Under the pieces are notes generated by a model that was given only the letters and a program-made list of their open reading frames with translations, searched no databases and had not been told where the DNA came from. The position numbers and the translations under genes are program-made. This document shows positions 1 through 64,000 of a DNA stretch of 64,000 bases, piece by piece. Source of the stretch: Acidimicrobiaceae bacterium (GTDB taxonomy: Bacteria > Actinomycetota > Acidimicrobiia > Acidimicrobiales > JAUTXP01); the NCBI GenBank assembly GCA_030837965.1, contig JAUTXP010000040.1:1-64000 (forward strand), written 5' to 3'. Every line of letters starts with the position of its first letter. The stretch's first letter is position 1.

Positions 1-355
1 CCCCCCCCCCCCCGACCGGGGAGGATCGCATATCGGGCCCCGTTTAAACGGTCGTGTTTGGATCGCTATGCGGCGAAGTCACGTCTACATACGCACAACT
101 GCGAGGGGCGTGTCACTTCAACAGCGAGGTTGTTCCTTGCGGTGACCTCGACTGACCCTTAGGGGGACAACATGTCGCCGCGAGCGAGAAAGTCCGCGAC
201 TTCGGGTCCTCTCGTTCGTACTGGTGAATGAACGCGAGTGACCGGCGTTCGTCAAGCTGGGGAAATGGGGGTCACTGCTTGCCCGGTCTAGGCCGCAGAC
301 AGGTAGTGCGGTATTTACATGCTGGAAGCCGGAAGGCTCCGTCCTGAAAGGTCGT
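1..355. other. Leader region with no recognised gene
   Basis: This stretch opens with a run of 13 C, which may be a contig end or a homopolymer artefact. No convincing gene was seen: the one short leftward reading frame overlaps the start of the protease gene and has no recognisable domain. The only functional element I can support is the GAAAGG ribosome binding site at about 346-351, just before the TTG start of the protease. No clear promoter was recognised. Confidence 0.5.
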
Positions 356-3300
356 TTGTTGACGCATATCGGAAACTTCCGGGGGAGGCGTGCCCACCCA
401 CGCCGAACTGGCCGCTTCGCAGCGGCATTCCTGGGCATCCTCACGATGCTCCTGGCGTTACCGGTCGTCCCGGCCGGAGCGAGCCTCGATGATCCGTACT
501 GCCGTCAGATTGACGGTTCGCTTGTCGATCTCTTCAACCGGCCGCTCCCAAACGTCTATGTGGAGGTCCACAGCGCCAACGACTACTGCCATTCCGGTGC
601 AGACACACCGCAAGCGCAGACGGATGCCGCTGGCCATTACATCATCTTTGCTCGTGCCCTTCTGCCCACGGACACCGTGCAGATCGAAGTGTCCCCTTCG
701 GACACCTTCTACGCCGGTATGGGTGCGGCGTCACCGGCGCCCTTGCCGACGAAGCCGAACGTGCTGACTGCCTACTACCTGGTGCGTCCGCAGACCTGGA
801 GTCAGGCCGTACGGTCGGGTGGAAGCATCAACCTCAACGCCTACGGCCTTGTACCCCGGCCAACCGACGATCCGGCCGGTACGGTTGTCGCCGAGGTGCC
901 GGGTGGGTCCCTCATCAATTTGGCCCCGCCCGCGGGTGACTCCCGCACGACTCCGTGGGTGGGATCACTGTCAACCACTCAGGCGGCAGAGGGTTTCTAC
1001 AGCTTCTACGTCTGTGCGCCGCGTGCAAGCTATGCCGGCCGGTGCAGTACGGCCACTCAGGCGGATCTGTTGTCGGCCGTCCCCGTTCAGCGGGGGTACT
1101 ACGCAGTCGACAATACTTCGCCGACGGTTAGTCAAGATACATGGGTGCCATCGGACGGTGGCGCGACGGCTTACGTCTCGCAGCCGATTATGGTCAAGGT
1201 GGCGGATGCCCTATCGGGCGTGGACGCCACGAAGTCCAGCTTTGTGCTGGAGGACGTCACGGCCGGCACGTCGCGGACGATTTCGGGGAGCGCCGTCAGC
1301 TATGCCAACGGCTGGCTCAAGACCACGGCTCAGGCGTTGGTTGACGGCCACCTCTACCGGGCCTCGGTTACGGCCGTTGACCGGACGGGCAACACCGCGA
1401 CGGCTGCCATGAAGGCTCCCGAGGAGGGTGGGGGTTTTCTGGTCACTCACCAGAGCGCGCAGCCAACTCAGGCCAGCATCAGCATGACCGATTGCTCCCT
1501 GAGCCCGGTGACGCCTGGTGCCACTACTCGCTCAGCCACCTGCTCCAACGTGCCGCTCCATCTTGACGCCTCCAGTGTCGTGTTGGGCGGCTCACGACAG
1601 GAAGGTGCCGGTTTTCTTGACCAGGTTGTGTCACTCGGTGCCCTCAGAGTGACGACGTTGCAGCAGCGCGCTCTGGCGCAGAACGCTTTCAGCTCGGCAC
1701 CGGCGCCGCGTAAGCAGCCGGTGCGGTTTGCGGTGTCGCCCTTCCAGGGCGACCGGGCACTTTCCGCGCCGGCCTTCGATGGCGTCCTGCCGGGTGGACC
1801 CATCACTCTGCAGGTGCCAGCCGTGTGGACCGACACCCAGATCTTCCTCGATCCGGCAATGACGACGGCCAGCACCGAAACGTGCGCGGACCCCTCTGGC
1901 TCCACCAAGGCGACTACCTGCCTGCCCGACCCAGTATCTCGCGATTACGTCTTCACCGTGCGTGATACCACCGACGTAGCGGGGACGGCCAATGCGGAGA
2001 CGGCCGGTACCGGTTGCACGGTCAACGCCGTTCTGGACGAAAGCTACCTGGCAACGTGTCCCTTGGCCGACCTCCTGACCTTGGCGACTGATCCGCGCAA
2101 TGCCAGCAGCCAGCCTCTGTTGCCAGAGACGCCGACGGTCAACGACCCCAGCTTTGACCCGCAACTTGAGCAGTTGATCCAGGACCAGGCGGCGGCGGTG
2201 GGGGACCGCTTCGGCGGCGCTAGCTGGGAAACGGGCGGACTGGTGACCTTCCGCTTGACGGCTGGTGACGTGCCGGCAGCGCTGCAGAGCAATGCCAAGA
2301 TCCGGGTGCAGCAAGTGCAGTTTGCGATCTCCGCCCTCGATGCGGCTATGGACACGGTCGCCAACCGTCTCAACCCCCTGTTGGCGCCCGGGATCGCCCC
2401 CGGCAGGTCCGGCGACGCCTGGCCGTGGGAGGCCGCTGTCGACGTCGATGTGAACAAGGTGGTAGTGGCGATTGGTCCGGCGCAGGCGCCCAACGACAGC
2501 GCCATCCGCAATTCCCTGGCGGACCTGGTGACTGCCGGGACCGTTGCTCCCATTACCTATCAACCGGTTCTACCTCTTGCTGTGGACGAGTCGACGAGCT
2601 GCCTGTCGCAGGATGACTGTACGAGTCCGGTCCGGGCCGGGGTGGCGATTGTCCGCCCGGTGGGGGGTAACGCCGCAGCGCTGTGCACTTCTGCCTTCAC
2701 CATGGTCGACGGCCTAGGCGTCCGCCACGTGAGTACCGCTGGCCACTGTGGTGGCGGAACGTGGCGGCATCACGGCAGCGATATCGGCAATACCACTTGG
2801 ATCAGGAATAGTGGCAATATTGATTTCCAGGCCTTTCGAGCAAACAACGACACCAGCAAAACGCCCGAAAACTACCTCTACAGGCCCGGCGACCACAATC
2901 TCCGGATTGACAAGGAGATTATTAAGCCCAGCGCCACCAAGGGCAACGAAGTCTGCGGTGTTGGCGCAGTTGGAGGCCAGCAGTGCGGCAAGATGGAAAC
3001 CCACAATGCTTCGTTCAATGGCCAGCCCGGTTATGGCAAGATGAGTGCAGCCGAGACTTGCCATGGCGACAGCGGCGGGCCGGTCTTTAACGCTTCTAAC
3101 AATCGGGCCTATGGCTTCCACAAGGGCGGCACCGGTGCCAACGGTGCCACTTGCACGACTGGTGATGTTAAGCGGTACTTCACCTGGGTGCTCGAGGTCG
3201 AGAAGGCCTCGGGCTATCACGTGCTACTGGGGCCCGCTAGTGCCACTCTGGGATCGGGCCAGCGAATGTACTGCGGCGACTACCTGCGGTCCAATAATGG

Positions 3301-3595
3301 CCGGTATTCGCTCGTCATGCAGTGTGACGGCAACCTGGTCGCCTACGAGACGGGCGAGTACGGTTCAACGTCATTCTGGTCCAGTGGCACCCACTGTTGT
3401 GACCTGTCGGGCTACAGCGCCGTCATGCAGAACGATGGAATTTTGGTGATCTATAGCCCGACTGGCACGGCTAAATGGGCACGCGGTTGTTGTGCCGCTG
3501 GGACCCGTCTTACCCTGCAAGACGACCGCAATATCGTCATGTATCGTCCGGATGGAAGCGCGGCCTGGGCATCCGGTACGAATGTCAACTATTAG
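356..3595 (+). CDS. Secreted trypsin-like serine protease with C-terminal bulb-type lectin domain
   Basis: A 1079-residue exported endopeptidase. It begins at TTG behind GAAAGG and has an N-terminal signal peptide (about residues 15-42). A long region of Ig-like or carboxypeptidase-like character follows, then a segment around residues 658-737 that is shared with the small gene just downstream. The peptidase domain shows a complete chymotrypsin-type triad: TAGHC (H797), NIDF (D823) and GDSGGP (S906). The last ~110 residues carry three bulb-lectin repeats of the type 'VMQxDGNLVxY' ending in W-A-x-G, usually a mannose-binding fold. Cysteines are frequent, as expected for an extracellular protein. 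Base composition is visibly less GC-rich than the rest of the window, which suggests transfer or relaxed selection. The protease call is firm; the substrate is unknown. Confidence 0.88.
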   Translation: MLTHIGNFRGRRAHPRRTGRFAAAFLGILTMLLALPVVPAGASLDDPYCRQIDGSLVDLFNRPLPNVYVEVHSANDYCHSGADTPQAQTDAAGHYIIFARALLPTDTVQIEVSPSDTFYAGMGAASPAPLPTKPNVLTAYYLVRPQTWSQAVRSGGSINLNAYGLVPRPTDDPAGTVVAEVPGGSLINLAPPAGDSRTTPWVGSLSTTQAAEGFYSFYVCAPRASYAGRCSTATQADLLSAVPVQRGYYAVDNTSPTVSQDTWVPSDGGATAYVSQPIMVKVADALSGVDATKSSFVLEDVTAGTSRTISGSAVSYANGWLKTTAQALVDGHLYRASVTAVDRTGNTATAAMKAPEEGGGFLVTHQSAQPTQASISMTDCSLSPVTPGATTRSATCSNVPLHLDASSVVLGGSRQEGAGFLDQVVSLGALRVTTLQQRALAQNAFSSAPAPRKQPVRFAVSPFQGDRALSAPAFDGVLPGGPITLQVPAVWTDTQIFLDPAMTTASTETCADPSGSTKATTCLPDPVSRDYVFTVRDTTDVAGTANAETAGTGCTVNAVLDESYLATCPLADLLTLATDPRNASSQPLLPETPTVNDPSFDPQLEQLIQDQAAAVGDRFGGASWETGGLVTFRLTAGDVPAALQSNAKIRVQQVQFAISALDAAMDTVANRLNPLLAPGIAPGRSGDAWPWEAAVDVDVNKVVVAIGPAQAPNDSAIRNSLADLVTAGTVAPITYQPVLPLAVDESTSCLSQDDCTSPVRAGVAIVRPVGGNAAALCTSAFTMVDGLGVRHVSTAGHCGGGTWRHHGSDIGNTTWIRNSGNIDFQAFRANNDTSKTPENYLYRPGDHNLRIDKEIIKPSATKGNEVCGVGAVGGQQCGKMETHNASFNGQPGYGKMSAAETCHGDSGGPVFNASNNRAYGFHKGGTGANGATCTTGDVKRYFTWVLEVEKASGYHVLLGPASATLGSGQRMYCGDYLRSNNGRYSLVMQCDGNLVAYETGEYGSTSFWSSGTHCCDLSGYSAVMQNDGILVIYSPTGTAKWARGCCAAGTRLTLQDDRNIVMYRPDGSAAWASGTNVNY

Positions 3596-3702
3596 ATATA
3601 CCTGCAAGGTGAGCTGACGGCCTCCGGCCTCGATGATGGATGTTTCCTCGGAGCCGCGGCGTTTGCGGCATTAACTGCGGATCTCTTAACTGAGTTCGGC
3701 CG

Positions 3703-3730
3703 TTGACCAATTATGGTTTTTGGCTATAGG
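3703..3730 (+). promoter_or_regulatory. Sigma-70-like promoter for the downstream anchored protein
   Basis: TTGACC at 3703-3708 and TATAGG at 3725-3730 are separated by 16 bp, a good match to housekeeping -35/-10 spacing. The region is locally AT-rich. It lies about 50 bp before the gene start, so it probably gives that gene transcription separate from the protease. Confidence 0.45.
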
Positions 3731-3780
3731 ATTGCAACCTGTGCCAAGGGTGGTCTTCGCAACCCGAAGGGATGGCTGGG

Positions 3781-4257
3781 ATGCAGTACGTGGCAAGGCC
3801 TCGAACAGTGTTGCGCCTGACCGGCCGTAAGGTCGGCTTGGGGGTAGTTGTGGCCATCGTGGTGGGGGTGGGGGTCTTCGGGCTGATGCGCCCGCACGGG
3901 ACGACCGTGGCGGCTGGATCGGCATCTGCGGCGACTGGCACTAAGACGTGCCAGTCGTCCGACGCTGCCAGCGCGGACGATGATCCCTGTACCGTAGAAG
4001 CGGATCACCTCGATGCCGTGATGGACACGGTCGCTAGCCGGCTAAACGCGCTTCTGGCTCCCACTGGAACCGCCCTGCTGTCTGGCGCATGGCCATGGGA
4101 AGCAGCAGTCGACCTGAATCGACACGTTGTGACTGTGACGGTCGACCCCAGCCAGCGGGTCAAGGACTCTGCCATTCGGGCGGCTCTGGCCGACGAACTG
4201 AAGGCCGGCACCGTTCACCTTCGCTATGCATCGGTCCAACCGGTTAGTGCCGATTAG
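3781..4257 (+). CDS. Small membrane-anchored protein related to the protease pro-segment
   Basis: About 158 residues. I chose the ATG at 3781 because GAAGGG at 3766-3771 is well spaced from it, while it directly abuts the ATG at 3772. The protein has a basic N-terminus, one membrane helix (about residues 18-38) and a small extracytoplasmic domain. From 'LDAVMDTVASRLN' to the end it closely follows residues 658-737 of the protease encoded upstream, including the matching blocks AWPWEAAVD and DSAIR. In the protease this segment lies just before the catalytic domain, where propeptides that assist folding or inhibit the enzyme usually sit. A stand-alone, membrane-tethered copy could act on the protease in trans; that function is inference. 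Confidence 0.75.
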   Translation: MQYVARPRTVLRLTGRKVGLGVVVAIVVGVGVFGLMRPHGTTVAAGSASAATGTKTCQSSDAASADDDPCTVEADHLDAVMDTVASRLNALLAPTGTALLSGAWPWEAAVDLNRHVVTVTVDPSQRVKDSAIRAALADELKAGTVHLRYASVQPVSAD

Positions 4258-4373
4258 CGGCTCCGATTGCGGCGGCGGGGAGTTCGCTGCGGCGTAAAAG
4301 CCCCGTTGGTGTCCGCCCACCAGCCGCACGCCAGCGCGCCCGGCGTGCAGGGGTTGGTGTCGTCGAAGTTCTG

Positions 4374-4936
4374 TCAGCCGATTCGGTCGACGTAAGCGTT
4401 CCCCTCGACGCCGCCCCGTTGCTCAGCGCCCGTGTTGGGCTGCCCGTCGTAGTAGCAGTTGCCGCACCCGTCGCCCACGCTCTCGTCGGTGCCGCCGGCC
4501 GGGCCGGAGTTGAACGCCCACTGAGGGTCGATGTAGACGGGGTAGACGCGCGCCGGGTCGCTCGCCCATTTTGACGGGATGGCGACCTCGATGCCCAACC
4601 CTGCTGGGTCTTGACCAGCTTCGGCACCGCGGCACGGGCGGTCGATGACGCGGCGGGACCCCGGCGCGACGGCGTCGGGCCACACGGCGTCGTCGGGGAG
4701 TGAGGCGATGCGGCCGTGCTCGTCGGGAGCGTGCGAGAAGTCGCCCGCCGGCGTCGATGGCATGGATGGGGCGGTGCTGGCGTCGGGGAGGGAACGGGTT
4801 TGAGGTCGGCGGCACGGCCGCGGGCTGCGGCCGCCGCCGGGGCAATGGGCACGGCGGCTGTGATCCCTGCGAGAGCCGCTACGCCCACGAGTGTGTTCAG
4901 TAGACGGCGTGCAGCAGAGGTCGAAGTTCGTCCCAT
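4374..4936 (-). pseudogene. Relic of a secreted RHS/DNRLRE-type protein N-terminus
   Basis: Leftward remnant that starts with a clear signal peptide (MGRTSTSAARRLL...AAVPIAPAAAAA). The reading then moves between frames: one carries 'FSHAPDEHGRIASLPDDAVWPDAV', a second 'AVPKLVKTQQG', and the first again 'LGIEVAIPSKWASDPARVYPV' followed by YIDPQW. The 'DPAR-YPVYIDP' pattern is typical of N-terminal parts of actinobacterial RHS-repeat and DNRLRE-domain wall proteins. The frame ends at 4374 after only about 190 codons, where intact relatives continue for many hundreds. At least two or three frame changes are needed to join the pieces, so I call it broken. Sequencing error cannot be excluded, but several disabled genes lie side by side here. 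Confidence 0.6.
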
Positions 4937-5061
4937 TCCCCAGTCCCTTTGGGCTCATCGCGTTCGGGTATCCCGCGGCGGGTGGTGGCCGTGGTAGCCG
5001 TCGCGCGGATGCAAGGCCGACGGTAGGGAGGCCGCGGTCCCGCGTCGAGGGGCGGGATGGG

Positions 5062-5639
5062 GTGCCTTCGGAGACGGTCGTGTTGTCGAACGTCCCCGTT
5101 GACGGCAGGCCCTTGCGTGATCGCCCGCTCCGCGAGCGTTTCCAGGTCGAGCGCAAGTTCGACGTCCGGGCGTGGATTGGCAACGGCATTCTCATGGTGT
5201 CACCACACAGCGCCGCGCATTCGCTGTGGCGCTTCACGGACGACGACGGCCGCATGCGGGGGTGGTACGCCAACCTCGAAGCGCCACATTGGCGAAGCCC
5301 GCGGGCGACCCACACTCGAGACCACGTGCTCGATGTTTGGTTCGACGCGGACGGGACGTGTCGCTTCAAAGATGAAGATGAGCTCGCAGCCGGTGTGTGG
5401 AGGTCGGCCGGTTCACCCTCGAAGACGCGGCTGCGATCCGAGCCGAGGGCGAGCGGCTCATTGCCAATTGGCCACGCAGCACACGATGGGACGACTGGAC
5501 GCCGCCCGGGCCCGACGCGTCGGACGCGTCGGGGGCGCCTGCGCCGGCCCTGCCCGACGCGCTCCATGCGCTCCATGGGCAGCCTGCTTCCCCAGAGGCA
5601 ATCCTCGCGTTCTGTCGCCACTGGGGATCGTCGGACTAA
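5062..5639 (+). pseudogene. DUF402 family protein, frameshifted
   Basis: The family is recognisable from 'GWYANLEAPHW', 'LDVWFDADGTCRFKDEDEL' and the tail 'GRFTLEDAAAIRAEGERLI', which match the usual DUF402 order (W-Y-x-N-L-E, then D-E-D-E-L). DUF402 proteins are small cytoplasmic proteins, some with nucleoside phosphatase-like folds. The first part reads in one frame up to about 5396 and the rest in another. The break lies in GGTGTGTGGAGG near 5392-5403: removing one TG restores 'AAGVEVGRFT'. A dinucleotide gain by slippage is therefore the simplest explanation, either a real mutation or a sequencing error. The GTG at 5062 is the likely start, though an upstream start is possible. Confidence 0.65.
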
Positions 5640-5707
5640 CGAACACCGTCACCGGAGGCACCGTCCGTGATCCCGGCAAGGCAAACGCGCCGGTAGATTC
5701 GCCGGCC

Positions 5708-6247
5708 ATGGCTGTGATCGACGAGCACGGGCGGCCCGAGCCTCCGCTGGCGGGCGACGAGACGGCCACGCTCCTCGGCTTTCTCGACTACCAGCGGGCG
5801 ACGATGGCCCGGAAGTGCGAAGGCCTCGACGCGGCCGGCTTGGGAGCAAAGGTCGGAGCGTCGGCCATGACCTTGGGCGGGTTGCTCAAGCACTTGGCCC
5901 TCGTCGAGGACCTGTGGTGCTCCCGATTCCTGCACGGGAACGATCGCGCCGCGCCTTGGGACACGGTGGACTGGGACGCGGACCGCGATTGGGACTGGCA
6001 CTCCGCCGCCGCCGACACACCCGAGCAGCTCGCAGCGCTTTGGCACGACGCCGTGGACCGCTCCCGTTCCCTGGTGGCCCAGGCCCTGGCCGACGGCGGC
6101 CTGGACCAACTGGCCCGCCGCACCTGGCCCGACGGCAGCGCGCCCAGCCTCCGGTGGATCCTCGTCCATCTGATCGAGGAGTATGCCCGGCACAACGGCC
6201 ACGCCGACCTCCTTCGAGAGTCTGTGGACGGGGCCACCGGCGAGTAG
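5708..6247 (+). CDS. DinB/DUF664 family protein
   Basis: A 179-residue four-helix-bundle protein of the DinB-like/DUF664 superfamily, members of which bind a metal through three histidines and include thiol-dependent S-transferases. Recognisable blocks are 'ETATLLGFLDYQRATM', 'LGGLLKHLALVEDLW' and the C-terminal 'ILVHLIEEYARHNGHADLLRE', with the usual His after HLxxVE and the E-x-x-RHxGH motif. The start is the ATG at 5708 after an AC-rich leader; longer in-frame upstream sequence belongs to the broken DUF402 gene. A paralogue lies at 40424-40927. The physiological substrate is unknown. Confidence 0.85.
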   Translation: MAVIDEHGRPEPPLAGDETATLLGFLDYQRATMARKCEGLDAAGLGAKVGASAMTLGGLLKHLALVEDLWCSRFLHGNDRAAPWDTVDWDADRDWDWHSAAADTPEQLAALWHDAVDRSRSLVAQALADGGLDQLARRTWPDGSAPSLRWILVHLIEEYARHNGHADLLRESVDGATGE

Positions 6248-6282
6248 CCGCCGCACCACAGACCCGCGGCGCGGCATCAACG

Positions 6283-6322
6283 GCCGCACGACCGATGGCC
6301 GCACCAACGACGATCGTGCGGC
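6283..6322. terminator. Inverted repeat between convergent genes
   Basis: GCCGCACGA at 6283-6291 pairs with TCGTGCGGC at 6314-6322 (9-bp perfect arms, 22-nt loop). It sits between the DinB gene and the converging Nudix relic. There is no U-tract, so its action as an intrinsic terminator is uncertain. Confidence 0.35.
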
Positions 6323-6332
6323 GGGCGACCCG

Positions 6333-6650
6333 CTATCGGACCTGCGTGATGTCGAACGACGTGCGCCGGTCGGTGAGGAACGTGAAGACGCCAGCGATCC
6401 TGACTGCGTGACCGGGGGAGAGCGAAGGCAGTTGCTCAGCGGGGAACCAGTCGAGCTCCAGCACCTCATCCGGTGTCGCCGGGCCGCCGTGCCGGTCGCC
6501 AACTGGTCGGCACAGAAAGACGAAGTGGTACAACTGCAGCGACGAGCCGGACTCGCACAGCCGGGAGTCCCAGACCCCGACCAGGTCGGTGGCTTGGACG
6601 ACAAGACCGGTCTCCTCGAGCGCCTCGCGCCCGGCCCCCTCCGCCGTGAG
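6333..6650 (-). pseudogene. Nudix hydrolase, 5'-truncated inside the Nudix box
   Basis: Leftward fragment of about 106 codons reading 'EGAGREALEETGL' (second half of the Nudix box, RE-x-x-EE-x-G), then 'VGVWDSRLCESGSSLQLYHF' and 'PDEVLELDWFPAEQLP', typical of the Nudix C-terminal half. It ends at a TAG at 6333. The first glycine and glutamate of the Nudix box and everything upstream are missing. The homology stops at about 6647-6652, exactly where sequence related to the binding-protein family begins on the other strand. This is a recombination or deletion junction, and the enzyme would be inactive. Confidence 0.65.
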
Positions 6651-6651
6651 G

Positions 6652-7859
6652 CCGGGCTACCCCAGCGACTTCGAGCCGTTGGTGGAGCACTTCAACCGGC
6701 GGTATGAGTTCTACGGTCGCAAGCTCCGCTTGGAGAAGGTGCCCTACAACTTCCGGGACACGGCCGCGTCAGTGTCCGCGGCCGACGAGATAGTGGATGG
6801 CTTCGCCTTCTTGATGCCCCACCAGAACTTCCCGGACGTGGGCGCCATCCAGCGTGAGGCGGCCCGCCGCAAGATGCTGTCGGTCATCGGCTTCTTCGCC
6901 ATTCGACGTCCGACACGTACCGCAAGGGCTCGCCCTACCTCTGGTCCTACGCCCCCGCGGCCGATGAAGCCGAGACCGAGGTGGGCGACTTCGCCTGCAC
7001 GTCGCTGGTCGGGAAGACGGCGGCCTTCGCCGGGCCGGACCTGCGGACCAGTCAGCGACGGTTCGCCGTCTTGCGCCAGCGGTCAGCGGACGACCCGCTC
7101 GACGTCTCAGCCCTCAATGCCGCATTGCGACGTTGCGGGATCGAGCCGCCTCCGGTGATCGACGTGAGGTTCAACGACAGCCGAGACGAGGTCGCACGCG
7201 TCGAGCTTGGTCTGCGAGACGCCCACATCACGAGCCTGCTCGTCTTCGCCAGCACCAACGACACCAGCCAGTGGGCCTCGAAGCTGTCGGGCCAATACCA
7301 CCCGGAGTGGATCATGTCCGGCCTGGGCTGGCCGGAGCAGGAGTCCCAGTGGGGGCTGGTCATGCCCGCCCAGTTCAGGTCGAGCGTGTTCGGCGCCTTC
7401 GGCGTGAGCAAGCTCCTTCCCGCGTCCGACACGCCGTCCTGGTGGGCGTTCAAGGAGGCGCATCCCGACGACGATGGCGCCGACGTGGGCTACGGCGAGT
7501 TCACCTACTTCCACATCGCGTATCGGACGCTGCTTCTGTTGGCGTCAGGCATCCAGATGGCCGGACCGCGCCTGACGCCAGAATCCTTCGCGGCCGGGCT
7601 CCAGAAGGCTCGATTCCCGAACCCCGCGGCGGGAATGGCGCCGTACTACCAGAGCCATATCCGATTCGGGCCAGGCGACTTCACCATGACCTACGGCTCG
7701 GCCGTGGTGTGGTGGAACGACTCGGCGCCGTCGTACACCGGCGGGGGCATCTATCAAAACGGGGGATGGTGCTACGTGCGACGAGGGGCCCGGTTCTCGC
7801 GGGACTGGGTCGACCTCTCGGGCGAGCTGTTCAGCCCCGACCCGCGGGCATGTCGGTGA
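6652..7859 (+). pseudogene. Truncated, frameshifted type I periplasmic-binding-like protein (copy 1)
   Basis: Fourth member of the local binding-protein family. It starts abruptly at 'GYPSDFEPLVEHFNRRYEFYGRKLRL', equivalent to about residue 155 of the intact copies, so the signal anchor, Cys-rich linker and first strand are gone. It runs in one frame to about 6900, then shifts. Losing one base near 6902 explains the break, because the second frame resumes with 'STSDTYRKGSPYLWSYAPAADEAE' and continues intact to the family's usual ending 'LFSPDPRACR'. The second part is long enough to be mistaken for a gene of its own. The intact copy 2 lies tail to tail with it, 36 bp away. Confidence 0.8.
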
Positions 7860-7895
7860 AAGCGATGACCGTCAGCGTCGGGATGTCCGAGAGGG

Positions 7896-9590
7896 TCAGC
7901 GGCAGGCGCGGGGATCCGGGTCGAACAGCTCCGAGGTGAGGTTGGTCCAGTCGCGGCCGAACCGCTCGCCCTTGCGGACGTAGCACCAGCCGCCCTCCTT
8001 GCTGATGCCGCCGCCGCCATAGGAGGGCGCGGTGTCGTTCCACCACACCACGCTCGCTGAGTCGACCATGGAGAAGTCGCCGGGTCCGAAGCCAACGTGG
8101 GCCTGGTAGTAGGGCGGGCCGGCCGCGCCCGGGTTGGGGAATCGAGCCTTCGCCAGCCCGGCCGCGAACGACTCCGGCGTCAGGTTGGGCCCTGCCATCT
8201 GGACTCCGGACGCCAGCACCAAGAGCGAGTGGTAGATGCGCGTGAAGTTGCCGTCGCCCGCCGGGTCCTGAGGGACGGTCTCGCTCTCGTTCGGACCGGG
8301 ACCGTCGAGATAGGCCCAGTAACTCGGCGTGTCAGCCTTGGGCAGCAGCTTGTTGAGGACGTAGGTGCCAAACAGGCTGCGGCGGTGGTTGGGCGGGGCC
8401 ACCACCATCCACTGGGCCTCGTTCTCGTGGCTGTTGACGCCCGACACCACCCACTCGGGTTCGAACGTCTTCGGCAGCTTCGACATGAACTGGGTGATCT
8501 CATCGGCCGTGGCCAGGATGAGGATGCTGGTGATCCCGTCCTGTTGCCACCGGGCGTACGTGTTGCTCACGTAGGCCGGGTCGTCGTCACTGCTCTGATC
8601 GAGCTCCACCGTGTCCGGCGTGGGCAGGTTGCAGCCTGCAAGCGTGGCGTGCAGCGCGCTGAGGTCGGGTCGCTTGCCGCCCTCTTTGGATGTGACCACT
8701 GCGTAGCGCCGTGGCTTGGTCCGCAGGTCGGCGCCCGCGAACTGGGCCAGTCCCGCTCCCAACGTTGAGCACGTGAATCGCCCGAGGCTGGTCTCGATCT
8801 CGTCGATGGCGGGGGCGTAGGTCCATGCGAACGGCGCCATCTTGCGGTACAGCTCAGTGGTCGCGTACCCGCCCGACCCCAGCGCGGTGATGACGTGGCG
8901 GCGCGAAGCCTCGGGCTGAATCTCTTCGCCGTGGATGTCGTCGACCACCATCCCGAAGGCCTTGGCCTCCTCATCGGCCGCTACCGCCTGCGTGCGGGGC
9001 TCGGAGCCGTAGGGAATGTTCACCAACCGCAGCTTGCGACCGTAGAACTCGTAGCGCCGGTTGAAATGATCGATCAGCAAGCGGGCGGTGTAGTTCTGGC
9101 CGCTCGTGACGGCGATGCGCACTTCGTCGCGGGTCACTCCCTTGCTCGTGGCCCCGCCGTTGTCGCCCTCGAAGTAGTTGATGCACGGAGGGGACTGCGG
9201 GTCCTCGGTTTGACGCGGCGGATCCCCGATGCAGCGGCGCACGCGGGCGGTGTCGACTTGGCCGCCGCCGTCTCGGTCTGCGGCGGGTGGCGCGGAGGTA
9301 GTGGTCGTGACGCCCAAACCACCGCCCCCGTCGGCGCAGACCATCCCGGGCGCGCAGTCGCCGCCTTCGCCCGTGCCGAAGTTGCTGGACTGCGCCTTCA
9401 GCGCCTCATCGATGCGGTCCTCGGCGCGGGGCGCGAACTCGGCCAGCGCGGGCGGGCCCGGGGGCGTGACGACCAAGGCGAGCATGGCCACGGCCAGCAT
9501 CGTGACCAGGGCGACGAGGCCGTGGACCACGGCCACCCGGCCTGAGGCCCGCTTCGACCCGCGCTTGGACCCCGGCGCGGCCGCGGTCAA
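7896..9590 (-). CDS. Membrane-anchored type I periplasmic-binding-like protein (copy 2)
   Basis: 564 residues. The start is a TTG with GGAG six bases upstream. One N-terminal helix (about residues 22-46, 'GLVALVTMLAVAMLALVV') is followed by a conserved 'PPGPPALAEFAPRAEDRIDEALKAQ' stretch, a Thr-rich linker and 'GDPPRQTEDPQSPPC'. The rest resembles Leu/Ile/Val-type solute-binding proteins ('HFNRRYEFYGRKLRL', 'VVWWNDTAPSY'). No lipobox is seen, so the anchor is probably an uncleaved helix. The ligand is unknown. Its leader contains a degenerate relative (9634-9646) of the TTGAGATATCAA motif. It may feed the Liv-type transporter encoded at 24416-29990, though relatives also act as sensors. Confidence 0.8.
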   Translation of the reverse strand: MTAAAPGSKRGSKRASGRVAVVHGLVALVTMLAVAMLALVVTPPGPPALAEFAPRAEDRIDEALKAQSSNFGTGEGGDCAPGMVCADGGGGLGVTTTTSAPPAADRDGGGQVDTARVRRCIGDPPRQTEDPQSPPCINYFEGDNGGATSKGVTRDEVRIAVTSGQNYTARLLIDHFNRRYEFYGRKLRLVNIPYGSEPRTQAVAADEEAKAFGMVVDDIHGEEIQPEASRRHVITALGSGGYATTELYRKMAPFAWTYAPAIDEIETSLGRFTCSTLGAGLAQFAGADLRTKPRRYAVVTSKEGGKRPDLSALHATLAGCNLPTPDTVELDQSSDDDPAYVSNTYARWQQDGITSILILATADEITQFMSKLPKTFEPEWVVSGVNSHENEAQWMVVAPPNHRRSLFGTYVLNKLLPKADTPSYWAYLDGPGPNESETVPQDPAGDGNFTRIYHSLLVLASGVQMAGPNLTPESFAAGLAKARFPNPGAAGPPYYQAHVGFGPGDFSMVDSASVVWWNDTAPSYGGGGISKEGGWCYVRKGERFGRDWTNLTSELFDPDPRACR

Positions 9591-9685
9591 CAGATGCTCC
9601 TGGCTGCCAACACTGCAATACCGTCATCCCCAGTTGACATATTGAACCCTCTCACGAACGACGAGGATCGGCAATCGAGTGGCGG

Positions 9686-11056
9686 CTAGACCCCGCGCTC
9701 GACTGAGAGGTCGAAGCCCAGCTTGGCGAGCGGCCCCGCGATCGACGCCGCGGCCCCGGCCGCCGCGCCGCAGAGACCGGCAGGCACAGAGTGTCGGCGG
9801 AAGGCCTCGGCCACCCTCTCGGGCGTCAGCTCGAGGAGTTGTCGGTGGCGCTGCTCGTGGTAGTCGTCGGGCAGGCCCTCGACCACCAGCCCCTCGATCT
9901 CGGCCGCCACCGCGCTGGGCTGCGCGAACCGCATGGCCGACGCACGGGCCAGGTTGTCGATGGCATCGCGCATCGTGTCCACGTCGATGTCGCCCTCGCG
10001 CAAGGCGGCCACCTCCTGGTCCATCACTGCGGCGGCCGCCGCGGTGGCGTCGGTCTCGACTGACGACTGCATTCGCAGCACGGTGTTGTCCAGCCGGTAC
10101 TCGACTGACGCGCTGGCCCCGTAGGAGGCGGCGAGCTGCTCGCGGATGCGCGTGCTCAGCCTCGACCCGACGAAGCCGCCGAGGTAGTGCGCGGCCACGC
10201 TCAACGCGACCCGGTCCTCGAGGATCGGCTTACCGGTCACTGCCCCCAGTTGCAGGTTGGTCTGCACTGCTCCAGGGAAGTCGACCACGGCCATCGACCG
10301 TCCCGATAGGGGACAGGGCTCGACCGTGTCGTCCTGCCGCGGCGAGACATTGGTCCTCCATGTGCCGAGGGTGGTGTCGAGAATCGTGTCCACATCGGCG
10401 CCCGCGCCGACCGTCGACAGATCGCCGGCCACGATCACGGTGACGCGGGCCGGACAGGCGGCCTGGGCCCAGTGCGCTCGTATGTCGTCCGGCATTGTGG
10501 CCGTGACCGTCGCCGCCGTTCCATCGCCGGGCACGGCCAGCCGCGACCACGAGGGGAAGGCCGCCGCGGAGAACGCTTTGCCGCTGCGGTACTGCGGCTG
10601 GAACTGTTGGATGGCGATCTGTTCGAGGCGGAGGCGCTGAAGCCGTTCGAGCTCGTCCTGACGGAAGGCGGGCTCAGCGACGAGTTCGGTCAGCAAGGCC
10701 AGCACCGGCCCCAGGTCGAAGGCGGGCACCGAGGCCGAGATCTGCATCCCCCGCCAATGGGCACCCGCGCTGGAGCCTGCGCCGAACTGCTCCAAGGCCA
10801 TGGCCAAGTCGTCGGCCGACCGCTCACCAGTGCCCTCGTACAGGGCGGCCGCCGTGGTGGCGGCCACGCCTGCCCTGGCCATGTCCTCGACGCCGACGCC
10901 CGCGGGCAGCACCATGCGCAGGTGGACCACCTCGCGGCCCGGCAGGTGGCACAGCACTGTGTCCATGCCGTTGCCCAGTCGCCCCCGGACAAAGGTTGGG
11001 AAGGCCCATGTGGGCGGTGCGCCGACCGCCGGGCGGGCCCGCAATGCAGCCTTCAC
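9686..11056 (-). CDS. M16 family peptidase-like subunit without the zinc site
   Basis: 456 residues with the M16 (insulinase/mitochondrial processing peptidase) fold: an N-terminal half that begins 'LGNGMDTVLCHLPGREVVHLRMVLPAG' and a C-terminal half with 'LGGFVGSRLSTRIREQLAASYG'. Where active members have HxxEH, this protein reads 'GVAATTAAALYEG', so it cannot bind the catalytic zinc. It overlaps the upstream active partner by four bases (ATGA), which implies coupled translation. Bacterial M16B enzymes often work as such active/inactive heterodimers, the inactive subunit shaping the substrate chamber. Probably cytoplasmic, since no signal peptide is seen. Confidence 0.88.
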   Translation of the reverse strand: MKAALRARPAVGAPPTWAFPTFVRGRLGNGMDTVLCHLPGREVVHLRMVLPAGVGVEDMARAGVAATTAAALYEGTGERSADDLAMALEQFGAGSSAGAHWRGMQISASVPAFDLGPVLALLTELVAEPAFRQDELERLQRLRLEQIAIQQFQPQYRSGKAFSAAAFPSWSRLAVPGDGTAATVTATMPDDIRAHWAQAACPARVTVIVAGDLSTVGAGADVDTILDTTLGTWRTNVSPRQDDTVEPCPLSGRSMAVVDFPGAVQTNLQLGAVTGKPILEDRVALSVAAHYLGGFVGSRLSTRIREQLAASYGASASVEYRLDNTVLRMQSSVETDATAAAAAVMDQEVAALREGDIDVDTMRDAIDNLARASAMRFAQPSAVAAEIEGLVVEGLPDDYHEQRHRQLLELTPERVAEAFRRHSVPAGLCGAAAGAAASIAGPLAKLGFDLSVERGV

Positions 11057-12414
11057 CGGCCGGTCCCGGGTGCGGCGGCGGCATCGGCGTCGGCGTTGGC
11101 GTCGGCACCAACACTGGCGCCACTGTTCTCGGGCAGATAGCGCACAACAGTGGGCTCTCTGCCGTGGAGGGCGGCGGCGAACGCGTCTCGGACGGCACCC
11201 GGCGTCACTCGCATCTGCTCCTCGTAGCGCACGAAGGTGTGTTGGGGATCCCCGTAGAGGCTGGCGCAGGCGGCCAGTTCGTCGGCCCGGCTATGAGCGT
11301 CGGCCACCCGCTCCAGCCAACCCCTTCGCCATTGCGCTTGGGCCCGCTCCACCTCATCCGTCGTGGGACCGTCGGTCGCCAACCGGGCCACTTCGTCGGT
11401 CATGGCCTGCCATCCGGCGTCGGCCGAGCCCCCGTCTTTGCCCAGCACCACGAAGCCCCCGAGCGACCCGACCTGGCCGCGCTCCAGCGAGGCAGCGCTT
11501 TGGCCCGCCAGCTCTGGCCTGATGACGTGGCGGTGGAAGGCGCTTCCCCGACCCGATGACAAGACGTTGAATCCGACCTCCAACGGAGGCATGCATGCGT
11601 CGGTACTCGGCGGAAGGGCGAACCCGGCAAAGATGGCGTCCTCGGGAACGGCGCCCTCCACCACTTCAGGCGGGCCGACCGGCGTCGGCGACACGGCGCT
11701 CGCTCTCGGCGGCGGCGGCAGCTCGTCATTCGGGGGAATGCCGCCGAACCAGTGGGCGGCCCGCTCGATGGCGGCATCGGGGTCGACGTCGCCTGCGATG
11801 GCGACGACCGCGTTGTTGGGCGCGTAGTGGCGTTCGAAGAAGGCGTGCACATCCGTGAGCGACGCCGCGTCGAGGTCCTTCATGGAGCCGATCGGCAGGT
11901 GGTGGTACGGGTGCCCGTCGGGATAGAGGCCTCGATACAGCCGCTCCCACGAATCGCCGTACGGAGTGGTCTCGTAGCGCTGGCGGCGCTCGTTCTTGAC
12001 GATGCCGCGCTGCTTGTCGAGCGACTCCTGCGTGAGGGCCTCGAGCAGGCCGCCCATCCGGTCGGCCTCGAGCCACAGCACCAGGTCGAGGTATTCGACG
12101 GGGACGCACTGGTAGTACTTCGTACGGTCGAACGACGTGGTTGCGTTGTTGAAGCCGCCCGCTTGGTGGATCTGCTGGAAGTGCTCGCCCGCCGCGACCT
12201 GGGCCGAGCCCTCGAACATCAAGTGCTCGAACAGGTGGGCCAGCCCGGTTCGGTGCGGCTCCTCGTCCGCCGACCCGACTCGGTACCACACGCTCACGGC
12301 CACGATCGGAGCCGCCCTGTCCTGCGAGACGACGACGGGCAGTCCGTTGTCGAGCGTGGCCTGCACGACGGGGAAGGCCCGCTGGCGGGATGGCGCCACC
12401 GGGTCCGTGGTCAT
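11053..12414 (-). CDS. M16 family zinc metallopeptidase, active subunit
   Basis: 453 residues. The inverted zinc motif is intact: 'HLFEH' gives H60, E63 (catalytic base) and H64, and E142 in 'VKNERR' is the expected third ligand about 78 residues later. 'GGFNNATTSFDRTKYYQ' and 'YRGLYPDGHPYHHLPIG' are further M16B landmarks. No signal peptide is seen. It is the first gene of a two-gene leftward operon with the zinc-less partner, and the two are expected to form a heterodimer that cleaves peptides or signal/linker sequences. The intergenic region upstream is shared with the rightward binding-protein genes and contains two palindromic elements. Confidence 0.92.
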   Translation of the reverse strand: MTTDPVAPSRQRAFPVVQATLDNGLPVVVSQDRAAPIVAVSVWYRVGSADEEPHRTGLAHLFEHLMFEGSAQVAAGEHFQQIHQAGGFNNATTSFDRTKYYQCVPVEYLDLVLWLEADRMGGLLEALTQESLDKQRGIVKNERRQRYETTPYGDSWERLYRGLYPDGHPYHHLPIGSMKDLDAASLTDVHAFFERHYAPNNAVVAIAGDVDPDAAIERAAHWFGGIPPNDELPPPPRASAVSPTPVGPPEVVEGAVPEDAIFAGFALPPSTDACMPPLEVGFNVLSSGRGSAFHRHVIRPELAGQSAASLERGQVGSLGGFVVLGKDGGSADAGWQAMTDEVARLATDGPTTDEVERAQAQWRRGWLERVADAHSRADELAACASLYGDPQHTFVRYEEQMRVTPGAVRDAFAAALHGREPTVVRYLPENSGASVGADANADADAAAAPGTGR

Positions 12415-12439
12415 AGCCTGCGATACTAAAGGTTCAAAA

Positions 12440-12451
12440 TTGAGATATCAA
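12440..12451. promoter_or_regulatory. Putative GntR operator TTGAGATATCAA
   Basis: An inverted repeat of TTGA and TCAA around GATA, extended by flanking A and T to ATTGA...TCAAT. A further TCAA half-site lies just upstream (12434-12437). The exact reverse complement occurs at 30830-30841 in front of the GntR/FCD regulator gene, and both sites are intergenic in an otherwise GC-rich region. It lies between the divergent M16 pair and the coupled binding-protein genes. The operator role is inferred from recurrence, symmetry and position. Confidence 0.45.
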
Positions 12452-12487
12452 TGAGGGGCGTCAGCATTTCCTGAGTCCTTCCCGCCT

Positions 12488-12503
12488 CAGGCGTCGACGC
12501 CTG
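12488..12503. promoter_or_regulatory. 16-bp perfect palindrome CAGGCGTCGACGCCTG
   Basis: A self-complementary 16-mer in the divergent region between the M16 operon and the binding-protein operon. It could be a second operator or a small hairpin near the transcript start. No other copy was noticed in the window. Confidence 0.3.
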
Positions 12504-12567
12504 GAACACCCGGAAAGTGCTTGCATCGGCACCCGTGGCCTGACAGGCTGATATCCCACATGAGCCA

Positions 12568-14304
12568 GTGCAGCACAACTGGCATCGATCGCTGCGGGAC
12601 GTTGGGGGCCCATTGAGCCGATCACCGAAGTCGGAGCGCCGTCCGCGCTCGGTGCCGACCGTCTACGGCCTGGCCTCGCTGGCCATCCTCATCGCGGTGG
12701 CGACCTTGGCCCTGGTGGTGTCGCCCCCAGGCCCGCCCGCGCTGGCCGAGTTCGCGCCCCGAGCCGAGGACCGGATCGACGAGGCCCTGAAGGCCCAGTC
12801 GAGCAGCTTCGGGACGGGGGACGGAGGCGACTGCGCCGCCGGGCAGCAGTGCGCCGACGGCGGGTCGGGCCAGGGCGGCCTCGGGGTCACCACGACGACG
12901 ACCGGCCCCAAGAACGACGACAAGGACATCGAGGTGGCCAGGGTGCGGCGGTGCGTGGGCGACCCGCCCCGCCAGACCGAGGACCCCCAGTCGCCCCCGT
13001 GCGTCAACTACTTCGAGGGCGACAACGGCGGTGCCACCAGCGAGGGCGTGACTCGCGACACGATCACCGTGGCCGTTCCGAACTACCTCGACGATCCGAG
13101 CTTCGACGACTTCGTCGACCACTTCAACAAGCGATACGAGCTGTACGGGCGCAAGCTGCGGATCGTGAAGGTCTCCTTTGGCAGCAGCAGGGACGAGAAC
13201 ACGGAGGCTGCGCCGGTGGACGCAGCGGCCGAAGCGCACGCCTTCGCCTACTCCACCTTCTACCTCAACAACCTCAACGCCGAAGTGGTGCAGCGCGCCG
13301 CGGCCCGGCATCACATGATCAGCGTGATCCCGTACTCCAACCAGACCACGACCGACACGTACCGCGAGCTGGCGCCCTATGCGTGGAGCTTTCCGCCCGC
13401 GGCCGACGAGCTCGAACGCGATCTGGGCGACTTCACGTGCACGTCCCTCAATGGCAAGTTGGCCGAGTTCGCGCGTGGCGACCTGCGCGTCAAGTCGCGG
13501 CGCTATGCGGTCCTGCGGAGCAGGTCTGACCACCCCCTCGACATGTCCGGCCTCAACGCCGCCCTGGGCCGTTGCGGTATCGACCCGCCGCCGGTCTATG
13601 ACATCAAGTTCAACGACGACCGCGACTCGGTGTTGCGGACGTACCTGACCATGAAGGACGCAGGCACCACCACGCTGCTGCTCACGGCTCACGCCGACGA
13701 CGTGACCCAGTGGGCGAGCAAGTTGCCGAGCGACTTTGAGCCGGAGTGGGTCATCTCCGGACTCGCGATCCCCGAGTCGGAGGCCCAATGGCACGTGGTC
13801 ATGCCCAACGCCCAGCGGCCGGGCCTGTTCGGCGTGTTCCCGCCCAACAAGTTCCTGCCTGTCGCTGACACGCCTGCGTGGTGGGCCTACCGCGAGAACC
13901 ATCCCGAGGACTCGTCCGACCCGACCACGGACCGCCACCTCTACGCCCAAGGGGCGACGTGGAACCAGGCCTACCGGGCCCTGTTGCTGTTGGCATCGGG
14001 CATCCAGCTCGCGGGCCCGAAGCTGACGCCCGAGACGTTCGCGCAAGGGCTCCAGCGAGCCCGGTTCCCCAATCCTGGGGCGGGCACGGCGCCGTACTAC
14101 CAAGCCCGCGTCGGATTCGGGCCGGGGGACTACACGATGTCGCGCGGGTCGGCCGTGGTCTGGTGGTCGGACACTGCGCCCGCCTATTCAGGCGGGGGGA
14201 CCAAGGGCGGGTGGTGCTACGTCCGGCGCGGCACCCGGTTCGAGCGCGACTGGGTCGACGTGTCGCCCGAGCTGTTCGATCCCAACCCCGGCAACTGCCG
14301 ATGA
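12568..14304 (+). CDS. Membrane-anchored type I periplasmic-binding-like protein (copy 3)
   Basis: About 563-578 residues, same architecture as copy 2: N-terminal helix ('YGLASLAILIAVATLALVV'), conserved 'AEFAPRAEDRIDEALKAQSS', Cys/Thr-rich linker, 'VGDPPRQTEDPQSPPC', then a two-lobed Leu/Ile/Val-type binding fold ending 'LFDPNPGNCR'. The outermost start is GTG 12568. TTG at 12613 behind GGGGG is a good alternative and matches the short N-terminus of copy 4. The stop overlaps the next gene's ATG (ATGA at 14301-14304), so the two are translated together. The first ~225 bases from 12628 are about 95% identical to those of copy 4, unlike the diverged binding lobes. Confidence 0.82.
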   Translation: MQHNWHRSLRDVGGPLSRSPKSERRPRSVPTVYGLASLAILIAVATLALVVSPPGPPALAEFAPRAEDRIDEALKAQSSSFGTGDGGDCAAGQQCADGGSGQGGLGVTTTTTGPKNDDKDIEVARVRRCVGDPPRQTEDPQSPPCVNYFEGDNGGATSEGVTRDTITVAVPNYLDDPSFDDFVDHFNKRYELYGRKLRIVKVSFGSSRDENTEAAPVDAAAEAHAFAYSTFYLNNLNAEVVQRAAARHHMISVIPYSNQTTTDTYRELAPYAWSFPPAADELERDLGDFTCTSLNGKLAEFARGDLRVKSRRYAVLRSRSDHPLDMSGLNAALGRCGIDPPPVYDIKFNDDRDSVLRTYLTMKDAGTTTLLLTAHADDVTQWASKLPSDFEPEWVISGLAIPESEAQWHVVMPNAQRPGLFGVFPPNKFLPVADTPAWWAYRENHPEDSSDPTTDRHLYAQGATWNQAYRALLLLASGIQLAGPKLTPETFAQGLQRARFPNPGAGTAPYYQARVGFGPGDYTMSRGSAVVWWSDTAPAYSGGGTKGGWCYVRRGTRFERDWVDVSPELFDPNPGNCR

Positions 14305-15992
14305 AGGCGAAGTCGGAGCGCCGCCCGCGCTCGGTGCCGGCCGTCTACGGCCTGGCCTCGCTGGCCATCCTCATCGCGGTGGCCACCTTGGCCCTGGTGG
14401 TGTCGCCCCCAGGCCCGCCCGCGCTGGCCGAGTTCGCGCCCCGAGCCGAGGACCGCATCGACGAGGCCCTCAAGGCCCAGTCGAGCAGTTTCGGCACGGG
14501 CGACGGAGGCGACTGCGCCGCGGGGCAGGAGTGCGCGGCGGGCGGGGACGGAAGTGGCGGGGGCCTTGGGGTCACCACGACGACGACGGGACCCAAGAAC
14601 GAAAGGGAAATCGACGTGGCCAGGGTCCGCCGGTGCGTGGGCGACCCGCCCCGCCAGACCGAGGACCCGCAGTCGCCCCCATGCGTCAACTACTTCGAAG
14701 GCGACAACGGCGGCGCCACCACCAGGGGCGTGACCCGCGACGAGATCTTGGTCGCTGTTCCCGAGTACCTCGACAACCCGAGCTTCGAGGACTTCGTCGA
14801 CCACTTCAACAAGCGGTACGAGCTGTATGGCCGCAAGCTCCGCATCGTCAAGATGCCTCGCCAGCCGGGTGACTCCAACACGACGGGCGCGCCCGTGGAC
14901 GCTGCGGCCGAAGCCCACGCCTTCGCCTACCTCACCTTCTACCTGAACGACCTCGACGCCAGCGAGGTCCAGGCCGCGGCCGCTCGTCGGCACATCATCA
15001 GCGTGATCCCGTACGCCAACCAGACGACCAGCGACAGGTATCGCGAGCTGGCGCCGTACGCGTGGTCGTTCGCCCCGGCGGCCGACGAGATGGAACGCGA
15101 CCTGGGCGACTTGGCCTGCACCTCGCTCAACGGCAAGACCGCCGACTTCGCCCGCGGCGACCTGCGGGTGAAGGGGCGCCGCTTCGGCGTGCTGCGCAGC
15201 ACGTCGAGCCATCCGCTCGACCTGTCCGGCCTCAACGCCGCCCTCCGCCGTTGCGGGATCGCGCCGCCGCCCGTCTACGACATTCACTTCAAAGACGACC
15301 GTGACGCCGTGCTGCGGACGTACCTCAGCATGAAGGACGCGGGCATCACCACGCTGCTGCTCGTCGCCAACGCCGACGACGTGACCCAGTGGGCGAGCAA
15401 GCTCCCGGGCGACTTCCAGCCGGAGTGGGTCGTGTCCGGGCTGGCCGTGCCCGAGCAGGAGGGCCAGTGGAACCTGGTGATGCCGAGCGCCCAACATGCC
15501 GGGCTGTTCGGCGCCTTCACGCCCAACAAGCTGCTGGCCCCGGCCGACGTGCCTGCCTTGTGGGCGTACCGCGAGGACCACCCCGACGACACGGCGCCCG
15601 ACCCGAGCGCGGACCGCAGGAACCTGGCCATGTCGTTCGGCTGGACCCAGGAGTACCGGGCCCTGCTCCTGCTGGCCTCGGGCATCCAGCTCGCGGGGCC
15701 CAAGCTCACGCCGGAGACGTTCGCCCAAGGCCTGCAAAGGGCTCGTTTTCCCAACCCCGGTGCCGGAACGGGGCCGTACTACCAGGCCCGCGTGGGCTTC
15801 GGACCGGGGGACTACACGATGTCGAGCGGCTCGGCCGTGGTCTGGTGGGCCGACTCGGCCCCGGCCTACGGCAGTCAAGGCGTCACCAGGCAAGGCGGCT
15901 GGTGCTATGTCCACAAGGGCGCCCGGTTCGAGCGAGACTGGGTCGACGTGTCCACGAGCCTGTTCGACCCGAACCCGGCCAACTGCCGGTGA
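14301..15992 (+). CDS. Membrane-anchored type I periplasmic-binding-like protein (copy 4)
   Basis: 563 residues, tandem paralogue of copy 3. The ATG at 14301 overlaps the copy 3 stop by four bases; upstream in-frame sequence is only an alternate frame of copy 3. It has a single N-terminal helix and a linker rich in Gly and Thr ('GGDGSGGGLGVTTTTTG'), then the binding fold with 'YFEGDNGGATTRGVTRDEILV', 'HFNKRYELYGRKLRIVK' and 'GWCYVHKGARFERDWVDV'. The ligand is unknown, and different residues in the lobes of copies 3 and 4 may mean different ligands. The stop overlaps the next small gene by GTGA, making a three-gene coupled operon. Confidence 0.85.
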   Translation: MKAKSERRPRSVPAVYGLASLAILIAVATLALVVSPPGPPALAEFAPRAEDRIDEALKAQSSSFGTGDGGDCAAGQECAAGGDGSGGGLGVTTTTTGPKNEREIDVARVRRCVGDPPRQTEDPQSPPCVNYFEGDNGGATTRGVTRDEILVAVPEYLDNPSFEDFVDHFNKRYELYGRKLRIVKMPRQPGDSNTTGAPVDAAAEAHAFAYLTFYLNDLDASEVQAAAARRHIISVIPYANQTTSDRYRELAPYAWSFAPAADEMERDLGDLACTSLNGKTADFARGDLRVKGRRFGVLRSTSSHPLDLSGLNAALRRCGIAPPPVYDIHFKDDRDAVLRTYLSMKDAGITTLLLVANADDVTQWASKLPGDFQPEWVVSGLAVPEQEGQWNLVMPSAQHAGLFGAFTPNKLLAPADVPALWAYREDHPDDTAPDPSADRRNLAMSFGWTQEYRALLLLASGIQLAGPKLTPETFAQGLQRARFPNPGAGTGPYYQARVGFGPGDYTMSSGSAVVWWADSAPAYGSQGVTRQGGWCYVHKGARFERDWVDVSTSLFDPNPANCR

Positions 15993-16285
15993 CGCCGGAC
16001 GACGAGGTCGACGCGGCCGCCAGTGTCCATGCCGCCGCCAGTGACCGTGCGGCCGACAGGGCCGACGCGGCCACGCTCTATGACGACGTGCTGCGCAGGC
16101 TGGACCTGGCTCGGGACCGCGTCCGGTCGCTGCCCGCGTCCGACGAGGTGAAGGTGGCGCTTCGGGCGCGGGTCGAACGACTGGCCGACCGGGCCAAGGC
16201 CGACCTCACCCGGGCCTCGCGCCGGGTCGACAGCCTGTTGGAAGAGCTGGCGTCCGGCGCGGACGACCACGTCGACCCCTCCTAG
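15989..16285 (+). CDS. Small helical protein of unknown function
   Basis: 98 residues from a GTG that overlaps the stop of copy 4 (GTGA). The sequence is Ala/Asp/Arg-rich with heptad-like spacing ('LRRLDLARDRVRSLPASDEV', 'LADRAKADLTRASRRVDSLL') and would form long helices or a coiled coil. No signal peptide, membrane segment or known motif is seen. Tight coupling to two anchored binding-like proteins suggests a cytoplasmic partner of their products, but I do not recognise the family. Confidence 0.7.
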   Translation: MTPDDEVDAAASVHAAASDRAADRADAATLYDDVLRRLDLARDRVRSLPASDEVKVALRARVERLADRAKADLTRASRRVDSLLEELASGADDHVDPS

Positions 16286-16330
16286 GACTGCCCCCAGCCC
16301 CAAGCCGGCCCCGAACAGCAGGGCCGAGGG

Positions 16331-18088
16331 TTAGGGGCGGATGAACATGTCGCGCAGCAGGAGGCGGCCGTCGGTGCTCATCAGCCTGCCGTCGGCCCGG
16401 GCCGGGCCCAGCCGCGACGCCCGCACCAACACATGGTTCTGGCCGAAGGCGACGGGCACGAGGGGCAGCAGCTTGCAGAGCTTGTCCTCCACCCGGCGGA
16501 CGTGGATGATGCGGTCGCCCTCGTCGGTGGCCTTGGCCACGTCCTCGTCGAGCATGGCGTCGACCTCGAGGTCGGTGAAGCGGCTCAGGTTGGTCGACGC
16601 CGTGGCCGACGAGTGGGCCACCGGCCGCACATAGGCGACCGGGTCGGGCTGCGGCGGCGTGAGCGACAGGCGGAAGGCGCCATCGAATCCGGTGCCGGTG
16701 GTGGCCTTCTGAAGGAACTGGTCCCAGTTCAGGGCGACGGGCTCGACGGCCAGTCCAAGCTTGTCCCGCCACTGGGCGGCCACCGACTCGGCGAGAGCGC
16801 GGTGGTGGAACTCGTCGTTGAAGTACAGCTTGATCGGCGTGGTCGGCAGCTTCACGCCCGAGGCGTTCGGGGGCGCGGCGAACGAGCAGGCCGAGTCGCG
16901 ATAGGCCCGGCCTGCCGCGGGGGGCACGAAGCCGGTGGCGGGCAGCCTGCTGTCGCCGTAGACCTCGTGGGCGATGCGCTTCCTGTCCAGCGCGGCACTC
17001 AACACCTGGCGCAGATCGGTGTCCCGCAACGGCGACTCTTCGCCCGCGGGCAGGCCGATGTACTCGACCTGGCCGTTGGCCCCGCTGACCAACGACGCGG
17101 CCTCGTTCTGCCGGACCTCGGCCACGTGCTCGTCCGGGACGGCGGCGATGTCGACCTCGCCCCGCTGCCACGCCGCGTAGGCCGCCGGCGCGTCGGGCAT
17201 GACCCGGAACTCGACCTCGTCGGCCCAGCCCCGCCCGCCGTCGGTGACGGCCTGGGCCCCGCCCGCGTACCGGGGCGACCGCCGAAGCCTGAGCTCGTGT
17301 GCCCCCGGCTCATACGGCGTGGCCAGTGCGTAGGGCCCGCTGCACACGGGCGCCCGGGCGAAGGCGCGGGGGTCACGGTCGGCGGCGGCCGTCTGCACCG
17401 GCGCAGTGGCCGGGTCGGCCAGCGTCCGCACGAACTCGGGCTGGGCATGGTCGAGGCGGATCTCCAAGCTGTAAGGCTCGATGACACGCGCGCCGACGAA
17501 GAGAGACCGCCGGTCGTCGCCGTTCTCGGCCGCCGTCCGGTAGGCCTCGTAGCCCAGCACCGGGGCCATCAGCGAGGCCGAGTGGCTGGCCGTGGCCGGG
17601 TTGGCCAACCGGGCCAATGACCGCACCACCACGCGCGACTCCACCCGGCTTCCGTCGCTGAACACGTGCTTGCGCCCGAGCTTGATCTGGATCGACTTGC
17701 CGCCGTCGGAGACCACCCACGACTCGGCCAGACCGGGCCGCAGCTCGCCGCTGATGGGATCGACGGTCACGAGCGTGTCGCAGAGAAGCGAAGAGATGCT
17801 CTTGCCCGCGGTGTCGGACGCGGCCGCGGGGTCGAGCCCGTTCGGCGCGGTCGTCGCCACCGTGAGCACGCCGCCGCGTCGGACGTCGGCTCGCACCGCG
17901 GCGGCCTTGGGCGGCTCCTGGCCGGGGATCGTGCACGCGCTCGACAGCGCGCCTACCGCCAACGCCGCGGCCGCGGTCACGGCCCGTCGGCGGCTTGCCG
18001 TTGCATGAGGTGGGACACGCTGATCGCCCACGACCGCCACGTCCTCCGGACGGGCACCCGATGCGTGCTCGCGAGCGGCGCCGGTCAC
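16331..18088 (-). CDS. ABC transporter solute-binding lipoprotein, family 5
   Basis: 585 residues, SBP_bac_5 (peptide/nickel/opine type). The N-terminus has twin arginines in 'ASRRRAVTAAAALAVG' and a lipobox 'LSSAC' near residue 52, so it may be exported by Tat and lipidated. Family blocks are 'GGVLTVATTAPNGLDPAAA', 'LRPGLAESWVVSDGGKSIQI', 'FSDGSRVESRVVVRSL' and 'LRQVLSAALDRKRIAHEVYG'. It starts with GTG overlapping the upstream lipoprotein stop (GTGA). It is the last gene of the long operon, and no family 5 permeases (DppB/C type) are encoded nearby, so it may work with the unusual Liv/MFS components or serve a sensing role. Confidence 0.85.
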   Translation of the reverse strand: MTGAAREHASGARPEDVAVVGDQRVPPHATASRRRAVTAAAALAVGALSSACTIPGQEPPKAAAVRADVRRGGVLTVATTAPNGLDPAAASDTAGKSISSLLCDTLVTVDPISGELRPGLAESWVVSDGGKSIQIKLGRKHVFSDGSRVESRVVVRSLARLANPATASHSASLMAPVLGYEAYRTAAENGDDRRSLFVGARVIEPYSLEIRLDHAQPEFVRTLADPATAPVQTAAADRDPRAFARAPVCSGPYALATPYEPGAHELRLRRSPRYAGGAQAVTDGGRGWADEVEFRVMPDAPAAYAAWQRGEVDIAAVPDEHVAEVRQNEAASLVSGANGQVEYIGLPAGEESPLRDTDLRQVLSAALDRKRIAHEVYGDSRLPATGFVPPAAGRAYRDSACSFAAPPNASGVKLPTTPIKLYFNDEFHHRALAESVAAQWRDKLGLAVEPVALNWDQFLQKATTGTGFDGAFRLSLTPPQPDPVAYVRPVAHSSATASTNLSRFTDLEVDAMLDEDVAKATDEGDRIIHVRRVEDKLCKLLPLVPVAFGQNHVLVRASRLGPARADGRLMSTDGRLLLRDMFIRP

Positions 18089-19110
18089 GGGGCCTTCGGC
18101 TCCTGGTTGGCCGTCATCTTGATGGCCCGGTGGATGGGCAGGTTGGGCGGCGCCGTGCCATCAGCCGTGGTGTCGATGTCCAGGATGAGGCCGCCGTATT
18201 GCGGCCCGATGTGCAGCGTCGACTTGAACATCACGTCGGACCCGTCGTCCCCGCTCACCACCCGTCCCACCAGCTCGACCGCATACGAGTCGAGCGGCGC
18301 ACCGCACGCGTCCACGATGGCCTTGTCCACGACAGTGGACCGCCACGACAGCGCCGTCGTCCCGTCCGTGCCCGCGGCGTCGAAGGTGGCGCCGATCTCG
18401 AACGGGAGGCGCACGATCGGGATGCCTGGATACCCGGGGCGAAACGGCACCTTGCTGCCCTCCTGCATGATGGCGGCCAGGTAGAGCGCGGGTCCCGCGC
18501 CTGCCGGGCGGGGCAGGTCCTTGGGCACCGCGCCGGGCGGGTCGACCGTCTCCACCGGCGTGGGCAGCACGCGGTACGTGGTGGTCGTCGTGCCCGCGGC
18601 CGGATGGGCGACGCTGGTGGAGAACACGTAGCCCCCGGTCGGCTCGGCGGCCACGTCCTTCACCGTCACGACCGAGTTCCCGGTCAGCGGCACGTCCAAG
18701 AGGATGATGGTTCCTGCCTGGAGCACCCCCTCCGTCCGGAACAGGTAACTGCCGGGCGCGGGCGGGCCCTCCATGAAGTTCTTGGCCTCCCGCTTGGGCG
18801 GGTCCAACGGGTTGCGGGCCGGGCACTCCTTCGACGGCTTGGGCAGCCTGGGCAGTGTGAACGGCACGTCGGGCCCGTCCTCGATTCGCGGGCGCGACAG
18901 GAACACACTCGCGGTCGGCGCCGTGAGCATCAGCGGAGGCAGGGGCGCCTCGGCGACCTTCTTCACCTTGGCCCCGAGGACCAGGTCGACGGGCACGTCC
19001 TTCGACCCCGTCTCCAGCTTGGCCAACGGACCGCTGCACGCGGCGCTGACCACGGCCATGGCCAGCAGCAAAGCGACCGACACCCGTTGCTGCCTCATGC
19101 GAACTCTCAT
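18085..19110 (-). CDS. Lipoprotein of unknown function
   Basis: 341 residues. The ATG at 19110 overlaps the preceding stop (TGATG). Signal peptide 'VALLLAMAVVSAAC' ends in a lipobox Cys at about residue 25, so it should be a membrane-anchored lipoprotein. The mature part is Pro-rich with alternating hydrophobic strands ('PGSYLFRTEGVLQAGTIILL', 'GGYVFSTSVAHPAAGTTTTT'), suggesting a beta-rich extracellular domain. No enzyme motif is seen and I do not recognise the family. It lies between the transglutaminase-like gene and the family 5 binding protein with overlaps on both sides, so it probably belongs to the same complex. Confidence 0.75.
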   Translation of the reverse strand: MRVRMRQQRVSVALLLAMAVVSAACSGPLAKLETGSKDVPVDLVLGAKVKKVAEAPLPPLMLTAPTASVFLSRPRIEDGPDVPFTLPRLPKPSKECPARNPLDPPKREAKNFMEGPPAPGSYLFRTEGVLQAGTIILLDVPLTGNSVVTVKDVAAEPTGGYVFSTSVAHPAAGTTTTTYRVLPTPVETVDPPGAVPKDLPRPAGAGPALYLAAIMQEGSKVPFRPGYPGIPIVRLPFEIGATFDAAGTDGTTALSWRSTVVDKAIVDACGAPLDSYAVELVGRVVSGDDGSDVMFKSTLHIGPQYGGLILDIDTTADGTAPPNLPIHRAIKMTANQEPKAP

Positions 19111-22040
19111 CACGGCCCCCTTCTCGGATCGAGCGGCGGCCCGCCGCCGAAGTCGGCCAGGCTGACCGCGCCCTCGCCCTGTTGATGGGCCAGCAGGTTC
19201 ACGAAGAGCTCCTCGGCCTGTCCGAAGCCCTGGGTGGCGACGAGGAGCTGGTACGACTGGGCGTCCGGCGCCAAGGCCAGCAGCATGCGCTGCTCGGCCA
19301 GCCGCAGCGTGAACAGCGGCCTGCCCCCGATGCGCTCGAGCTTGAACTTCCCGCCCGCGGAGCGGAGGATGGCCTGGCGCACCTCGCGGTCGCGGCCCTT
19401 CAACGCAGGCTTGATCACGGCCGTCTGCAGCGTCCCTTGGACCACGCCCGCCCCGTCCCGGATGGCGTAGAAGCGGCCCGTCGCGGCCAACGAGACGTCG
19501 TAGTAGAACTCGAAGGCGTCGCCGCCGTGCTGGTTGGGCTCGAAGCGGTAGCCCAGCAGCGAGTCGGGGACGGTGGGCAGCGGCGGCACCGTCGGGCTGT
19601 GGGCCTTCAGGTCCACGTCGCGCACGCAGCCGCCCAACGCCAGCACGGCCACCACCAACAGCAGCGCGGTGCTCGCCCCCGGTCGCAGCCGCCGCACGCG
19701 TCGCACCTGTCGGGCGGCCAGCCGCGCCACCGACCCCACTCCTCTGATTGCGAAGCGAAGTCCGGCCATGGCCTTGGCCCGGGGCGACCATGGCCACCAC
19801 AGGTTCGGGATGTCGTTCTCCCACGGGTCCTTCAGCGAGGCGCGCGACGCGAAGGCCAATGCCCGCATGAGCGGCGACTGGCCGCGTACGAGCCTGCGTC
19901 GTAGGCCACGGCTGTACAGCTCGGCCTGCTCGGCGTCGGCCGAGCGCACATCGCGCGCCAGGTCGCCCCACAACGCGCGTGTCACCAGCCAGGCCAGGTT
20001 GGCGTGCTCCTCGCTCTCGTCCAGCACGTCGAGGAACTCGATGGGCGTAAGCGTGGGATGGCCGAAGTTGAAGTCGATGGCCACGTCCCGAAGCTCGGCG
20101 TAGGTCACGCCGATCCGGTCCCGAGGGCCGCCCCGCGCCGCCCACACCCGTCGTCGGGCTCGTCGGCCCATCTTGAGAAAGCCGGGATAGAACAGGCACA
20201 GCAAGGCCAGCGCGGCGGCGATAGGGAAGAGCTTGGCCAGCCAGTACTGCACCGTCTGGTAGAGCAGGGCCAGGCCGTGCAGCCGGATGGGGAGGTACAC
20301 CACCGCACCCAGTTCCTCGGTCGGGCGGATGGTGGGCTGGTCGTTCTTCTCGTTCTGGGACAGGCTCGACTTGGCCCGCGGCGGACGGCCCACGATGGGC
20401 ACCCAGCCCGACCCTTCGAACCATGCCTCCAACCACATGGCCCCGTGTTTGGGCCGGATCTCGACGTGGTCCTCATGGGGCTCGCCGCCGAAGTAGCCGT
20501 ACCCGACGCGGGCGGGCACACCCGCCCATCGGGCCAACAGGGCCTCGCCCGCGGTGATCTCGTACGGCGACGCCTCCTTGCCCGCCAGCATGTCGGCCAC
20601 GCGCGCGGGCGGCACGTCGACGGGGTTGCCCGCGCCCGCGGCGATGACGGCCTCGTACAGCTTGGAGCGTACGAACTGGAGTCGCTCGTAGAGGGGAAGG
20701 CCCTCGGGGATGTCGTCCAAGAGCTGTTGCACCTCGGGCGGCGCCGGGGGCGTGGCCAGGAACGGCTTCAGGGCCGGGCCTGGCGCGGCCGCCTTGAGGA
20801 GAGTGGCCGCGTCCGGCGGCTGGGCCGCCTCGACCGTGTACTTGGTCCCCGCCCGCACTCGCCCACCCAGTCGGAGCTGTTGGGTGCGCGGGTCCACCTG
20901 TGTCCCGTCGGGCCTGCCCGCGATGTCGATGGCCCCGGCCACGGTGGGCACCACCCGGCCCTCGAGATCGGTGATGGCGAACTCGACCTTCAGCCGCTTG
21001 TCCGGCGCCGTCTCGGCCGGGCCGCCAGGGACCTGGCCGCTGTCGGGCACGTCCAAGAAGCGCTTGGGATCGAACGGGGGAGTGAGCCACGCGTTGTCCT
21101 GGTAGACGTCGAGCACGCCCATGCGCCAGGGCAGCGAGATGTTGGTGCGGACGGTGAAGATCACCCGGTCGCGCGACGGTGGCGGCGTCTCCGGCTTGCG
21201 GGGCGGGATGACGGTGGTGTCCTGCTGGTCGGGATACAACAGGCCCGACTGGCTCACGACCACGAGCAGGGCCACCAACCCGGCGAGCATGGCCCCGGCC
21301 TTGGCGAAGCGGCGCACCTCGAAGGCGCCTCCGGTGGCCCCCTGCCCGGCCAGGTCGGCGCCGAAGGCCACGGCCAACGCGGCCACCATGAGGACGAGGG
21401 AGACGATGACGCTCACCAACTCGGCCGCAGGCGGCTGCACGAGCATGGCGGCCACGACCAACGGCGCAGGGATGACGACGGCCAGCACCGGACGGTCGGT
21501 GGCCAACGCGGCCGAAGCACCCGTGACGGCGATGGACGTGAGCAGGATGACGAGAAGGAACCGCCATCCGGGATCGAACGGGATGGGCGGCGATGTGAGT
21601 CCGCCCGCCTTGAGCGCCTCGACCACCAGCGAGGGCAGGTTGGCCGTGCCGCCGGTGGCGTCGGGGGCGATGAGGACACCACCCAGCACCACGGCCACGG
21701 GCATGATCAAGAACTGCACGACCACCGGGATGCGGGTCCGGTAGGACAGCCACACCATCCCCGCGCCGAGCAAGGCGGCGAGGACGCCAACCAGTCGGGC
21801 GGTGAGCCCGGTGAACACGCCGCCCGCCATCCAGCCCGCCGCCGCGCTGGCCAGCAAGGCGGTGGTGCAGGCCAGGAACGGGCTCGTCAGCGCGGCCGAC
21901 GCGTCCTCGGCCTCATCGGTGTGCGCCGGGTCGTCGACGGGCGCGGGCCCGCCGGCCGAAGGGGCCGCGGCCTCGCCCAGGCGCAGCTTCTGCGGGTCGA
22001 CGTGGCCTGCGTCGACGACGGGGTCTTCGAGGATCGTCAT
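19110..22040 (-). CDS. Transglutaminase-like (TgpA-type) membrane protein without catalytic triad
   Basis: 976 residues. The ATG at 22040 overlaps the DUF58 stop (ATGA). After ~50 soluble residues there are six or so membrane helices, an extracytoplasmic region with a transglutaminase-like core, another helix ('FPIAAALALLCLFYPGFL') and a cytoplasmic tail. The core keeps 'ALLARWAGVPARVGYGYF' and 'AMWLEAWFEGSGWVPIVG', but where active members have C-E-x-F, H-A-W and W-x-x-x-D it reads Y-E-I-T, A-M-W and V-P-I-V. Cys, His and Asp are all missing, so it is probably a pseudoenzyme. The last ~190 residues start with a lipoprotein-like stretch ('LLLVVAVLALGGC') and could be an added domain or a misjoined gene. 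Confidence 0.85.
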   Translation of the reverse strand: MTILEDPVVDAGHVDPQKLRLGEAAAPSAGGPAPVDDPAHTDEAEDASAALTSPFLACTTALLASAAAGWMAGGVFTGLTARLVGVLAALLGAGMVWLSYRTRIPVVVQFLIMPVAVVLGGVLIAPDATGGTANLPSLVVEALKAGGLTSPPIPFDPGWRFLLVILLTSIAVTGASAALATDRPVLAVVIPAPLVVAAMLVQPPAAELVSVIVSLVLMVAALAVAFGADLAGQGATGGAFEVRRFAKAGAMLAGLVALLVVVSQSGLLYPDQQDTTVIPPRKPETPPPSRDRVIFTVRTNISLPWRMGVLDVYQDNAWLTPPFDPKRFLDVPDSGQVPGGPAETAPDKRLKVEFAITDLEGRVVPTVAGAIDIAGRPDGTQVDPRTQQLRLGGRVRAGTKYTVEAAQPPDAATLLKAAAPGPALKPFLATPPAPPEVQQLLDDIPEGLPLYERLQFVRSKLYEAVIAAGAGNPVDVPPARVADMLAGKEASPYEITAGEALLARWAGVPARVGYGYFGGEPHEDHVEIRPKHGAMWLEAWFEGSGWVPIVGRPPRAKSSLSQNEKNDQPTIRPTEELGAVVYLPIRLHGLALLYQTVQYWLAKLFPIAAALALLCLFYPGFLKMGRRARRRVWAARGGPRDRIGVTYAELRDVAIDFNFGHPTLTPIEFLDVLDESEEHANLAWLVTRALWGDLARDVRSADAEQAELYSRGLRRRLVRGQSPLMRALAFASRASLKDPWENDIPNLWWPWSPRAKAMAGLRFAIRGVGSVARLAARQVRRVRRLRPGASTALLLVVAVLALGGCVRDVDLKAHSPTVPPLPTVPDSLLGYRFEPNQHGGDAFEFYYDVSLAATGRFYAIRDGAGVVQGTLQTAVIKPALKGRDREVRQAILRSAGGKFKLERIGGRPLFTLRLAEQRMLLALAPDAQSYQLLVATQGFGQAEELFVNLLAHQQGEGAVSLADFGGGPPLDPRRGP

Positions 22041-23398
22041 CGGCGGGTGGACACCACGTGGGCGAAGACCGTTTGCAGGGGAGACGTGGCCGTGACCTCG
22101 ACCACGTTGCAACCGAGGCTGCCGGCCCGGTGATGAGCCAACGGGTCGGTGTCGTCCCACACCACGAGCACGAGCAGCATCGACGCGCCTTGTTGCAGCA
22201 GGAGGCGCAGCCGGGCCGCGCCCTGTTGCGACAAGCCGGGCGTGATGACGACGTTGTGGGACGAGCGGTGGGGATCGGCGAACAGTCGGTCGAGGGCGAC
22301 GGTGAAGTCGATGGGCTCGCGCTGGACGGCGGCCAGCCGGTCGAGCATGGGGATGAGCTTGGGCTGGCCACGGTACGAGTTGGCCAGTCGCTCGGAGTTG
22401 ACGTCGAGGCTGACCGAGAACCCGTCCTTGAGGTGCTTGCTGGCCAGCGACGCGGCCACCCGGACCCCGGTCTCGAACGTCTCCGAGTCCTTGCCCGGGC
22501 TGTGGGCCCCGGCCTCGGAGTTCAAGTAGATGTTGACCCGGTCGGTGATGCCCTGCTCGGCCTCGCGCACGAGGTACTTGTCGTACTGGGCCAGGGCGCG
22601 CCACACGATGCGACGGGGGTCGTCGCCGTGGACGTACTCGCGCATCCCGTAGAACTCGAAGCCCGTCGGCCAGGGCTTTGACACCGGCGGCCGGATGGGC
22701 GGGTCCTCCCACTCGCGGCTGGTGATGCGGTCCATGACCCGCTCGCTGCCGGGGTGGACGATGACGTCGATGGCGGGCGCGATCTGCTGGCGCCGCTTGG
22801 TGAGCCCGAACGGATCGCTCCACTCTGCGAAGAGGGGCCCCACCTTGTAGATGCCGCGCATGATCGGGCTGAAGCCGTACTCGTGGGCCACCGACTGGCC
22901 GCCGGGCAACACGGGCACGGCCACGCGCACGGGCGTGCCCAGGTGCTCGTCGAGCTGCTCTTCGATGATGATGCCGGACAGGCGGCGCTTGGCCGTCAGC
23001 GTGATGCGCACGTTGACCGGCTTGTGGGCGCGCATCCGCGAAGGGATGTCCGAGCGGTCGGTGTCGACGCTGAGGTTGCGACGGCCGAGGGCCCACGCGG
23101 CCACGAGCACGGCACCGAGCCCGAACGACGACAAGGCCAAGCCGCGGCTGCGCGCCGCCCGCCCTCCGAACCAGAGGCCGATGGTCGACACCGCTACGGC
23201 CAACCCGACCGGCGTCAGCCCCACCCGCCGCTCGACCATGCCGAGCAGGCCGCCGGCGGGGCCCGACCGGCGGGTCCGCCCTGCCGCGACGGGGACGACG
23301 ACGGCGACCGGCGGGGCGCCTGCTTCGGGCCCGCCGGGCGCGTCAGCAGTGCCGGCGGTCTCGGCGTCAAGCGCCTGGGTGTCGACGGGTGTGGCCAC
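22037..23398 (-). CDS. DUF58 domain membrane protein
   Basis: 453 residues from GTG 23398, preceded by GAGAGG that overlaps the MoxR stop. There is an N-terminal Ala/Pro-rich tail, two membrane helices (about residues 50-95), a beta-rich section and the DUF58 block 'GFEFYGMREYVHGDDPRRIVWRALAQYDKYLVREAEQ', here with the usual R-x-Y-x-x-G-D-x-x-R-x-I-x-W signature. The last part resembles a von Willebrand A fold. DUF58 proteins are regularly encoded between a MoxR ATPase and a TgpA-type protein, as here; they are thought to work with MoxR in assembling or activating envelope proteins. Confidence 0.9.
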   Translation of the reverse strand: MATPVDTQALDAETAGTADAPGGPEAGAPPVAVVVPVAAGRTRRSGPAGGLLGMVERRVGLTPVGLAVAVSTIGLWFGGRAARSRGLALSSFGLGAVLVAAWALGRRNLSVDTDRSDIPSRMRAHKPVNVRITLTAKRRLSGIIIEEQLDEHLGTPVRVAVPVLPGGQSVAHEYGFSPIMRGIYKVGPLFAEWSDPFGLTKRRQQIAPAIDVIVHPGSERVMDRITSREWEDPPIRPPVSKPWPTGFEFYGMREYVHGDDPRRIVWRALAQYDKYLVREAEQGITDRVNIYLNSEAGAHSPGKDSETFETGVRVAASLASKHLKDGFSVSLDVNSERLANSYRGQPKLIPMLDRLAAVQREPIDFTVALDRLFADPHRSSHNVVITPGLSQQGAARLRLLLQQGASMLLVLVVWDDTDPLAHHRAGSLGCNVVEVTATSPLQTVFAHVVSTRR

Positions 23399-23406
23399 TC
23401 GACCTC

Positions 23407-24432
23407 TCAGCCGCTGACGCGCTTCATGCCCGTCGGGACCTTCACCCGGTGCACGATGCGGTCGACCACGTCGGCGATGGTCTCGTCGCGCAACTGGGCC
23501 TCGGGCGTCATCAGCAGTCGGTGGGCCAAGACGGGGAAGGCGAGCTGCTTCACGTCGTCGGGCAGCACGTCGTCGCGGCCTTGTGATGCGGCCATGACGC
23601 GAGCGGCGCGCATGAGGGCCAGCGAGGCCCGGCTCGACGCGCCCATCTGGAGCGACGGGTCGGTGCGGGTGGCCTGCACCATGTCGGCCACGTAGTAGAG
23701 GACGTCGTCTGACACCGTGACCTTGGTGGCCCACTTGATCATCTCGACCACCTCTTCGACCTGGATGACCGGCACCAAGTCGATGATCGAGTCCTGGTCC
23801 TGGTGCGAGCGCATCACGTCGACCTCGGCGTCACGGCCCGCGTAGCCGAGCGACAGCTTGAACAAGAAGCGGTCGAGCTGGGCCTCGGGCAACGGGAACG
23901 TGCCCGCCAGCTCGATGGGGTTCATGGTGGCCAGCACGAAGAAGGGGCTGGGCAGCGGGTAGGTCACGCCGTCGAAGGTGACCCGGCGCTCGGCCATGGC
24001 CTCGAGGAGGGCCGACTGGGACTTGGGCGTGGCCCGGTTGAGCTCGTCGGCCAGGAACACGTTTGCGAAGATCGGGCCCTTGCGGAACACGAAGTCGCCG
24101 GTCTTGCGATCGAGCACGGTCGAGCCGGTGACGTCGGCCGGGAGCAGGTCGGGCGTGCACTGGATGCGCGAGCTCTGGGCCGAGATGGTCTGGGCGATGG
24201 AGCGGGCCAGCATGGTCTTGCCGGTCCCCGGCATGTCCTCGAACAGCACGTGTCCGTTGCCGAGCATGGCCACCAGCGCCAAGCGGACGATGTCGTCCTT
24301 GCCCTTCATCACCTTGCCGATGTTGTCCACCATGAGCTCGAACCGCAGCCCGAACTCGTCGCTGGTGAGATCTCGTCGGGAGGCGCGGCGGCGTCCTGCG
24401 TGCGAAGTCCGACGGTCAGCCGTCACGGCCAT
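23407..24432 (-). CDS. MoxR family AAA+ ATPase
   Basis: 341 residues, cytoplasmic. Walker A is 'EDMPGTGKTML', Walker B 'VFLADELNRATPKSQSALLEAM', sensor 1 'FFVLATMNPIELAGTFPLPEAQLDRF', with the arginine finger in that last block; the C-terminal lid follows. MoxR proteins are chaperone-like ATPases that mature specific partner proteins, often with vWA or DUF58 partners encoded next to them, as here. The start overlaps the end of the MFS::ABC fusion gene by 17 bases and only 8 bases separate it from DUF58, so all are on one transcript. Confidence 0.95.
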   Translation of the reverse strand: MAVTADRRTSHAGRRRASRRDLTSDEFGLRFELMVDNIGKVMKGKDDIVRLALVAMLGNGHVLFEDMPGTGKTMLARSIAQTISAQSSRIQCTPDLLPADVTGSTVLDRKTGDFVFRKGPIFANVFLADELNRATPKSQSALLEAMAERRVTFDGVTYPLPSPFFVLATMNPIELAGTFPLPEAQLDRFLFKLSLGYAGRDAEVDVMRSHQDQDSIIDLVPVIQVEEVVEMIKWATKVTVSDDVLYYVADMVQATRTDPSLQMGASSRASLALMRAARVMAASQGRDDVLPDDVKQLAFPVLAHRLLMTPEAQLRDETIADVVDRIVHRVKVPTGMKRVSG

Positions 24433-27400
24433 CGTTGGTGCCTTTCTCTGAGTTCGTTGAGGTCCCTGGGATCCCTGCGGTGAGGACGGAGAGCACGTGG
24501 CCCACCCGGCTTCCCGATCGTTCGATGACGTCGTTCGACGCGGCGAGGTAGCTGCGCAGCACGCGCTGGTCGTTGGTGACCGCCTCCGGCGTGCCCACGG
24601 CGACGACCTCGCCGAGTTCCATGGCGATCAGCCGATCGCTCATCGACGTGATCAGCGGCAGGTCGTGCTCGATCACGAGCAAGCCGCATCCGGTCTCGCG
24701 CACGATCCTGATGAGGGCCGGGCCCAGCGCCTCCGTCTCGGCCTGTGCCAGTCCGGACGAGGGCTCGTCGAGCAAGAGCATCTTGGGCTCGGCCGCCATC
24801 TGGCATGCGACCTCGACGGCCCGCCGGGTACCCGTCGAAAGCTCGCTCACGAACTTGTCGGCGAAGGCGGCGAGACCGAGCACCTCGATGTAGCCGTCGA
24901 CGCGCGTGGCAATCTTGCGCTCGCTCTCGCGCACGGGCGGGGCCCAGAACGCAGCCAGCAACGAGGACTTCGACGCCCGGCGCTCCAGGGCCAACGCGAT
25001 GTTCTCGCGGACAGTCAGCGGCGGGAACAGCCGGGCGCTCTGGAACGCGCGCCCCAGGCCGAGCCTGGCCCTGGCGTCGGGCGACAGCTTGGACACGTCC
25101 CCGCCGTCGAGCAGGACCTCGCCCGCATCGGCCGGTACGAAGCCCGACACCACGTCGAACAGCGTCGTCTTGCCCGCGCCGTTGGGCCCGATGATCCCGA
25201 CCACCTCGCCGGGCGCGACCGAGAAGGACACGTCGTGCAAGGCCCGCACGCCGCCGAAGGCCACGCTGGCGCCGCGCACCTCGAGTGCGGGCGTGGGCTC
25301 TTCCGCGCCACTGGGGCGAGCGGTGCGCCTGCCCCGCGGGACGGCGCCGCCGATGGAGCCGCCCATGAAGATCGAGCGGATGAGGTCGGGCCGCTTCAGC
25401 AGCTCCTCGGTCGGCCCGTCGAAGCGGATCTCACCCTTCTCCATGAACACGGCCCGCTCGGCGATGGTGAGGGCCACGTTGAGGGACTGCTCGACGAGGA
25501 TCACGGTTGTCCCATTGGCCCGGATGCCCCGCAGGATCTCCAGCAACCGCTCGATGACGCTCGGCGCCAGCCCGAGCGACAGCTCGTCGATCATCAACAG
25601 GCGCGGGCGCATGAGGAAGGCCTGGCCCAGGGCCAGCATCTGCTGCTCCCCGCCCGACAGCGTCCCGGCCTTGGCATCGAGGCGGTCGCGCAGGATGGGG
25701 AAGAAGTCGAGCACCTCCTCGACCGAGTCCTTGAGCCCTTCGGCCTCGTCCTTGCGCATCCACCCCGCGGTGGTGAGGTTCTCCCTGACCGTCATCGAAG
25801 GGAACACAGCGGCCCCGCCCGGCATCATCACCGAGCCGTAGCGCGCGTTCTCATGGGCAGGCGTGTGCGTGATGTCGCGGCCGTCGAAGAAGATGGCGCC
25901 GTTGTCGGCCTCGTGGACGCCCGCGATGGCGCGAAGCAGGGTCGACTTGCCCGCCCCGTTGGTGCCGAGCAGGGCCACGCACTCGCCTTGCTGTACGTCG
26001 AGGTCGACGTTGAACAGGATCTGCACGCTGTCGTAGGCCACGTCCACGTCGCGGCAGACGAGGATCTTGTCGGTGCCCACCTCCTGGGCCCTGCGCACCT
26101 CGTCGCTCGCGGCCGCCGCGGCGCGAGCGGCACGGATGTCGCGCTCGATGGTGGAGGCCGTGCTCAAGATGATGAGGCCGCCGATGACATAGAACGGCGA
26201 GAACATGATCACGGCCTGCTGGAGCGGAAGGCGCTGGCCCAGGTTGATGAGCACGGGGCCCACGGCCAGTCCCACCAGTTGGAACGGCACGAACACCTGC
26301 ATCCCCAGCCCTCGGACACGGGCCGGGATGACGAGGGTGCTGATGGCGGTGGAGGCGGGCAGCAGCATGCCGTTCACCACGGCGAGGAGGACGCCGAAGA
26401 CCAGGAACACGTAGATGTTCGGGGCCAGGCCGTTGACGATGGTCACCGCCGCGGAGACGAAGAAGATGCCGCCTTGGAAAGCCACGATGCCGGAGGGGCG
26501 GATGGCGAGCATGCGGTCGGCGAACGCGCTCCCGAGCATGAGGGCCGGGATGCCGAGGCACGTCTGGACCATGGCGAGGGTGGCGCGCTGGCCCGCGTCG
26601 AGGAAGAACTTCTCGGCTTGGATCAAGCCGATCACCACGCTCACCGGGATGGTGAACTGCAAGACCGTGGCCGCGTATGCGTTGCGCCGCAAGGTCCGGA
26701 TGGACCACGCGCTGCGCAACGCCTCCTGCAACGTGGGTGGGGCCTGCGGCCGGGCCGCGTCAACGCGCGACAGGCCCAGCTCGAGCCGGTCCATGCCGCC
26801 GCGCACCGGCTCCTTCAACAAAAAGGCCAAAGCGCCGCACAGGATGCCGGGCACGGCGAGGACGAGCACGGCCGACCGCCATCCGTATCTGACCACGAGG
26901 TAGCCGGCGACGGGGAGGCCGATGATGTGGCCCAGGCTCCCGATGACGGAGATGAAGGCGACGACGCGCGCCCGGGCCCGCGATGGGTAGTAGTCGGCCA
27001 TCAGCGGGAAGCTGGCCGGCCCGCTGACCACGCCGGTCGCCATGCCGATGAGCCGGGCGCCGAAGTACATGCCCTGCCCCGTGGCGAGGGCCTGCATCAC
27101 GGTGACCACGTTCGACCCGACCACGCCGACCTGTACCAGGCGCACCCGCTTGACCCGGTCGACGAGGTACCCCGCGGGCAGCCCGCCGAGCAGGGCCAAG
27201 AAGCCGGTGATGGCCCCGAAGTTGACGAGCGTCTGGATGGACAGGCCGAACTCGGCCCGCAGCTCTGGCGCGATGAGGCCGAAGGCGATGTTGTCCCAAC
27301 CCGCGAACATGGCCGACAGGCCCATCACGATGATCGGCATCTTGGGGCCGGGGATGCTGCGGGGGTCGATGGTCCTGACGTAGGTGCGGGCCCGTTGGGA

Positions 27401-27673
27401 CAACGGGGGCTTGGCCGCCTTCGACTCCTCGCGCTGCGATGCGGCCGCCTCGGCCAACAGCGTCTCGTCCAGGGCCGCGTCGGCCATGCCCAACTCGACT
27501 TGGCGCTGGGTAGGGACCGGCTTGCGCAGCCGACCGTCCTTGAGCCGGGCCGACTGCTGGTGCAGCGGCTCGATCTCGGGACCTGCGGCCACCGGCGGGC
27601 CCGCGGCCTCGGGGAGGAAGTCGGCCTGGCCTGCGATGCGCTCGTCGGGACGGGTGTCGACGGTGCTAGCCAT
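24416..27673 (-). CDS. MFS transporter fused to two Liv-type ABC ATPases
   Basis: 1085 residues in three parts. Residues ~110-510 form a 12-helix MFS carrier ('FGLSIQTLVNFGAITGFLAL', 'GYLVDRVKRVR'). Residues ~535-790 are a LivF-type ATPase with Walker A 'GTNGAGKST', signature 'LSGGEQQM' and Walker B 'LLMIDE'. Residues ~815-1050 are a LivG-type ATPase with 'GPNGAGKTT', a degenerate signature 'LSTGTRR', Walker B 'MLLLDEP' and the switch His in 'VIEHD'. Frame is continuous throughout, so it is not an assembly of separate genes. It overlaps the LivH::LivM gene by eight bases. Together the two genes encode a full Liv-type ABC importer plus a covalently tied MFS unit; how the two transport modes combine is unknown. 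Confidence 0.92.
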   Translation of the reverse strand: MASTVDTRPDERIAGQADFLPEAAGPPVAAGPEIEPLHQQSARLKDGRLRKPVPTQRQVELGMADAALDETLLAEAAASQREESKAAKPPLSQRARTYVRTIDPRSIPGPKMPIIVMGLSAMFAGWDNIAFGLIAPELRAEFGLSIQTLVNFGAITGFLALLGGLPAGYLVDRVKRVRLVQVGVVGSNVVTVMQALATGQGMYFGARLIGMATGVVSGPASFPLMADYYPSRARARVVAFISVIGSLGHIIGLPVAGYLVVRYGWRSAVLVLAVPGILCGALAFLLKEPVRGGMDRLELGLSRVDAARPQAPPTLQEALRSAWSIRTLRRNAYAATVLQFTIPVSVVIGLIQAEKFFLDAGQRATLAMVQTCLGIPALMLGSAFADRMLAIRPSGIVAFQGGIFFVSAAVTIVNGLAPNIYVFLVFGVLLAVVNGMLLPASTAISTLVIPARVRGLGMQVFVPFQLVGLAVGPVLINLGQRLPLQQAVIMFSPFYVIGGLIILSTASTIERDIRAARAAAAASDEVRRAQEVGTDKILVCRDVDVAYDSVQILFNVDLDVQQGECVALLGTNGAGKSTLLRAIAGVHEADNGAIFFDGRDITHTPAHENARYGSVMMPGGAAVFPSMTVRENLTTAGWMRKDEAEGLKDSVEEVLDFFPILRDRLDAKAGTLSGGEQQMLALGQAFLMRPRLLMIDELSLGLAPSVIERLLEILRGIRANGTTVILVEQSLNVALTIAERAVFMEKGEIRFDGPTEELLKRPDLIRSIFMGGSIGGAVPRGRRTARPSGAEEPTPALEVRGASVAFGGVRALHDVSFSVAPGEVVGIIGPNGAGKTTLFDVVSGFVPADAGEVLLDGGDVSKLSPDARARLGLGRAFQSARLFPPLTVRENIALALERRASKSSLLAAFWAPPVRESERKIATRVDGYIEVLGLAAFADKFVSELSTGTRRAVEVACQMAAEPKMLLLDEPSSGLAQAETEALGPALIRIVRETGCGLLVIEHDLPLITSMSDRLIAMELGEVVAVGTPEAVTNDQRVLRSYLAASNDVIERSGSRVGHVLSVLTAGIPGTSTNSEKGTNDGRDG

Positions 27674-29990
27674 TGGCCGGCTCCTTCTGGCCCACGCGCT
27701 CGCCGCTGCCGTCGGTCGTGCCGTACCGGTCGAGGGCCCACTGGCGATCGAGCTTGTAGAGCAGCGCGGCCCCCTCCTTGGGCTTGCCCCGCTGCTCGTC
27801 GAGGTGGGCCCGGGCCATGGCCTCGCCCGCGCGTCGCTCGCCCATCAGCGACGGCACCGGGATCCGCAGGCGCACGGCCAGTCGGCGCAAGGCTGCGTCA
27901 CGCGTGTCGTACAACACCTGGGCCAACCCTCCTGGCGAGGCGATCAAGAGCAGCAGCGCCCCGGAGCCCGACGCGGTGTAAACGAGGAGCGGGTTCAAGG
28001 CGAAGATGTTGAGCAGGCCCATGAAGGTGAAGCCCAACAGCGGCCCGACGATCCCGCCCAGCCCGCCGATGACGGAGTACATGAACATCTTCACGCTCAT
28101 GTCCGGGCCGAACGTCTCAGGGGGCACCGCTCGCAGTTGGTAGGCCACCAGCGCGCCTGCCAACGCGGCGAGGAACCCCGCCACCGCGAAGGCGGTGAGC
28201 CGGGCCCGCAGCACGCTGATGCCGAAGGACTGGGCCGCCGCCTCGTTGGCGCGCGTCCCGATGAGCACCCTGCCGAGCCGGCTGCGACGCAGGCCCATGA
28301 CGGCCAGGCAGCAGCCGGTCAGGACGAAGAGGCAGAAGTAGTAGAAGACGCGCGTGTCGTCGAGGTCCATGCCCAACAACGAGGGCCGCTCGACCGCGGT
28401 CGGCAGGAAGCGCCCCAGGTAGAGCTTGTCGAGGAACAGGGCCCGGGCCGTCACCGCGAACGCGAGGGTGGAGATGGCCAGGTTCAGGCCGCGCAGCTTC
28501 AGGGCGGGGACGCCCACGATGATGGACGTGGCCGCGCCGACCGTCCCCGCCGCGGCCAAGGCCAGCGGGAAGGGGAGGTGCGAGCTGGCCGCGGCCCAAG
28601 CGCCGATGGCCGCGAACCCGAATTGGCCCAGGCTGATCTGCCCGGCCCAGCCGGTGAGGATCAGCAACGACAGGCCGACGATGGCGTAGATGGCATAGGT
28701 CGTGGCCTGGGTTGTGGTGGTCGACGACAGGGCCCACGGCAGGCCGAGCCCGACGCCGGCGACCGTCACCGCGCCGATGCGCGTCCACGACTTGACCTGG
28801 GGAAGCGAGCGCAGCTCACGGGGGACAGGCCTGACCTCGCGGGTCACCTCCGAGCCGGTTGGATCGTCGCGCTCGCGGTGGGACTGACGGCTGCGCTGGA
28901 GCAGCAGGAGGCCGCCGACGAGGAACATGAAGGCGGCGTCGAACGGACGGGGCGAGCCGTACGCGAACTGGGCCGCGGTCTGGAGCAGCCCGAGAGTCAG
29001 GGCGCCGACCGCGGCCATGGTGAGGCTCTGGAAGCGGGCCATGACGGCCACGGCCAGGATGAGTCCGAGCTGTTGGGCCGGGATGGCGAGGGTCTGCGTC
29101 TGCGGCGGGATGTTCCCGCCGAAGGAGGCGAGGATGCCGGCCAGTCCAGCCAGCAGGCCCGCGATGAACCACACCCTGGCCGTGACCCGGTGCACGTCGA
29201 CGCCGAGCGTCTCGGCCCGAGCCGGCCCTTCGGCCGCGGCGCGGATGGCGACGCCGGTCTGGCTGCGGCGCAGGTATCGGGTGAGGCCGAGCACGGCGGC
29301 CACCGCGGCGATGACGAGCAGGACCTCGGACTGGTGCAGCGTGGCCAGCGGGCCGATGTGCCAATCGAAGTCTCCAGGAGGCCGAGTCGACCGGGCCAGC
29401 ACCCGGCCGTAGGCCGCGGTGTCGCTGCGGGGCGGGAGGAACAGGCCTTGGAGGTGGTCGTTGGCGCCGGCCAGGGCCTGTCCGGCGAAGAGGGTGACCA
29501 GCGTGAGCATGATCCGAGGAGACCGTTGGAAGCGTCGGAGGAGGGTGAGGGAGGCGGCCCACGACACCAGCGCGCTGAGCCCGAGGACGACGAAGAACAC
29601 GATGACGAAGTTGATGTTGCGGGCCAGCGGGCCAGGCTCGCGGCTGACGCATCCGCACACCGAGCGCACGCCGTCGAGCAGGAGCTGGCCTTGGACGAGG
29701 GCGAGGAACAGGCCGCCCGCGGTGGTGGCGACCTGAAGCTGGGCGAAGTTGATGAACCGGTTGGCGCGGAACACGAGGATGACGGCCACGGCGTGGAGCA
29801 GCAGGGACGACGCCGAGGTGATGCCGAGCACATACAGGCCGAGCACGGGCCTGCGGGGCAGGAGCTGGATCAGCCCGAGCATCACGACGACGGCGATCAG
29901 CTCGTTGCGGTAGTCCCCGTCGCGCAGGGCCGACCAGATCCTGCGGCCTGCTCGTTGGGCGGCGGCGTCGCCGCGTGCTTGGGCTGCCAC
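27666..29990 (-). CDS. LivH::LivM fused branched-chain-type ABC permease
   Basis: 774 residues from GTG 29990. The first ~365 residues are a LivH-like permease ('FRANRFINFAQLQVATTAGG', 'LAILASFGGNIPPQT'-like block) and residues ~400-700 a LivM-like permease ('TGWAGQISLGQFGFAAIGAW', 'GLNLAISTLAFAVTARALF', 'MFMYSVIGGLGGIVGPLLG'). A hydrophilic tail of ~70 residues follows. Bacteria usually encode these two subunits separately. Only one base separates it from the regulator stop, and it overlaps the following ATPase fusion by eight, so the operon yields a fused permease and a fused ATPase. The binding protein is not encoded between them; the anchored copies 2-4 are candidates. Confidence 0.93.
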   Translation of the reverse strand: MAAQARGDAAAQRAGRRIWSALRDGDYRNELIAVVVMLGLIQLLPRRPVLGLYVLGITSASSLLLHAVAVILVFRANRFINFAQLQVATTAGGLFLALVQGQLLLDGVRSVCGCVSREPGPLARNINFVIVFFVVLGLSALVSWAASLTLLRRFQRSPRIMLTLVTLFAGQALAGANDHLQGLFLPPRSDTAAYGRVLARSTRPPGDFDWHIGPLATLHQSEVLLVIAAVAAVLGLTRYLRRSQTGVAIRAAAEGPARAETLGVDVHRVTARVWFIAGLLAGLAGILASFGGNIPPQTQTLAIPAQQLGLILAVAVMARFQSLTMAAVGALTLGLLQTAAQFAYGSPRPFDAAFMFLVGGLLLLQRSRQSHRERDDPTGSEVTREVRPVPRELRSLPQVKSWTRIGAVTVAGVGLGLPWALSSTTTTQATTYAIYAIVGLSLLILTGWAGQISLGQFGFAAIGAWAAASSHLPFPLALAAAGTVGAATSIIVGVPALKLRGLNLAISTLAFAVTARALFLDKLYLGRFLPTAVERPSLLGMDLDDTRVFYYFCLFVLTGCCLAVMGLRRSRLGRVLIGTRANEAAAQSFGISVLRARLTAFAVAGFLAALAGALVAYQLRAVPPETFGPDMSVKMFMYSVIGGLGGIVGPLLGFTFMGLLNIFALNPLLVYTASGSGALLLLIASPGGLAQVLYDTRDAALRRLAVRLRIPVPSLMGERRAGEAMARAHLDEQRGKPKEGAALLYKLDRQWALDRYGTTDGSGERVGQKEPANG

Positions 29991-29991
29991 T

Positions 29992-30783
29992 TCAGTCGCC
30001 GTCGACGGGGACCAGGTTTGTCGACAGCAGCGGCTCGCTCGACAAGAGGGCCTCCAACATCATGAGCTGGCTGGACGTGGCCTGGCTCGAGGCCACCCGC
30101 CTGGCCTCGTCGGCGTCGCCGCCCTTGATGGCCTGGAGCAGCTCTTGGTGTTCGTGGACGATCTCGTCGCCCCGCGCCCGCAGGCCCAGGCCGAGCAGCA
30201 TCAGTCGTTCGAGCTGTTCGAGGACTTGTTCGAGCACGTTGGCGAGGAAGCGGTTGCCGCCCAGGCGGGCCAGGGTGACGTGGAAGCGGGTGTTGTGCTG
30301 GATGAAGCGCAGGACCGACTCCCTGTCGCTGGCGTCGTAGCTCTCCCGCCCCAGTTGTTCGAGCTCCAACAGGGCGTCGAGGTCGGAGCCCCGCTCGGCG
30401 GCCATGCCCGCGGCCTCGACTTCGAGGAGGGAGCGGAGTTGGAAGAGGCTGCGGGCGTCTTTGAAGGTGACCGGCGTGACCCGGTAGCCGGAGCGGGCCG
30501 TGGCCTCGACCAGGCCTTCTTGGCGCAGGCGCACGAGGGCCTCGCGCACGGGGGTCTTGGAGAGGTCGAGGCTGGCGGCCAGCTTGTGTTCGGTGAAGGG
30601 CGCGCCGGGCGCCATCTCCATCTCGATGATGCGACGCTTGATGATGTTGTAGGCGTCGGCGGCCCGGTTGGGCGCGGCCAGCTCGACGACGGTGGCGTCG
30701 GTGGAGTCGGCGCTTGTGGCACCCCAACCTGGCCCTGTCTTGCCCCCGCCCGAAGGCGTCGATTCTGACCTTGCTCCGCCCAT
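29992..30783 (-). CDS. GntR family (FCD-type) transcriptional regulator
   Basis: 263 residues. I chose ATG 30783 because GGGGAG lies six bases upstream; a GTG at 30819 would add 12 residues. The N-terminal winged helix-turn-helix reads 'YNIIKRRIIEMEMAPGAPF' and 'LAASLDLSKTPVREALVRL', followed by the all-helical FCD ligand domain ('LFQLRSLLEVEAAGMAAERG', 'FIQHNTRFHVTLARLGGN', 'HEHQELLQAIKGGDADEA'), whose His residues usually bind a metal or acid ligand. FCD regulators typically sense small carboxylates or amino acids. It is the first gene of the operon with the Liv/MFS transporter and probably controls it. The inverted repeat at 30830-30841 is its likely operator. Confidence 0.93.
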   Translation of the reverse strand: MGGARSESTPSGGGKTGPGWGATSADSTDATVVELAAPNRAADAYNIIKRRIIEMEMAPGAPFTEHKLAASLDLSKTPVREALVRLRQEGLVEATARSGYRVTPVTFKDARSLFQLRSLLEVEAAGMAAERGSDLDALLELEQLGRESYDASDRESVLRFIQHNTRFHVTLARLGGNRFLANVLEQVLEQLERLMLLGLGLRARGDEIVHEHQELLQAIKGGDADEARRVASSQATSSQLMMLEALLSSEPLLSTNLVPVDGD

Positions 30784-30829
30784 GTCGCGCTCCCCAGCCC
30801 GGGCTCGGCGGAATATCACTCAGCCAAGC

Positions 30830-30841
30830 TTGATATCTCAA
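30830..30841. promoter_or_regulatory. Putative autoregulatory GntR operator
   Basis: TTGATATCTCAA, an inverted repeat TTGA/TCAA with a 4-bp centre and the exact reverse complement of the element at 12440-12451. It lies 47 bp before the chosen regulator start. The adjoining CAAGCTTG (30825-30832) is also palindromic. Role inferred from symmetry and recurrence. Confidence 0.45.
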
Positions 30842-30874
30842 CCGCCACCCTCTCACCCCATCACGGTCTCAGTC

Positions 30875-30891
30875 AATGCCTTTTTGGCATT
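30875..30891. repeat. Short hairpin AATGCC-TTTTT-GGCATT
   Basis: Six-base perfect arms around five T, upstream of the GntR gene. It could be part of the regulator's leader or a weak terminator for the leftward gene at 31019-31567. Confidence 0.3.
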
Positions 30892-30919
30892 ACGGCTCAG
30901 GCGTGTTCCGGGCCCCCTC

Positions 30920-30956
30920 CATCTTTTCCACAGCACCTGCTGCTGTGGAAAAGATG
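30920..30956. terminator. Hairpin of the CTTTTCCACAGCA family (copy 1)
   Basis: CATCTTTTCCACAGCA and its perfect complement (16-bp arms) around the loop CCTGC. It lies 60 bp after the stop of the leftward secreted-protein gene, in the position of its terminator. An identical 37-base element is at 52134-52170, and shorter relatives are at 36088-36118 and 39406-39436. Confidence 0.65.
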
Positions 30957-31018
30957 AGGGGCCGGGGGCGCGAGGGGGCGCGACGGGCGGGAGGGGCGCG
31001 GCGGGGCGGCGCGGGTGC

Positions 31019-31567
31019 TTAGGGGGAGACGGTCAGCGTGCCCGCCAGGATGGCGGTGGTGTAAGGCGCTGCCGAGGTGGTGGCCATCGTGAACAGGCCG
31101 ACGAGCGATATCCGCCCCACGTTGACACCGTTGATCGCGCACTGCCCGGCGACGGAGAACGTGCCGAGCGTGCCCACGTGGATGTAGGTGCCGACCAGGT
31201 TGGCGCAGTTCACCGTTCCCCCCGTGATGGTGTTCGTGCCCCCGGCGACCATGGCGTCGATGGTGCCGCCGCCGCTGGCCACCGTCTCGCACGCGCTTGC
31301 GCCCCTCCCGTTGAAGTAGATATCGCCGAAATAGAGCCGCGGGTTGGACTCGAAGGCGACCCCGGTGGCGATGCCGACGATGCCGACCGCCACATTGGTC
31401 GCGCACGGCGTCAGCAGCGGGATCCCAGGATTGAAGGCGGCGTCGGCGCGCATCGCGCCCGCGCCACCGACCAGGCCCGTCGCCCTGTGGGCAGGCACGG
31501 CCAGGCACGCGACCAGCACGAGGGCGGTTCCGACGACACCGGCAAGGTTCAGTCGAGGCGTTCTCAT
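31019..31567 (-). CDS. Secreted protein of unknown function
   Basis: About 182 residues from ATG 31567 (a TTG at 31588 is possible). The signal peptide 'LAGVVGTALVLVACLAVPAHRA' is followed by a small, Gly/Thr/Ala-rich domain with four or five cysteines ('TPCATNVAVG', 'GASACETVASGGGT', 'VNCANLVGTYIHVG', 'AGQCAING'). Regular alternation of hydrophobic and small residues suggests a beta-sandwich or beta-helix. No known motif is recognised. It is transcribed alone, with a 15-bp palindrome at its start and a family hairpin behind it. Confidence 0.75.
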   Translation of the reverse strand: MRTPRLNLAGVVGTALVLVACLAVPAHRATGLVGGAGAMRADAAFNPGIPLLTPCATNVAVGIVGIATGVAFESNPRLYFGDIYFNGRGASACETVASGGGTIDAMVAGGTNTITGGTVNCANLVGTYIHVGTLGTFSVAGQCAINGVNVGRISLVGLFTMATTSAAPYTTAILAGTLTVSP

Positions 31568-31582
31568 ACTCGTAATACGAGT
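31568..31582. promoter_or_regulatory. 15-bp palindrome ACTCGTAATACGAGT
   Basis: Seven-base perfect arms around one A, immediately upstream of the ATG of the secreted-protein gene. The position overlaps the expected ribosome binding or promoter region, so a repressor bound here would block expression. TetR-type sites often have this form; the assignment to a family is a guess. Confidence 0.4.
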
Positions 31583-31700
31583 GAGCAACGGAATCGTGTC
31601 AACGTGGCGGTATCCGTGCCTGGGCGCGGCGACCGATGAGTTCCGGGCCGCATTGGCGTCGGATCAGTGACAGTGTCTCTGCACCATCGAAGGAGTCGAC

Positions 31701-32501
31701 ATGCCTACTCGTGAAACCGCCCCGCTCGGGGCCCCCTGCTGGGTTGACCTCATGACCTCGGACGCGGCCCGCAGCCGCGCCTTCTACGCCGAGCTGTTCG
31801 GGTGGACGGCCGACGAGCCCGTGGCCGAGTTCGGGGGCTATTTCAATTTCGCCAAGGACGGCATCCGCGTGGGTGGCGGCATGCCCCGTGACCCTGCGGC
31901 CGACGCCGGGCTGCCCGACGTGTGGTCCGTCTACCTGGCGACCGACGACGCGGCCAAGACGGCAGAGATGGCCCTGGCCAACGGCGGCCAGGTCCACGTA
32001 GAGCCCATGGCCGTGGCCGACCTCGGCACCATGTTGTTGCTGGGCGACGCGGGTGGGGCCGCCATTGGCGCCTGGCAGCCCGACCAGTTCCCGGGCTTCG
32101 GCATCGTGGCCGAGACCGGCGCGCCGAGCTGGTTCGAGCTCCACACCCGGGACTACGCAGCCGCCGTCGACTTCTACCGCAGTGTCTTTCGCTGGGACAC
32201 CGAGGTCATCAGCGACACGCCGGAGTTCCGCTACACGGTTTTCAAGCAGGGCGACACCATGTTCGCGGGCATCGCCGACGCCGGCGCGTACCTGCCAGAC
32301 GGCGTGCCCTCGCACTGGTCGGTGTACTTCGGGGTCGACGACACGGACGCGGCGCTGGCCAAGGTCGTGGAACTGGGCGGCGCCATCGTCACGCCCGCAG
32401 AGGACACGCCGTACGGCCGACTGGCCACGGCCACCGACCCGACCGGTGCGCAGTTCAAGCTGGTGGCTCCCAACGAGGCCATGCCGGGCAACGCCCAGTA
32501 G
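31701..32501 (+). CDS. Two-domain VOC (glyoxalase/dioxygenase-like) protein
   Basis: 266 residues with a clear GAAGGAG ribosome binding site. Two vicinal-oxygen-chelate domains in tandem (about residues 8-130 and 138-258), each starting with 'W(V/F)(D/E)L' and containing 'FY(A/R)(E/S)(L/V)F.W'. The second ends 'GRLATATDPTGAQFKLV'. It resembles the actinobacterial 27-30 kDa VOC antigens (CFP30B type). VOC proteins bind a divalent metal and may act as isomerases, dioxygenases or drug-binding proteins; the substrate here cannot be read from the sequence. Transcribed alone. Confidence 0.9.
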   Translation: MPTRETAPLGAPCWVDLMTSDAARSRAFYAELFGWTADEPVAEFGGYFNFAKDGIRVGGGMPRDPAADAGLPDVWSVYLATDDAAKTAEMALANGGQVHVEPMAVADLGTMLLLGDAGGAAIGAWQPDQFPGFGIVAETGAPSWFELHTRDYAAAVDFYRSVFRWDTEVISDTPEFRYTVFKQGDTMFAGIADAGAYLPDGVPSHWSVYFGVDDTDAALAKVVELGGAIVTPAEDTPYGRLATATDPTGAQFKLVAPNEAMPGNAQ

Positions 32502-32558
32502 CCCGTCGGCTGGCCAAGGCGGCCGGCAGAACAAAACTGGCAGGACCGAAGCAGGCAG

Positions 32559-34088
32559 CTACTCCAAGCCGGGAATCGGCGGCAGGGTGGGGTGGTCGAC
32601 GCGCTCGACCCGCTTGAGCACGATCACCCCAGCCTGCTCCGACACCCGAGTGAAGCCCCACTGCTCGATCCACGTCCCGATCACCGCGGCCCGGTCGATG
32701 GGTGGCAGCCACGGCCCGGCCAGATCGATCACCACCCAGTCCACGTCGTGGCGCCGCCGGGCCACCGAGAGCCGGTCGCTGCCGAGGTGGATGTAGTAGA
32801 GGAACGGCTGCGGGAACTGGTACACGTCCTGGCGTTCGGCGAACAGGTCGATCATGTTCGGGGTCACGGCCACGGAGGCGTCACGGGGGATGCGGTGGAA
32901 GGCGGCCAGCCGGGCCCGGTCCGATGGCGTGTGCACCCGCCACTCCCACGGATGCTCGGTGGGGGAGTCGAGCGCCCATTGCCCGAACCCGGCCAGCGCG
33001 GCCACCACGACGAGCACGGCCAGTCGACGCTGACCCGCGCCGGACGAGACACCCGATGACACCGACGCCAAGCCGAAGGCGGCGGCTGCGAACACGAAGG
33101 TGGTGGCGGCCACGGCGTAGTGGCCTCGGATGTCGTGGGCCAGGCCTTGGTTCGACAACAGCAGCAGCGTCTGCAACGGCACCGCGGGGATGAGCAGGCG
33201 GGGCGCCAGCACGGCGAGGAACAGCACCGGCGCCAGCATGGCGATCACGAACAACATGTTCTGCGAAGAGGCCAGGTCGGCCAGGACCCGCAGTGGATGG
33301 CCGGCCATGAACCGCACGACCGCGCCGGTCGTCGGCCCGTACTGCGTGAAACGTTGGGCCTGGGTGTAGTCGCCCTTGGCGAAGTGGGGGATGAGCCAGC
33401 CCGCGCTGAAGGCGAACCAGGCCACGCCGCTCAACGCAGACAGCGTGCCTGCGCGGCGGTCGTGTCTGGTCCACAGCCACACCCCGAACCCCAGGGCGAC
33501 GAGGGCGTAGTCCTCCTTGGTCGAGAGCATGACGGCGACCGCCGCCGCGTACGGCCACCATCGGCGCTGCAACGCGTAGTACGCGGCGGCCATGGCCGCG
33601 GGCAGGGCCAGCACCTCGATCTCGAACCCGGCCAAGGCCACGTTGTGGACCGCGGGATGGAGGGCGAAGGCGGCCACCAGGACGATGGCCCACATGCGCG
33701 CCAGCCCGGCCGGCCCTCGGGCCAGTCGATACAAATAGACGGTGGCCATGCCGATGGCGAGGGCCTGCACGATCAGCAGGTCGGTGGCCACCGAGCCGAA
33801 CCGGCATAGCCAGGCCACCGGGAACATGGCCGGGTCGGCGTGGTCGGCGAACAGATGCAGCCCCCGAGCCGTGACGAAGACGTACTTGTGGTGCTTGATG
33901 AGCCACCCGGCCTGGGTGAAGTACCCGAGGTCGTAGCCCGCCTCCAACGAGTAGGCCCGAAGCAGCGTGACGGACGCGATGCCGACGGCCACCAACGCGC
34001 CAGCGAACCATGCAATCTGTCTGTCGGTGCGGGCCAGCGCCCAGTGCCTGGCGCGGCTGAGCTCCCGGCGAGCCGCCTTCCGGGCCAT
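32559..34088 (-). CDS. DUF2079 family polytopic membrane protein
   Basis: 509 residues with about ten membrane helices. The N-terminal block 'AYSLEAGYDLGYFTQAGWLIKH' and 'GLHLFADHADPAMFPVAWL' are hallmark DUF2079 sequences, followed by 'MLSTKEDYALVALGFGVWLW'. DUF2079 proteins resemble GT-C glycosyltransferases, with conserved acidic residues in the first external loop (E and D in 'EAGYDLGYF'), but no activity is established to my knowledge. The soluble C-terminus ends 'WVVIDLAGPWLPPID...GFTRV'. It is divergent from the ABC exporter genes. Confidence 0.88.
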   Translation of the reverse strand: MARKAARRELSRARHWALARTDRQIAWFAGALVAVGIASVTLLRAYSLEAGYDLGYFTQAGWLIKHHKYVFVTARGLHLFADHADPAMFPVAWLCRFGSVATDLLIVQALAIGMATVYLYRLARGPAGLARMWAIVLVAAFALHPAVHNVALAGFEIEVLALPAAMAAAYYALQRRWWPYAAAVAVMLSTKEDYALVALGFGVWLWTRHDRRAGTLSALSGVAWFAFSAGWLIPHFAKGDYTQAQRFTQYGPTTGAVVRFMAGHPLRVLADLASSQNMLFVIAMLAPVLFLAVLAPRLLIPAVPLQTLLLLSNQGLAHDIRGHYAVAATTFVFAAAAFGLASVSSGVSSGAGQRRLAVLVVVAALAGFGQWALDSPTEHPWEWRVHTPSDRARLAAFHRIPRDASVAVTPNMIDLFAERQDVYQFPQPFLYYIHLGSDRLSVARRRHDVDWVVIDLAGPWLPPIDRAAVIGTWIEQWGFTRVSEQAGVIVLKRVERVDHPTLPPIPGLE

Positions 34089-34191
34089 GAGCGGATGCTA
34101 TTCGGGCGCCCACGCCCGCCGCCGACGGGTCGGCCTTCTAGAGTCGCCGCCGAGACACACCAGCAGGCAACCGAAGGGGGCGACCAGGCGA

Positions 34192-35136
34192 GTGGCGGTC
34201 ATCGAGGTGGACGGGCTGCGCAAGGACTATCGCCGTCGACATGGCGGGCGCATCGTGGCCGTGGACGGCGTGCAGCTCTCGGTCCCCGAAGGCGGCGTGT
34301 TCGGCTTTCTCGGACCCAACGGGTCGGGCAAGACGACCACCATCCGGTGCCTGTTGGGGCTGGCCCGGCCCACGTCGGGCGTGTGCCGCCTGCTCGGCGC
34401 GCAGGCGCCGGCGCTGGCGCCGGTCGTCGGCCGGATCGGGGCCTTGGTGGAGACGCCCGGCCTCAACCCCGGCATCACTGGTCGACAGTCCCTGGCCGTG
34501 CTGGCGACGGCGGCGGGCATCGGCCGGGCCCGGGTGGACGCCGTCCTCGAACGGGTCGGGCTGGCCGACCGCGGTGATGAGCTGGTGAAGGGCTACTCGC
34601 TCGGCATGCGACAACGCCTGGGCCTGGCCGTGGCCCTGTTGAAGGACCCGGAGCTGTTGATCCTCGACGAGCCTGCCAACGGCCTGGACCCGGCCGGCAT
34701 CAGGGAGATCCGCGAGCTGGTCCGCCAACTCGGAGCCGAGGGCCGCACCGTGTTCTTGAGCAGCCACCTGCTGGGAGAGGTGGAGCATGTGTGCGACCAG
34801 GTCGCCATCTTGGCCCGCGGCAAGACGGTGGTCAGCGGGCCGGTGGCCCAAGTGCTGGCCGGGACCGAGCCCGCGGGCATGATCGTGAAGACGGCCGACC
34901 TGCCGGGCGCGGCCGGCGCGCTGGTGGCCGCGGGTCTGACTGCGCGCGTCGACGGAGATCATGTGGTGGTCGACGTGGAGGCGGCCAGGGCCGAGTCGGT
35001 GACCCGGGCCTTGGTCGCGGCGGGCCACTTCCCGACCGAGTTGCGCCCTCACGAGACGAGCTTGGAAGACGTGTTCTTCGCCCTCACCGAGTCGGCGCCT
35101 GCCGCCACGGCCGCGCCAGAGGAGGAGGCGAAGTGA
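34192..35136 (+). CDS. ABC exporter ATP-binding protein (DrrA/CcmA type)
   Basis: 314 residues from GTG 34192. Walker A 'GPNGSGKTTTIRCL', signature 'YSLGMRQRLGLAVALL' and Walker B 'LLILDEPANGLDP' are intact, followed by the H-loop 'FLSSHLLGEVEHVCDQ' and a C-terminal accessory domain of ~90 residues. This type drives ABC-2 exporters of drugs, lipids or peptides. The stop overlaps the permease start (GTGA), so the two subunits are made together. Substrate unknown. Confidence 0.93.
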   Translation: MAVIEVDGLRKDYRRRHGGRIVAVDGVQLSVPEGGVFGFLGPNGSGKTTTIRCLLGLARPTSGVCRLLGAQAPALAPVVGRIGALVETPGLNPGITGRQSLAVLATAAGIGRARVDAVLERVGLADRGDELVKGYSLGMRQRLGLAVALLKDPELLILDEPANGLDPAGIREIRELVRQLGAEGRTVFLSSHLLGEVEHVCDQVAILARGKTVVSGPVAQVLAGTEPAGMIVKTADLPGAAGALVAAGLTARVDGDHVVVDVEAARAESVTRALVAAGHFPTELRPHETSLEDVFFALTESAPAATAAPEEEAK

Positions 35137-36062
35137 TCCGCCTGATCGGGGCCGAGCTGCGGCGGGCCTGCGCCCGCCGACTCGTTCGTTGGACCATCGT
35201 GCTGGCAGTCCTGACGGTCGTGGTCATCGGCGTCGTCTCCTTCTTCAACACCGCGTCGCTCAGCGAGTCGGCCTATCAGCAGCGCGTCCGCGATGCGGAG
35301 GCCCGCCAGGTCGCCGAGCGGGCCCAGGTCACGGCGTGCGTGCGGTCGCACGGCGTCGGCCCGGGCGACGTGAAGATCCCCGACGACGTGGCCCGGGACT
35401 GCTTCCCTGATGGCCGCATCCGAGCGGCCGACCCGCGCTTCTACAAGCGGACGCTGAAAGGCGGCGTGTCGGGGATGCTCGGCGTGTTGGTCGTGGTCGG
35501 CTGGGCCCTGGGCGCTTCGCTGGTCGGGGCCGAGTTCCCATCGCGCAGCATGACCACGATGCTCACTTGGGAGCCGCGACGAGGCCGCTTGTTCGCGGCC
35601 AAGGTGGTGGCCACCCTGGCCGTGGTCGCCGCGCTGACGGTGGCCGTGGCCGTGGCTGTGGTCGTCGTGATGCTGCCCGCGTACGCCATGCACGGCGGTC
35701 CACATCGGGCCAACGACCCGACCACCGCTTCCATCGTCGGCCTCATGGCGCGAGGCACCCTCGTGTGCGCGCTGGCCTCGGGCATCGGGTTGGCCATCGC
35801 CACCATCGGGAGGAACACGGCCGCCGCGCTGGGTGCGGGCTTCGCCTACATCATCGTCTTGGAGAACATCGTCGGGAGCACGCTGCCGCGCTACCGGCGA
35901 TGGCTGTTGCTGGGCAACGTGATCGTCTTCCTGACGGGCAAGGACGGCGGCGGCGAGGTCTTGGGCCGAACCGTCACCACGGCCGGCCTCTTCCTCGTCG
36001 GGGCCACGGCCACCCTGCTGCTCGGCGCCGCCGCCTCGTTCCGCACCCGCGACATCGCCTGA
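35133..36062 (+). CDS. ABC-2 type permease subunit
   Basis: 309 residues, GTG start inside the ATPase stop, with GAGGAGG 7 bases upstream. Six membrane helices: one near the N-terminus ('VRWTIVLAVLTVVVIGVVSFF'), an external loop of ~85 residues with two cysteines ('TACVRSHGV', 'ARDCFPDG'), then five more ('GVLVVVGWALGASLVGAEF', 'VATLAVVAALTVAVAVAVVV', and so on). 'GAEFPSRSMTTMLTWEPRRGR' is the cytoplasmic coupling region typical of this family. It pairs with the preceding ATPase in a small exporter. Confidence 0.85.
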   Translation: MIRLIGAELRRACARRLVRWTIVLAVLTVVVIGVVSFFNTASLSESAYQQRVRDAEARQVAERAQVTACVRSHGVGPGDVKIPDDVARDCFPDGRIRAADPRFYKRTLKGGVSGMLGVLVVVGWALGASLVGAEFPSRSMTTMLTWEPRRGRLFAAKVVATLAVVAALTVAVAVAVVVVMLPAYAMHGGPHRANDPTTASIVGLMARGTLVCALASGIGLAIATIGRNTAAALGAGFAYIIVLENIVGSTLPRYRRWLLLGNVIVFLTGKDGGGEVLGRTVTTAGLFLVGATATLLLGAAASFRTRDIA

Positions 36063-36087
36063 CCCGGCCGCCTGACCCCACCCCGCG

Positions 36088-36118
36088 CTTTTCCACAGCA
36101 GGGGGTGCTGTGGAAAAG
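36088..36118. terminator. Hairpin of the CTTTTCCACAGCA family (copy 2)
   Basis: Thirteen-base perfect arms (CTTTTCCACAGCA) around GGGGG, 25 bp after the permease stop and before the FG-GAP gene. Likely terminator of the ABC operon. Confidence 0.65.
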
Positions 36119-36190
36119 ATGGAGGGGGGCGGGCCTGGCTGGCCTGAACGCGGGGCCGGTAGCATCACCGGGCTGCTGGGGAGGTTGCGC

Positions 36191-38341
36191 ATGTCTGGTC
36201 TTCGAACCGCGCGTCTGGGCGGGGCCGTTTCTCTGCTCGTCGCGGCCGGGGCCATGGTCGCGCCGGCCAGAGCGACGGCGCCCACGCATCCGACCGCCGC
36301 CCGCCTCGCGGCGCCCGCGTTCGCAGTGCAGCCGGACTTGGTCGCCACCCGCATGGCCGACGGCACGTTCACGTTGTCGCATCCGGGCCTGAGCCCGGCC
36401 GCGGCGGTGCGCCAGGCCGACTGGCGCCAGGGCGTGGCCGCGTCCGTCGACGCGGCCCGGGCCGTCATCGAGCAACGGACCGGGCTGCGGCTGCCCGACC
36501 TGCACCCGGCCACCCGCGCCCAGTCGTCGGCCCAGTCGTCATCGTCCACGGACGGCCCCCCGAGCGGTGCCCCCAACGACCCGCCCACCACCGGCGTGTT
36601 GACCTTGGTGTCGCCCGCAGGGGACTTGAACGGCGACGGTCGGGCCGACGTGCTGCTGTACGAGCACGACTACGCCACCGACCTGGTTGGCACCAGGGCC
36701 GTCGACGGCACCGACGGCCACACGCTCTGGCGCCGGACTCCCGCCCACGTCTTGGACGCCATCACCTACCCCACCAGCGACCTCGACGGTGACGGCCTGG
36801 CCGACCTGGTCGTCATGTCCGCAAACGACTACCACTTCCAATGGGAGCAGTCGGGGTGCGACGACAACGGCTGCAACCACACCAAGTCCACCGAGACCTA
36901 CCGATGGGACTACGGCGTGGTCTCGGGCAGCACCGGGGCCGACGACTGGCGTTCGTCCCTCGAGGGCAGCTTCGTCCAGACCTACACGGCCACGCAGAGC
37001 GGAGACGTGCTGCACAGCGCGGAGGTGCAGGAGCACTCGTTCGACTCGGTCAACGGCTTCACGATCCTGGTGCCCGGCGGCGACTTCGACGGCGACGGCG
37101 GCAGCGACCTTGTCTGGAACACCGTCGACATGCACCAACGCTTCTCCGACAAGGACAGCCGCGACAACGTCTTGTTCTCCGAGCGGAACGAGACCGGGAC
37201 GACCCGCTGGATGACGAAGAGCGCGGTGGTGGCCGGCCGGTCAGGCCGAACGCTCGCGGCCCGCACGACGCCCGAGGGCGTGACTCTCGCCATCCTCATG
37301 CCTGCGGGACAGGTTGTGGGTGACGCCACCCCAGACCTGTTGTGGGACGGCAGCGACTCCCAGGACTTCCACAGTCGCTGCACGGCCATCAACGCGGCGG
37401 TGATCGGCTTGAACGAGAAGTGCGAGAACAGTGGCGCAGGCCCGGACACGCAGCGGGTCGCCGTGCTCGACGGGGCGACCATGACCGAGGCGTGGACGCT
37501 GGACTATCAGCCCCATGGCCATGCCTACGCGTTCATGACGCCGGACGTCTCCGGCGACGGCGTGCCCGACGTGGGCAGGCTGGCGTATCTGGGCGTCGGG
37601 AGGGAGTCGACCACGATCACGTCCGGACGCGACGGGCGCGAGCTGTGGTCGGCCTCGGGCTATCCCGTTCACACCGGCGACGACCTGACCGGGGACGGCC
37701 GGCCTGATGTGCTGCTGGCCCAGCTCGTGGTCGATTCGGATACGAAGGCGGCGTCCTTCTCTCTCGGCCGACACGATGGAAGTACGGGCGAGGAGGTCTC
37801 GTCGAGCCGGGTCGACCTGGGTACGACGGTGCCGAGAAGGGACTTCAGCCGGCTCTACCTCTACGACGTCGCCGACGCAGGAGGCACGCCCGCTCCCGAT
37901 GTCCTCCTTGGTTCCGTGGAGGCGACGGTGAACGGGTCGGACGTCCAAGAGGCGTCGCGGATCGTGGTGGAGGACGGACAGGCCGGTCGCATCATGGACG
38001 TGTCCGAGTCGGGCGGGCGAGTCATCTCGCCGCTGCCGGACGTCGACGGCGACGGTTTGACCGACGGTGTGGGCCAGCATGTGGTCATCCAGCCGGGCGG
38101 GCCGTTTGCAGGTGATTGGCAGTGGTCGACCTCCACGGACGGACTCCGGCGCCTGGTGGACGACACCTCGCTGTGGACCGTCGACTCGAACGACACGGTC
38201 AACGCCGCGGGCGACGAGGACGGGCGTCGGGGACAAGAGGTGCTGACCACGCGCGTCACGGAGACCGACCGCACGATCAGCACGGTGGTGACCAGCAGGG
38301 ACGGCGCCACCGGCGCGTCCCGCTGGGCCATCAGCACGTAG
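36191..38341 (+). CDS. Secreted FG-GAP/VCBS repeat protein
   Basis: 716 residues from ATG 36191 with GGGGAGG seven bases upstream. The signal peptide is '[20 protein letters not shown]'. At least six calcium-binding-type repeats are visible: '[12 protein letters not shown]', '[12 protein letters not shown]', '[12 protein letters not shown]', '[12 protein letters not shown]', '[12 protein letters not shown]' and '[12 protein letters not shown]', as in FG-GAP beta-propellers of the integrin alpha type. Between them the protein shows '[11 protein letters not shown]'-like strands that repeat as '[12 protein letters not shown]' and '[12 protein letters not shown]', resembling PQQ-type blades. Probably an extracellular adhesin or surface propeller; no catalytic domain is seen. 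Confidence 0.88.
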
Positions 38342-38414
38342 CACCGCATCGACCCAACACGGCCCGGCCGCGCCCGGCCAGGACCGAGCACCGCGGCCGC
38401 GTAGGTTGAGCGCC

Positions 38415-39392
38415 ATGGAATATCGCCGCCTGGGCCGGTCCGGCCTCAACGTCAGCGTGTTGTCGTTCGGCTCGTGGGTCACCTTCGGGCCCCAGTTGGA
38501 CGAGGGCCTGGCCGCCGACTGCCTGGCCGCCGCCTTCGAGGCGGGCGTCAACTTCTTCGACAACGCCGAGGCCTATGCAGGCGGCGAGTCGGAGCGGCTG
38601 ATGGGCCAGGCCATCCGCAAGCTGGGATGGGAGCGCCATCAGTACGTGGTGTCCACCAAGTTGTTCTGGGGCCTGCACGACGGGCCCAACATGCGCAACA
38701 CGTTGAACCGCAAGTACCTGATGCAGGCCATCGACGGGTCGCGGGATCGGTTCGGGCTCGACTTCGTGGACCTGTTGTTCTGCCATCGGGCCGACCCGGA
38801 CACGCCCATCGAGGAGACGGTTTGGGCCATGAGCGAGATCGTCAGCGCGGGCAAGGCCCTGTACTGGGGCACGTCCGAGTGGACGGCGGACGAGATCCGC
38901 GCCGCGTGGGACGTGGCCGAGCGCCATCACCTGCACAAGCCGGTCATGGAGCAGCCGCAGTACAACCTGTTCGAGCGCCGTCGGGTCGAAGAGGAGTACG
39001 CCCGGCTGTACGACGACATCGGCCTTGGCCTGACCACGTGGAGCCCGTTGGCGTCCGGCCTGCTCACCGGCAAGTACCTGGACGGCGTGCCCGAGGGGAG
39101 TCGGGCCACGCTGCCCGGCTACGACTGGCTCAAGCAGTCGCTCACCAACCCGAGCCGCAACGAGCGGGTGCGCAAGCTCAAGGCCGTGGCCGACGACATG
39201 GGCTGCACGCTGGCCCAGTTGTCGATCGCCTGGTGCGCGGCCAACCCGCGGGTCTCGACCATCATCACCGGCGCCAGCCGGGTCGACCAGGTGCACGAGA
39301 ACCTCAAGGCCCTGGACGTGCTGGCCCAGCTCGACGACGCAGCCATGGCCCGCATCGAAGAGGCCGTGGCCCGGCCACCCCGCACCCCCTGA
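38415..39392 (+). CDS. Aldo/keto reductase (Kv-beta-like)
   Basis: 325 residues from ATG 38415, with AGGT upstream. An NADPH-dependent TIM-barrel oxidoreductase. The catalytic tetrad is visible: 'FDNAEAY' (Asp and Tyr), 'VSTKLFW' (Lys) and 'LLFCHRAD' (His). The C-terminal cofactor region '[17 protein letters not shown]' is the usual S-x-x-x-x-x-x-x-N form. It is close to the voltage-gated potassium channel beta-subunit group, many of which reduce aldehydes or ketones. It stands alone and converges on the methionine aminopeptidase gene. Confidence 0.93.
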
Positions 39393-39405
39393 GCCCCGCC
39401 CCCGA

Positions 39406-39436
39406 CTTTTCCACAGCACCCCCTGCTGTGGAAAAG
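39406..39436. terminator. Hairpin of the CTTTTCCACAGCA family (copy 3)
   Basis: Thirteen-base perfect arms around CCCCC, in the 61-bp space between two convergent genes. Because both strands carry the same stem, it can serve both transcripts. Confidence 0.65.
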
Positions 39437-39453
39437 CGCGAGGGGGGTGGGGG

Positions 39454-40419
39454 TTAGGAGGTCCAGTAGGGGTGGAGGCGGCGGCGGGACTCGTCTGAGG
39501 GGACGGTCAGGATCTCGCAGCCGTCGTCGGTGACCAGCACGGTGTGCTCGAACTGGGCCGTGCGCCGTCCGTCCATGGTCACCGCCGTCCACCCGTCCGA
39601 CCACATGCGGGTGCGCCATCCGCCCATGGTGATCATGGGCTCGATGGTGAAGACCATGCCGGGCTCCAACACCGTCTGAAGTCCGGGCAGGTAGTGGTGC
39701 GGCACTTGGAACCCGGTGTGGAACTGCTCGCCGATGCCGTGGCCGACGAACTCGCGCACCACGCCGAACCCGTGCTCGTCGGCGTGGGCCGAGATGGCCC
39801 GGCCGATGACGTTGACGGGCAGGCCGGGCCGCACCGCGTCGATGGCCAAGGCCAGGCACTGCCGCGTGACCCGGACGAGCCGACGCGACTCGTCGTCCAC
39901 CTGGCCGACCATGAAGGTCGCGTTGGTGTCGCCGTGCACGCCCTCGCGGTAGACGGTGACGTCGAGGTTGACGATGTCGCCGTCCGCCAGTCGGCGGTCG
40001 TCGGGGATGCCGTGGCACACCACCTCGTTCACCGAGGTGCACAGCGACTTGGGATAGCCGTGGTAGTTGAGCGGGCTCGGGTAGGCCCCCGCGGCCACGG
40101 TCTCGGCGTGGCACAGGGCGTCGAGCTCGTCGGTGGTGACGCCCGGCCGGACCGCTTGCCCCACGGCCACCAGCACGTCGGCGGCCAGCGTGCACGACCG
40201 CCGCATGCGGTCGAGCACGTCGGACGACTTGACCGTGGGCTCGTCGTCGCCCGGTGGGTCGCCCGTCTCCGCGTAGGGCGGCCTGCCGATCTCGGCAGGG
40301 ACGGCCCGCGTCGGGCTCAGCCGCCCGGCGCGCACCGGCTCGAAGGCGCCTTTGTGGCAGCGCTTGAACTTCTGCCCGCTCCCACACCAGCAGGGGTCGT
40401 TGGCCTTCGGCGCGCCCAC
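39454..40419 (-). CDS. map: Type I methionine aminopeptidase with N-terminal SEC-C motif
   Basis: 321 residues from GTG 40419. The first 22 residues are a SEC-C zinc motif (CWCGSGQKFKRCH), the same tail that links SecA to ribosomes. The aminopeptidase domain has all five metal ligands: Asp in 'NLDVTVY', Asp in 'VHGDTNA', His in 'VGHGIGEQFH', Glu in 'FTIEPMI' and Glu in 'QFEHTVLV'. It removes initiator methionine from nascent proteins; the SEC-C element probably docks it to the ribosome. It lies four bases after the DinB paralogue stop, so both may be co-transcribed. Confidence 0.95.
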   Translation of the reverse strand: MGAPKANDPCWCGSGQKFKRCHKGAFEPVRAGRLSPTRAVPAEIGRPPYAETGDPPGDDEPTVKSSDVLDRMRRSCTLAADVLVAVGQAVRPGVTTDELDALCHAETVAAGAYPSPLNYHGYPKSLCTSVNEVVCHGIPDDRRLADGDIVNLDVTVYREGVHGDTNATFMVGQVDDESRRLVRVTRQCLALAIDAVRPGLPVNVIGRAISAHADEHGFGVVREFVGHGIGEQFHTGFQVPHHYLPGLQTVLEPGMVFTIEPMITMGGWRTRMWSDGWTAVTMDGRRTAQFEHTVLVTDDGCEILTVPSDESRRRLHPYWTS

Positions 40420-40423
40420 GGCG

Positions 40424-40927
40424 TCAGTCGCCCACGGTGCCGTCGATCAGCTCGCGCAGGATGTCGGCGTGGCCGTTGTGACGGGCCGTCTCTTCGATCA
40501 TGTGGTTCATGATCCACCGAAGGGTGGGCTTGGTCGCGTCGGGGTGACGGGCCAGGTCGTCCAACGACCCGGCCTGGGCCACGATCCGCCTGCTGCGCTC
40601 GCAGGTCTCGCGGTAGACAGCGATGAGGTCGGCCACAGCCTCGTCGGGACCGGCCTTGAAGTTGGCGTCGCGGTCGCGGTCGTCTGGCGCAGCGTCGACG
40701 TCGCCCACGAACACCTGGCGGAACCACCAGTCCTCCACGTCGGCCAGGTGCTTCACCAACCCGGCCAAGGACGTGCCCGAAGGGACGATGGCCCGCTTGG
40801 CGTCGTCGTCGCCCAGCCCGTCCAGCTTCCACACCAGCACGCCTCGGTGGTAGTCGAGCCAGGCCTCCAGGGCGGTCCGCTCGTCGGTGGGCTCGAACCC
40901 GGGCTCAGGGAATTGCTTGTCGGCCAT
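40424..40927 (-). CDS. DinB/DUF664 family protein
   Basis: 167 residues, ATG 40927. It shares 'LAGLVKHLADVEDWWFRQVF', 'SRRIVAQAGSLDDLARH' and 'LRWIMNHMIEETARHNGHADILRE' with the paralogue at 5708-6247, including the metal-binding histidines. Function is likely as a thiol-dependent or detoxification-related helical bundle protein. It precedes the methionine aminopeptidase by four bases and is divergent from the acetyltransferase gene 19 bp away. Confidence 0.88.
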   Translation of the reverse strand: MADKQFPEPGFEPTDERTALEAWLDYHRGVLVWKLDGLGDDDAKRAIVPSGTSLAGLVKHLADVEDWWFRQVFVGDVDAAPDDRDRDANFKAGPDEAVADLIAVYRETCERSRRIVAQAGSLDDLARHPDATKPTLRWIMNHMIEETARHNGHADILRELIDGTVGD

Positions 40928-40946
40928 AGGCGTAGTGTCGCCGCTC

Positions 40947-41477
40947 ATGCCGACGGTTGTGGAGTTGGGTCCCGGCCACACGGCCCGAGGGGCCCGGGCC
41001 ATGCTCGAGTTGCGCCCGCACGTCGGGTCGGCGGACGACCTCGTGCGACTGATCGACGAGGTGCAGCGTCCGCAGGGATATCGCCTGTTGGGGTCGTTCG
41101 ACGACGCGGCCGACCCCGCCCACACCGCCGCCACGGATGCCAGCGACGCCACCGAGGCCGCGGCCGTCGCCGGCTTCGTCGTGGGCGACAAGCTGGCGTG
41201 GGGCAGGCACATCTACATCGACGACCTGGTGACGAGGCCCGAGCACCGGGGCCGGGGCCACGCCAAGGCCCTGCTCGACTGGGTGGCGGCCGAGGCCCGA
41301 CGGCTCGGCTGCGCGCAGGTCCACCTCGACTCGGCCACCTTCCGTCACGATGCCCACCGCCGCTACCTCACGGCGGGCTACCGCATCACGTCGTTCCACT
41401 TCGTGGCCGACGGCTTCGTGGCCGACGGCTTCGTGGGCGAGGGCGAGGCGCGACCGGCCCAAGACGGGGCAGGATGA
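40947..41477 (+). CDS. GNAT family N-acetyltransferase
   Basis: 176 residues from ATG 40947. The acetyl-CoA motif reads 'IDDLVTRPEHRGRGHAKALLDWV', with the R-x-x-G-x-G/A pyrophosphate loop, and motif B 'CAQVHLDSATFRHDAHRRYLTAGY'. The C-terminus has a short tandem repeat VADGFVADGFV before an acidic tail. The acceptor substrate is unknown. It starts a rightward run of four closely spaced genes with two amidohydrolases and an AlkB-like protein. Confidence 0.88.
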   Translation: MPTVVELGPGHTARGARAMLELRPHVGSADDLVRLIDEVQRPQGYRLLGSFDDAADPAHTAATDASDATEAAAVAGFVVGDKLAWGRHIYIDDLVTRPEHRGRGHAKALLDWVAAEARRLGCAQVHLDSATFRHDAHRRYLTAGYRITSFHFVADGFVADGFVGEGEARPAQDGAG

Positions 41478-41481
41478 GGGC

Positions 41482-43200
41482 ATGGCGACGTACGACCTGA
41501 TCGTTCGGGGCGGCACGGTGGTGGACGGCGCCGGCGGAACGCCCTTCACGGCCGACGTGGCCGTGGCCGAAGGCGTGGTGGCCGCGGTGGCCGACGACGG
41601 GTCGCTCGACCCCGCCCAGGCCCGCCGCGTGATCGACGCGGACGGCGCATTGGTGACGCCCGGCTTCGTCGACATCCACACCCACTACGACGGGCAGGCC
41701 ACGTGGGACTCGCAGCTCCTGCCCAGCGCGTGGCACGGCGTGACCACGGTCGTCATGGGCAACTGCGGTGTGGGCTTCGCGCCCGTGCGCCCGCACGACC
41801 ACGATCGCCTGGTAGAGCTGATGGAGGGCGTGGAGGACATTCCCGGTGCGGCCTTGCACGAAGGGCTGACGTGGGACTGGGAGTCGTTCCCCGAGTACCT
41901 CGACGCGGTGGCGCGCAGGCCCCACGACATCGACGTGGCCGCCCAGGTCCCGCATGGCGCCGTGCGCCTCTACGTGATGGGCGAGCGGGGGGCCAACCGC
42001 GAGCCCGCCACCGCGGACGAGATCGGGCAGATGGCCGATCTGGTGCGACAAGCGGTCGAGGCCGGCGCGCTGGGGTTCACCACGTCGCGCACGCTCAACC
42101 ATCGCACCAGCAGGGGCGAGCCCACCCCCACGCTGACCGCGTCGCACGACGAACTGATCGGGATCGCCGAAGGACTGGGCGCGTTGGGCGCAGGCGTGAT
42201 CGAGGTGGTGTCGGACTTCACCGACCTGGCCACCGAGTTCGGACTGCTGCGCACCATGGTCGAGCGGGCGGGCAGGCCGCTGTCCATCTCCATCGCCCAA
42301 GAGGTCGGGCGCGGCGACTGGCGCGAGCTGCTCGACCTGATCGCCCAGGCCGACGCGGCCGGACTGCCCATGCGCGGGCAGGTGCCCGCTCGGGCCATCG
42401 GGCTGGTGCTCGGTCATCAGGCCACCCTCAACCCGTTCCTCACCCGGCCGTCGTATCGAGATGTGGCGCGCCTTCCCATTGACCAGCGCACCGCCGCGTT
42501 GCGCGACCCGGCCTTCAAGGCCCGTCTACTCGCCGAGGACACAGGACCGGGCCAGGGGCGCCGCCAGTTCACGCACCGCTTCGACCGCATGTTCCGCCTG
42601 GACGACCCGCCCGACTACGAGCCCGCGGCCGACGCGTCCATCGCGGCCGAGGCCGGGCGCGCGGGCAGGGACCCGGCCGAGTACGCGTACGACGTGCTGT
42701 TGGAGGACGACGGCCGACAGCTCCTCTACTTCCCGCTGCTCAACTACATGGAAGGCGACCTGCGGGCCGTGCGCGAGATGCTCGACCATCCGTGCACCGT
42801 CCCCGGCTTGTCCGACGGCGGGGCCCACGTCGGCACCATCTGCGACGCCAGCTTCCCGACCACGCTCCTCACCCACTGGGCCAGGGACAGAAGGCGCGGT
42901 GAACGGCTGCCGTTGGAGCAACTGGTCAAGGGCCAGTCGCGTGACACGGCTGTCGCCGTCGGCCTGCTCGACCGCGGCCTGTTGACCCCGGGCATGAAGG
43001 CCGACATCAACGTGATCGACTTCGACCGGCTTCGGCTGCGTCGTCCATCGCTCGCCTTCGACCTGCCCGCGGGCGGCAAGCGCCTGTTGCAGCGGGCCGA
43101 GGGCTACACCCACACCATCGTCTCCGGCGTGGAGGTCTACGCCGACGGCGAGCACACGGGCGAACTGCCCGGCGTTCTCGTGAGAGGGGCACGCCAGTGA
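41482..43200 (+). CDS. N-acyl-D-amino-acid deacylase family amidohydrolase
   Basis: 572 residues from ATG 41482 with an overlapping AGGATGAGGG leader. Typical D-aminoacylase-type architecture: small beta-sandwich start '[19 protein letters not shown]', metal motif '[13 protein letters not shown]' (HxH), '[11 protein letters not shown]' with the family's conserved Cys, '[11 protein letters not shown]', and the late Asp in 'LSDGGAHVG'. These zinc enzymes hydrolyse N-acyl-D-amino acids or related amides; many annotated members act on other substrates, so the substrate is open. The stop overlaps the next gene by GTGA. Confidence 0.9.
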
Positions 43201-44330
43201 CCGACCGGGGCTATCCCGTCATCTCGGCCGACTCGCACATCACCGAGCCGCCGAACACGTACATCGACTACATCGACCCGGCCTTTCGGGACCGGGCGCC
43301 CAAGATGGTGGACGGCGGCGAGGACGTGGGCGACCTGTTCGTCATCGACGGCATGAGCAGGCCGGTGCCCATGGGCTTGGTGGCCGCCGCGGGCAAGCCC
43401 GCCGAGGAGATCAGGGTCATGGGCGTGCGCTTCGCGGACCTGCACCGCGGCGGCTGGGACCCCGAGGCCCGGTTGGGCGACCAGGACCGTGACGGCGTGG
43501 CCGCCGAGGTCATCTATCCCACCGTGGGGATGCAGCTCTGCAACCACAAGGAGCTCGACTACAAAAAGGCCTGCTTCGACGCGTACAACCGGTGGATCGC
43601 CGAGTACTGCGGGGCTCATCCCGATCGGCTGCTGGGCTGCGGGCAGACGGCGATGCGCACGCCGGAAGAGGGGATCGCCGACCTCCATCGCATCAAGGAG
43701 CTTGGGCTGCGGGGCGTGATGATGCCGGGCGACCCGGGTGTGGAGGACTACGACTCCACCGTCTACGACGACTTCTGGCGGGCCGCGGTCGACTTGGGGC
43801 TGCCGCTGTCGTTCCACATCCTGACCACGCGCGACGCCCGGCCCCGCGGCCCCAAGATGAACGGGTTCCTTTCGGTGGTGAGGGGCTGCCAGGACATCAT
43901 GGGCATGCTGGTGCTGGGTGGGGTCTTCGAGCGCCACCCGGAACTGCGCATCGTGTGCGTGGAGGCCGACGCCGGATGGGCGCCGCACTTCATGTACCGG
44001 ATGGACCACGCCTACAAGCGCCACCGCTACTGGCTGCCGCCCGGCCAGCAACTCTCCCGGCTGCCGTCCGACTACTTCAGCGAGAACGTGTACCTCACCT
44101 TCCAAGACGACTGGACCGCGTTCCGACACGCCGACGCCATGAACTGGCACCGCCTCTTGTGGGCCAACGACTTCCCGCACAGCGACTCGACCTGGCCGTG
44201 GTCGCAGGACGTGTTGGCGGAGCAGACGGCCAGTCTCAGCGACGAGCAGTGCGAGGCCATCCTGTCGGCCAACGTGGCCGACCTGTACGGGGTGGACCGC
44301 ATGGCGCTGGCCGCTGCCGTCGCCTCGTAG
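43197..44330 (+). CDS. Amidohydrolase family 2 protein
   Basis: 377 residues, GTG start within the previous stop. TIM-barrel metal hydrolase/decarboxylase of the ACMSD-like group: 'ISADSHITEP' at the first strand (D-x-H), 'RLLGCGQTAM', 'LPLSFHILTT' (His), 'RIVCVEADAGWAPHFMYRMD' and the final 'LLWANDFPHSDSTWP' (Asp). Members decarboxylate or hydrolyse cyclic and aromatic acids. Its coupling with the preceding deacylase suggests a short catabolic route for an amide- or acyl-linked compound. Confidence 0.9.
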   Translation: MTDRGYPVISADSHITEPPNTYIDYIDPAFRDRAPKMVDGGEDVGDLFVIDGMSRPVPMGLVAAAGKPAEEIRVMGVRFADLHRGGWDPEARLGDQDRDGVAAEVIYPTVGMQLCNHKELDYKKACFDAYNRWIAEYCGAHPDRLLGCGQTAMRTPEEGIADLHRIKELGLRGVMMPGDPGVEDYDSTVYDDFWRAAVDLGLPLSFHILTTRDARPRGPKMNGFLSVVRGCQDIMGMLVLGGVFERHPELRIVCVEADAGWAPHFMYRMDHAYKRHRYWLPPGQQLSRLPSDYFSENVYLTFQDDWTAFRHADAMNWHRLLWANDFPHSDSTWPWSQDVLAEQTASLSDEQCEAILSANVADLYGVDRMALAAAVAS

Positions 44331-44344
44331 CGCGGGGCACATCG

Positions 44345-44908
44345 TTGGTAGGCCCGCCTGCGGGCTTCCGGTACGAGCCCGAGTTCCTGTCGGGCGACGA
44401 GGAGCGGGACGTGCTCGCACTCGTGGAGGCCATGACGTTCGAGCCCGTCGTGTTGCGGGGGCGGGCGGCCAAGCGGACGGTCGCCCAGTTCGGCTACGAG
44501 TACGACTACACGGGCTGGGGCATCCGGCCCACCCGCCCACTGCCCGCCAACCTGCTGTGGCTTCGCGACCGGGTGGGCGAGTTGGCGGGCCTGCCTCCCG
44601 GCCAGTCGGCCGCGCTGGCCGAGACGCTCGTCATCCGCTACCCGCCGGGCGCGGCCATGGGCTGGCACCGGGACACGGCCGCCTTCGGGCCGACGGTGAT
44701 CGGCGTGTCGTTGGCGTCAGCAGCCAGGCTGCGGTTCCAACGGACCGTGGGGGAGCAGCGAGACGTGCACGAGCAGGTGTTGGCGCCGGGCTCGGCCTAC
44801 GTCCTGGGCGGCGCGTCCCGCTGGCAGTGGCAGCACGCCGTCCCGCCCGCCAAGGCCCTGCGCTACTCGATGACCTTCCGCACCGTGGCCCAGCCCTCCT
44901 CGTCGTAA
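44345..44908 (+). CDS. AlkB-like 2-oxoglutarate/Fe(II) dioxygenase
   Basis: About 187 residues. TTG 44345 is the most likely start because no ATG or GTG fits the beginning of the domain. The iron ligands are visible as H-x-D in 'MGWHRDTAAFG' and a later His in 'WQWQHAVPP', and the 2-oxoglutarate arginines in 'LRYSMTFR'. The N-terminal lid 'RTVAQFGYEYDYTG' resembles AlkB proteins that demethylate nucleic acids or protein side chains. A second, more distant dioxygenase is at 51497-52126. It is the last gene of its run, 14 bp after the amidohydrolase. Confidence 0.88.
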   Translation: MVGPPAGFRYEPEFLSGDEERDVLALVEAMTFEPVVLRGRAAKRTVAQFGYEYDYTGWGIRPTRPLPANLLWLRDRVGELAGLPPGQSAALAETLVIRYPPGAAMGWHRDTAAFGPTVIGVSLASAARLRFQRTVGEQRDVHEQVLAPGSAYVLGGASRWQWQHAVPPAKALRYSMTFRTVAQPSSS

Positions 44909-44953
44909 GCGATGGCAGTCGGCGTCCGCGTGGTCGGCGGTTCGGGCTCGGCG

Positions 44954-45442
44954 TCAGGCGGGCGGGGGCCAGCGTTCGACGAGGTGGCCGTCGTCCCCCG
45001 TTCCGCCCTCGGCCGCGTCGACCCCGAACTGTTGGAACACGACCTCGTCCACGTCGATGTCGAACAGGTGCCATTCGTCGCCCTCCGGCCGCCACTCGAT
45101 CTTGGCGAACAGGGCCTGGCAGTAGCGCTCCCTGTCGTCGGCGTCGGAAATGGGAGTGGCTCGACCGTAGGCCTTGAACTCGCCTTCCTGACCCAGCCGG
45201 TCGGCCACCGTGCTGTGCACCACACAGCGCGGGTCGCGCAACAGGTCGAGCGCCTTCTTGGACTGCCACATCATCCCGAGGTAGAGGCGACCATCGGTGA
45301 TGACAGGCTCGACCGGGCTGATGCGCGGCCTGCCGTCGGCCCGCAGGCTGCCCAACAGGATGAGGCCCGTCTTGTCGAAGCGCTCCTCGCCCTTGGCCGC
45401 CAGCACAGGAGCGGCCGCTTGGAACCCAGCCCAACTGACCAC
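44954..45442 (-). CDS. Pyridoxamine 5'-phosphate oxidase-fold protein
   Basis: 162 residues from GTG 45442. The split-barrel flavin-binding fold is recognised from 'ILLGSLRADGRPRISPVEPVI', 'LYLGMMWQSKKALDLLRDPRC' and 'FKAYGRATPISD'. In actinobacteria such proteins use F420 or FMN and reduce or oxidise small molecules; which cofactor applies cannot be told here. It follows menC by 10 bases on the same strand and converges on the AlkB-like gene. Confidence 0.88.
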   Translation of the reverse strand: MVSWAGFQAAAPVLAAKGEERFDKTGLILLGSLRADGRPRISPVEPVITDGRLYLGMMWQSKKALDLLRDPRCVVHSTVADRLGQEGEFKAYGRATPISDADDRERYCQALFAKIEWRPEGDEWHLFDIDVDEVVFQQFGVDAAEGGTGDDGHLVERWPPPA

Positions 45443-45452
45443 GGACCCGAGC

Positions 45453-46550
45453 CTACGCCTGCCCCAGCCGCTCCACGGACGTGGTGCACGCGTCGAGCGC
45501 GTCGAGCAGCACGTCGACTCCGATCCCGGGCCCGTCGGGCACGGCCAGCATCCCTTCGTCCAACGCGAACGGCGGCGTGATGTCGTGATCGAACCAGCGG
45601 GCCGACGCGGACAGGTCGCCGGTCATGTTGAAGCCGGGCAGGGCGGCTAGGGCGAGGAGTGCGGCCCGTCCGATGCCCGTCTCCGACATGCCCCCCACCC
45701 ACATGGGCACGCCCGCGGCCACGCCCTCGTCATGGATGCGCTTGGCCGTCAGCAGCCCGCCCACCCGGCCCGGCTTCACGTTCAGCACCGAGCACGCGCC
45801 CAAGGCGAGCGCGGCCCGGGCCGCGGCGGGCGAGGTGATGGACTCGTCCAGGCACACGGGCGTGCGCAGCCTGCGGGCCACGGCCGCGCTGCCCAGCAGG
45901 TCGTCGGGGGGCAGAGGCTGCTCGATCAACAGCAGGTCGAATTGGTCCAGGGCCTCCAAGGCCTCGGCCCGTCCTTCGCCGTCCAACCGATAGGACCCGT
46001 TGCCGTCCACCTGCAGGTCGAGGTCGGCGAAGCGGGCCCGCACGGCCCGCACCGGCTCCACGTCCCATCCGGGCTGCACCTTCAACTTCACCCGGCCGTA
46101 GCCCTCGGCCACCGCGGCCTCGACCTGCTCGACCAGCGCGCCCACGCTTTCGGTCATCCCGATGGCGATGCCCGCGGGGACCCGTGGCCTGGTGGCGCCC
46201 AGGTACGACGCCAGCGACCGGCCCTCGGCGCGCAGGGCGGCGTCGAGCACGGCCCCCTCGAGCGCGGCCTTGGCCATGTGGTGGCCGCGCACATCGGCCA
46301 GCAGGGTGCTGATGTCCTGGGCCGAGGCATCGGGGTCGGCCAGATAGCGGGGGACGAGGTGGTCTCGCAGGACTCGGTGGGCGCCGTCGGTGTACTCGCT
46401 GGTGTAGGTGGGGTCGGCGGGGGCCGCGCACTCGGCCCAGCCCTCGTCGACGCGCACGAGGAGCACGTCGCGCTCGTCCGACGTGCCGTGGGCCGTGTGG
46501 AACGGCGCGGCCAGTGGCATGCGCACCCGGCGCAACTCGACCTCGGGCAT
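45453..46550 (-). CDS. menC: o-Succinylbenzoate synthase / N-acylamino acid racemase family enolase
   Basis: 365 residues. Enolase-superfamily barrel with the catalytic pair K157 ('VKLKVQP') and K259 ('LNVKPGRVGG') and metal ligands D182 ('VDGNGSY'), E210 ('LIEQPLP') and D235 ('LDESI'). This is the MenC/NSAR group: MenC dehydrates SHCHC to o-succinylbenzoate in menaquinone synthesis, while close relatives racemise N-acylamino acids. No other men gene is in the window, and a D-aminoacylase-type amidohydrolase is encoded nearby, so racemase activity is a reasonable alternative. Confidence 0.85.
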   Translation of the reverse strand: MPEVELRRVRMPLAAPFHTAHGTSDERDVLLVRVDEGWAECAAPADPTYTSEYTDGAHRVLRDHLVPRYLADPDASAQDISTLLADVRGHHMAKAALEGAVLDAALRAEGRSLASYLGATRPRVPAGIAIGMTESVGALVEQVEAAVAEGYGRVKLKVQPGWDVEPVRAVRARFADLDLQVDGNGSYRLDGEGRAEALEALDQFDLLLIEQPLPPDDLLGSAAVARRLRTPVCLDESITSPAAARAALALGACSVLNVKPGRVGGLLTAKRIHDEGVAAGVPMWVGGMSETGIGRAALLALAALPGFNMTGDLSASARWFDHDITPPFALDEGMLAVPDGPGIGVDVLLDALDACTTSVERLGQA

Positions 46551-46586
46551 GGGGCGACGGTAGACGCCCGCTGCAGGCGCGGCTGC

Positions 46587-47426
46587 CTACGCGGGTGACG
46601 CGGAGGGTGAGGGCTTCCGCTTGCGCTCCGACGTGACCACGATGGCCGACCAGCCGATGAGGGCGATGGCCGCGAAGCTGAACCACTGGAAGGCATAGGA
46701 CCGGTGCGGCCCCTCGCTCAGGTCGGGCAGGCCCGCGGGCGCGGGGAAGCGGTCCTGGCTGCCGTCGGCCACGAGCGTCAACTCGTAGACCCGGTCGTAG
46801 GGGAGCAGGGGACGGAGTTGGGCCGCGGCCACGTCGGCGATCAGGCCCGGCTTGGCCCGCGCCGGTGAAGGTGCCACCGGCTTGGTCCGGCTGCGATGGG
46901 GGCCCGACAGCCACCCGGTCACCGTTACGTCGCCGGCAGGCGCCACGGCCCGGTCCGCAGGCCATCGATCGCCGAACTCGAGTGGGACCCATCCGCGGTC
47001 GACGAGCACGACGCCGTCGGCCGTCACCAACGGGGTGATGACGCCGTAGCCCGGCAGGCCCTCGTGGGTGCGGTAGCGCACGAGGAACTCATGGGCCGGG
47101 TCGTAGCGGCCCTCGGCCCGAACGCCCCGGTACACGACGGCGGGCGCGGAGCCGGGCTGCCAACCCGCGTCGGGCAGCGACGCTGGCGGGTGGATGCGGG
47201 CCCTGATGACCGAGTTCTCGGCCCGCCGCTGGTGCAGGCGGCGAACCTGCCACAGACCCAGGTTCACGCACAGCACGACGGCCAGGAGAACGGCGACATG
47301 GCCCGCCAACCAGGCCGGGGTGAGGGGCAGTCGGCGGCGGGGCACGCCCTGTTCGTAGTCGGCCTGGGGTTCGAGGTCGTAGTCGGGCCGCGGCTTGCGG
47401 CCCGCGCCAAGCCGGTCGTCGCCCAC
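46587..47426 (-). CDS. SURF1 family cytochrome oxidase biogenesis protein
   Basis: About 279 residues if GTG 47426 is used; longer upstream sequence would run into the divergent antitoxin gene. Two membrane helices flank an external domain: 'HVAVLLAVVLCVNLGLWQVRRL' near the N-terminus and 'WFSFAAIALIGWSAIVVTS' at the end. The SURF1 signatures 'LGLWQVRRLHQRR', 'YRGVRAEGRYD' and 'GVVLVDRGWVPL' are present. SURF1 proteins assist insertion of heme a into the aa3-type terminal oxidase. It precedes menC by 36 bases on the same strand. Confidence 0.88.
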   Translation of the reverse strand: MGDDRLGAGRKPRPDYDLEPQADYEQGVPRRRLPLTPAWLAGHVAVLLAVVLCVNLGLWQVRRLHQRRAENSVIRARIHPPASLPDAGWQPGSAPAVVYRGVRAEGRYDPAHEFLVRYRTHEGLPGYGVITPLVTADGVVLVDRGWVPLEFGDRWPADRAVAPAGDVTVTGWLSGPHRSRTKPVAPSPARAKPGLIADVAAAQLRPLLPYDRVYELTLVADGSQDRFPAPAGLPDLSEGPHRSYAFQWFSFAAIALIGWSAIVVTSERKRKPSPSASPA

Positions 47427-47463
47427 GGCACTCGCCGTCGCGGCCTCACCGCTGGCACCGGTA

Positions 47464-47473
47464 CCATATATGG
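47464..47473. promoter_or_regulatory. Palindrome CCATATATGG at the vapBC start
   Basis: A perfect 10-bp AT-rich palindrome ending one base before the antitoxin ATG. It contains a -10-like TATATG and is where a VapBC complex would be expected to bind for autorepression. Role inferred. Confidence 0.4.
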
Positions 47474-47474
47474 C

Positions 47475-47684
47475 ATGTCGCAAAAGACGACGGTCTATCT
47501 GCCCGAGGACTTGAAGGCCGCAGTCGAGCGCGAAGCGCGGCGCCGGGGGCTGTCGGAGGCAGAGGTGATCCGACAGGCCATCGCCCAAGCGGTCAGTCGG
47601 CCCCGGCCGCAACCGGGGATCATCGACGGCGTGGCCATCGCCGATCGGGCCGATGAGCTGCTGGTCGGCTTTGGCGACAGGTGA
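47475..47684 (+). CDS. vapB: VapB-type ribbon-helix-helix antitoxin
   Basis: 69 residues from ATG 47475. The N-terminal ribbon-helix-helix domain is clear: strand 'KTTVYLPEDL', helix 'KAAVEREARRRG', turn and 'SEAEVIRQAIAQAV'. The C-terminal 25 residues ('GIIDGVAIADRADELLVGFG') would wrap around and neutralise the toxin. Its end overlaps the toxin start (GTGA), as usual for such modules. It should bind DNA upstream, where the CCATATATGG palindrome sits. Confidence 0.92.
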   Translation: MSQKTTVYLPEDLKAAVEREARRRGLSEAEVIRQAIAQAVSRPRPQPGIIDGVAIADRADELLVGFGDR

Positions 47685-48091
47685 TCGTCGCCGACACCAG
47701 CGGGCTGCTCGCCCTGTTCAACGCCCGTGAGCTCCGACACGACGATGTGCGCAGGGTCGTCGAGCGCGAGCCCGAGCCGTTGGTCGTCTCACCCTTCGTC
47801 GTGGCTGAACTCGACTACCTCCTCGCCACCCGTCTGGGCGTCGACGCGGAACTTCGCGTCCTGCGGGAGCTGGCGGGGGGCGCGTACCACCTCGCGCTCA
47901 TGCAGGAGGACGATCTGCGGACTGCGGCCGCGGTGGTCGAGCGGTATCGCGATCAAGACGTCGGCGTGGCCGACGCGTCGCTGGTCGTGCTCGCCTCACG
48001 GCACCGGACCAAGTCGGTTCTGACCCTCGACCACCGCCACTTCACGGTCCTGCGCCCCATCGAGGGCGGCCGGTTCCGCCTGCTCCCTTAG
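47681..48091 (+). CDS. vapC: VapC-type PIN domain ribonuclease toxin
   Basis: 136 residues, GTG start overlapping the antitoxin. The PIN acidic cluster is complete: D5 ('IVADTSGLL'), E43 ('VVAELDYLL'), D98 ('GVADASLVVLA') and D117 ('LTLDHRHF'). VapC toxins cut specific tRNAs or rRNA with Mg2+ when released from VapB. The pair looks intact and functional. Confidence 0.93.
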   Translation: MIVADTSGLLALFNARELRHDDVRRVVEREPEPLVVSPFVVAELDYLLATRLGVDAELRVLRELAGGAYHLALMQEDDLRTAAAVVERYRDQDVGVADASLVVLASRHRTKSVLTLDHRHFTVLRPIEGGRFRLLP

Positions 48092-48143
48092 ACCGCGACA
48101 TGCTCCGGGGCGAGAAGAAGGGGCCGGATAGGCTGAGCGCCTC

Positions 48144-49637
48144 ATGGCCGACACCTACCTCACCCGTTTCCTTGCCAATGCCGGCGTCGACGCCACTCCG
48201 CTGGCCGGGGTGGACACGGCCGGTCTGGCATTCGCCGCCGCCCTGGACGCGGTGGCCGCGATCGACCCGGCCATCACCGCGTCCATCGCCCAAGAGCTCG
48301 ATGACCAGCGCCGTCACGTCAAGCTGATCGCCAGCGAGAACTTCGCATCCCCGGCCGTCCTGCTGGCCATGGGCAACTGGCTCTCCGACAAGTACGCCGA
48401 GGGCGCCCCCGGCCACCGCTTCTACGCGGGCTGCGAGAACGTCGACGCCGTCGAGCAGCGCGCCGCCGACGTGGCCCAGAAGCTGTTCGGCATCGACTAC
48501 GCCTACGTCCAGCCCCACAGCGGCATCGACGCCAACCTGGTCGCGTTCTGGGCCATCCTCAGCCAGCGGGTGGAGCGGCCTGCGCTGGAGCGGCTCGGGG
48601 CCAAGGACCTTCAGGCCCTGTCCGACGAGGACTGGGAGACCCTGCGCCGCGACCTGGGCAACCAGAAGATGATGGGCATGGCCCTGGACGCGGGCGGCCA
48701 CCTGACCCACGGCTACCGGCCCAACATCTCGGGCAAGCTCTTCCAACGGTGCTCGTACACGGTCGACCCCGGCACCGGCCTCATCGACTACGACCAGGTG
48801 CGGGCCCAGGCCCACGCCGAGCGCCCGCTGATCCTGGTGGCGGGCTACTCGTCGTATCCCCGCAAGATCAACTTCCGCATCTTCAGGGAGATCGCCGACG
48901 AGGTGGGCGCCACCTTCATGGTCGACATGGCCCACTTCGCCGGGCTGGTGGCGGGCAAGGTCTTCACCGGCGACTTCGATCCGGTGCCGCACGCCCACGT
49001 GACCACGACCACCACCCACAAGACGCTGCGGGGCCCGCGCGGCGGCATGGTGCTGTGCCAGCAGGAGCTGGTCGAGTTCGTGGAGCGCGGCTGCCCGCTG
49101 GTGCTGGGCGGTCCGCTGCCCCATGTGATGGCGGCCAAGGCCATCGCCTTGGACGAGGCCTCGTCGCCCGACTTCGCCGACTACGCGGCACGCGTGGTGG
49201 CCAACGCGTCGGCCTTGGCTGACGGCTTGATGAAGCGGGGCGCCGTTGTCGCCACGGGCGGGACCGACAACCACCTGTGCCTGCTGGACGTGCGCCCCTA
49301 CGGCCTGACCGGACGACAGGCCGAGTCGGCCCTGCGGGACGCGTCGATCACCGTCAACCGCAACGCCCTGCCCAACGACCCCAACGGGGCTTGGTACACG
49401 AGCGGTGTCCGACTGGGGACGCCGGCGACCACCACGTTGGGCATGGGCGTGGACGAGATGGACGAGCTGGCCGACGTCATCCACACCACGTTGCGGGCCA
49501 CGGAGCCGTCCACCACGTCGAAGGGCGAGCCGTCGCTGGCCAAGTACGTGCTGCCCGACGCGGCCGCCGACGGGGCTCGGAGTCGGGCCGCCGACCTGCT
49601 CAGCGCCTTCCCGCTGTACCCCGCCCTCGCGTTCTGA
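48144..49637 (+). CDS. glyA: Serine hydroxymethyltransferase
   Basis: 497 residues from ATG 48144. A PLP enzyme that interconverts serine and glycine with tetrahydrofolate. Landmarks: '[13 protein letters not shown]', 'NKYAEG-like' '[20 protein letters not shown]', '[12 protein letters not shown]' and the PLP lysine K293 in '[13 protein letters not shown]'. It is about 70-80 residues longer than E. coli GlyA, with an insert of ~50 residues after '[12 protein letters not shown]' ('[20 protein letters not shown]') seen in a long-form subgroup. It is transcribed separately from vapBC with 52 bases between them. Confidence 0.96.
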
Positions 49638-49660
49638 CCGCGTCCCCCAGGTTTTGCCGA

Positions 49661-49722
49661 TCTGGAGGACATGGCCTTCTGGAGGACATGGCCTGCGCAA
49701 ACCGCACGCTATGTCCTCCAGA
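49661..49722. repeat. TCTGGAGGACAT inverted/direct repeat (copy 1)
   Basis: TCTGGAGGACATGGCCT occurs twice with a 17-bp period (49661-49677, 49678-49694), then the complement ATGTCCTCCAGA at 49711-49722. Either left arm can pair with the right arm (12 bp). It lies 23 bp after the glyA stop. A relative is at 59407-59451. Confidence 0.65.
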
Positions 49723-49901
49723 CGCATTTGGTGTGAGGCGTGGGGTGAGGGTGCCCGCGCCCTAAGTGGGATGTGACGGCGTATGGGTGGGTCTTGGTAG
49801 GTTTGTCCCACAGTCGTCGATTCCGCCCCGCACCAGACCCCGGTTCGCTTCACTTCACTTGGCCGGGCTGCGCCGCGATTCAGATCGGAGCATCGAGCAC
49901 A

Positions 49902-51404
49902 GTGACCACCTCCTTCAGGCCTGCCCGCGCCCTGCGCACGCTGGCCACCGCCGCAGGCCGGCCCCGCCGGCCCCAAGCCATCCTCCTGGCCTCGTCCCTC
50001 TCCGTCGCCGTTCTGGCCGCCGACGTCCGTCCGAGTTGGGCAGGCCCGGGCGTGGGCTGGATCAACTCCGTGCGGGCCGGTCACGGCCTGGGCGCGCTGG
50101 GCAGCAGTGGCGGGCTCGACGGGCTGGCCGCGTCCCACACCCGGGCCATGATCTCGCGCAACAGCCTGTTCCACACGTCCAACCTGGGCTCGTCCGTGTC
50201 GTCCGTGTACTCCAACTGGACGCGGGTGGGCGAGAACGTGGGCGTGGGCTCGTCGTTGGAAAGCGTGCAGAGCGCGTTCATGAACTCCTCGGCCCACCGG
50301 GCCAACATCCTCGGGGCCTACACGGTCGTGGGCACGGCCGCCATCAGCGGCTCGGACGGGCGGGTGTGGGTGACGCAGGTCTTCGCCGCTGTTCCCGGTA
50401 CCGGCTCGACCGCGGCGGCCGCGCCCGCCCCGGCCCGCACCGTCACCACCGCGGCCAGGACGGCCGCTGCACCCGCGCCGACGGCCGGTCGACCCGCTGC
50501 TCTTCCCAGGGCCTCGCGATCGGCCGCCGCCCTCCGGCGCCCTGCCGCGGCAACGGGCACGGGCCTGTCGGACGGGGACGCCTCGGCCCCTGCTGCCGAG
50601 CCGACTGTCACGAAGCCGGCTGAGGGGTCGGTGGTGGGCGCGGCCTCGGTGTCGCCTCACGGCTACTGGCTGGCGGGCGACGACGGCGGCGTCTTCGCCT
50701 TCGGCGACGCCCAGTTCCACGGCGGCCTGGCGGGCACGCCCTTGGCCGCACCCGTGGTCGACATTGCCGCCAGCCCGAGCGGGCGGGGCTACTGGCTGGC
50801 CGCGGCCGACGGCGGCGTCTTCTCCTTCGGCGACGCGCCCTTCCACGGCGCGGCCAACACCACCCCGTTGGCCAAGCCCATCGTGGGCATGGCCGGGGCG
50901 CCGTCAGGGATCGGCTACTGGTTGGTGGCCGAGGACGGCGGCGTCTTCGCCTTCGGCGCCGCGCCCTACGCGGGCGGGCTCACCTCGCAGTCGTTGGCCG
51001 CGCCGGTCGCGGGCATGGCGGGCACGCCGACGGGCCGGGGCTACTGGCTGGTCGGGGCCGACGGCGGCGTCTTCGCCTTCGGGGACGCCGAGTTCCACGG
51101 CGGCCTGGCCGGGCAGCCCCTGGCCGCGCCTGTCGTCGGCATCACGCCCACGGCCAGCGGGCTCGGATACTGGCTCACCGCGGCCGACGGCGGCGTGTTC
51201 GCCTTTGGCGACGCCGCCTTCCTCGGCGCGGCCAACGGCGCGCCGCTGAACCGGCCGACGGTCGGGCTGGCCGCTTCGCCGGACGGGGCGGGCTACTGGC
51301 TGGCGGGCGCCGACGCGGGCGTGTTCTCCTTCGGCACGGCCACCTTCGAAGGCGGGTTGGCCGGTCAGGCCCTGGCCCCGCCCACCGCCCCCGCGGCAGG
51401 CTGA
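49902..51404 (+). CDS. Secreted CAP-domain protein with six 42-residue propeller-like repeats
   Basis: 500 residues if GTG 49902 is used (GGAG 11 bases upstream). The signal peptide 'AILLASSLSVAVLAADVRPSWA' precedes a CAP/SCP-like domain ('INSVRAGHGLGALG', 'ASHTRAMISRNSLFHTSNLG', 'RVGENVGVGSSLESVQSAFMNS', 'HRANIL') that keeps both histidines. An Ala/Pro/Thr linker leads to six repeats that begin 'GYWL..(A/D)DGGVFAFG(D/A)A.F', each exactly 42 residues, which are common in Acidimicrobiia and neighbouring actinobacteria. They probably form a beta-propeller or cell-surface attachment module. The stop codon lies inside a 16-bp tandem repeat. Confidence 0.88.
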   Translation: MTTSFRPARALRTLATAAGRPRRPQAILLASSLSVAVLAADVRPSWAGPGVGWINSVRAGHGLGALGSSGGLDGLAASHTRAMISRNSLFHTSNLGSSVSSVYSNWTRVGENVGVGSSLESVQSAFMNSSAHRANILGAYTVVGTAAISGSDGRVWVTQVFAAVPGTGSTAAAAPAPARTVTTAARTAAAPAPTAGRPAALPRASRSAAALRRPAAATGTGLSDGDASAPAAEPTVTKPAEGSVVGAASVSPHGYWLAGDDGGVFAFGDAQFHGGLAGTPLAAPVVDIAASPSGRGYWLAAADGGVFSFGDAPFHGAANTTPLAKPIVGMAGAPSGIGYWLVAEDGGVFAFGAAPYAGGLTSQSLAAPVAGMAGTPTGRGYWLVGADGGVFAFGDAEFHGGLAGQPLAAPVVGITPTASGLGYWLTAADGGVFAFGDAAFLGAANGAPLNRPTVGLAASPDGAGYWLAGADAGVFSFGTATFEGGLAGQALAPPTAPAAG

Positions 51405-51475
51405 CACCGCCGCAGGCTGACGCGGCCGCAGGCTGACACCGCGGCAGGCTGACACGGCCACAGGCTGAATCCGGT
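51396..51475. repeat. Five tandem 16-bp repeats (GCAGGCTGACACCGCC type)
   Basis: Units begin at 51396, 51412, 51428, 51444 and 51460 and differ by a few bases. The first contains the TGA of the CAP-repeat gene. Each unit carries GGCTGA, so the copies may have arisen by slippage around the stop. Confidence 0.8.
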
Positions 51476-51496
51476 CCGCTGGGGCATGCTGGTGCG

Positions 51497-52126
51497 GTGA
51501 TCGAGGTCGAGCGCATCCAGTTGGACGCCACGTCGTGGGTCGACGTGGCCAGGGGCTGGGTGCCCGACGCCGACGGCCTCTTCGCCGCCCTCATGCAGGA
51601 CGTGGCCTGGCGGACCAGCAAGCTGTTCCGCTACGACCACTGGGTCGAGGAGCGCAGGCTGGGCGCCATGTGGCGACCGGGCACGCCGCTGCCCCATCCC
51701 GCGCTGGCCGACGTCCACCGGGTTCTGCAACGGCAGTACGCGGTGCAGTTCAGCGGGTTCGGCCTCTTGCAGTACCGGGACGGCAACGACGGCCAGGCCT
51801 TCCACCGCGACACCGACATGCGCTGGCTCGACAACACCGTCATCGCCATCGTCAGCCTGGGCGCCAAACGGCCCTGGCTCTTGCGGCCCAAGGCCAATCG
51901 CTACGACCACGGCGAGGGCCGGGGCGCGACCCACGACGTGTCGCCCGGCCCGGGCGACCTGCTGGTCATGGGTGGGCGGTGCCAGGCCGATTGGGAGCAC
52001 TCGGTTCCCTATCTGCGGGGGCGCAGCGTCGGCACCCGCATCTCGCTGCAATGGCGTTACGCCTATCGCACTGGTCGACCCTTCGTGGGCGGCTCCTACC
52101 GCGCCCCCCTCACCTACTCACAGTGA
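51497..52126 (+). CDS. Alpha-ketoglutarate-dependent dioxygenase, AlkB-like
   Basis: 209 residues from GTG 51497. Iron ligands H-x-D in 'AFHRDTDMRWLDNT' and a late His in 'DWEHSVPYL'; the 2-oxoglutarate arginine is in 'GTRISLQWRYAY'. 'FSGFGLLQYRDGNDG' precedes the motif as in AlkB proteins. It differs from the protein at 44345-44908 in lid and length and probably has another substrate (alkylated bases or proteins). It is 20 bp after the tandem repeats and stands alone. Confidence 0.85.
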   Translation: MIEVERIQLDATSWVDVARGWVPDADGLFAALMQDVAWRTSKLFRYDHWVEERRLGAMWRPGTPLPHPALADVHRVLQRQYAVQFSGFGLLQYRDGNDGQAFHRDTDMRWLDNTVIAIVSLGAKRPWLLRPKANRYDHGEGRGATHDVSPGPGDLLVMGGRCQADWEHSVPYLRGRSVGTRISLQWRYAYRTGRPFVGGSYRAPLTYSQ

Positions 52127-52133
52127 CCCTCTC

Positions 52134-52170
52134 CATCTTTTCCACAGCACCTGCTGCTGTGGAAAAGATG
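52134..52170. terminator. Hairpin of the CTTTTCCACAGCA family (copy 4)
   Basis: Identical over 37 bases to the copy at 30920-30956 (16-bp arms, loop CCTGC). It starts 7 bp after the dioxygenase stop and lies just before the patatin gene's ribosome binding site. Confidence 0.65.
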
Positions 52171-52201
52171 GGGGAGCGCGCAGGGTGGGGGGAGGGGTAG
52201 G

Positions 52202-54031
52202 GTGCCAGACGCTGGTTCCGCCGACCGTGGGGGGAACGGGGTGCCTGGCAAGCGCACGCGCGGGGGCGAGAGTGAGGCGACGGCCGAGGGCGAGGCCTTC
52301 CTTCGGCATGTCCCGCTGTTCGCGGGCTTGTCCGAGGAGCAGCGCGCCCGAGTCCTGGCCGCGGCCACCGTGGTGCGGGTGCCCGCGGGCGGCTGGCTGT
52401 TCAAGGAGGGCGACGAGGGCGACGCGCTCTACGTGGTTCGCACCGGCAGGCTGGAGGTGCTGCGCGACGGCGTCGTGATCCGGGTGCTGGGCGCGGGCGC
52501 GGCCTTGGGCGAACTGGCCCTGTTGACGGCGGGCGACCGCAGCGCATCGGTGCGGGCTCGTCGCGAGACCGAGGTGTTGCGGGTCGGGCAGTCCGACTTC
52601 GCCGCCCTCCTCGGGGGCGACCCGGCCTTCGCCTTGGCCCTCACCCGAACGCTGGGCCAACAGCTCCAGCGCACCGCCGTCGCCGCCGCCCCCATGTCGA
52701 ACGAGTCGCGCGTGGTGACGTTCGTGCCCCTGGTCCCCGGTGAGGCCGCGTGCGCGGCCGCCTCCCGAGTGGCCGATGCCGTACTCACGGCCTTGGTCGC
52801 CATGGGGCTCAAGGCCGAGCTGCTCCGCGGTGGCGAGGCCGACGACCCAGGCGCCTTCGGCCGCCTGCTCGACCGGTGCGAGGACGCCAACGACCACGTG
52901 CTCCTGCTGGCCGACGAGGCCGCGGGCAGGCAGTGGGGCGATTTCTGCCTGCGCCAGGCCGACCGGGTCGTCGGCGTCGTGGACCCCACGTCAGGCCGCC
53001 CGGAGGCGGCTGCGCCCGAGGTCACCGACATCGCCTTCGTCAACCGCGTCCCCCGCGCCACATTCGTGGGGCCATGGCTCGAGGCCGTGCGCCCGGCCAC
53101 GCACCACCAGGTGGACCCCGGGGCGCGCTTCGACGCCGACGCGGGCCGACTGGCCCGCCGGCTGGCCGGACGCTCGGTGGGCCTGGTGTTGTCGGGCGGC
53201 GGGGCGAGGGGCATGGCCCACATCGGGGTGATGCGGGCCTTGACCGAGGCGGGCATCGTCATCGACCGGCTGGGCGGCACGAGCATGGGCTCGTTCATGG
53301 CGGGCCTGGCCGCCATGGGGCTCAGTCCCGACGAGATGCAGCAGGCGGCCCGCAGCGAGCTGGTGGCCCGCAAGCCCTTCAACGACTACACCGTGCCCCG
53401 CCACTCGCTCATCAAGGCCCGCAAGGCCGAGGCCATGTTGTTGCGGGTGTTCGGCCACCGCCGCATCGAGGAGCTGGACCGGACCTACTTCGCGGTCAGC
53501 GCCGACCTGCTGACCGGCGACGAGGTGGTGCACCAGCGGGGGCCGGTGGCCGTGGCCGTCGGCATCAGCATGTGCCTGCCAGGACTGGTGCCGCCGGTGG
53601 TGGCGGGGGACAGGCTGCTGGTCGACGGGGGCGTGCTCAACAACCTCCCGGTGGATGTGCTGGCCGCGTCGGGGGAGGGGCCGATCATCGCCGTCGACGT
53701 GATGCGCAAGCCCCCGACCCGCGACCGTGAGGGCAAGCCCGTGCGCAGCCGGAGTCGGGGCCGGGCCCGAGGGCGGCCTTCGCCGTTCGGCCTGTTCTCG
53801 GCCGACGACGACGTGCCCAGCCTGGTCGACACCTTGGCCCGCGCCACCGTGCTCGGAAGCTGGCGCCGGGCCGACGCCAACCGGCTCAAGGCCGCGCTCG
53901 TGATCTCGCCCGAGTTGATGGACGTGGGCCTGCTCGAGTTCCGCAAGCTGGACCAGCTCGCGGCGCGCGGGTACGCGGCTGCCGTCGACGCGTTGGCCGC
54001 CGCCCCCGCCACGCTCTTTCCCTGCCCTTGA
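52202..54031 (+). CDS. Cyclic nucleotide-binding patatin-like phospholipase
   Basis: 609 residues from GTG 52202 with GGGGAGGGG just upstream. Residues ~35-150 are a cNMP-binding domain ('FAGLSEEQRARVLAAATVV', 'GDALYVVRTGRLEVLRDG', 'LGELALLTAGDRSASVRA'); after a ~150-residue linker domain, residues ~325-500 are a patatin hydrolase with oxyanion loop 'GGGARGMAHIG', nucleophile S361 in 'GTSMGSF' and D475 in 'DGGVLNN'. The layout matches the NTE/RssA-type lysophospholipases. It converges on the polyketide cyclase gene. A paralogue sits inside the polyketide operon at 54870-56453. Confidence 0.92.
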   Translation: MPDAGSADRGGNGVPGKRTRGGESEATAEGEAFLRHVPLFAGLSEEQRARVLAAATVVRVPAGGWLFKEGDEGDALYVVRTGRLEVLRDGVVIRVLGAGAALGELALLTAGDRSASVRARRETEVLRVGQSDFAALLGGDPAFALALTRTLGQQLQRTAVAAAPMSNESRVVTFVPLVPGEAACAAASRVADAVLTALVAMGLKAELLRGGEADDPGAFGRLLDRCEDANDHVLLLADEAAGRQWGDFCLRQADRVVGVVDPTSGRPEAAAPEVTDIAFVNRVPRATFVGPWLEAVRPATHHQVDPGARFDADAGRLARRLAGRSVGLVLSGGGARGMAHIGVMRALTEAGIVIDRLGGTSMGSFMAGLAAMGLSPDEMQQAARSELVARKPFNDYTVPRHSLIKARKAEAMLLRVFGHRRIEELDRTYFAVSADLLTGDEVVHQRGPVAVAVGISMCLPGLVPPVVAGDRLLVDGGVLNNLPVDVLAASGEGPIIAVDVMRKPPTRDREGKPVRSRSRGRARGRPSPFGLFSADDDVPSLVDTLARATVLGSWRRADANRLKAALVISPELMDVGLLEFRKLDQLAARGYAAAVDALAAAPATLFPCP

Positions 54032-54045
54032 CGCCGCTCGGGCGA

Positions 54046-54062
54046 CCTGACTCGGAGTCAGG
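54046..54062. terminator. Hairpin between convergent genes
   Basis: CCTGACTC and GAGTCAGG, 8-bp perfect arms around a single G, in the 33-bp space between the patatin gene and the converging cyclase gene. Probably a bidirectional terminator, though there is no U-tract. Confidence 0.4.
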
Positions 54063-54064
54063 AA

Positions 54065-54774
<710 letters not shown>

Positions 54775-54787
54775 TGCATTCTCCTTG

Positions 54788-54821
54788 TGTCTTTCGATGT
54801 GTCTTTCGAACTGTCTTTCGA
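54788..54821. repeat. Three TGTCTTTCGA repeats with 12-bp period
   Basis: TGTCTTTCGA begins at 54788, 54800 and 54812 (read leftward, TCGAAAGACA); a degenerate fourth unit follows. They lie in the ACP leader directly before its ribosome binding site. They could bind a regulator or arise by slippage. Confidence 0.7.
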
Positions 54822-54869
54822 TGTGCCTTCAAAAGCGCTTCGACGTGTCTGCGTGGTCGATCGGTGCGG

Positions 54870-56453
54870 TCACGGTTGGGGCCGGGCCACGCCTTGGAGG
54901 GCGGGGAGCATGTCCTGCATGGCCTCGCGGCCCGCGGCCAGGAAGCGGTCGGCCAGGTGGAAGTCGCGCCACGAGCAGGGCCCGAAGCGGGGAGTCACCG
55001 CCACGTCGGCCTTGGCCGCGTGGCGCACGCTGGCGTCGAGCTGGGCCAGGTCCATGACTTCGAGCATGGTCTCGAGCAGACGCTGCTTGCCCGCGGGCTC
55101 GGGTGGCAGTGGCTCGTCGCCGGGCCAGGCGGCCAGCGTGTCGCGGCTCATCAGGTTGACCGACACCACCACGTCCGCCCCCAGGGACCGGGCCGAGTCG
55201 GTGGGCACGGGCACGAGGGCCAGTCCGTCGACCAGGCGCTGGTCGCCCCGCTGGAAGGGCGGGAACAAGCCCGCCAGGGCCGTGCCCGCCAACAGGGCGT
55301 CGGCCAACGAGCCGTCGGTTATGGGCACGGGCTGGCGGGTGGCCAGGTCGACCGTCATCACCGTGAGGGGCAGGTCCAGGTCGGCGAAGGACCGGCCGCC
55401 CGCCAACTCCGAGGTCATCGTCTTCATGGTCTCGTAACCGGTCGACGTGCCCGAGAAGGACAGGTTGAACACGGCCTTCACCGTCTCCTCGGAAAAGCGG
55501 GTGCGCAGGGTCGCGTCGATCTCGGGCGCGGCCATGCCCATGGCCAGGCAGGCCCCGACCACGGCCCCGATGGACGAGCCTGCCACCGCGTCGAACGCGT
55601 AACCCGCCTCTTGCAGCACGGCCACCGCCCCGACATGGGCGAAGCCCTTGGCCCCGCCCGCGCCCAAGGCCAGGCCCACCTTGGTGCGCGTGAGGTGGCG
55701 GCCGAGCCAGGCCACCTTGGCCTCGTCGTCGGGGTCGAGCACGACGACGTCGGCATCGGTCCCGCGGCCGACGCCCGCGGCCTTGGCCTCGGCCTCGTCG
55801 CGGACCACGGCCACGACGCGGTCCATGTGGGCGTCGAGGGTCTGGAGGACGGTGCCCCGCAACTCCACAGGCACGAAGACGAAGGCGGACTCTGAGAGTG
55901 CTCGGTCCAATTGTGTGAGTGTCGACTCCAACGGTCCGCCGTCCAGAAAGGCGACGGGCTTGGGCGATGCCGCCTCGCATGCGGCGGTCACGGACTTCAA
56001 CGATGCGAGCAGCGACTCTGAGAGTGCCAGCCCCACGGCCTCGCCCCTGCGGGACGCGACCTGCTGGTCGTGGGCCGTGGCCAGCCGCCGGGACAGGACG
56101 CGGGTGAGGTTGGCCAGCAGTTGCGGGGTCTGGGCCAGGACCGCGCTGAGGGCGTCCCTGTGCAGCTCGATGACGTCGGTGGGCAGCACGGCCCGCACGG
56201 TGGCCGACCGAGGCTCCCCGGTGAGGACCGCGATCTCCCCGATCACGTCGCCCGCCCGCAGCCGCCGGACCCGCTCGCCTGCCACCGTGACCACGGCCGA
56301 GCCGTGCTCGATGATGAACATGCTGTTGCCGGGCTCGTCCTCGCGGCAGATAACGGACCCGGCCGGGAACTGCCGGTGGCTGGCCCGGCTGTAGACCTGA
56401 CGCAGCGCGTCAGGCCCGATGCCCTCGAACAGCTCGATTGTGGCCAGGTCCAC
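54870..56453 (-). CDS. Cyclic nucleotide-binding patatin-like phospholipase in the PKS operon
   Basis: 527 residues. The cNMP-binding domain is at residues ~1-115 ('ATIELFEGIGPDALRQVYSR', 'FIIEHGSAVVTVAGE', 'GEIAVLTGEPRSATVRA'), the patatin domain at ~258-430 with 'GAGGAKGFAHVG', S294 in 'GSSIGAVVG' and D409 in 'LVDGLAL' (DGL instead of the usual DGG). It lies 19 bp after the KS-beta stop and 95 bp before the ACP, on the same strand, hence most likely co-transcribed with the synthase. A hydrolase or acyltransferase role on the polyketide or its lipid environment is possible but not shown. Confidence 0.9.
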   Translation of the reverse strand: MDLATIELFEGIGPDALRQVYSRASHRQFPAGSVICREDEPGNSMFIIEHGSAVVTVAGERVRRLRAGDVIGEIAVLTGEPRSATVRAVLPTDVIELHRDALSAVLAQTPQLLANLTRVLSRRLATAHDQQVASRRGEAVGLALSESLLASLKSVTAACEAASPKPVAFLDGGPLESTLTQLDRALSESAFVFVPVELRGTVLQTLDAHMDRVVAVVRDEAEAKAAGVGRGTDADVVVLDPDDEAKVAWLGRHLTRTKVGLALGAGGAKGFAHVGAVAVLQEAGYAFDAVAGSSIGAVVGACLAMGMAAPEIDATLRTRFSEETVKAVFNLSFSGTSTGYETMKTMTSELAGGRSFADLDLPLTVMTVDLATRQPVPITDGSLADALLAGTALAGLFPPFQRGDQRLVDGLALVPVPTDSARSLGADVVVSVNLMSRDTLAAWPGDEPLPPEPAGKQRLLETMLEVMDLAQLDASVRHAAKADVAVTPRFGPCSWRDFHLADRFLAAGREAMQDMLPALQGVARPQP

Positions 56454-56472
56454 GCCCGCCGCCCCCGGCCCG

Positions 56473-57708
56473 CTACTCGGTGACCCGGCGCAGCACCATG
56501 GCGCTGTTGAAGCCGCCGATGCCCCTGGCGCCGACCAGCACAGTGTCCATGGGCTGGGCCCGGCCTTCAGTCACGAGGTCCAGGTCGAAGGCGGGCGACC
56601 CCACGTTGATGGTGGGCGGGATGTAGCCGTCGGTGATGGCGAGGGCGGCGGTGGCCACGTCGAGCGACGAGCCGCCTGCATACAGGCGCCCGACCATCGA
56701 CTTGGGCGCGGTCACCGGTACCGACGACGCACGTGACCCGAACACGGCCTGCAGGGCGGCCACCTCGGCCGCGTCCGACTCCGGGGTGCCGAACCCGTCG
56801 GCGAACACGACGTCGACGTCGTCGGGCCCGATGCCCGCGTCGTCGAGGGCCAGTTGCAGGGCCCGTCCGTAGTAGTGGCCGTCGGCCGCGGGCGCGGTAT
56901 GGCTGTTGCCGTCCTGGGTCGCCGCGTGGCCGATGATCTCCGCGTACACCTGCTCCGCGCCCCGCGCCCTGGCCTGGTCCAAGCCCTCGACCAACAAGAT
57001 GGCCCCGCCCTCACCGGGCACGTAGCCATGGGCCTCGGTGCCGAACGGGCGGTAGGCCGCGTCCGGGTCGTCGCCCTCGGCCATGAGGCAGTTGTGCTCC
57101 TGGCACGTGATGGCGTAGGGCCCTACCGGGGCCTCGGTGCCACCGCTCAACACCGCGTCCGCCTCGCCCCTGCGGATCTGGCGCCGGGCCAAGGCCAGCG
57201 CGTCGAGCCCGCCCGCCTGCTCGGACACGACGACGCCGCATGCGCCCTTCATGCCGTGCTTGATGGAGAGCTGGCCGGTGGTGGCCGCGTAGAACCAGGC
57301 GATGGACTGGTAGGCGCCGACGAAGCGAGGGCCCTTGGCCCACAGGCTCTGGATCTCGCGCTGGCCGAACTCGTTGCCACCCGACGAGGAGGCGGTGACC
57401 ACCGACATGCGGTCCGGCTCATGGGACGCGGCGTCGAAGGCCGCATCCTCCATGGCCAGCTTGGCCCCCGCCAACGCCATCCACGTCCAGTTGTCGGTCT
57501 GGACCATGAGGCGCTTGTCGATGTAGTCGGTGGCCTCGAAGCCCTCGACCACGCCCGCCACCTGGGTGGCGTACTTCGACACGTCGAAGCGGTCGATCTT
57601 GCGGATGCCGTTCAGACCCTTGCGGGTGTTGCCCCAGAAGGTGGGGGCGCCGATGCCGTTGGGGGCCACGATGCCCAGGCCAGTGATGACGGCTCGAGCC
57701 TCGCTCAC
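56473..57708 (-). CDS. Type II polyketide ketosynthase beta (chain length factor)
   Basis: 411 residues. Thiolase-fold partner of KS-alpha. The active-site Cys is replaced by Gln (Q164 in '[12 protein letters not shown]'), the classic chain length factor signature, and the downstream histidines of KS-alpha are not kept. Other landmarks are '[11 protein letters not shown]' and '[14 protein letters not shown]'. It decarboxylates malonyl-ACP and sets chain length. Its start overlaps the KS-alpha stop (ATGA), as in all type II PKS operons. Confidence 0.96.
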
Positions 57709-58970
57709 TTGGTCGCCTCCTTGACCCTGCCGAAGACCATGGCCGACTGGAACCCGCCGAAGCCGGAGCCGACGGACAAGGCCACGTTCACCTTGGCCTC
57801 ACGCGCCGTGTTGGGCGTGTAGTCGAGGTCGCACTCTGGGTCTGGGTTCTCCCAGTTGGCCGTGGGCGGCACCACGCCGTGGCGGATGGTGAGCGCGCAG
57901 GCGGCCATCTCCAGCGAGCCGATGGCGCCGAGTGAGTGGCCGATCATCGACTTGATGGAGCTGATCGGGATGTTGTAGGCGACGTCGCCCAAGGCCCGCT
58001 TGAAGGCGGCCGTCTCGTGCCGGTCGTTCTGCTTGGTGCCCGACCCGTGGGCGTTGATGTAGCCGATGTCCTCGGGGTTGACCTTCCCCTGGTTCATGGC
58101 GTCGACGATGGACTCGCTCATCTCCAAGCCGTCGGGCCGAAGACCGGTCATGTGGTAGCCGTTGCCCCTGGACGCGTACCCGAGCACCTCGCAGTAGATG
58201 TCGGCGCCGCGGGCCTGCGCGTGCTCCAGCTCTTCGAGGATGAGCACGGCCGAGCCCTCGCCCATCACGAAGCCGTCCCTGTCCCTGTCGAAGGGCCGGG
58301 ACGCGTGGGCCGGGTCGTCGTTGCGGGCCGACGTGGCCTTGATGGCGTCGAAGCAGGCCATGGAGATGGGGGAGATGGGGGAGTCGGCCGCGCCCGAGAT
58401 GACGATGTCGGCCCGGCCGTCCTGAATGAGTTGATGGCCGAAGCCGATCCCGTCGATGCCGCTGGTGCAGCCGGTGCTGATGACGGCGGCAGGCCCGTGG
58501 GTCTGGAACCGCATCGACAGCTCGCTGGCCAGGCTCGACGGGACGAGGGCCTGGTACACGAACGGCATGGCGTACTCGGGGTCGACCTCCCACTCCTCGC
58601 CGTGGTTGGAGACGACGACGTACTCGTCCTCCAGCGCGGTGGTACCGCCGACCGCGGAGCCCATGCTCACGGCCATGCGCTCATGGTCGATGTTCTCCAG
58701 GTCCAAGCCGCTTTCGCCCATGGCCTCGGATGCGGCCGCGGCCGCGAACTGGATGTAGCGGTCCATCCGCCGCACGTCCTGCACCGTCAGCCCTGCGGCG
58801 ATCGGGTCGAAGTCGGCCTCGGCCGCGATCTGTGATCTGAACTCGGAGGGGTCGAAGAGGGTGATGCGCCGCGTCGCCGTCTTCCCCGCCGTGATAGTCG
58901 CCCAAAAGCTGTCCCGTGTGACGCCGCCAGGCGCCACCACACCGACGCCGGTCACAACCGTTCGTCGCAT
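57705..58970 (-). CDS. Type II polyketide ketosynthase alpha
   Basis: 421 residues. Beta-ketoacyl synthase that extends the polyketide with malonyl-ACP. Catalytic residues are C168 ('[10 protein letters not shown]', the aromatic PKS form), H308 ('[15 protein letters not shown]'), K340 and H345 ('[14 protein letters not shown]'). Together with the overlapping KS-beta it forms the minimal PKS heterodimer. It is the first gene of the leftward core operon; GGGGGG lies just before its ATG, and the 108-bp region upstream is shared with the divergent ABM-domain gene. Confidence 0.97.
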
Positions 58971-59078
58971 GGTCCCCCCGTCCGAGTTGATTGCCAGAGC
59001 GAAATCCTGTCATACCCGGCCTCATGCCGCTACGGCGTGGGGCGGTAATCCTCCACATGTCCTCGGTACAGTCGTCAC
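58971..59078. promoter_or_regulatory. Divergent promoter region of the polyketide locus
   Basis: The 108 bp between the KS-alpha gene and the rightward ABM gene. It is the least GC-rich stretch of this locus. On the + strand TTGATT (58987-58992) is 17 bp from TCATAC; on the - strand ATGACA faces the KS-alpha gene. The elements overlap, so transcription in the two directions may compete. Assignment is tentative. Confidence 0.35.
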
Positions 59079-59378
59079 ATGGTGCGTGCCACGTTGACGA
59101 TGAAGGTGCAATCGGGCCGGGAGGAAGAGTTCGAATCGGCGTGGCGGGAGGTTGCCGCGGCCACGGCCAAAGCGCCCGGCAATGTGCGTCAGACGCTGTT
59201 GAGATCGGGCCAGGACGCGTCGACCTTCATCATCACCAGCGACTGGGCCACGGCCGAGGACTTCGGACGCTTCGAGCGCAGCCCCGAGCAGGACGACCTC
59301 ACCGCCCCGCTGCGGGCCCTGCGCGAGTCGGCCTCCATGCAGGTCGACGAAGTGGTGGCCCACATCGACGCGGGATAG
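59079..59378 (+). CDS. ABM-domain protein (antibiotic biosynthesis monooxygenase/cyclase type)
   Basis: 99 residues, dimeric ferredoxin-like fold: 'VRATLTMKVQSGREEEFESAW', 'NVRQTLLRSGQDASTFIITSDW' and 'FGRFERSPEQDDLTAPLRAL'. In type II PKS clusters proteins of this shape (TcmI, ActVA-6, WhiE ORF VII) cyclise later rings or oxidise the aromatic core without cofactors. It is divergent from KS-alpha and followed by an inverted repeat. Confidence 0.85.
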   Translation: MVRATLTMKVQSGREEEFESAWREVAAATAKAPGNVRQTLLRSGQDASTFIITSDWATAEDFGRFERSPEQDDLTAPLRALRESASMQVDEVVAHIDAG

Positions 59379-59406
59379 CCCCGATCCACACGCCCCGATC
59401 CACACG

Positions 59407-59451
59407 TCTGGAGGACATAGACCCACCCAGTCGGTACCTATGTCCTTCAGA
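59407..59451. repeat. TCTGGAGGACATAG inverted repeat (copy 2)
   Basis: TCTGGAGGACATAG at 59407-59420 and CTATGTCCTTCAGA at 59438-59451 (13 of 14 positions pair). It lies between the convergent ABM and cupin genes and probably ends both transcripts. It shares its stem with the element after glyA (49661-49722). Confidence 0.6.
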
Positions 59452-59491
59452 ACCGGGGATTGGGTGAGGTGGGGGGCCGGGTGGGTGGGCG

Positions 59492-59881
59492 CTACGCAGG
59501 CGCCTCTTCGGTGGACACGTGTCCGAGGTCGGGGCGGGGCGCCAACGGGCTCAGGCTGAAGACCATGAACGCGTCCTCCTGTCCTTGATTGGCGAACCGG
59601 TGCTTGAGGTTGATGGGGATGAACAGCGCATCTCGGGCGTGCAGGTCGCGATCGACGCCGTCGACCTTGGCCACCAGCGTTCCTGAGACGAGGAACACGA
59701 ACTCCTCGGAGTAGGGGTGGTAGTGCTCCCTGATGACCTCGCCCGGCTTCATGTTGCACACGCCCATGAAACCGGACGTGGCGCCCACCGACTTTGGGCC
59801 GAGGAGGGCCCTGATCTCGGCCCCGTGCCTGCTGTCGCCGGGGACCTCGTCCGCGCACACCACGCAGTGCGGTCCGTTCAT
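59492..59881 (-). CDS. Polyketide-associated cupin (CurC/WhiE-II type)
   Basis: 129 residues; the ATG at 59881 overlaps the malonyltransferase stop (ATGA). Single cupin barrel: 'GATSGFMGVCNMKPGEVIRE', motif 1 'HYHPYSEEFVFLVSG' with two His and Glu as metal ligands, motif 2 'ALFIPINLKHRFAN'. The ending 'PLAPRPDLGHV' is characteristic of cupins in spore-pigment clusters (CurC, WhiE ORF II), which act in ring formation or tailoring. Confidence 0.9.
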   Translation of the reverse strand: MNGPHCVVCADEVPGDSRHGAEIRALLGPKSVGATSGFMGVCNMKPGEVIREHYHPYSEEFVFLVSGTLVAKVDGVDRDLHARDALFIPINLKHRFANQGQEDAFMVFSLSPLAPRPDLGHVSTEEAPA

Positions 59882-60810
59882 GCCTGCGCCCCTGCCTGCG
59901 AGCCTGGGGCCAGCGCGGCGGCCTCCTCGGGCGTGCGGGCCGACACCACGTCCACGCCGGGCACGCACCGCTTGGCCAGCTTGGTCAGCACGTCGCCTGG
60001 GCCCGCTTCGACGAGCCGCTCCACACCGAGGCTCATCATGGCGTCCATGGTCGTGATCCAGTGCACGGGCGACACGAGGTGGCGCAACAGCGCGTCGCGA
60101 AGCTCGCCCGCATCGGTGGTGGGACGGCCGGTGGCGTTCGGGATCACGGGGAACGCCGGCGGCTTGAAGGCCACGTCGCCGATGGCGGCCTCGACCCGTT
60201 GGCGGGCGGGCTCCATCAAAGGGGAGTGGAAGGCGCCGGGCAGCGGCAGGCGGATCGCTCTGGCGCTGCGGGCCCTGGCCAACTCCTCGGCCCGACCCAC
60301 CGCGGCCTCGGCGCCGGACAGCACCGTTTGCACCGGGCTGTTGAAGTTGGCCACCAAGAGCACGTCGCCCTGGGCTGACTCCTCGACGATGGCGGCCGCG
60401 TCCTCGGGCGACATGCCGACGATGGCCGTCATGGCCCCGTTGCCGCTGTCGCTGGCCTCCTGCATGGCGCTGGAGCGGATGCGGACGATGGCCATGGCGT
60501 CGGCGGGAGTGATGACCCCGGCCGCGGCCAACGCCGCGAACTCGCCCAGGCTGTGGCCCGCGGCGCCGGCTGCCTCCACGCCCGACTCGGCCAGCACGCG
60601 GTAGGCGGCCAGCTCGCAGACCAGCGTCACCGGCTGCACGACGTCGGTGCGTTTCAAGGCCTCCGCGTCACGCCCCAACTCGACCAGATCGGTGCCGAAC
60701 ACCTCGTTGGCCTCGTCGATCACGGCCTTGGCCGACGGATGCTCGGCCCACGCGTCGACCATCCCGACGAACTGCGAGCCCTGTCCAGGGAACAGCAATC
60801 CCACCGCCAT
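59878..60810 (-). CDS. fabD: Malonyl-CoA:ACP transacylase
   Basis: 310 residues from ATG 60810. Catalytic S87 in 'GHSLGEFAAL', H195 in 'PGAFHSPLME', R112 in 'RIRSSAMQ'; the N-terminal 'LLFPGQGSQFVGM' is the oxyanion loop. It loads malonate onto ACP. Streptomyces type II clusters usually borrow the fatty acid synthase enzyme, so a copy coupled to the polyketide cupin points to a dedicated supply, although it could be the cell's only FabD. Confidence 0.95.
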   Translation of the reverse strand: MAVGLLFPGQGSQFVGMVDAWAEHPSAKAVIDEANEVFGTDLVELGRDAEALKRTDVVQPVTLVCELAAYRVLAESGVEAAGAAGHSLGEFAALAAAGVITPADAMAIVRIRSSAMQEASDSGNGAMTAIVGMSPEDAAAIVEESAQGDVLLVANFNSPVQTVLSGAEAAVGRAEELARARSARAIRLPLPGAFHSPLMEPARQRVEAAIGDVAFKPPAFPVIPNATGRPTTDAGELRDALLRHLVSPVHWITTMDAMMSLGVERLVEAGPGDVLTKLAKRCVPGVDVVSARTPEEAAALAPGSQAGAQA

Positions 60811-60897
60811 GCCCACCCCCTCTCGTTGGCCGCACCCTATCCGAGCCGTTCGTCGGTGTGGCATGGTGAGCGCGCCCGCAACGGCACGGGGGTGGCC

Positions 60898-62331
60898 ATG
60901 GATGTGGAGATGCTCAAACGGCGGCGGACCAAGATCGTCGCCACGCTCGGCCCGTCGTCCAGCGACGCGGCCACCATCGAGAAGCTGATCGCGGCGGGCG
61001 TGAACGTGGTGCGGCTCAACATGTCGCACGGCGACCACGAGGCCCACGCCCAGGCCTACAAGGAGTTGCGCACGGCCGCCCACAACGCCCGCAACCCGAT
61101 CGGCGTGCTCGTCGACCTGTGCGGTCCCAAGCTGCGGGTGGGCCGGTTCGAAGGCGGCGGCATCGACTTGGTCGAGGGCGCGTCGGTCGTGGTGACGACG
61201 CGCGAGGTGGTGGGCGAAGCGGGGTTGATCGCCTCGCAGTACGCGACCCTCAACGAGGAGATCGAGGCCGGGGCGCGCATCTTGCTGGACGACGGTGCTC
61301 TCGAACTGCGGGTGGACGGCGTGGCCGGCACCGAGGTCACCTGCACGGTGGTGCGGGGCGGGCGGCTCAAGGATCGCAAGGGCATGAACCTGCCGGGCTC
61401 GCGGCTGGCCACGCCCGCCCTCACCCCCAAGGACATCGACGACGCCCGGTTCGCCATCGACCTCGGCGCCGACTACCTGGCCCTGTCCTTCGTGCGCAAG
61501 GCCCAGGACGTGGAGGACCTCAAGGCCCTGCTGCCCGCGGACGACCCGCCGCGCATCATTGCCAAGATCGAGCATCCCGACGCGCTCGACAACATCGACG
61601 CCATCATCGACGCGGCCGACGGGATCATGGTGGCCCGCGGCGACTTGGGCGTGGAGCTGCCGCCCGAAGAGGTGCCCGTCATCCAGCGCAGGCTGGTGGC
61701 TCTGGCCCGGGCCCACAGCAAGCCGTGCATCGTGGCCACGCAGATGTTGGAGTCGATGATCGAGCACGCGCAGCCCACGCGCGCCGAGGTGTCGGACGTG
61801 TCGACCGCCGTGTTCAGCAGCGCCGACGCGGTGATGCTCTCGGCCGAGACGGCCAGCGGCTCGTACCCCGTCGAGGCAGTGGCGATGATGGACCGCATCG
61901 CCCGACAGGTCGAGGCCCACGTGTTCGCCGAGCGCCGCTTCCGGGCCGAAGGAGGCGATCCGGTGCCCGCCGCGGGCTCGTCGCCGGTGGCCGAGGCGGT
62001 GGGCGTGGCCGTGGCCCAGTTGTCGCGCGACCTGCGGTGCCGGGCCATCGTGGTCGTCTCCTTGGGCGGAACGGGCGCAACCGCGCGCGTGATGTCGGCG
62101 GCCCGTCCCGGCGCGCCTATCGTCGGCGCCGCGGCCACACTGCGCGGGATGCTTCAGCAGAGCCTGTTGTGGGGTGTGGTGCCTCGACTGGTGCAGCCCG
62201 CCGAGATCGAGGAGCCCGAGGAATTGGCCAAGCGGGTGGCCGCACAACTCGACCTGGCCGGCGCGGGCGACCGCATCTTGTTGGTGAAAGGCTTCGAGCA
62301 GTCGCCCAGCATCACGGTGTTGGAGGTCTAG
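60898..62331 (+). CDS. pyk: Pyruvate kinase
   Basis: 477 residues from ATG 60898 behind GGGGG (a GTG six bases earlier is possible). Signature blocks: 'TKIVATLGPSS', 'VVRLNMSHGDHE', 'IIAKIEHPDALDNIDAII', 'VARGDLGVELP', 'PCIVATQMLESMI' and 'LSAETASGSYP'. It makes pyruvate and ATP from phosphoenolpyruvate. The C-terminal regulatory domain is complete. It is divergent from fabD and 65 bp ahead of the SchA/CurD pair; it may be a housekeeping gene or serve acetyl/malonyl-CoA supply for the locus. Confidence 0.96.
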   Translation: MDVEMLKRRRTKIVATLGPSSSDAATIEKLIAAGVNVVRLNMSHGDHEAHAQAYKELRTAAHNARNPIGVLVDLCGPKLRVGRFEGGGIDLVEGASVVVTTREVVGEAGLIASQYATLNEEIEAGARILLDDGALELRVDGVAGTEVTCTVVRGGRLKDRKGMNLPGSRLATPALTPKDIDDARFAIDLGADYLALSFVRKAQDVEDLKALLPADDPPRIIAKIEHPDALDNIDAIIDAADGIMVARGDLGVELPPEEVPVIQRRLVALARAHSKPCIVATQMLESMIEHAQPTRAEVSDVSTAVFSSADAVMLSAETASGSYPVEAVAMMDRIARQVEAHVFAERRFRAEGGDPVPAAGSSPVAEAVGVAVAQLSRDLRCRAIVVVSLGGTGATARVMSAARPGAPIVGAAATLRGMLQQSLLWGVVPRLVQPAEIEEPEELAKRVAAQLDLAGAGDRILLVKGFEQSPSITVLEV

Positions 62332-62396
62332 TTGTCCGCACGCCGACGACCTGCCGACGCGCTTCTCGGCCGCGGGCCCGACGAGGGGGTGGTTCG

Positions 62397-62771
62397 ATGA
62401 GTGAATGGATGGCGCTGTTGTATCCGCTCAAGGCGGGGAGCGAGGAGGCGGTGACCCAGATCTTCCAAGAGAGCGGCAGGCCGAGTCACACCGTCCTCGA
62501 CGAGAACGGCCAGGAGGTGGGACGGCTCTTGCGAACACTCGTGTTCGTGGGCAGGGAGAAGGCGGTTCGGGTCATCGAAGTCGAGGGGTCGATGGCGCTG
62601 GTGTCAGCGCACATGAGCCGCCAGCCCGCGGTTCGGGCCTTCGAGGCCAAGGTGGAAGAGCACCTGTCGCAGCCTCGCGACATGTTGAGCCCAGAAGGCG
62701 CCCGCTCGTTCTTCGCGGCGGCGGGCATGCAGTTGGTATTGCACCGCACGGACGACGACGGGGAGAACTGA
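62397..62771 (+). CDS. SchA/CurD-like domain protein (first of pair)
   Basis: 124 residues from ATG 62397 with GAGGGGGTGG just upstream. It shares 'G(S/T)EE', the strand 'VGREKAVRVIEVEGSMALVSAH', 'QPAVRAFEAKVEEHLSQPRDM' and 'GARSFF' with the next gene. This resembles the SchA/CurD domain of spore-pigment clusters (the WhiE ORF I type), whose members have a ferredoxin-like fold and are implicated in polyketide tailoring. Only 6 bp separate it from its paralogue. Confidence 0.75.
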   Translation: MSEWMALLYPLKAGSEEAVTQIFQESGRPSHTVLDENGQEVGRLLRTLVFVGREKAVRVIEVEGSMALVSAHMSRQPAVRAFEAKVEEHLSQPRDMLSPEGARSFFAAAGMQLVLHRTDDDGEN

Positions 62772-62777
62772 AGACCG

Positions 62778-63134
62778 ATGGAACGCTACGCGCTGTACTT
62801 CACCTGCAAGCCGGGGACGGAGGAAGAGGTGGCCGAGATCCTCGGCAACTACGACCGGCCCGTGCCGTACATCGATGAGGACACGCGCCTCATGAGCACG
62901 TCGATCTTCATGCACGGCAACATCATCGTGCGCGTGCTGGACATCGAGGGCGACCTCATCAAGGCCGTGCAGCACCTGGGCAAGCAGCCCGCCATCCAGG
63001 AGGTAGAGGCCAAGCTGACGCCGTTCCTGGAGGTGCCGCGCGACATGAGCACGCCGGAGGGCGCGGCCTCCTTCTTCATGAGCGCCATGATGAAACGCGT
63101 CACCCACCGCGTCGCCGGCGAACCAGCGAAGTAA
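62778..63134 (+). CDS. SchA/CurD-like domain protein (second of pair)
   Basis: 118 residues. Closer to the described SchA/CurD form than its neighbour: 'YALYFTCKPGTEEEVAEILG', 'YDRPVPYIDEDTRLMSTSIF', 'RVLDIEGDLIKAVQHLGKQP', 'LEVPRDMSTPEGAASFF' and 'MMKRVTHR'. Probably forms a heterodimer with the preceding product. It is followed by a long perfect inverted repeat. Confidence 0.82.
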   Translation: MERYALYFTCKPGTEEEVAEILGNYDRPVPYIDEDTRLMSTSIFMHGNIIVRVLDIEGDLIKAVQHLGKQPAIQEVEAKLTPFLEVPRDMSTPEGAASFFMSAMMKRVTHRVAGEPAK

Positions 63135-63171
63135 CCCGCCCCGCCCCCGCCGCGTCCCGACGCCGCGAGCC

Positions 63172-63222
63172 GCATTTGGGCGTAGTTGTGGTCAGAAAGT
63201 GCACACAACTACGCCCAAATGC
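63172..63222. terminator. Inverted repeat with 19-bp perfect arms
   Basis: GCATTTGGGCGTAGTTGTG at 63172-63190 and its exact complement at 63204-63222, loop of 13. It lies between the second SchA/CurD gene and a converging cupin gene, so a bidirectional terminator is likely. The stem is unlike the two hairpin families seen elsewhere. Confidence 0.6.
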
Positions 63223-63252
63223 TGAACCACCGGCCCCGACGGGGCGGTGGGC

Positions 63253-63822
63253 TCAGTGGTGGTGCTCGAAGCGGGAGTACTCGGGGAAGACGGGGTCCTT
63301 GCCCAGTCGCCGGGCCAGGGCGGCCAGCGGCGTGAGGGTCACGTACTGGAACCACATGGGCATACCCAGCAGGTACGTGTCGGACAGCTCGAAGAGCAAG
63401 GCCAGGTCCAGCGGGCTCTTGGGCATGCCGTGCTTGGTGGTCCGCCCGTCCCGAGCCAGGCCGAAGGCCACATGCAGGTGGTCCTCGAAGTCGGCGGCAG
63501 GCTCGACCTCGAGGTCGACCTCGGCCACCTCGGGGCTGAAGTTGCGGAACCGGTGGGGCTGGTACGGCTCGACGCGCACCGACTCGCCGGGCCCGTACTC
63601 CTTGACCTGCTTCCTGCCCCCGCACATGATCGTGACCACGCCGGACAGGACCGTGTAGGTCTCGGTCACGTTGCGGTGCTTGTGCCCGGGCGGGCCCTTG
63701 CCCGTGGGCGGCAAGGTCAACGTCACCTTCAGCATCTTGCCCTCGGTCTCGGCCGAGCGCTTCACGAACGTGATGACCTCGCCCGTGAGCGGATTGTGGA
63801 TCGATTCCGGCGGACCCGCCAT
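63253..63822 (-). CDS. Cupin domain protein
   Basis: 189 residues from ATG 63822, which has AAGGAG at ideal distance. An ATG at 63861 overlaps the upstream stop (ATGA) and would add 13 charged residues, so both starts are possible. Cupin motif 1 is 'GPPGHKHRNVTETYTVLSG' and motif 2 'PYQPHRFRNFS'; the C-terminal third has hydrophobic helices ('LLGMPMWFQYVTLTPLAALA') unusual for a cupin. It may be a metal-dependent tailoring enzyme; it probably shares a transcript with the amidohydrolase upstream. Confidence 0.82.
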   Translation of the reverse strand: MAGPPESIHNPLTGEVITFVKRSAETEGKMLKVTLTLPPTGKGPPGHKHRNVTETYTVLSGVVTIMCGGRKQVKEYGPGESVRVEPYQPHRFRNFSPEVAEVDLEVEPAADFEDHLHVAFGLARDGRTTKHGMPKSPLDLALLFELSDTYLLGMPMWFQYVTLTPLAALARRLGKDPVFPEYSRFEHHH

Positions 63823-63857
63823 AACTCTCCTTCGTCCTTCGTCCTCGTAGATACGGC

Positions 63858-64000
63858 TCATACGTCGAGCTTGAACACCCGTTGGGCATTGCCCGACAGG
63901 ATCAACTGCTTGTCCTCGTCCGAGATGGACAGCTCGTTCACCTGGTCGACGAGCGATTCCAACGGTGACATGAGCGGCGGCGCGTCGGTCCCGAACATGA
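63858..64000 (-). CDS. Amidohydrolase family 2 protein, partial (3' end only)
   Basis: The last 46 or so codons of a leftward gene cut by the window end. 'MFGTDAPPLMSPLESLVDQV' and 'LILSGNAQRVFKLDV' match the C-terminus of ACMSD-like amidohydrolases: the Asp in 'GTDAP' is the final metal/acid residue and 'GNAQRVF' the usual ending. Its stop overlaps the alternative start of the cupin gene. Confidence 0.75.
   Translation of the reverse strand, partial: MFGTDAPPLMSPLESLVDQVNELSISDEDKQLILSGNAQRVFKLDV

Follow-up and report, generated by a model that had tools for sequence, protein, structure and literature searches.

A stand-alone, probably membrane-anchored copy of part of a protease pro-segment beside a secreted S1-type protease gene in an Acidimicrobiaceae bacterium

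Introduction

Why would a bacterium whose secreted protease carries its own pro-segment encode part of that pro-segment a second time, in a separate gene and with what is probably a membrane anchor? Proteases of the alpha-lytic type are the classic example of folding governed by a pro-region that also inhibits, and a pro-segment separately encoded and anchored would show how a secreted protease can be kept quiet near its producer yet work farther away, would supply ready-made specific inhibitors, and would tie protease maturation to toxin-immunity logic. The locus considered here lies in a 64,000-nucleotide stretch of DNA from an Acidimicrobiaceae bacterium (the window) and comprises the genes for a protease, P0001, and a small protein, P0002. 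What is new is that the arrangement of a protease with a stand-alone pro-segment recurs; its recurrence in related bacteria suggests a safety catch, and with repeated origin the question becomes open to lineage comparison.

Results

The protease

The order of parts in P0001 (Table 1) is signal peptide, CarboxypepD_reg/Ig-like region, pro-segment, catalytic domain and B-lectin, with the Pfam/NCBIfam matches of the protease and N-terminal domains being below cut-off. Its His-Asp-Ser triad is in chymotrypsin order and aligns with that of a streptogrisin-type enzyme and two relatives. Because the scores for family S1 are below curated cut-offs (14.4 bits against Pfam Trypsin, where 20.6 would be needed, and 24 bits against the Rv1815 family, where the cut-off is 175), P0001 is called S1-type here and is at best a diverged member of the family. 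A PDB search with the lectin matches 4oit (E 1.9e-13) plus plant agglutinins, and putidacin family NF033557 is matched at E 3.4e-15, under that family's cut-off.

Table 1. Features of the protease gene and of the small gene downstream (positions in the window)
Feature	Position	Strand	Basis
P0001, secreted S1-type serine protease, 1079 aa, TTG start	356..3595	+	ORF; Pfam/NCBIfam and PDB matches
P0001 pro-segment, two lobes, residues about 615-745	2198..2590	+	alignment with streptogrisin-type L045 and Acidimicrobiia relatives; profile match 649-712
C-lobe of P0001 pro-segment, common to P0002, residues 661-744	2336..2587	+	BLASTP
P0001 catalytic domain; His 797, Asp 823, Ser 906 (TAGHC, NID, GDSGG)	2591..3205	+	triad columns align with L042, L043, L045
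P0001 C-terminal mannose-binding (B-type) lectin domain	3245..3589	+	PDB and NCBIfam matches
Sigma-70-like promoter site TTGACC-18-TAGGAT	3703..3732	+	consensus scan
Shine-Dalgarno-like GAAGGG	3766..3771	+	read from sequence
P0002, stand-alone pro-segment protein, 158 aa	3781..4257	+	ORF, BLASTP
Probable transmembrane (signal-anchor) segment of P0002	3832..3888	+	19 residues of mean hydropathy 2.64 after a positively charged N-terminus
Pro-segment C-lobe domain of P0002	4009..4254	+	BLASTP to P0001 residues 661-744

The stand-alone copy

P0002 is the next gene downstream of the protease gene, after a gap of 185 nt. The initial annotation had it repeat the segment that precedes the catalytic domain of the protease, and BLASTP confirms shared blocks in the two proteins (LDAxMDTVAxRLNxLLAP, SGxAWPWEAAVD, DSAIR and LAD..AGTV). 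Over 84 positions, 46 are identical between the P0002 ectodomain and P0001 residues 661-744 (55%, E 2e-21), the region copied sits directly before the catalytic domain, and the end point of P0002 corresponds to the pro/mature junction of P0001. It is the C-lobe that is copied, however, with the N-lobe (P0001 residues about 615-650) absent from P0002. The description of a stand-alone pro-segment copy holds as regards origin (position, aligned triad and profile rank support the region being an S1-type protease's pro-segment) and as regards a separate and probably membrane-anchored existence, but for the second lobe only. At the DNA level the shared segment is the largest direct repeat within positions 1-5000 (55 nt, 78%), and in the whole genome it is found at P0001 and P0002 only, a third match having E 1.07.

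The small open reading frame, 3772-4257, would encode 161 aa, or 158 aa if started at 3781. The latter ATG is preferred, as originally assigned, since GAAGGG is 9 nt upstream of it but touches the ATG at 3772. For the claim of a separate promoter there is the sigma-70-like site of Table 1, a consensus match though no proof; a consensus scan of both strands of 3400-4500 yielded two promoter-like sites against 0.1 expected. As to membrane anchoring, a single hydrophobic stretch of 19 residues (mean Kyte-Doolittle 2.64), with five positive and no negative charges before it, fits an anchor, and P0002 is probably held in the membrane by this N-terminal segment, although the segment may instead be a cleaved signal peptide. 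Neither Pfam nor NCBIfam detected a signalling domain in P0002.

Relation to alpha-lytic and streptogrisin pro-segments

The region common to P0001 and P0002 bears a borderline resemblance to the C-lobe of alpha-lytic and streptogrisin pro-segments. Like them, in P0001 it directly precedes an S1 catalytic domain and has a helix plus an 'xWxVDxxxNxVVV' strand pattern; unlike them, neither window protein is matched by PF02983 (Pro_Al_protease, curated Pfam cut-off 23.4 bits) at E up to 1, nor P0002 at E up to 10. With a profile of the streptogrisin-type pro group, which detects the alpha-lytic Pro 2pro_A at E 9.5e-15, P0001 residues 649-712 rank first of 324 window ORFs (E 0.0015), and P0002 by itself is indistinct from decoys. 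Comparison of the window pro-segments with known ones by hhalign gives E 0.0021 and a probability of 13%, and the relative at locus L095 matches PF02983 at E 0.047, below cut-off.

AlphaFold2 models of the P0001 pro-segment plus catalytic domain were poor, both from the single sequence (pLDDT 34) and from an 8-row alignment (pLDDT 36.8, most of the pro C-lobe scoring 45-64). In the latter poor model the C-lobe is alpha-beta-beta-alpha-beta, and Foldseek places 4pro_D, a Pro chain, first of 350,542 chains at E 0.047, which is not significant and a hint only. On VIA re-alignment 4pro_D was absent from the 50 rows listed, the top ones being unrelated alpha/beta folds with Z up to 7.6, in the common range. 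In alpha-lytic protease itself, a protease hairpin and Pro form a five-stranded sheet and the pro/protease junction runs across the active site (excerpt of PMC2829044).

Similar pairs elsewhere in the class

At 7 of 19 loci inspected, a protease gene is followed directly, in the same orientation, by a gene for a protein with a pro-segment, an anchor-like N-terminus and no catalytic domain, a proportion that is not a frequency because the loci were picked for having a protease or pro-segment. Such pairs occur in at least three lineages, namely this window (TM), genus g15 (TM) and genus g427 (lipoprotein-like), in the last of which the pair has been duplicated as a unit. At L042 and L043 the stand-alone protein is TM-anchored and begins 5 nt after the protease stop; those at L092, L093, L094 and L096 have lipoprotein-like N-termini, and lipoprotein-like forms bear extra N-terminal parts, e.g. 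META in L095. From the tight pairs elsewhere the P0002 pair differs in its separate promoter-like site and its gap. Of the other 12 loci, L095 has an orphan copy and 11 (L044, L045 and L097-L105) yielded no stand-alone copy, with L044, L101, L104 and L105 being at or near contig ends. At L101 an apparent stand-alone fragment proved to belong to a protease gene carrying an in-frame stop, of which it is the 5′ part; the two L101 frames were left out of the tree.

The proteases of the window, L042, L092, L093 and L094 retain a cis pro-segment. At L043 most of it is deleted, the reading frame is broken and a frame change separates the protease from its signal peptide, while the stand-alone copy is complete. 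At L096 the protease is found as an open frame in its C-terminal half only and the stand-alone gene is kept, and at L095 an orphan stand-alone copy has no protease beside it. The damaged proteases may reflect the decay of whole loci.

Comparison of the window pro-segments with those of L042/L043 by hhalign was not significant (E 0.1, probability 0.6%), and kinship of the kinds of pair therefore rests on architecture together with a weak common relation to streptogrisin pro-segments. Similar pairs arose repeatedly and independently in Acidimicrobiia, so that the characterization of the arrangement as unusual needs amending. The shared domain is not one found mostly in proteins unrelated to proteases; its relatives are in or beside S1 proteases, with one orphan.

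Rarity of the sequences

The window genome is the only one of its family in the comparison set. The pro-segment of the L042/L043 kind (alignment A5) was found in 2 of 51 genomes of its family and, among 170 genomes of the order, the sole match to A5 is a different protease of the window genome; of 198 genomes searched in the order, 7 have the L042-985/L011 kind (A6). Matches to the P0001 pro-segment plus catalytic part at E up to 0.001 came from 7 of the 395 class genomes, and at 1e-5 from 3 of the 396 genomes searched in the phylum, the window's own being included in each count. With the same query, 22 stretches fitted a pattern in a single-sequence search of genome contigs, none being confirmed, and tblastn against plasmids and phages gave nothing. 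Nor was P0002 found in plasmids and viral contigs, or, in a weak search run without a positive control, in the four genomes of L042-L045. Across the class 97 of 395 genomes have a P0002 match at E up to 0.1, the best outside its own genome (E 1.7e-4) having three internal stops; these matches are probably composition noise from an Ala/Val-rich protein. Among 384 Actinomycetes genomes, 100 with a PF02983 match, all of the 150 matches listed are in frames of at least 300 aa, with no stand-alone copy among them. In the titles, abstract starts and open-licence texts searched, no description of a stand-alone S1 pro-segment in bacteria was found.

Selection

The stand-alone copies of L042/L043 and of L092/L094 are under purifying selection (dN/dS 0.23 and 0.16, respectively). 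Between the window's two copies, the P0001 segment and P0002, dN/dS is 0.38, which is between the two models and is reached in 13% of one-copy-neutral simulation runs. When neutral drift to 0.5 substitutions per site is simulated, an open frame as long as that of P0002 survives in 45 runs out of 300. In the neighbouring DNA, 4258-5621 on the minus strand appears broken or partial, and 6589-7859 appears to be a partial copy of a binding-protein gene.

Discussion

What the stand-alone copy may do

Our tentative preference, put at a little short of an even chance, is for P0002 as a cell-surface inhibitor that shields its producer in the manner of an immunity protein. For P0002 we infer surface orientation, fold, binding, inhibition and self-protection along the following lines. 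A duplicated, shortened pro-segment would be tethered to the outside of the cytoplasmic membrane. The cis pro-segment would fold P0001 during secretion and then be destroyed. The C-lobe, which in alpha-lytic protease pairs with the C-terminal barrel and has its C-terminal tail at the active site, would when tethered inhibit P0001 in trans; enzyme lingering at, or returning to, the producer surface would be switched off, and enzyme out in the medium would stay active, directed to its targets by the lectin. P0002 would then serve as immunity proteins do, the agent guarded against being a degradative or bacteriolytic protease. Where cis pro-segments are kept, as in the window and at L042, L092, L093 and L094, folding alone needs no second copy. 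Stand-alone copies outlive the protease at L043, L096 and L095, and orphan immunity genes likewise persist. That there is a whole class of such self-protection modules, of several origins in Acidimicrobiia, each a secreted S1 protease with a tethered (TM or lipoprotein) pro-segment copy that lacks a catalytic domain and disarms the enzyme at the producer surface, is a broader proposition and one held with more reserve; if true, immunity proteins have been made from the attacker's own propeptide.

Alternatively P0002 could be a steric chaperone that folds the protease in trans at the membrane, as Lif does for lipases. The order of protease and then anchored pro-segment protein mirrors that of lipase-foldase gene pairs, and L043, with its cis pro-segment mostly gone and its stand-alone copy complete, might seem to be a case in point; yet the frame change there severs the signal peptide, for which reason its protease is probably defunct and not one that is folded in trans. 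With the proteases of most pairs (P0001, L042, L092-L094) keeping their own pro-segments, P0002 lacking the N-lobe and the L095 orphan lacking an adjacent client, a chaperone seems rather unlikely. Also unlikely is that P0002 has no function and is a remnant of a tandem duplication of the protease gene, its start having arisen by chance or been borrowed. The broken or partial genes apparent nearby would suit this, as would the intermediate dN/dS and the proportion of neutral runs that attain it, but the frame is intact, its start is preceded by a promoter-like site and a ribosome site, it encodes an export segment, and similar designs in other lineages are under purifying selection. Distinctly improbable is a docking site that captures the secreted protease for surface display, or reports its presence, and does not inhibit: the anatomy would be the same, and the extra N-terminal parts of lipoprotein-like forms (META in L095) would be superfluous for a plain inhibitor, but a pro-segment tail that blocks the active site would silence the displayed enzyme, and P0002 is devoid of any detected signalling domain.

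Parallels

The propeptide-like inhibitors of MEROPS I9 (SUB1-ProM, TgMIC5 and fungal inhibitors) and I29 (CTLA-2, crammer and BCPI) resemble P0002 in that each is the product of a separate gene and copies or mimics the propeptide of a protease. They are soluble, whereas P0002 is probably membrane-tethered. They serve eukaryotic subtilases and papain-like enzymes, whereas the putative client of P0002 is a bacterial S1 protease. The SUB1-ProM gene adjoins subtilisin genes and its product inhibits SUB1 (excerpt of PMC6993865); the I29 representatives are treated in PMC4089206 (excerpt). Lif/LipB/LipH foldases are, as P0002 probably is, anchored proteins encoded beside a secreted enzyme. Lif is described as a membrane-based steric chaperone, of a class that includes the alpha-lytic propeptide (excerpt of PMC3352829), and lipase-specific foldase as a membrane-anchored one (excerpt of PMC13381987). 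P0002 differs in copying the pro-segment of its putative client, which usually retains one in cis, and it has no Pfam or NCBIfam match to the Lif family at E up to 1.

Bacteriocin or toxin-immunity pairs resemble the P0001-P0002 pair in having the gene for a secreted attacker, a putative one in P0001, followed by one for a small, in P0002 probable, membrane protein, and resemble the stand-alone copies in that extra copies persist where there is no attacker. They differ in that P0002, as a putative immunity protein, has its origin in the pro-segment of the putative attacker itself. Lectin-like bacteriocins have a lectin of the kind carried by P0001.

The stand-alone gene and its protease

The gene immediately following that of the secreted protease P0001 encodes a protein, P0002, that matches P0001 residues 661-744 (46 of 84 identical, E 2e-21), the match beginning within the helix that joins both pro-segment lobes and stopping at the start of the mature protease. 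The N-lobe is absent from P0002, being replaced by an anchor-like segment (hydropathy 2.64, upstream charges +5/-0) together with some 40 residues of linker. GAAGGG stands 9 nt 5' of the ATG at 3781, and upstream of this gene, to which the initial annotation gave a promoter of its own, there is a promoter-like site (Table).

Features of the window and of the compared protease/pro-segment loci
Locus	Positions	Strand	Feature
Window	1-13		run of 13 C opening the contig
Window	356-3595	+	P0001: signal-type N-terminus, pro-segment, S1-type catalytic domain, B-type lectin
Window	3703-3732		promoter-like site
Window	3781-4257	+	P0002: stand-alone pro-segment protein
Window	4258-5621	-	broken-looking reading frames
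Window	6589-7859	+	partial, apparently interrupted copy of the adjoining binding-protein gene
Window	7896-9590	-	periplasmic-binding-protein gene
L042	985-1905		secreted protein without catalytic domain; two tandem pro-segment C-lobes
L042	4101-4260		damaged protease region
L042	4243-5508		protease
L043	4703-4966		signal peptide and pro-segment start, frame differing from that of the catalytic part
L043	4703-5690		damaged protease region
L091	1180-3210		second S1-type protease of the source genome (C68); two-lobed pro-segment (AGLWIDQQQGG..., GVDEKANRIKV...)
L095	459-1928		orphan lipoprotein-like pro-segment protein
L096	5569-6033		damaged protease region
L100 (L011)			damaged protease

In P0001 the top hydrophobic 19-mer of the N-terminus scores 2.23 and is preceded by six positive charges. 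Pfam Trypsin and the Rv1815 family both match below cut-off, with weak carboxypeptidase-regulatory and Ig-like matches besides, and the His, Asp and Ser motifs are alignable with the streptogrisin-type enzyme L045, which in its catalytic part matches streptogrisin B (E 3.7e-65). The L091 protease has a tail that, judged by eye, is a ricin-type lectin, which brings the lectin-armed proteases of the source genome to at least two.

Identity of the shared segment

Location before the catalytic domain fits a pro-segment, and at the corresponding place L045 has the alpha-lytic protease prodomain PF02983 (E 6.9e-10), the cut-off for which is passed by neither P0001 nor P0002. Three search rounds with a pro-segment profile built from L045 and Actinomycetes loci, against 324 ORFs of the window and a set of named proteins, each put P0001 649-712 at the top (E 0.014, 0.0015 and 0.0031), the next unrelated ORF in round two being at E 1.1. 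Ten of the pro-segments used for it, as a profile against PDB, found alpha-lytic Pro 2pro_A at E 9.5e-15, and hhalign of the window pair with those ten gave E 0.0021 with a probability of only 13%. The predicted model (pLDDT 36.8), its C-lobe drawn as alpha-beta-beta-alpha-beta, is not good enough to use; Foldseek with it ranked alpha-lytic protease Pro 4pro_D first (E 0.047), with 4pro_C fifth, 3pro_C seventh and 3pro_D eleventh, and the 50 rows of the VIA re-alignment did not include 4pro_D. Homology of the window segment to alpha-lytic-type pro-segments is likely, if unproven.

Recurrence and origins of the pairs

The source genome is the sole member of its family in the genome set searched, and related loci come from Acidimicrobiia. 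A search for related loci found four. In L042 a gap of 5 nt separates the protease from a downstream gene, whose 244-aa product carries a TM segment and both lobes of the pro-segment in full; this pro-segment is 106/173 identical (61%) to the cis pro-segment of the L042 protease and terminates at the junction. L043 shows this arrangement too, again with a 5-nt gap. A profile scan of 91 loci gave more pro-segment frames without catalytic motifs, and the regions around them were then searched both with profiles and using the cis pro-segment of each protease as query. The 19 loci examined comprise seven pairs (window, L042, L043, L092, L093, L094, L096), one orphan (L095) and 11 without a stand-alone copy. 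In all seven pairs the stand-alone gene is immediately downstream of the protease on the same strand, spacing outside the window being 5 to about 50 nt if first plausible starts are assumed. The L092 stand-alone protein has the lipobox LSAC, and those of L093 (LLGC), L094 (MHAC, not canonical) and L096 (AAGC) have lipoprotein-like N-termini as judged by eye. Among 150 PF02983 matches listed from 384 Actinomycetes genomes, 100 of which had the domain, none was in a frame under 300 aa. No protease adjoins the orphan; META (E 1.2e-9) is its N-terminal domain, and PF02983 matches it weakly (E 0.047). The tandem C-lobe protein of L042 stops where the relative L011 continues into a protease domain.

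A tree of 14 pro-segments groups the stand-alone copies of L092, L093 and L094 in one clade (100/98), whose sister clade holds the pro-segments of their three proteases (88/85), and the order (L093,(L092,L094)) recurs in both clades: the pair was copied as a unit. The stand-alone label changes three times on the tree, at least two changes being forced by well-supported branches; since, in addition, the L042/L043 and window pro-segments are of other kinds, at least three origins of stand-alone pairs are likely (the window, the genus of L042/L043 and that of the lipoprotein-like pairs).

Possible roles of the stand-alone copy

Alpha-lytic Pro is a strong inhibitor. Its hairpin-pairing lobe and tail are what P0002 retains. 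As described in PMC2829044, Pro accelerates folding and, together with the C-terminal hairpin, builds one sheet, while the junction of pro and protease runs across the active site. A single tethered lobe would fit a surface inhibitor, and inhibition or self-protection, read from sequence, is tentatively preferred, at somewhat less than an even chance. P0002 might instead be a foldase, which is rather unlikely: P0001 already has a complete pro-segment of its own, so a further folding aid is not obviously needed. Given that cis pro-segment and the single tethered lobe, inhibition is also ranked above a dead duplicate, a slightly more doubtful reading again, and above a docking site, which is improbable. 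As to a dead duplicate, the window copies differ by dN 0.40 and dS 1.06; in 300 simulations with one copy neutral and the other at omega 0.1, dN/dS was as low in 13% and dN as low in 1%. Stand-alone copies of L042 and L043 give dN 0.27 and dS 1.17, and those of L092 and L094 dN 0.37 and dS 2.26 (their proteases 0.19 and 1.50), the large dS values of such comparisons being near saturation.

Also pertinent are damaged proteases. That of L043 lacks most of its cis pro-segment, in L042 the protease and signal-peptide frames are out of step by one base, which could be an assembly error, and in L096 the open frame covers the C-terminal half only; at each of these loci the stand-alone gene is open, a pattern that speaks for a role independent of an intact neighbour, e.g. 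protection, though loci in general decay would present a similar picture. Counting L100, damage (deletion, frame change, in-frame stop or missing half) was seen in four loci, an intact stand-alone gene following in three (L042, L043, L096).

Subtilases and papain-like enzymes are known to have stand-alone inhibitors that resemble propeptides (PMC6993865, PMC4089206), and lipases are served by membrane-based steric chaperones (PMC3352829). No tethered pro-segment copy serving a bacterial S1 protease turned up among the papers listed by the literature searches.

Neighbouring DNA

Base 1 of the window is also the first base of contig C48 (65,655 bases; assembly 3.55 Mb, 88 contigs), and the opening C run, about 340 bases upstream of the protease gene, is perhaps an assembly end artefact. 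The binding-protein gene at 7896-9590 (Peripla_BP_6, E 2.8e-5, below cut-off) has its partial copy next to it on the opposite strand. A Pfam search with the broken-looking frames immediately after P0002 gave no match; their 'VYPVYIDPQWAF' stretch is reminiscent of the N-terminal region in large RHS-like surface proteins.
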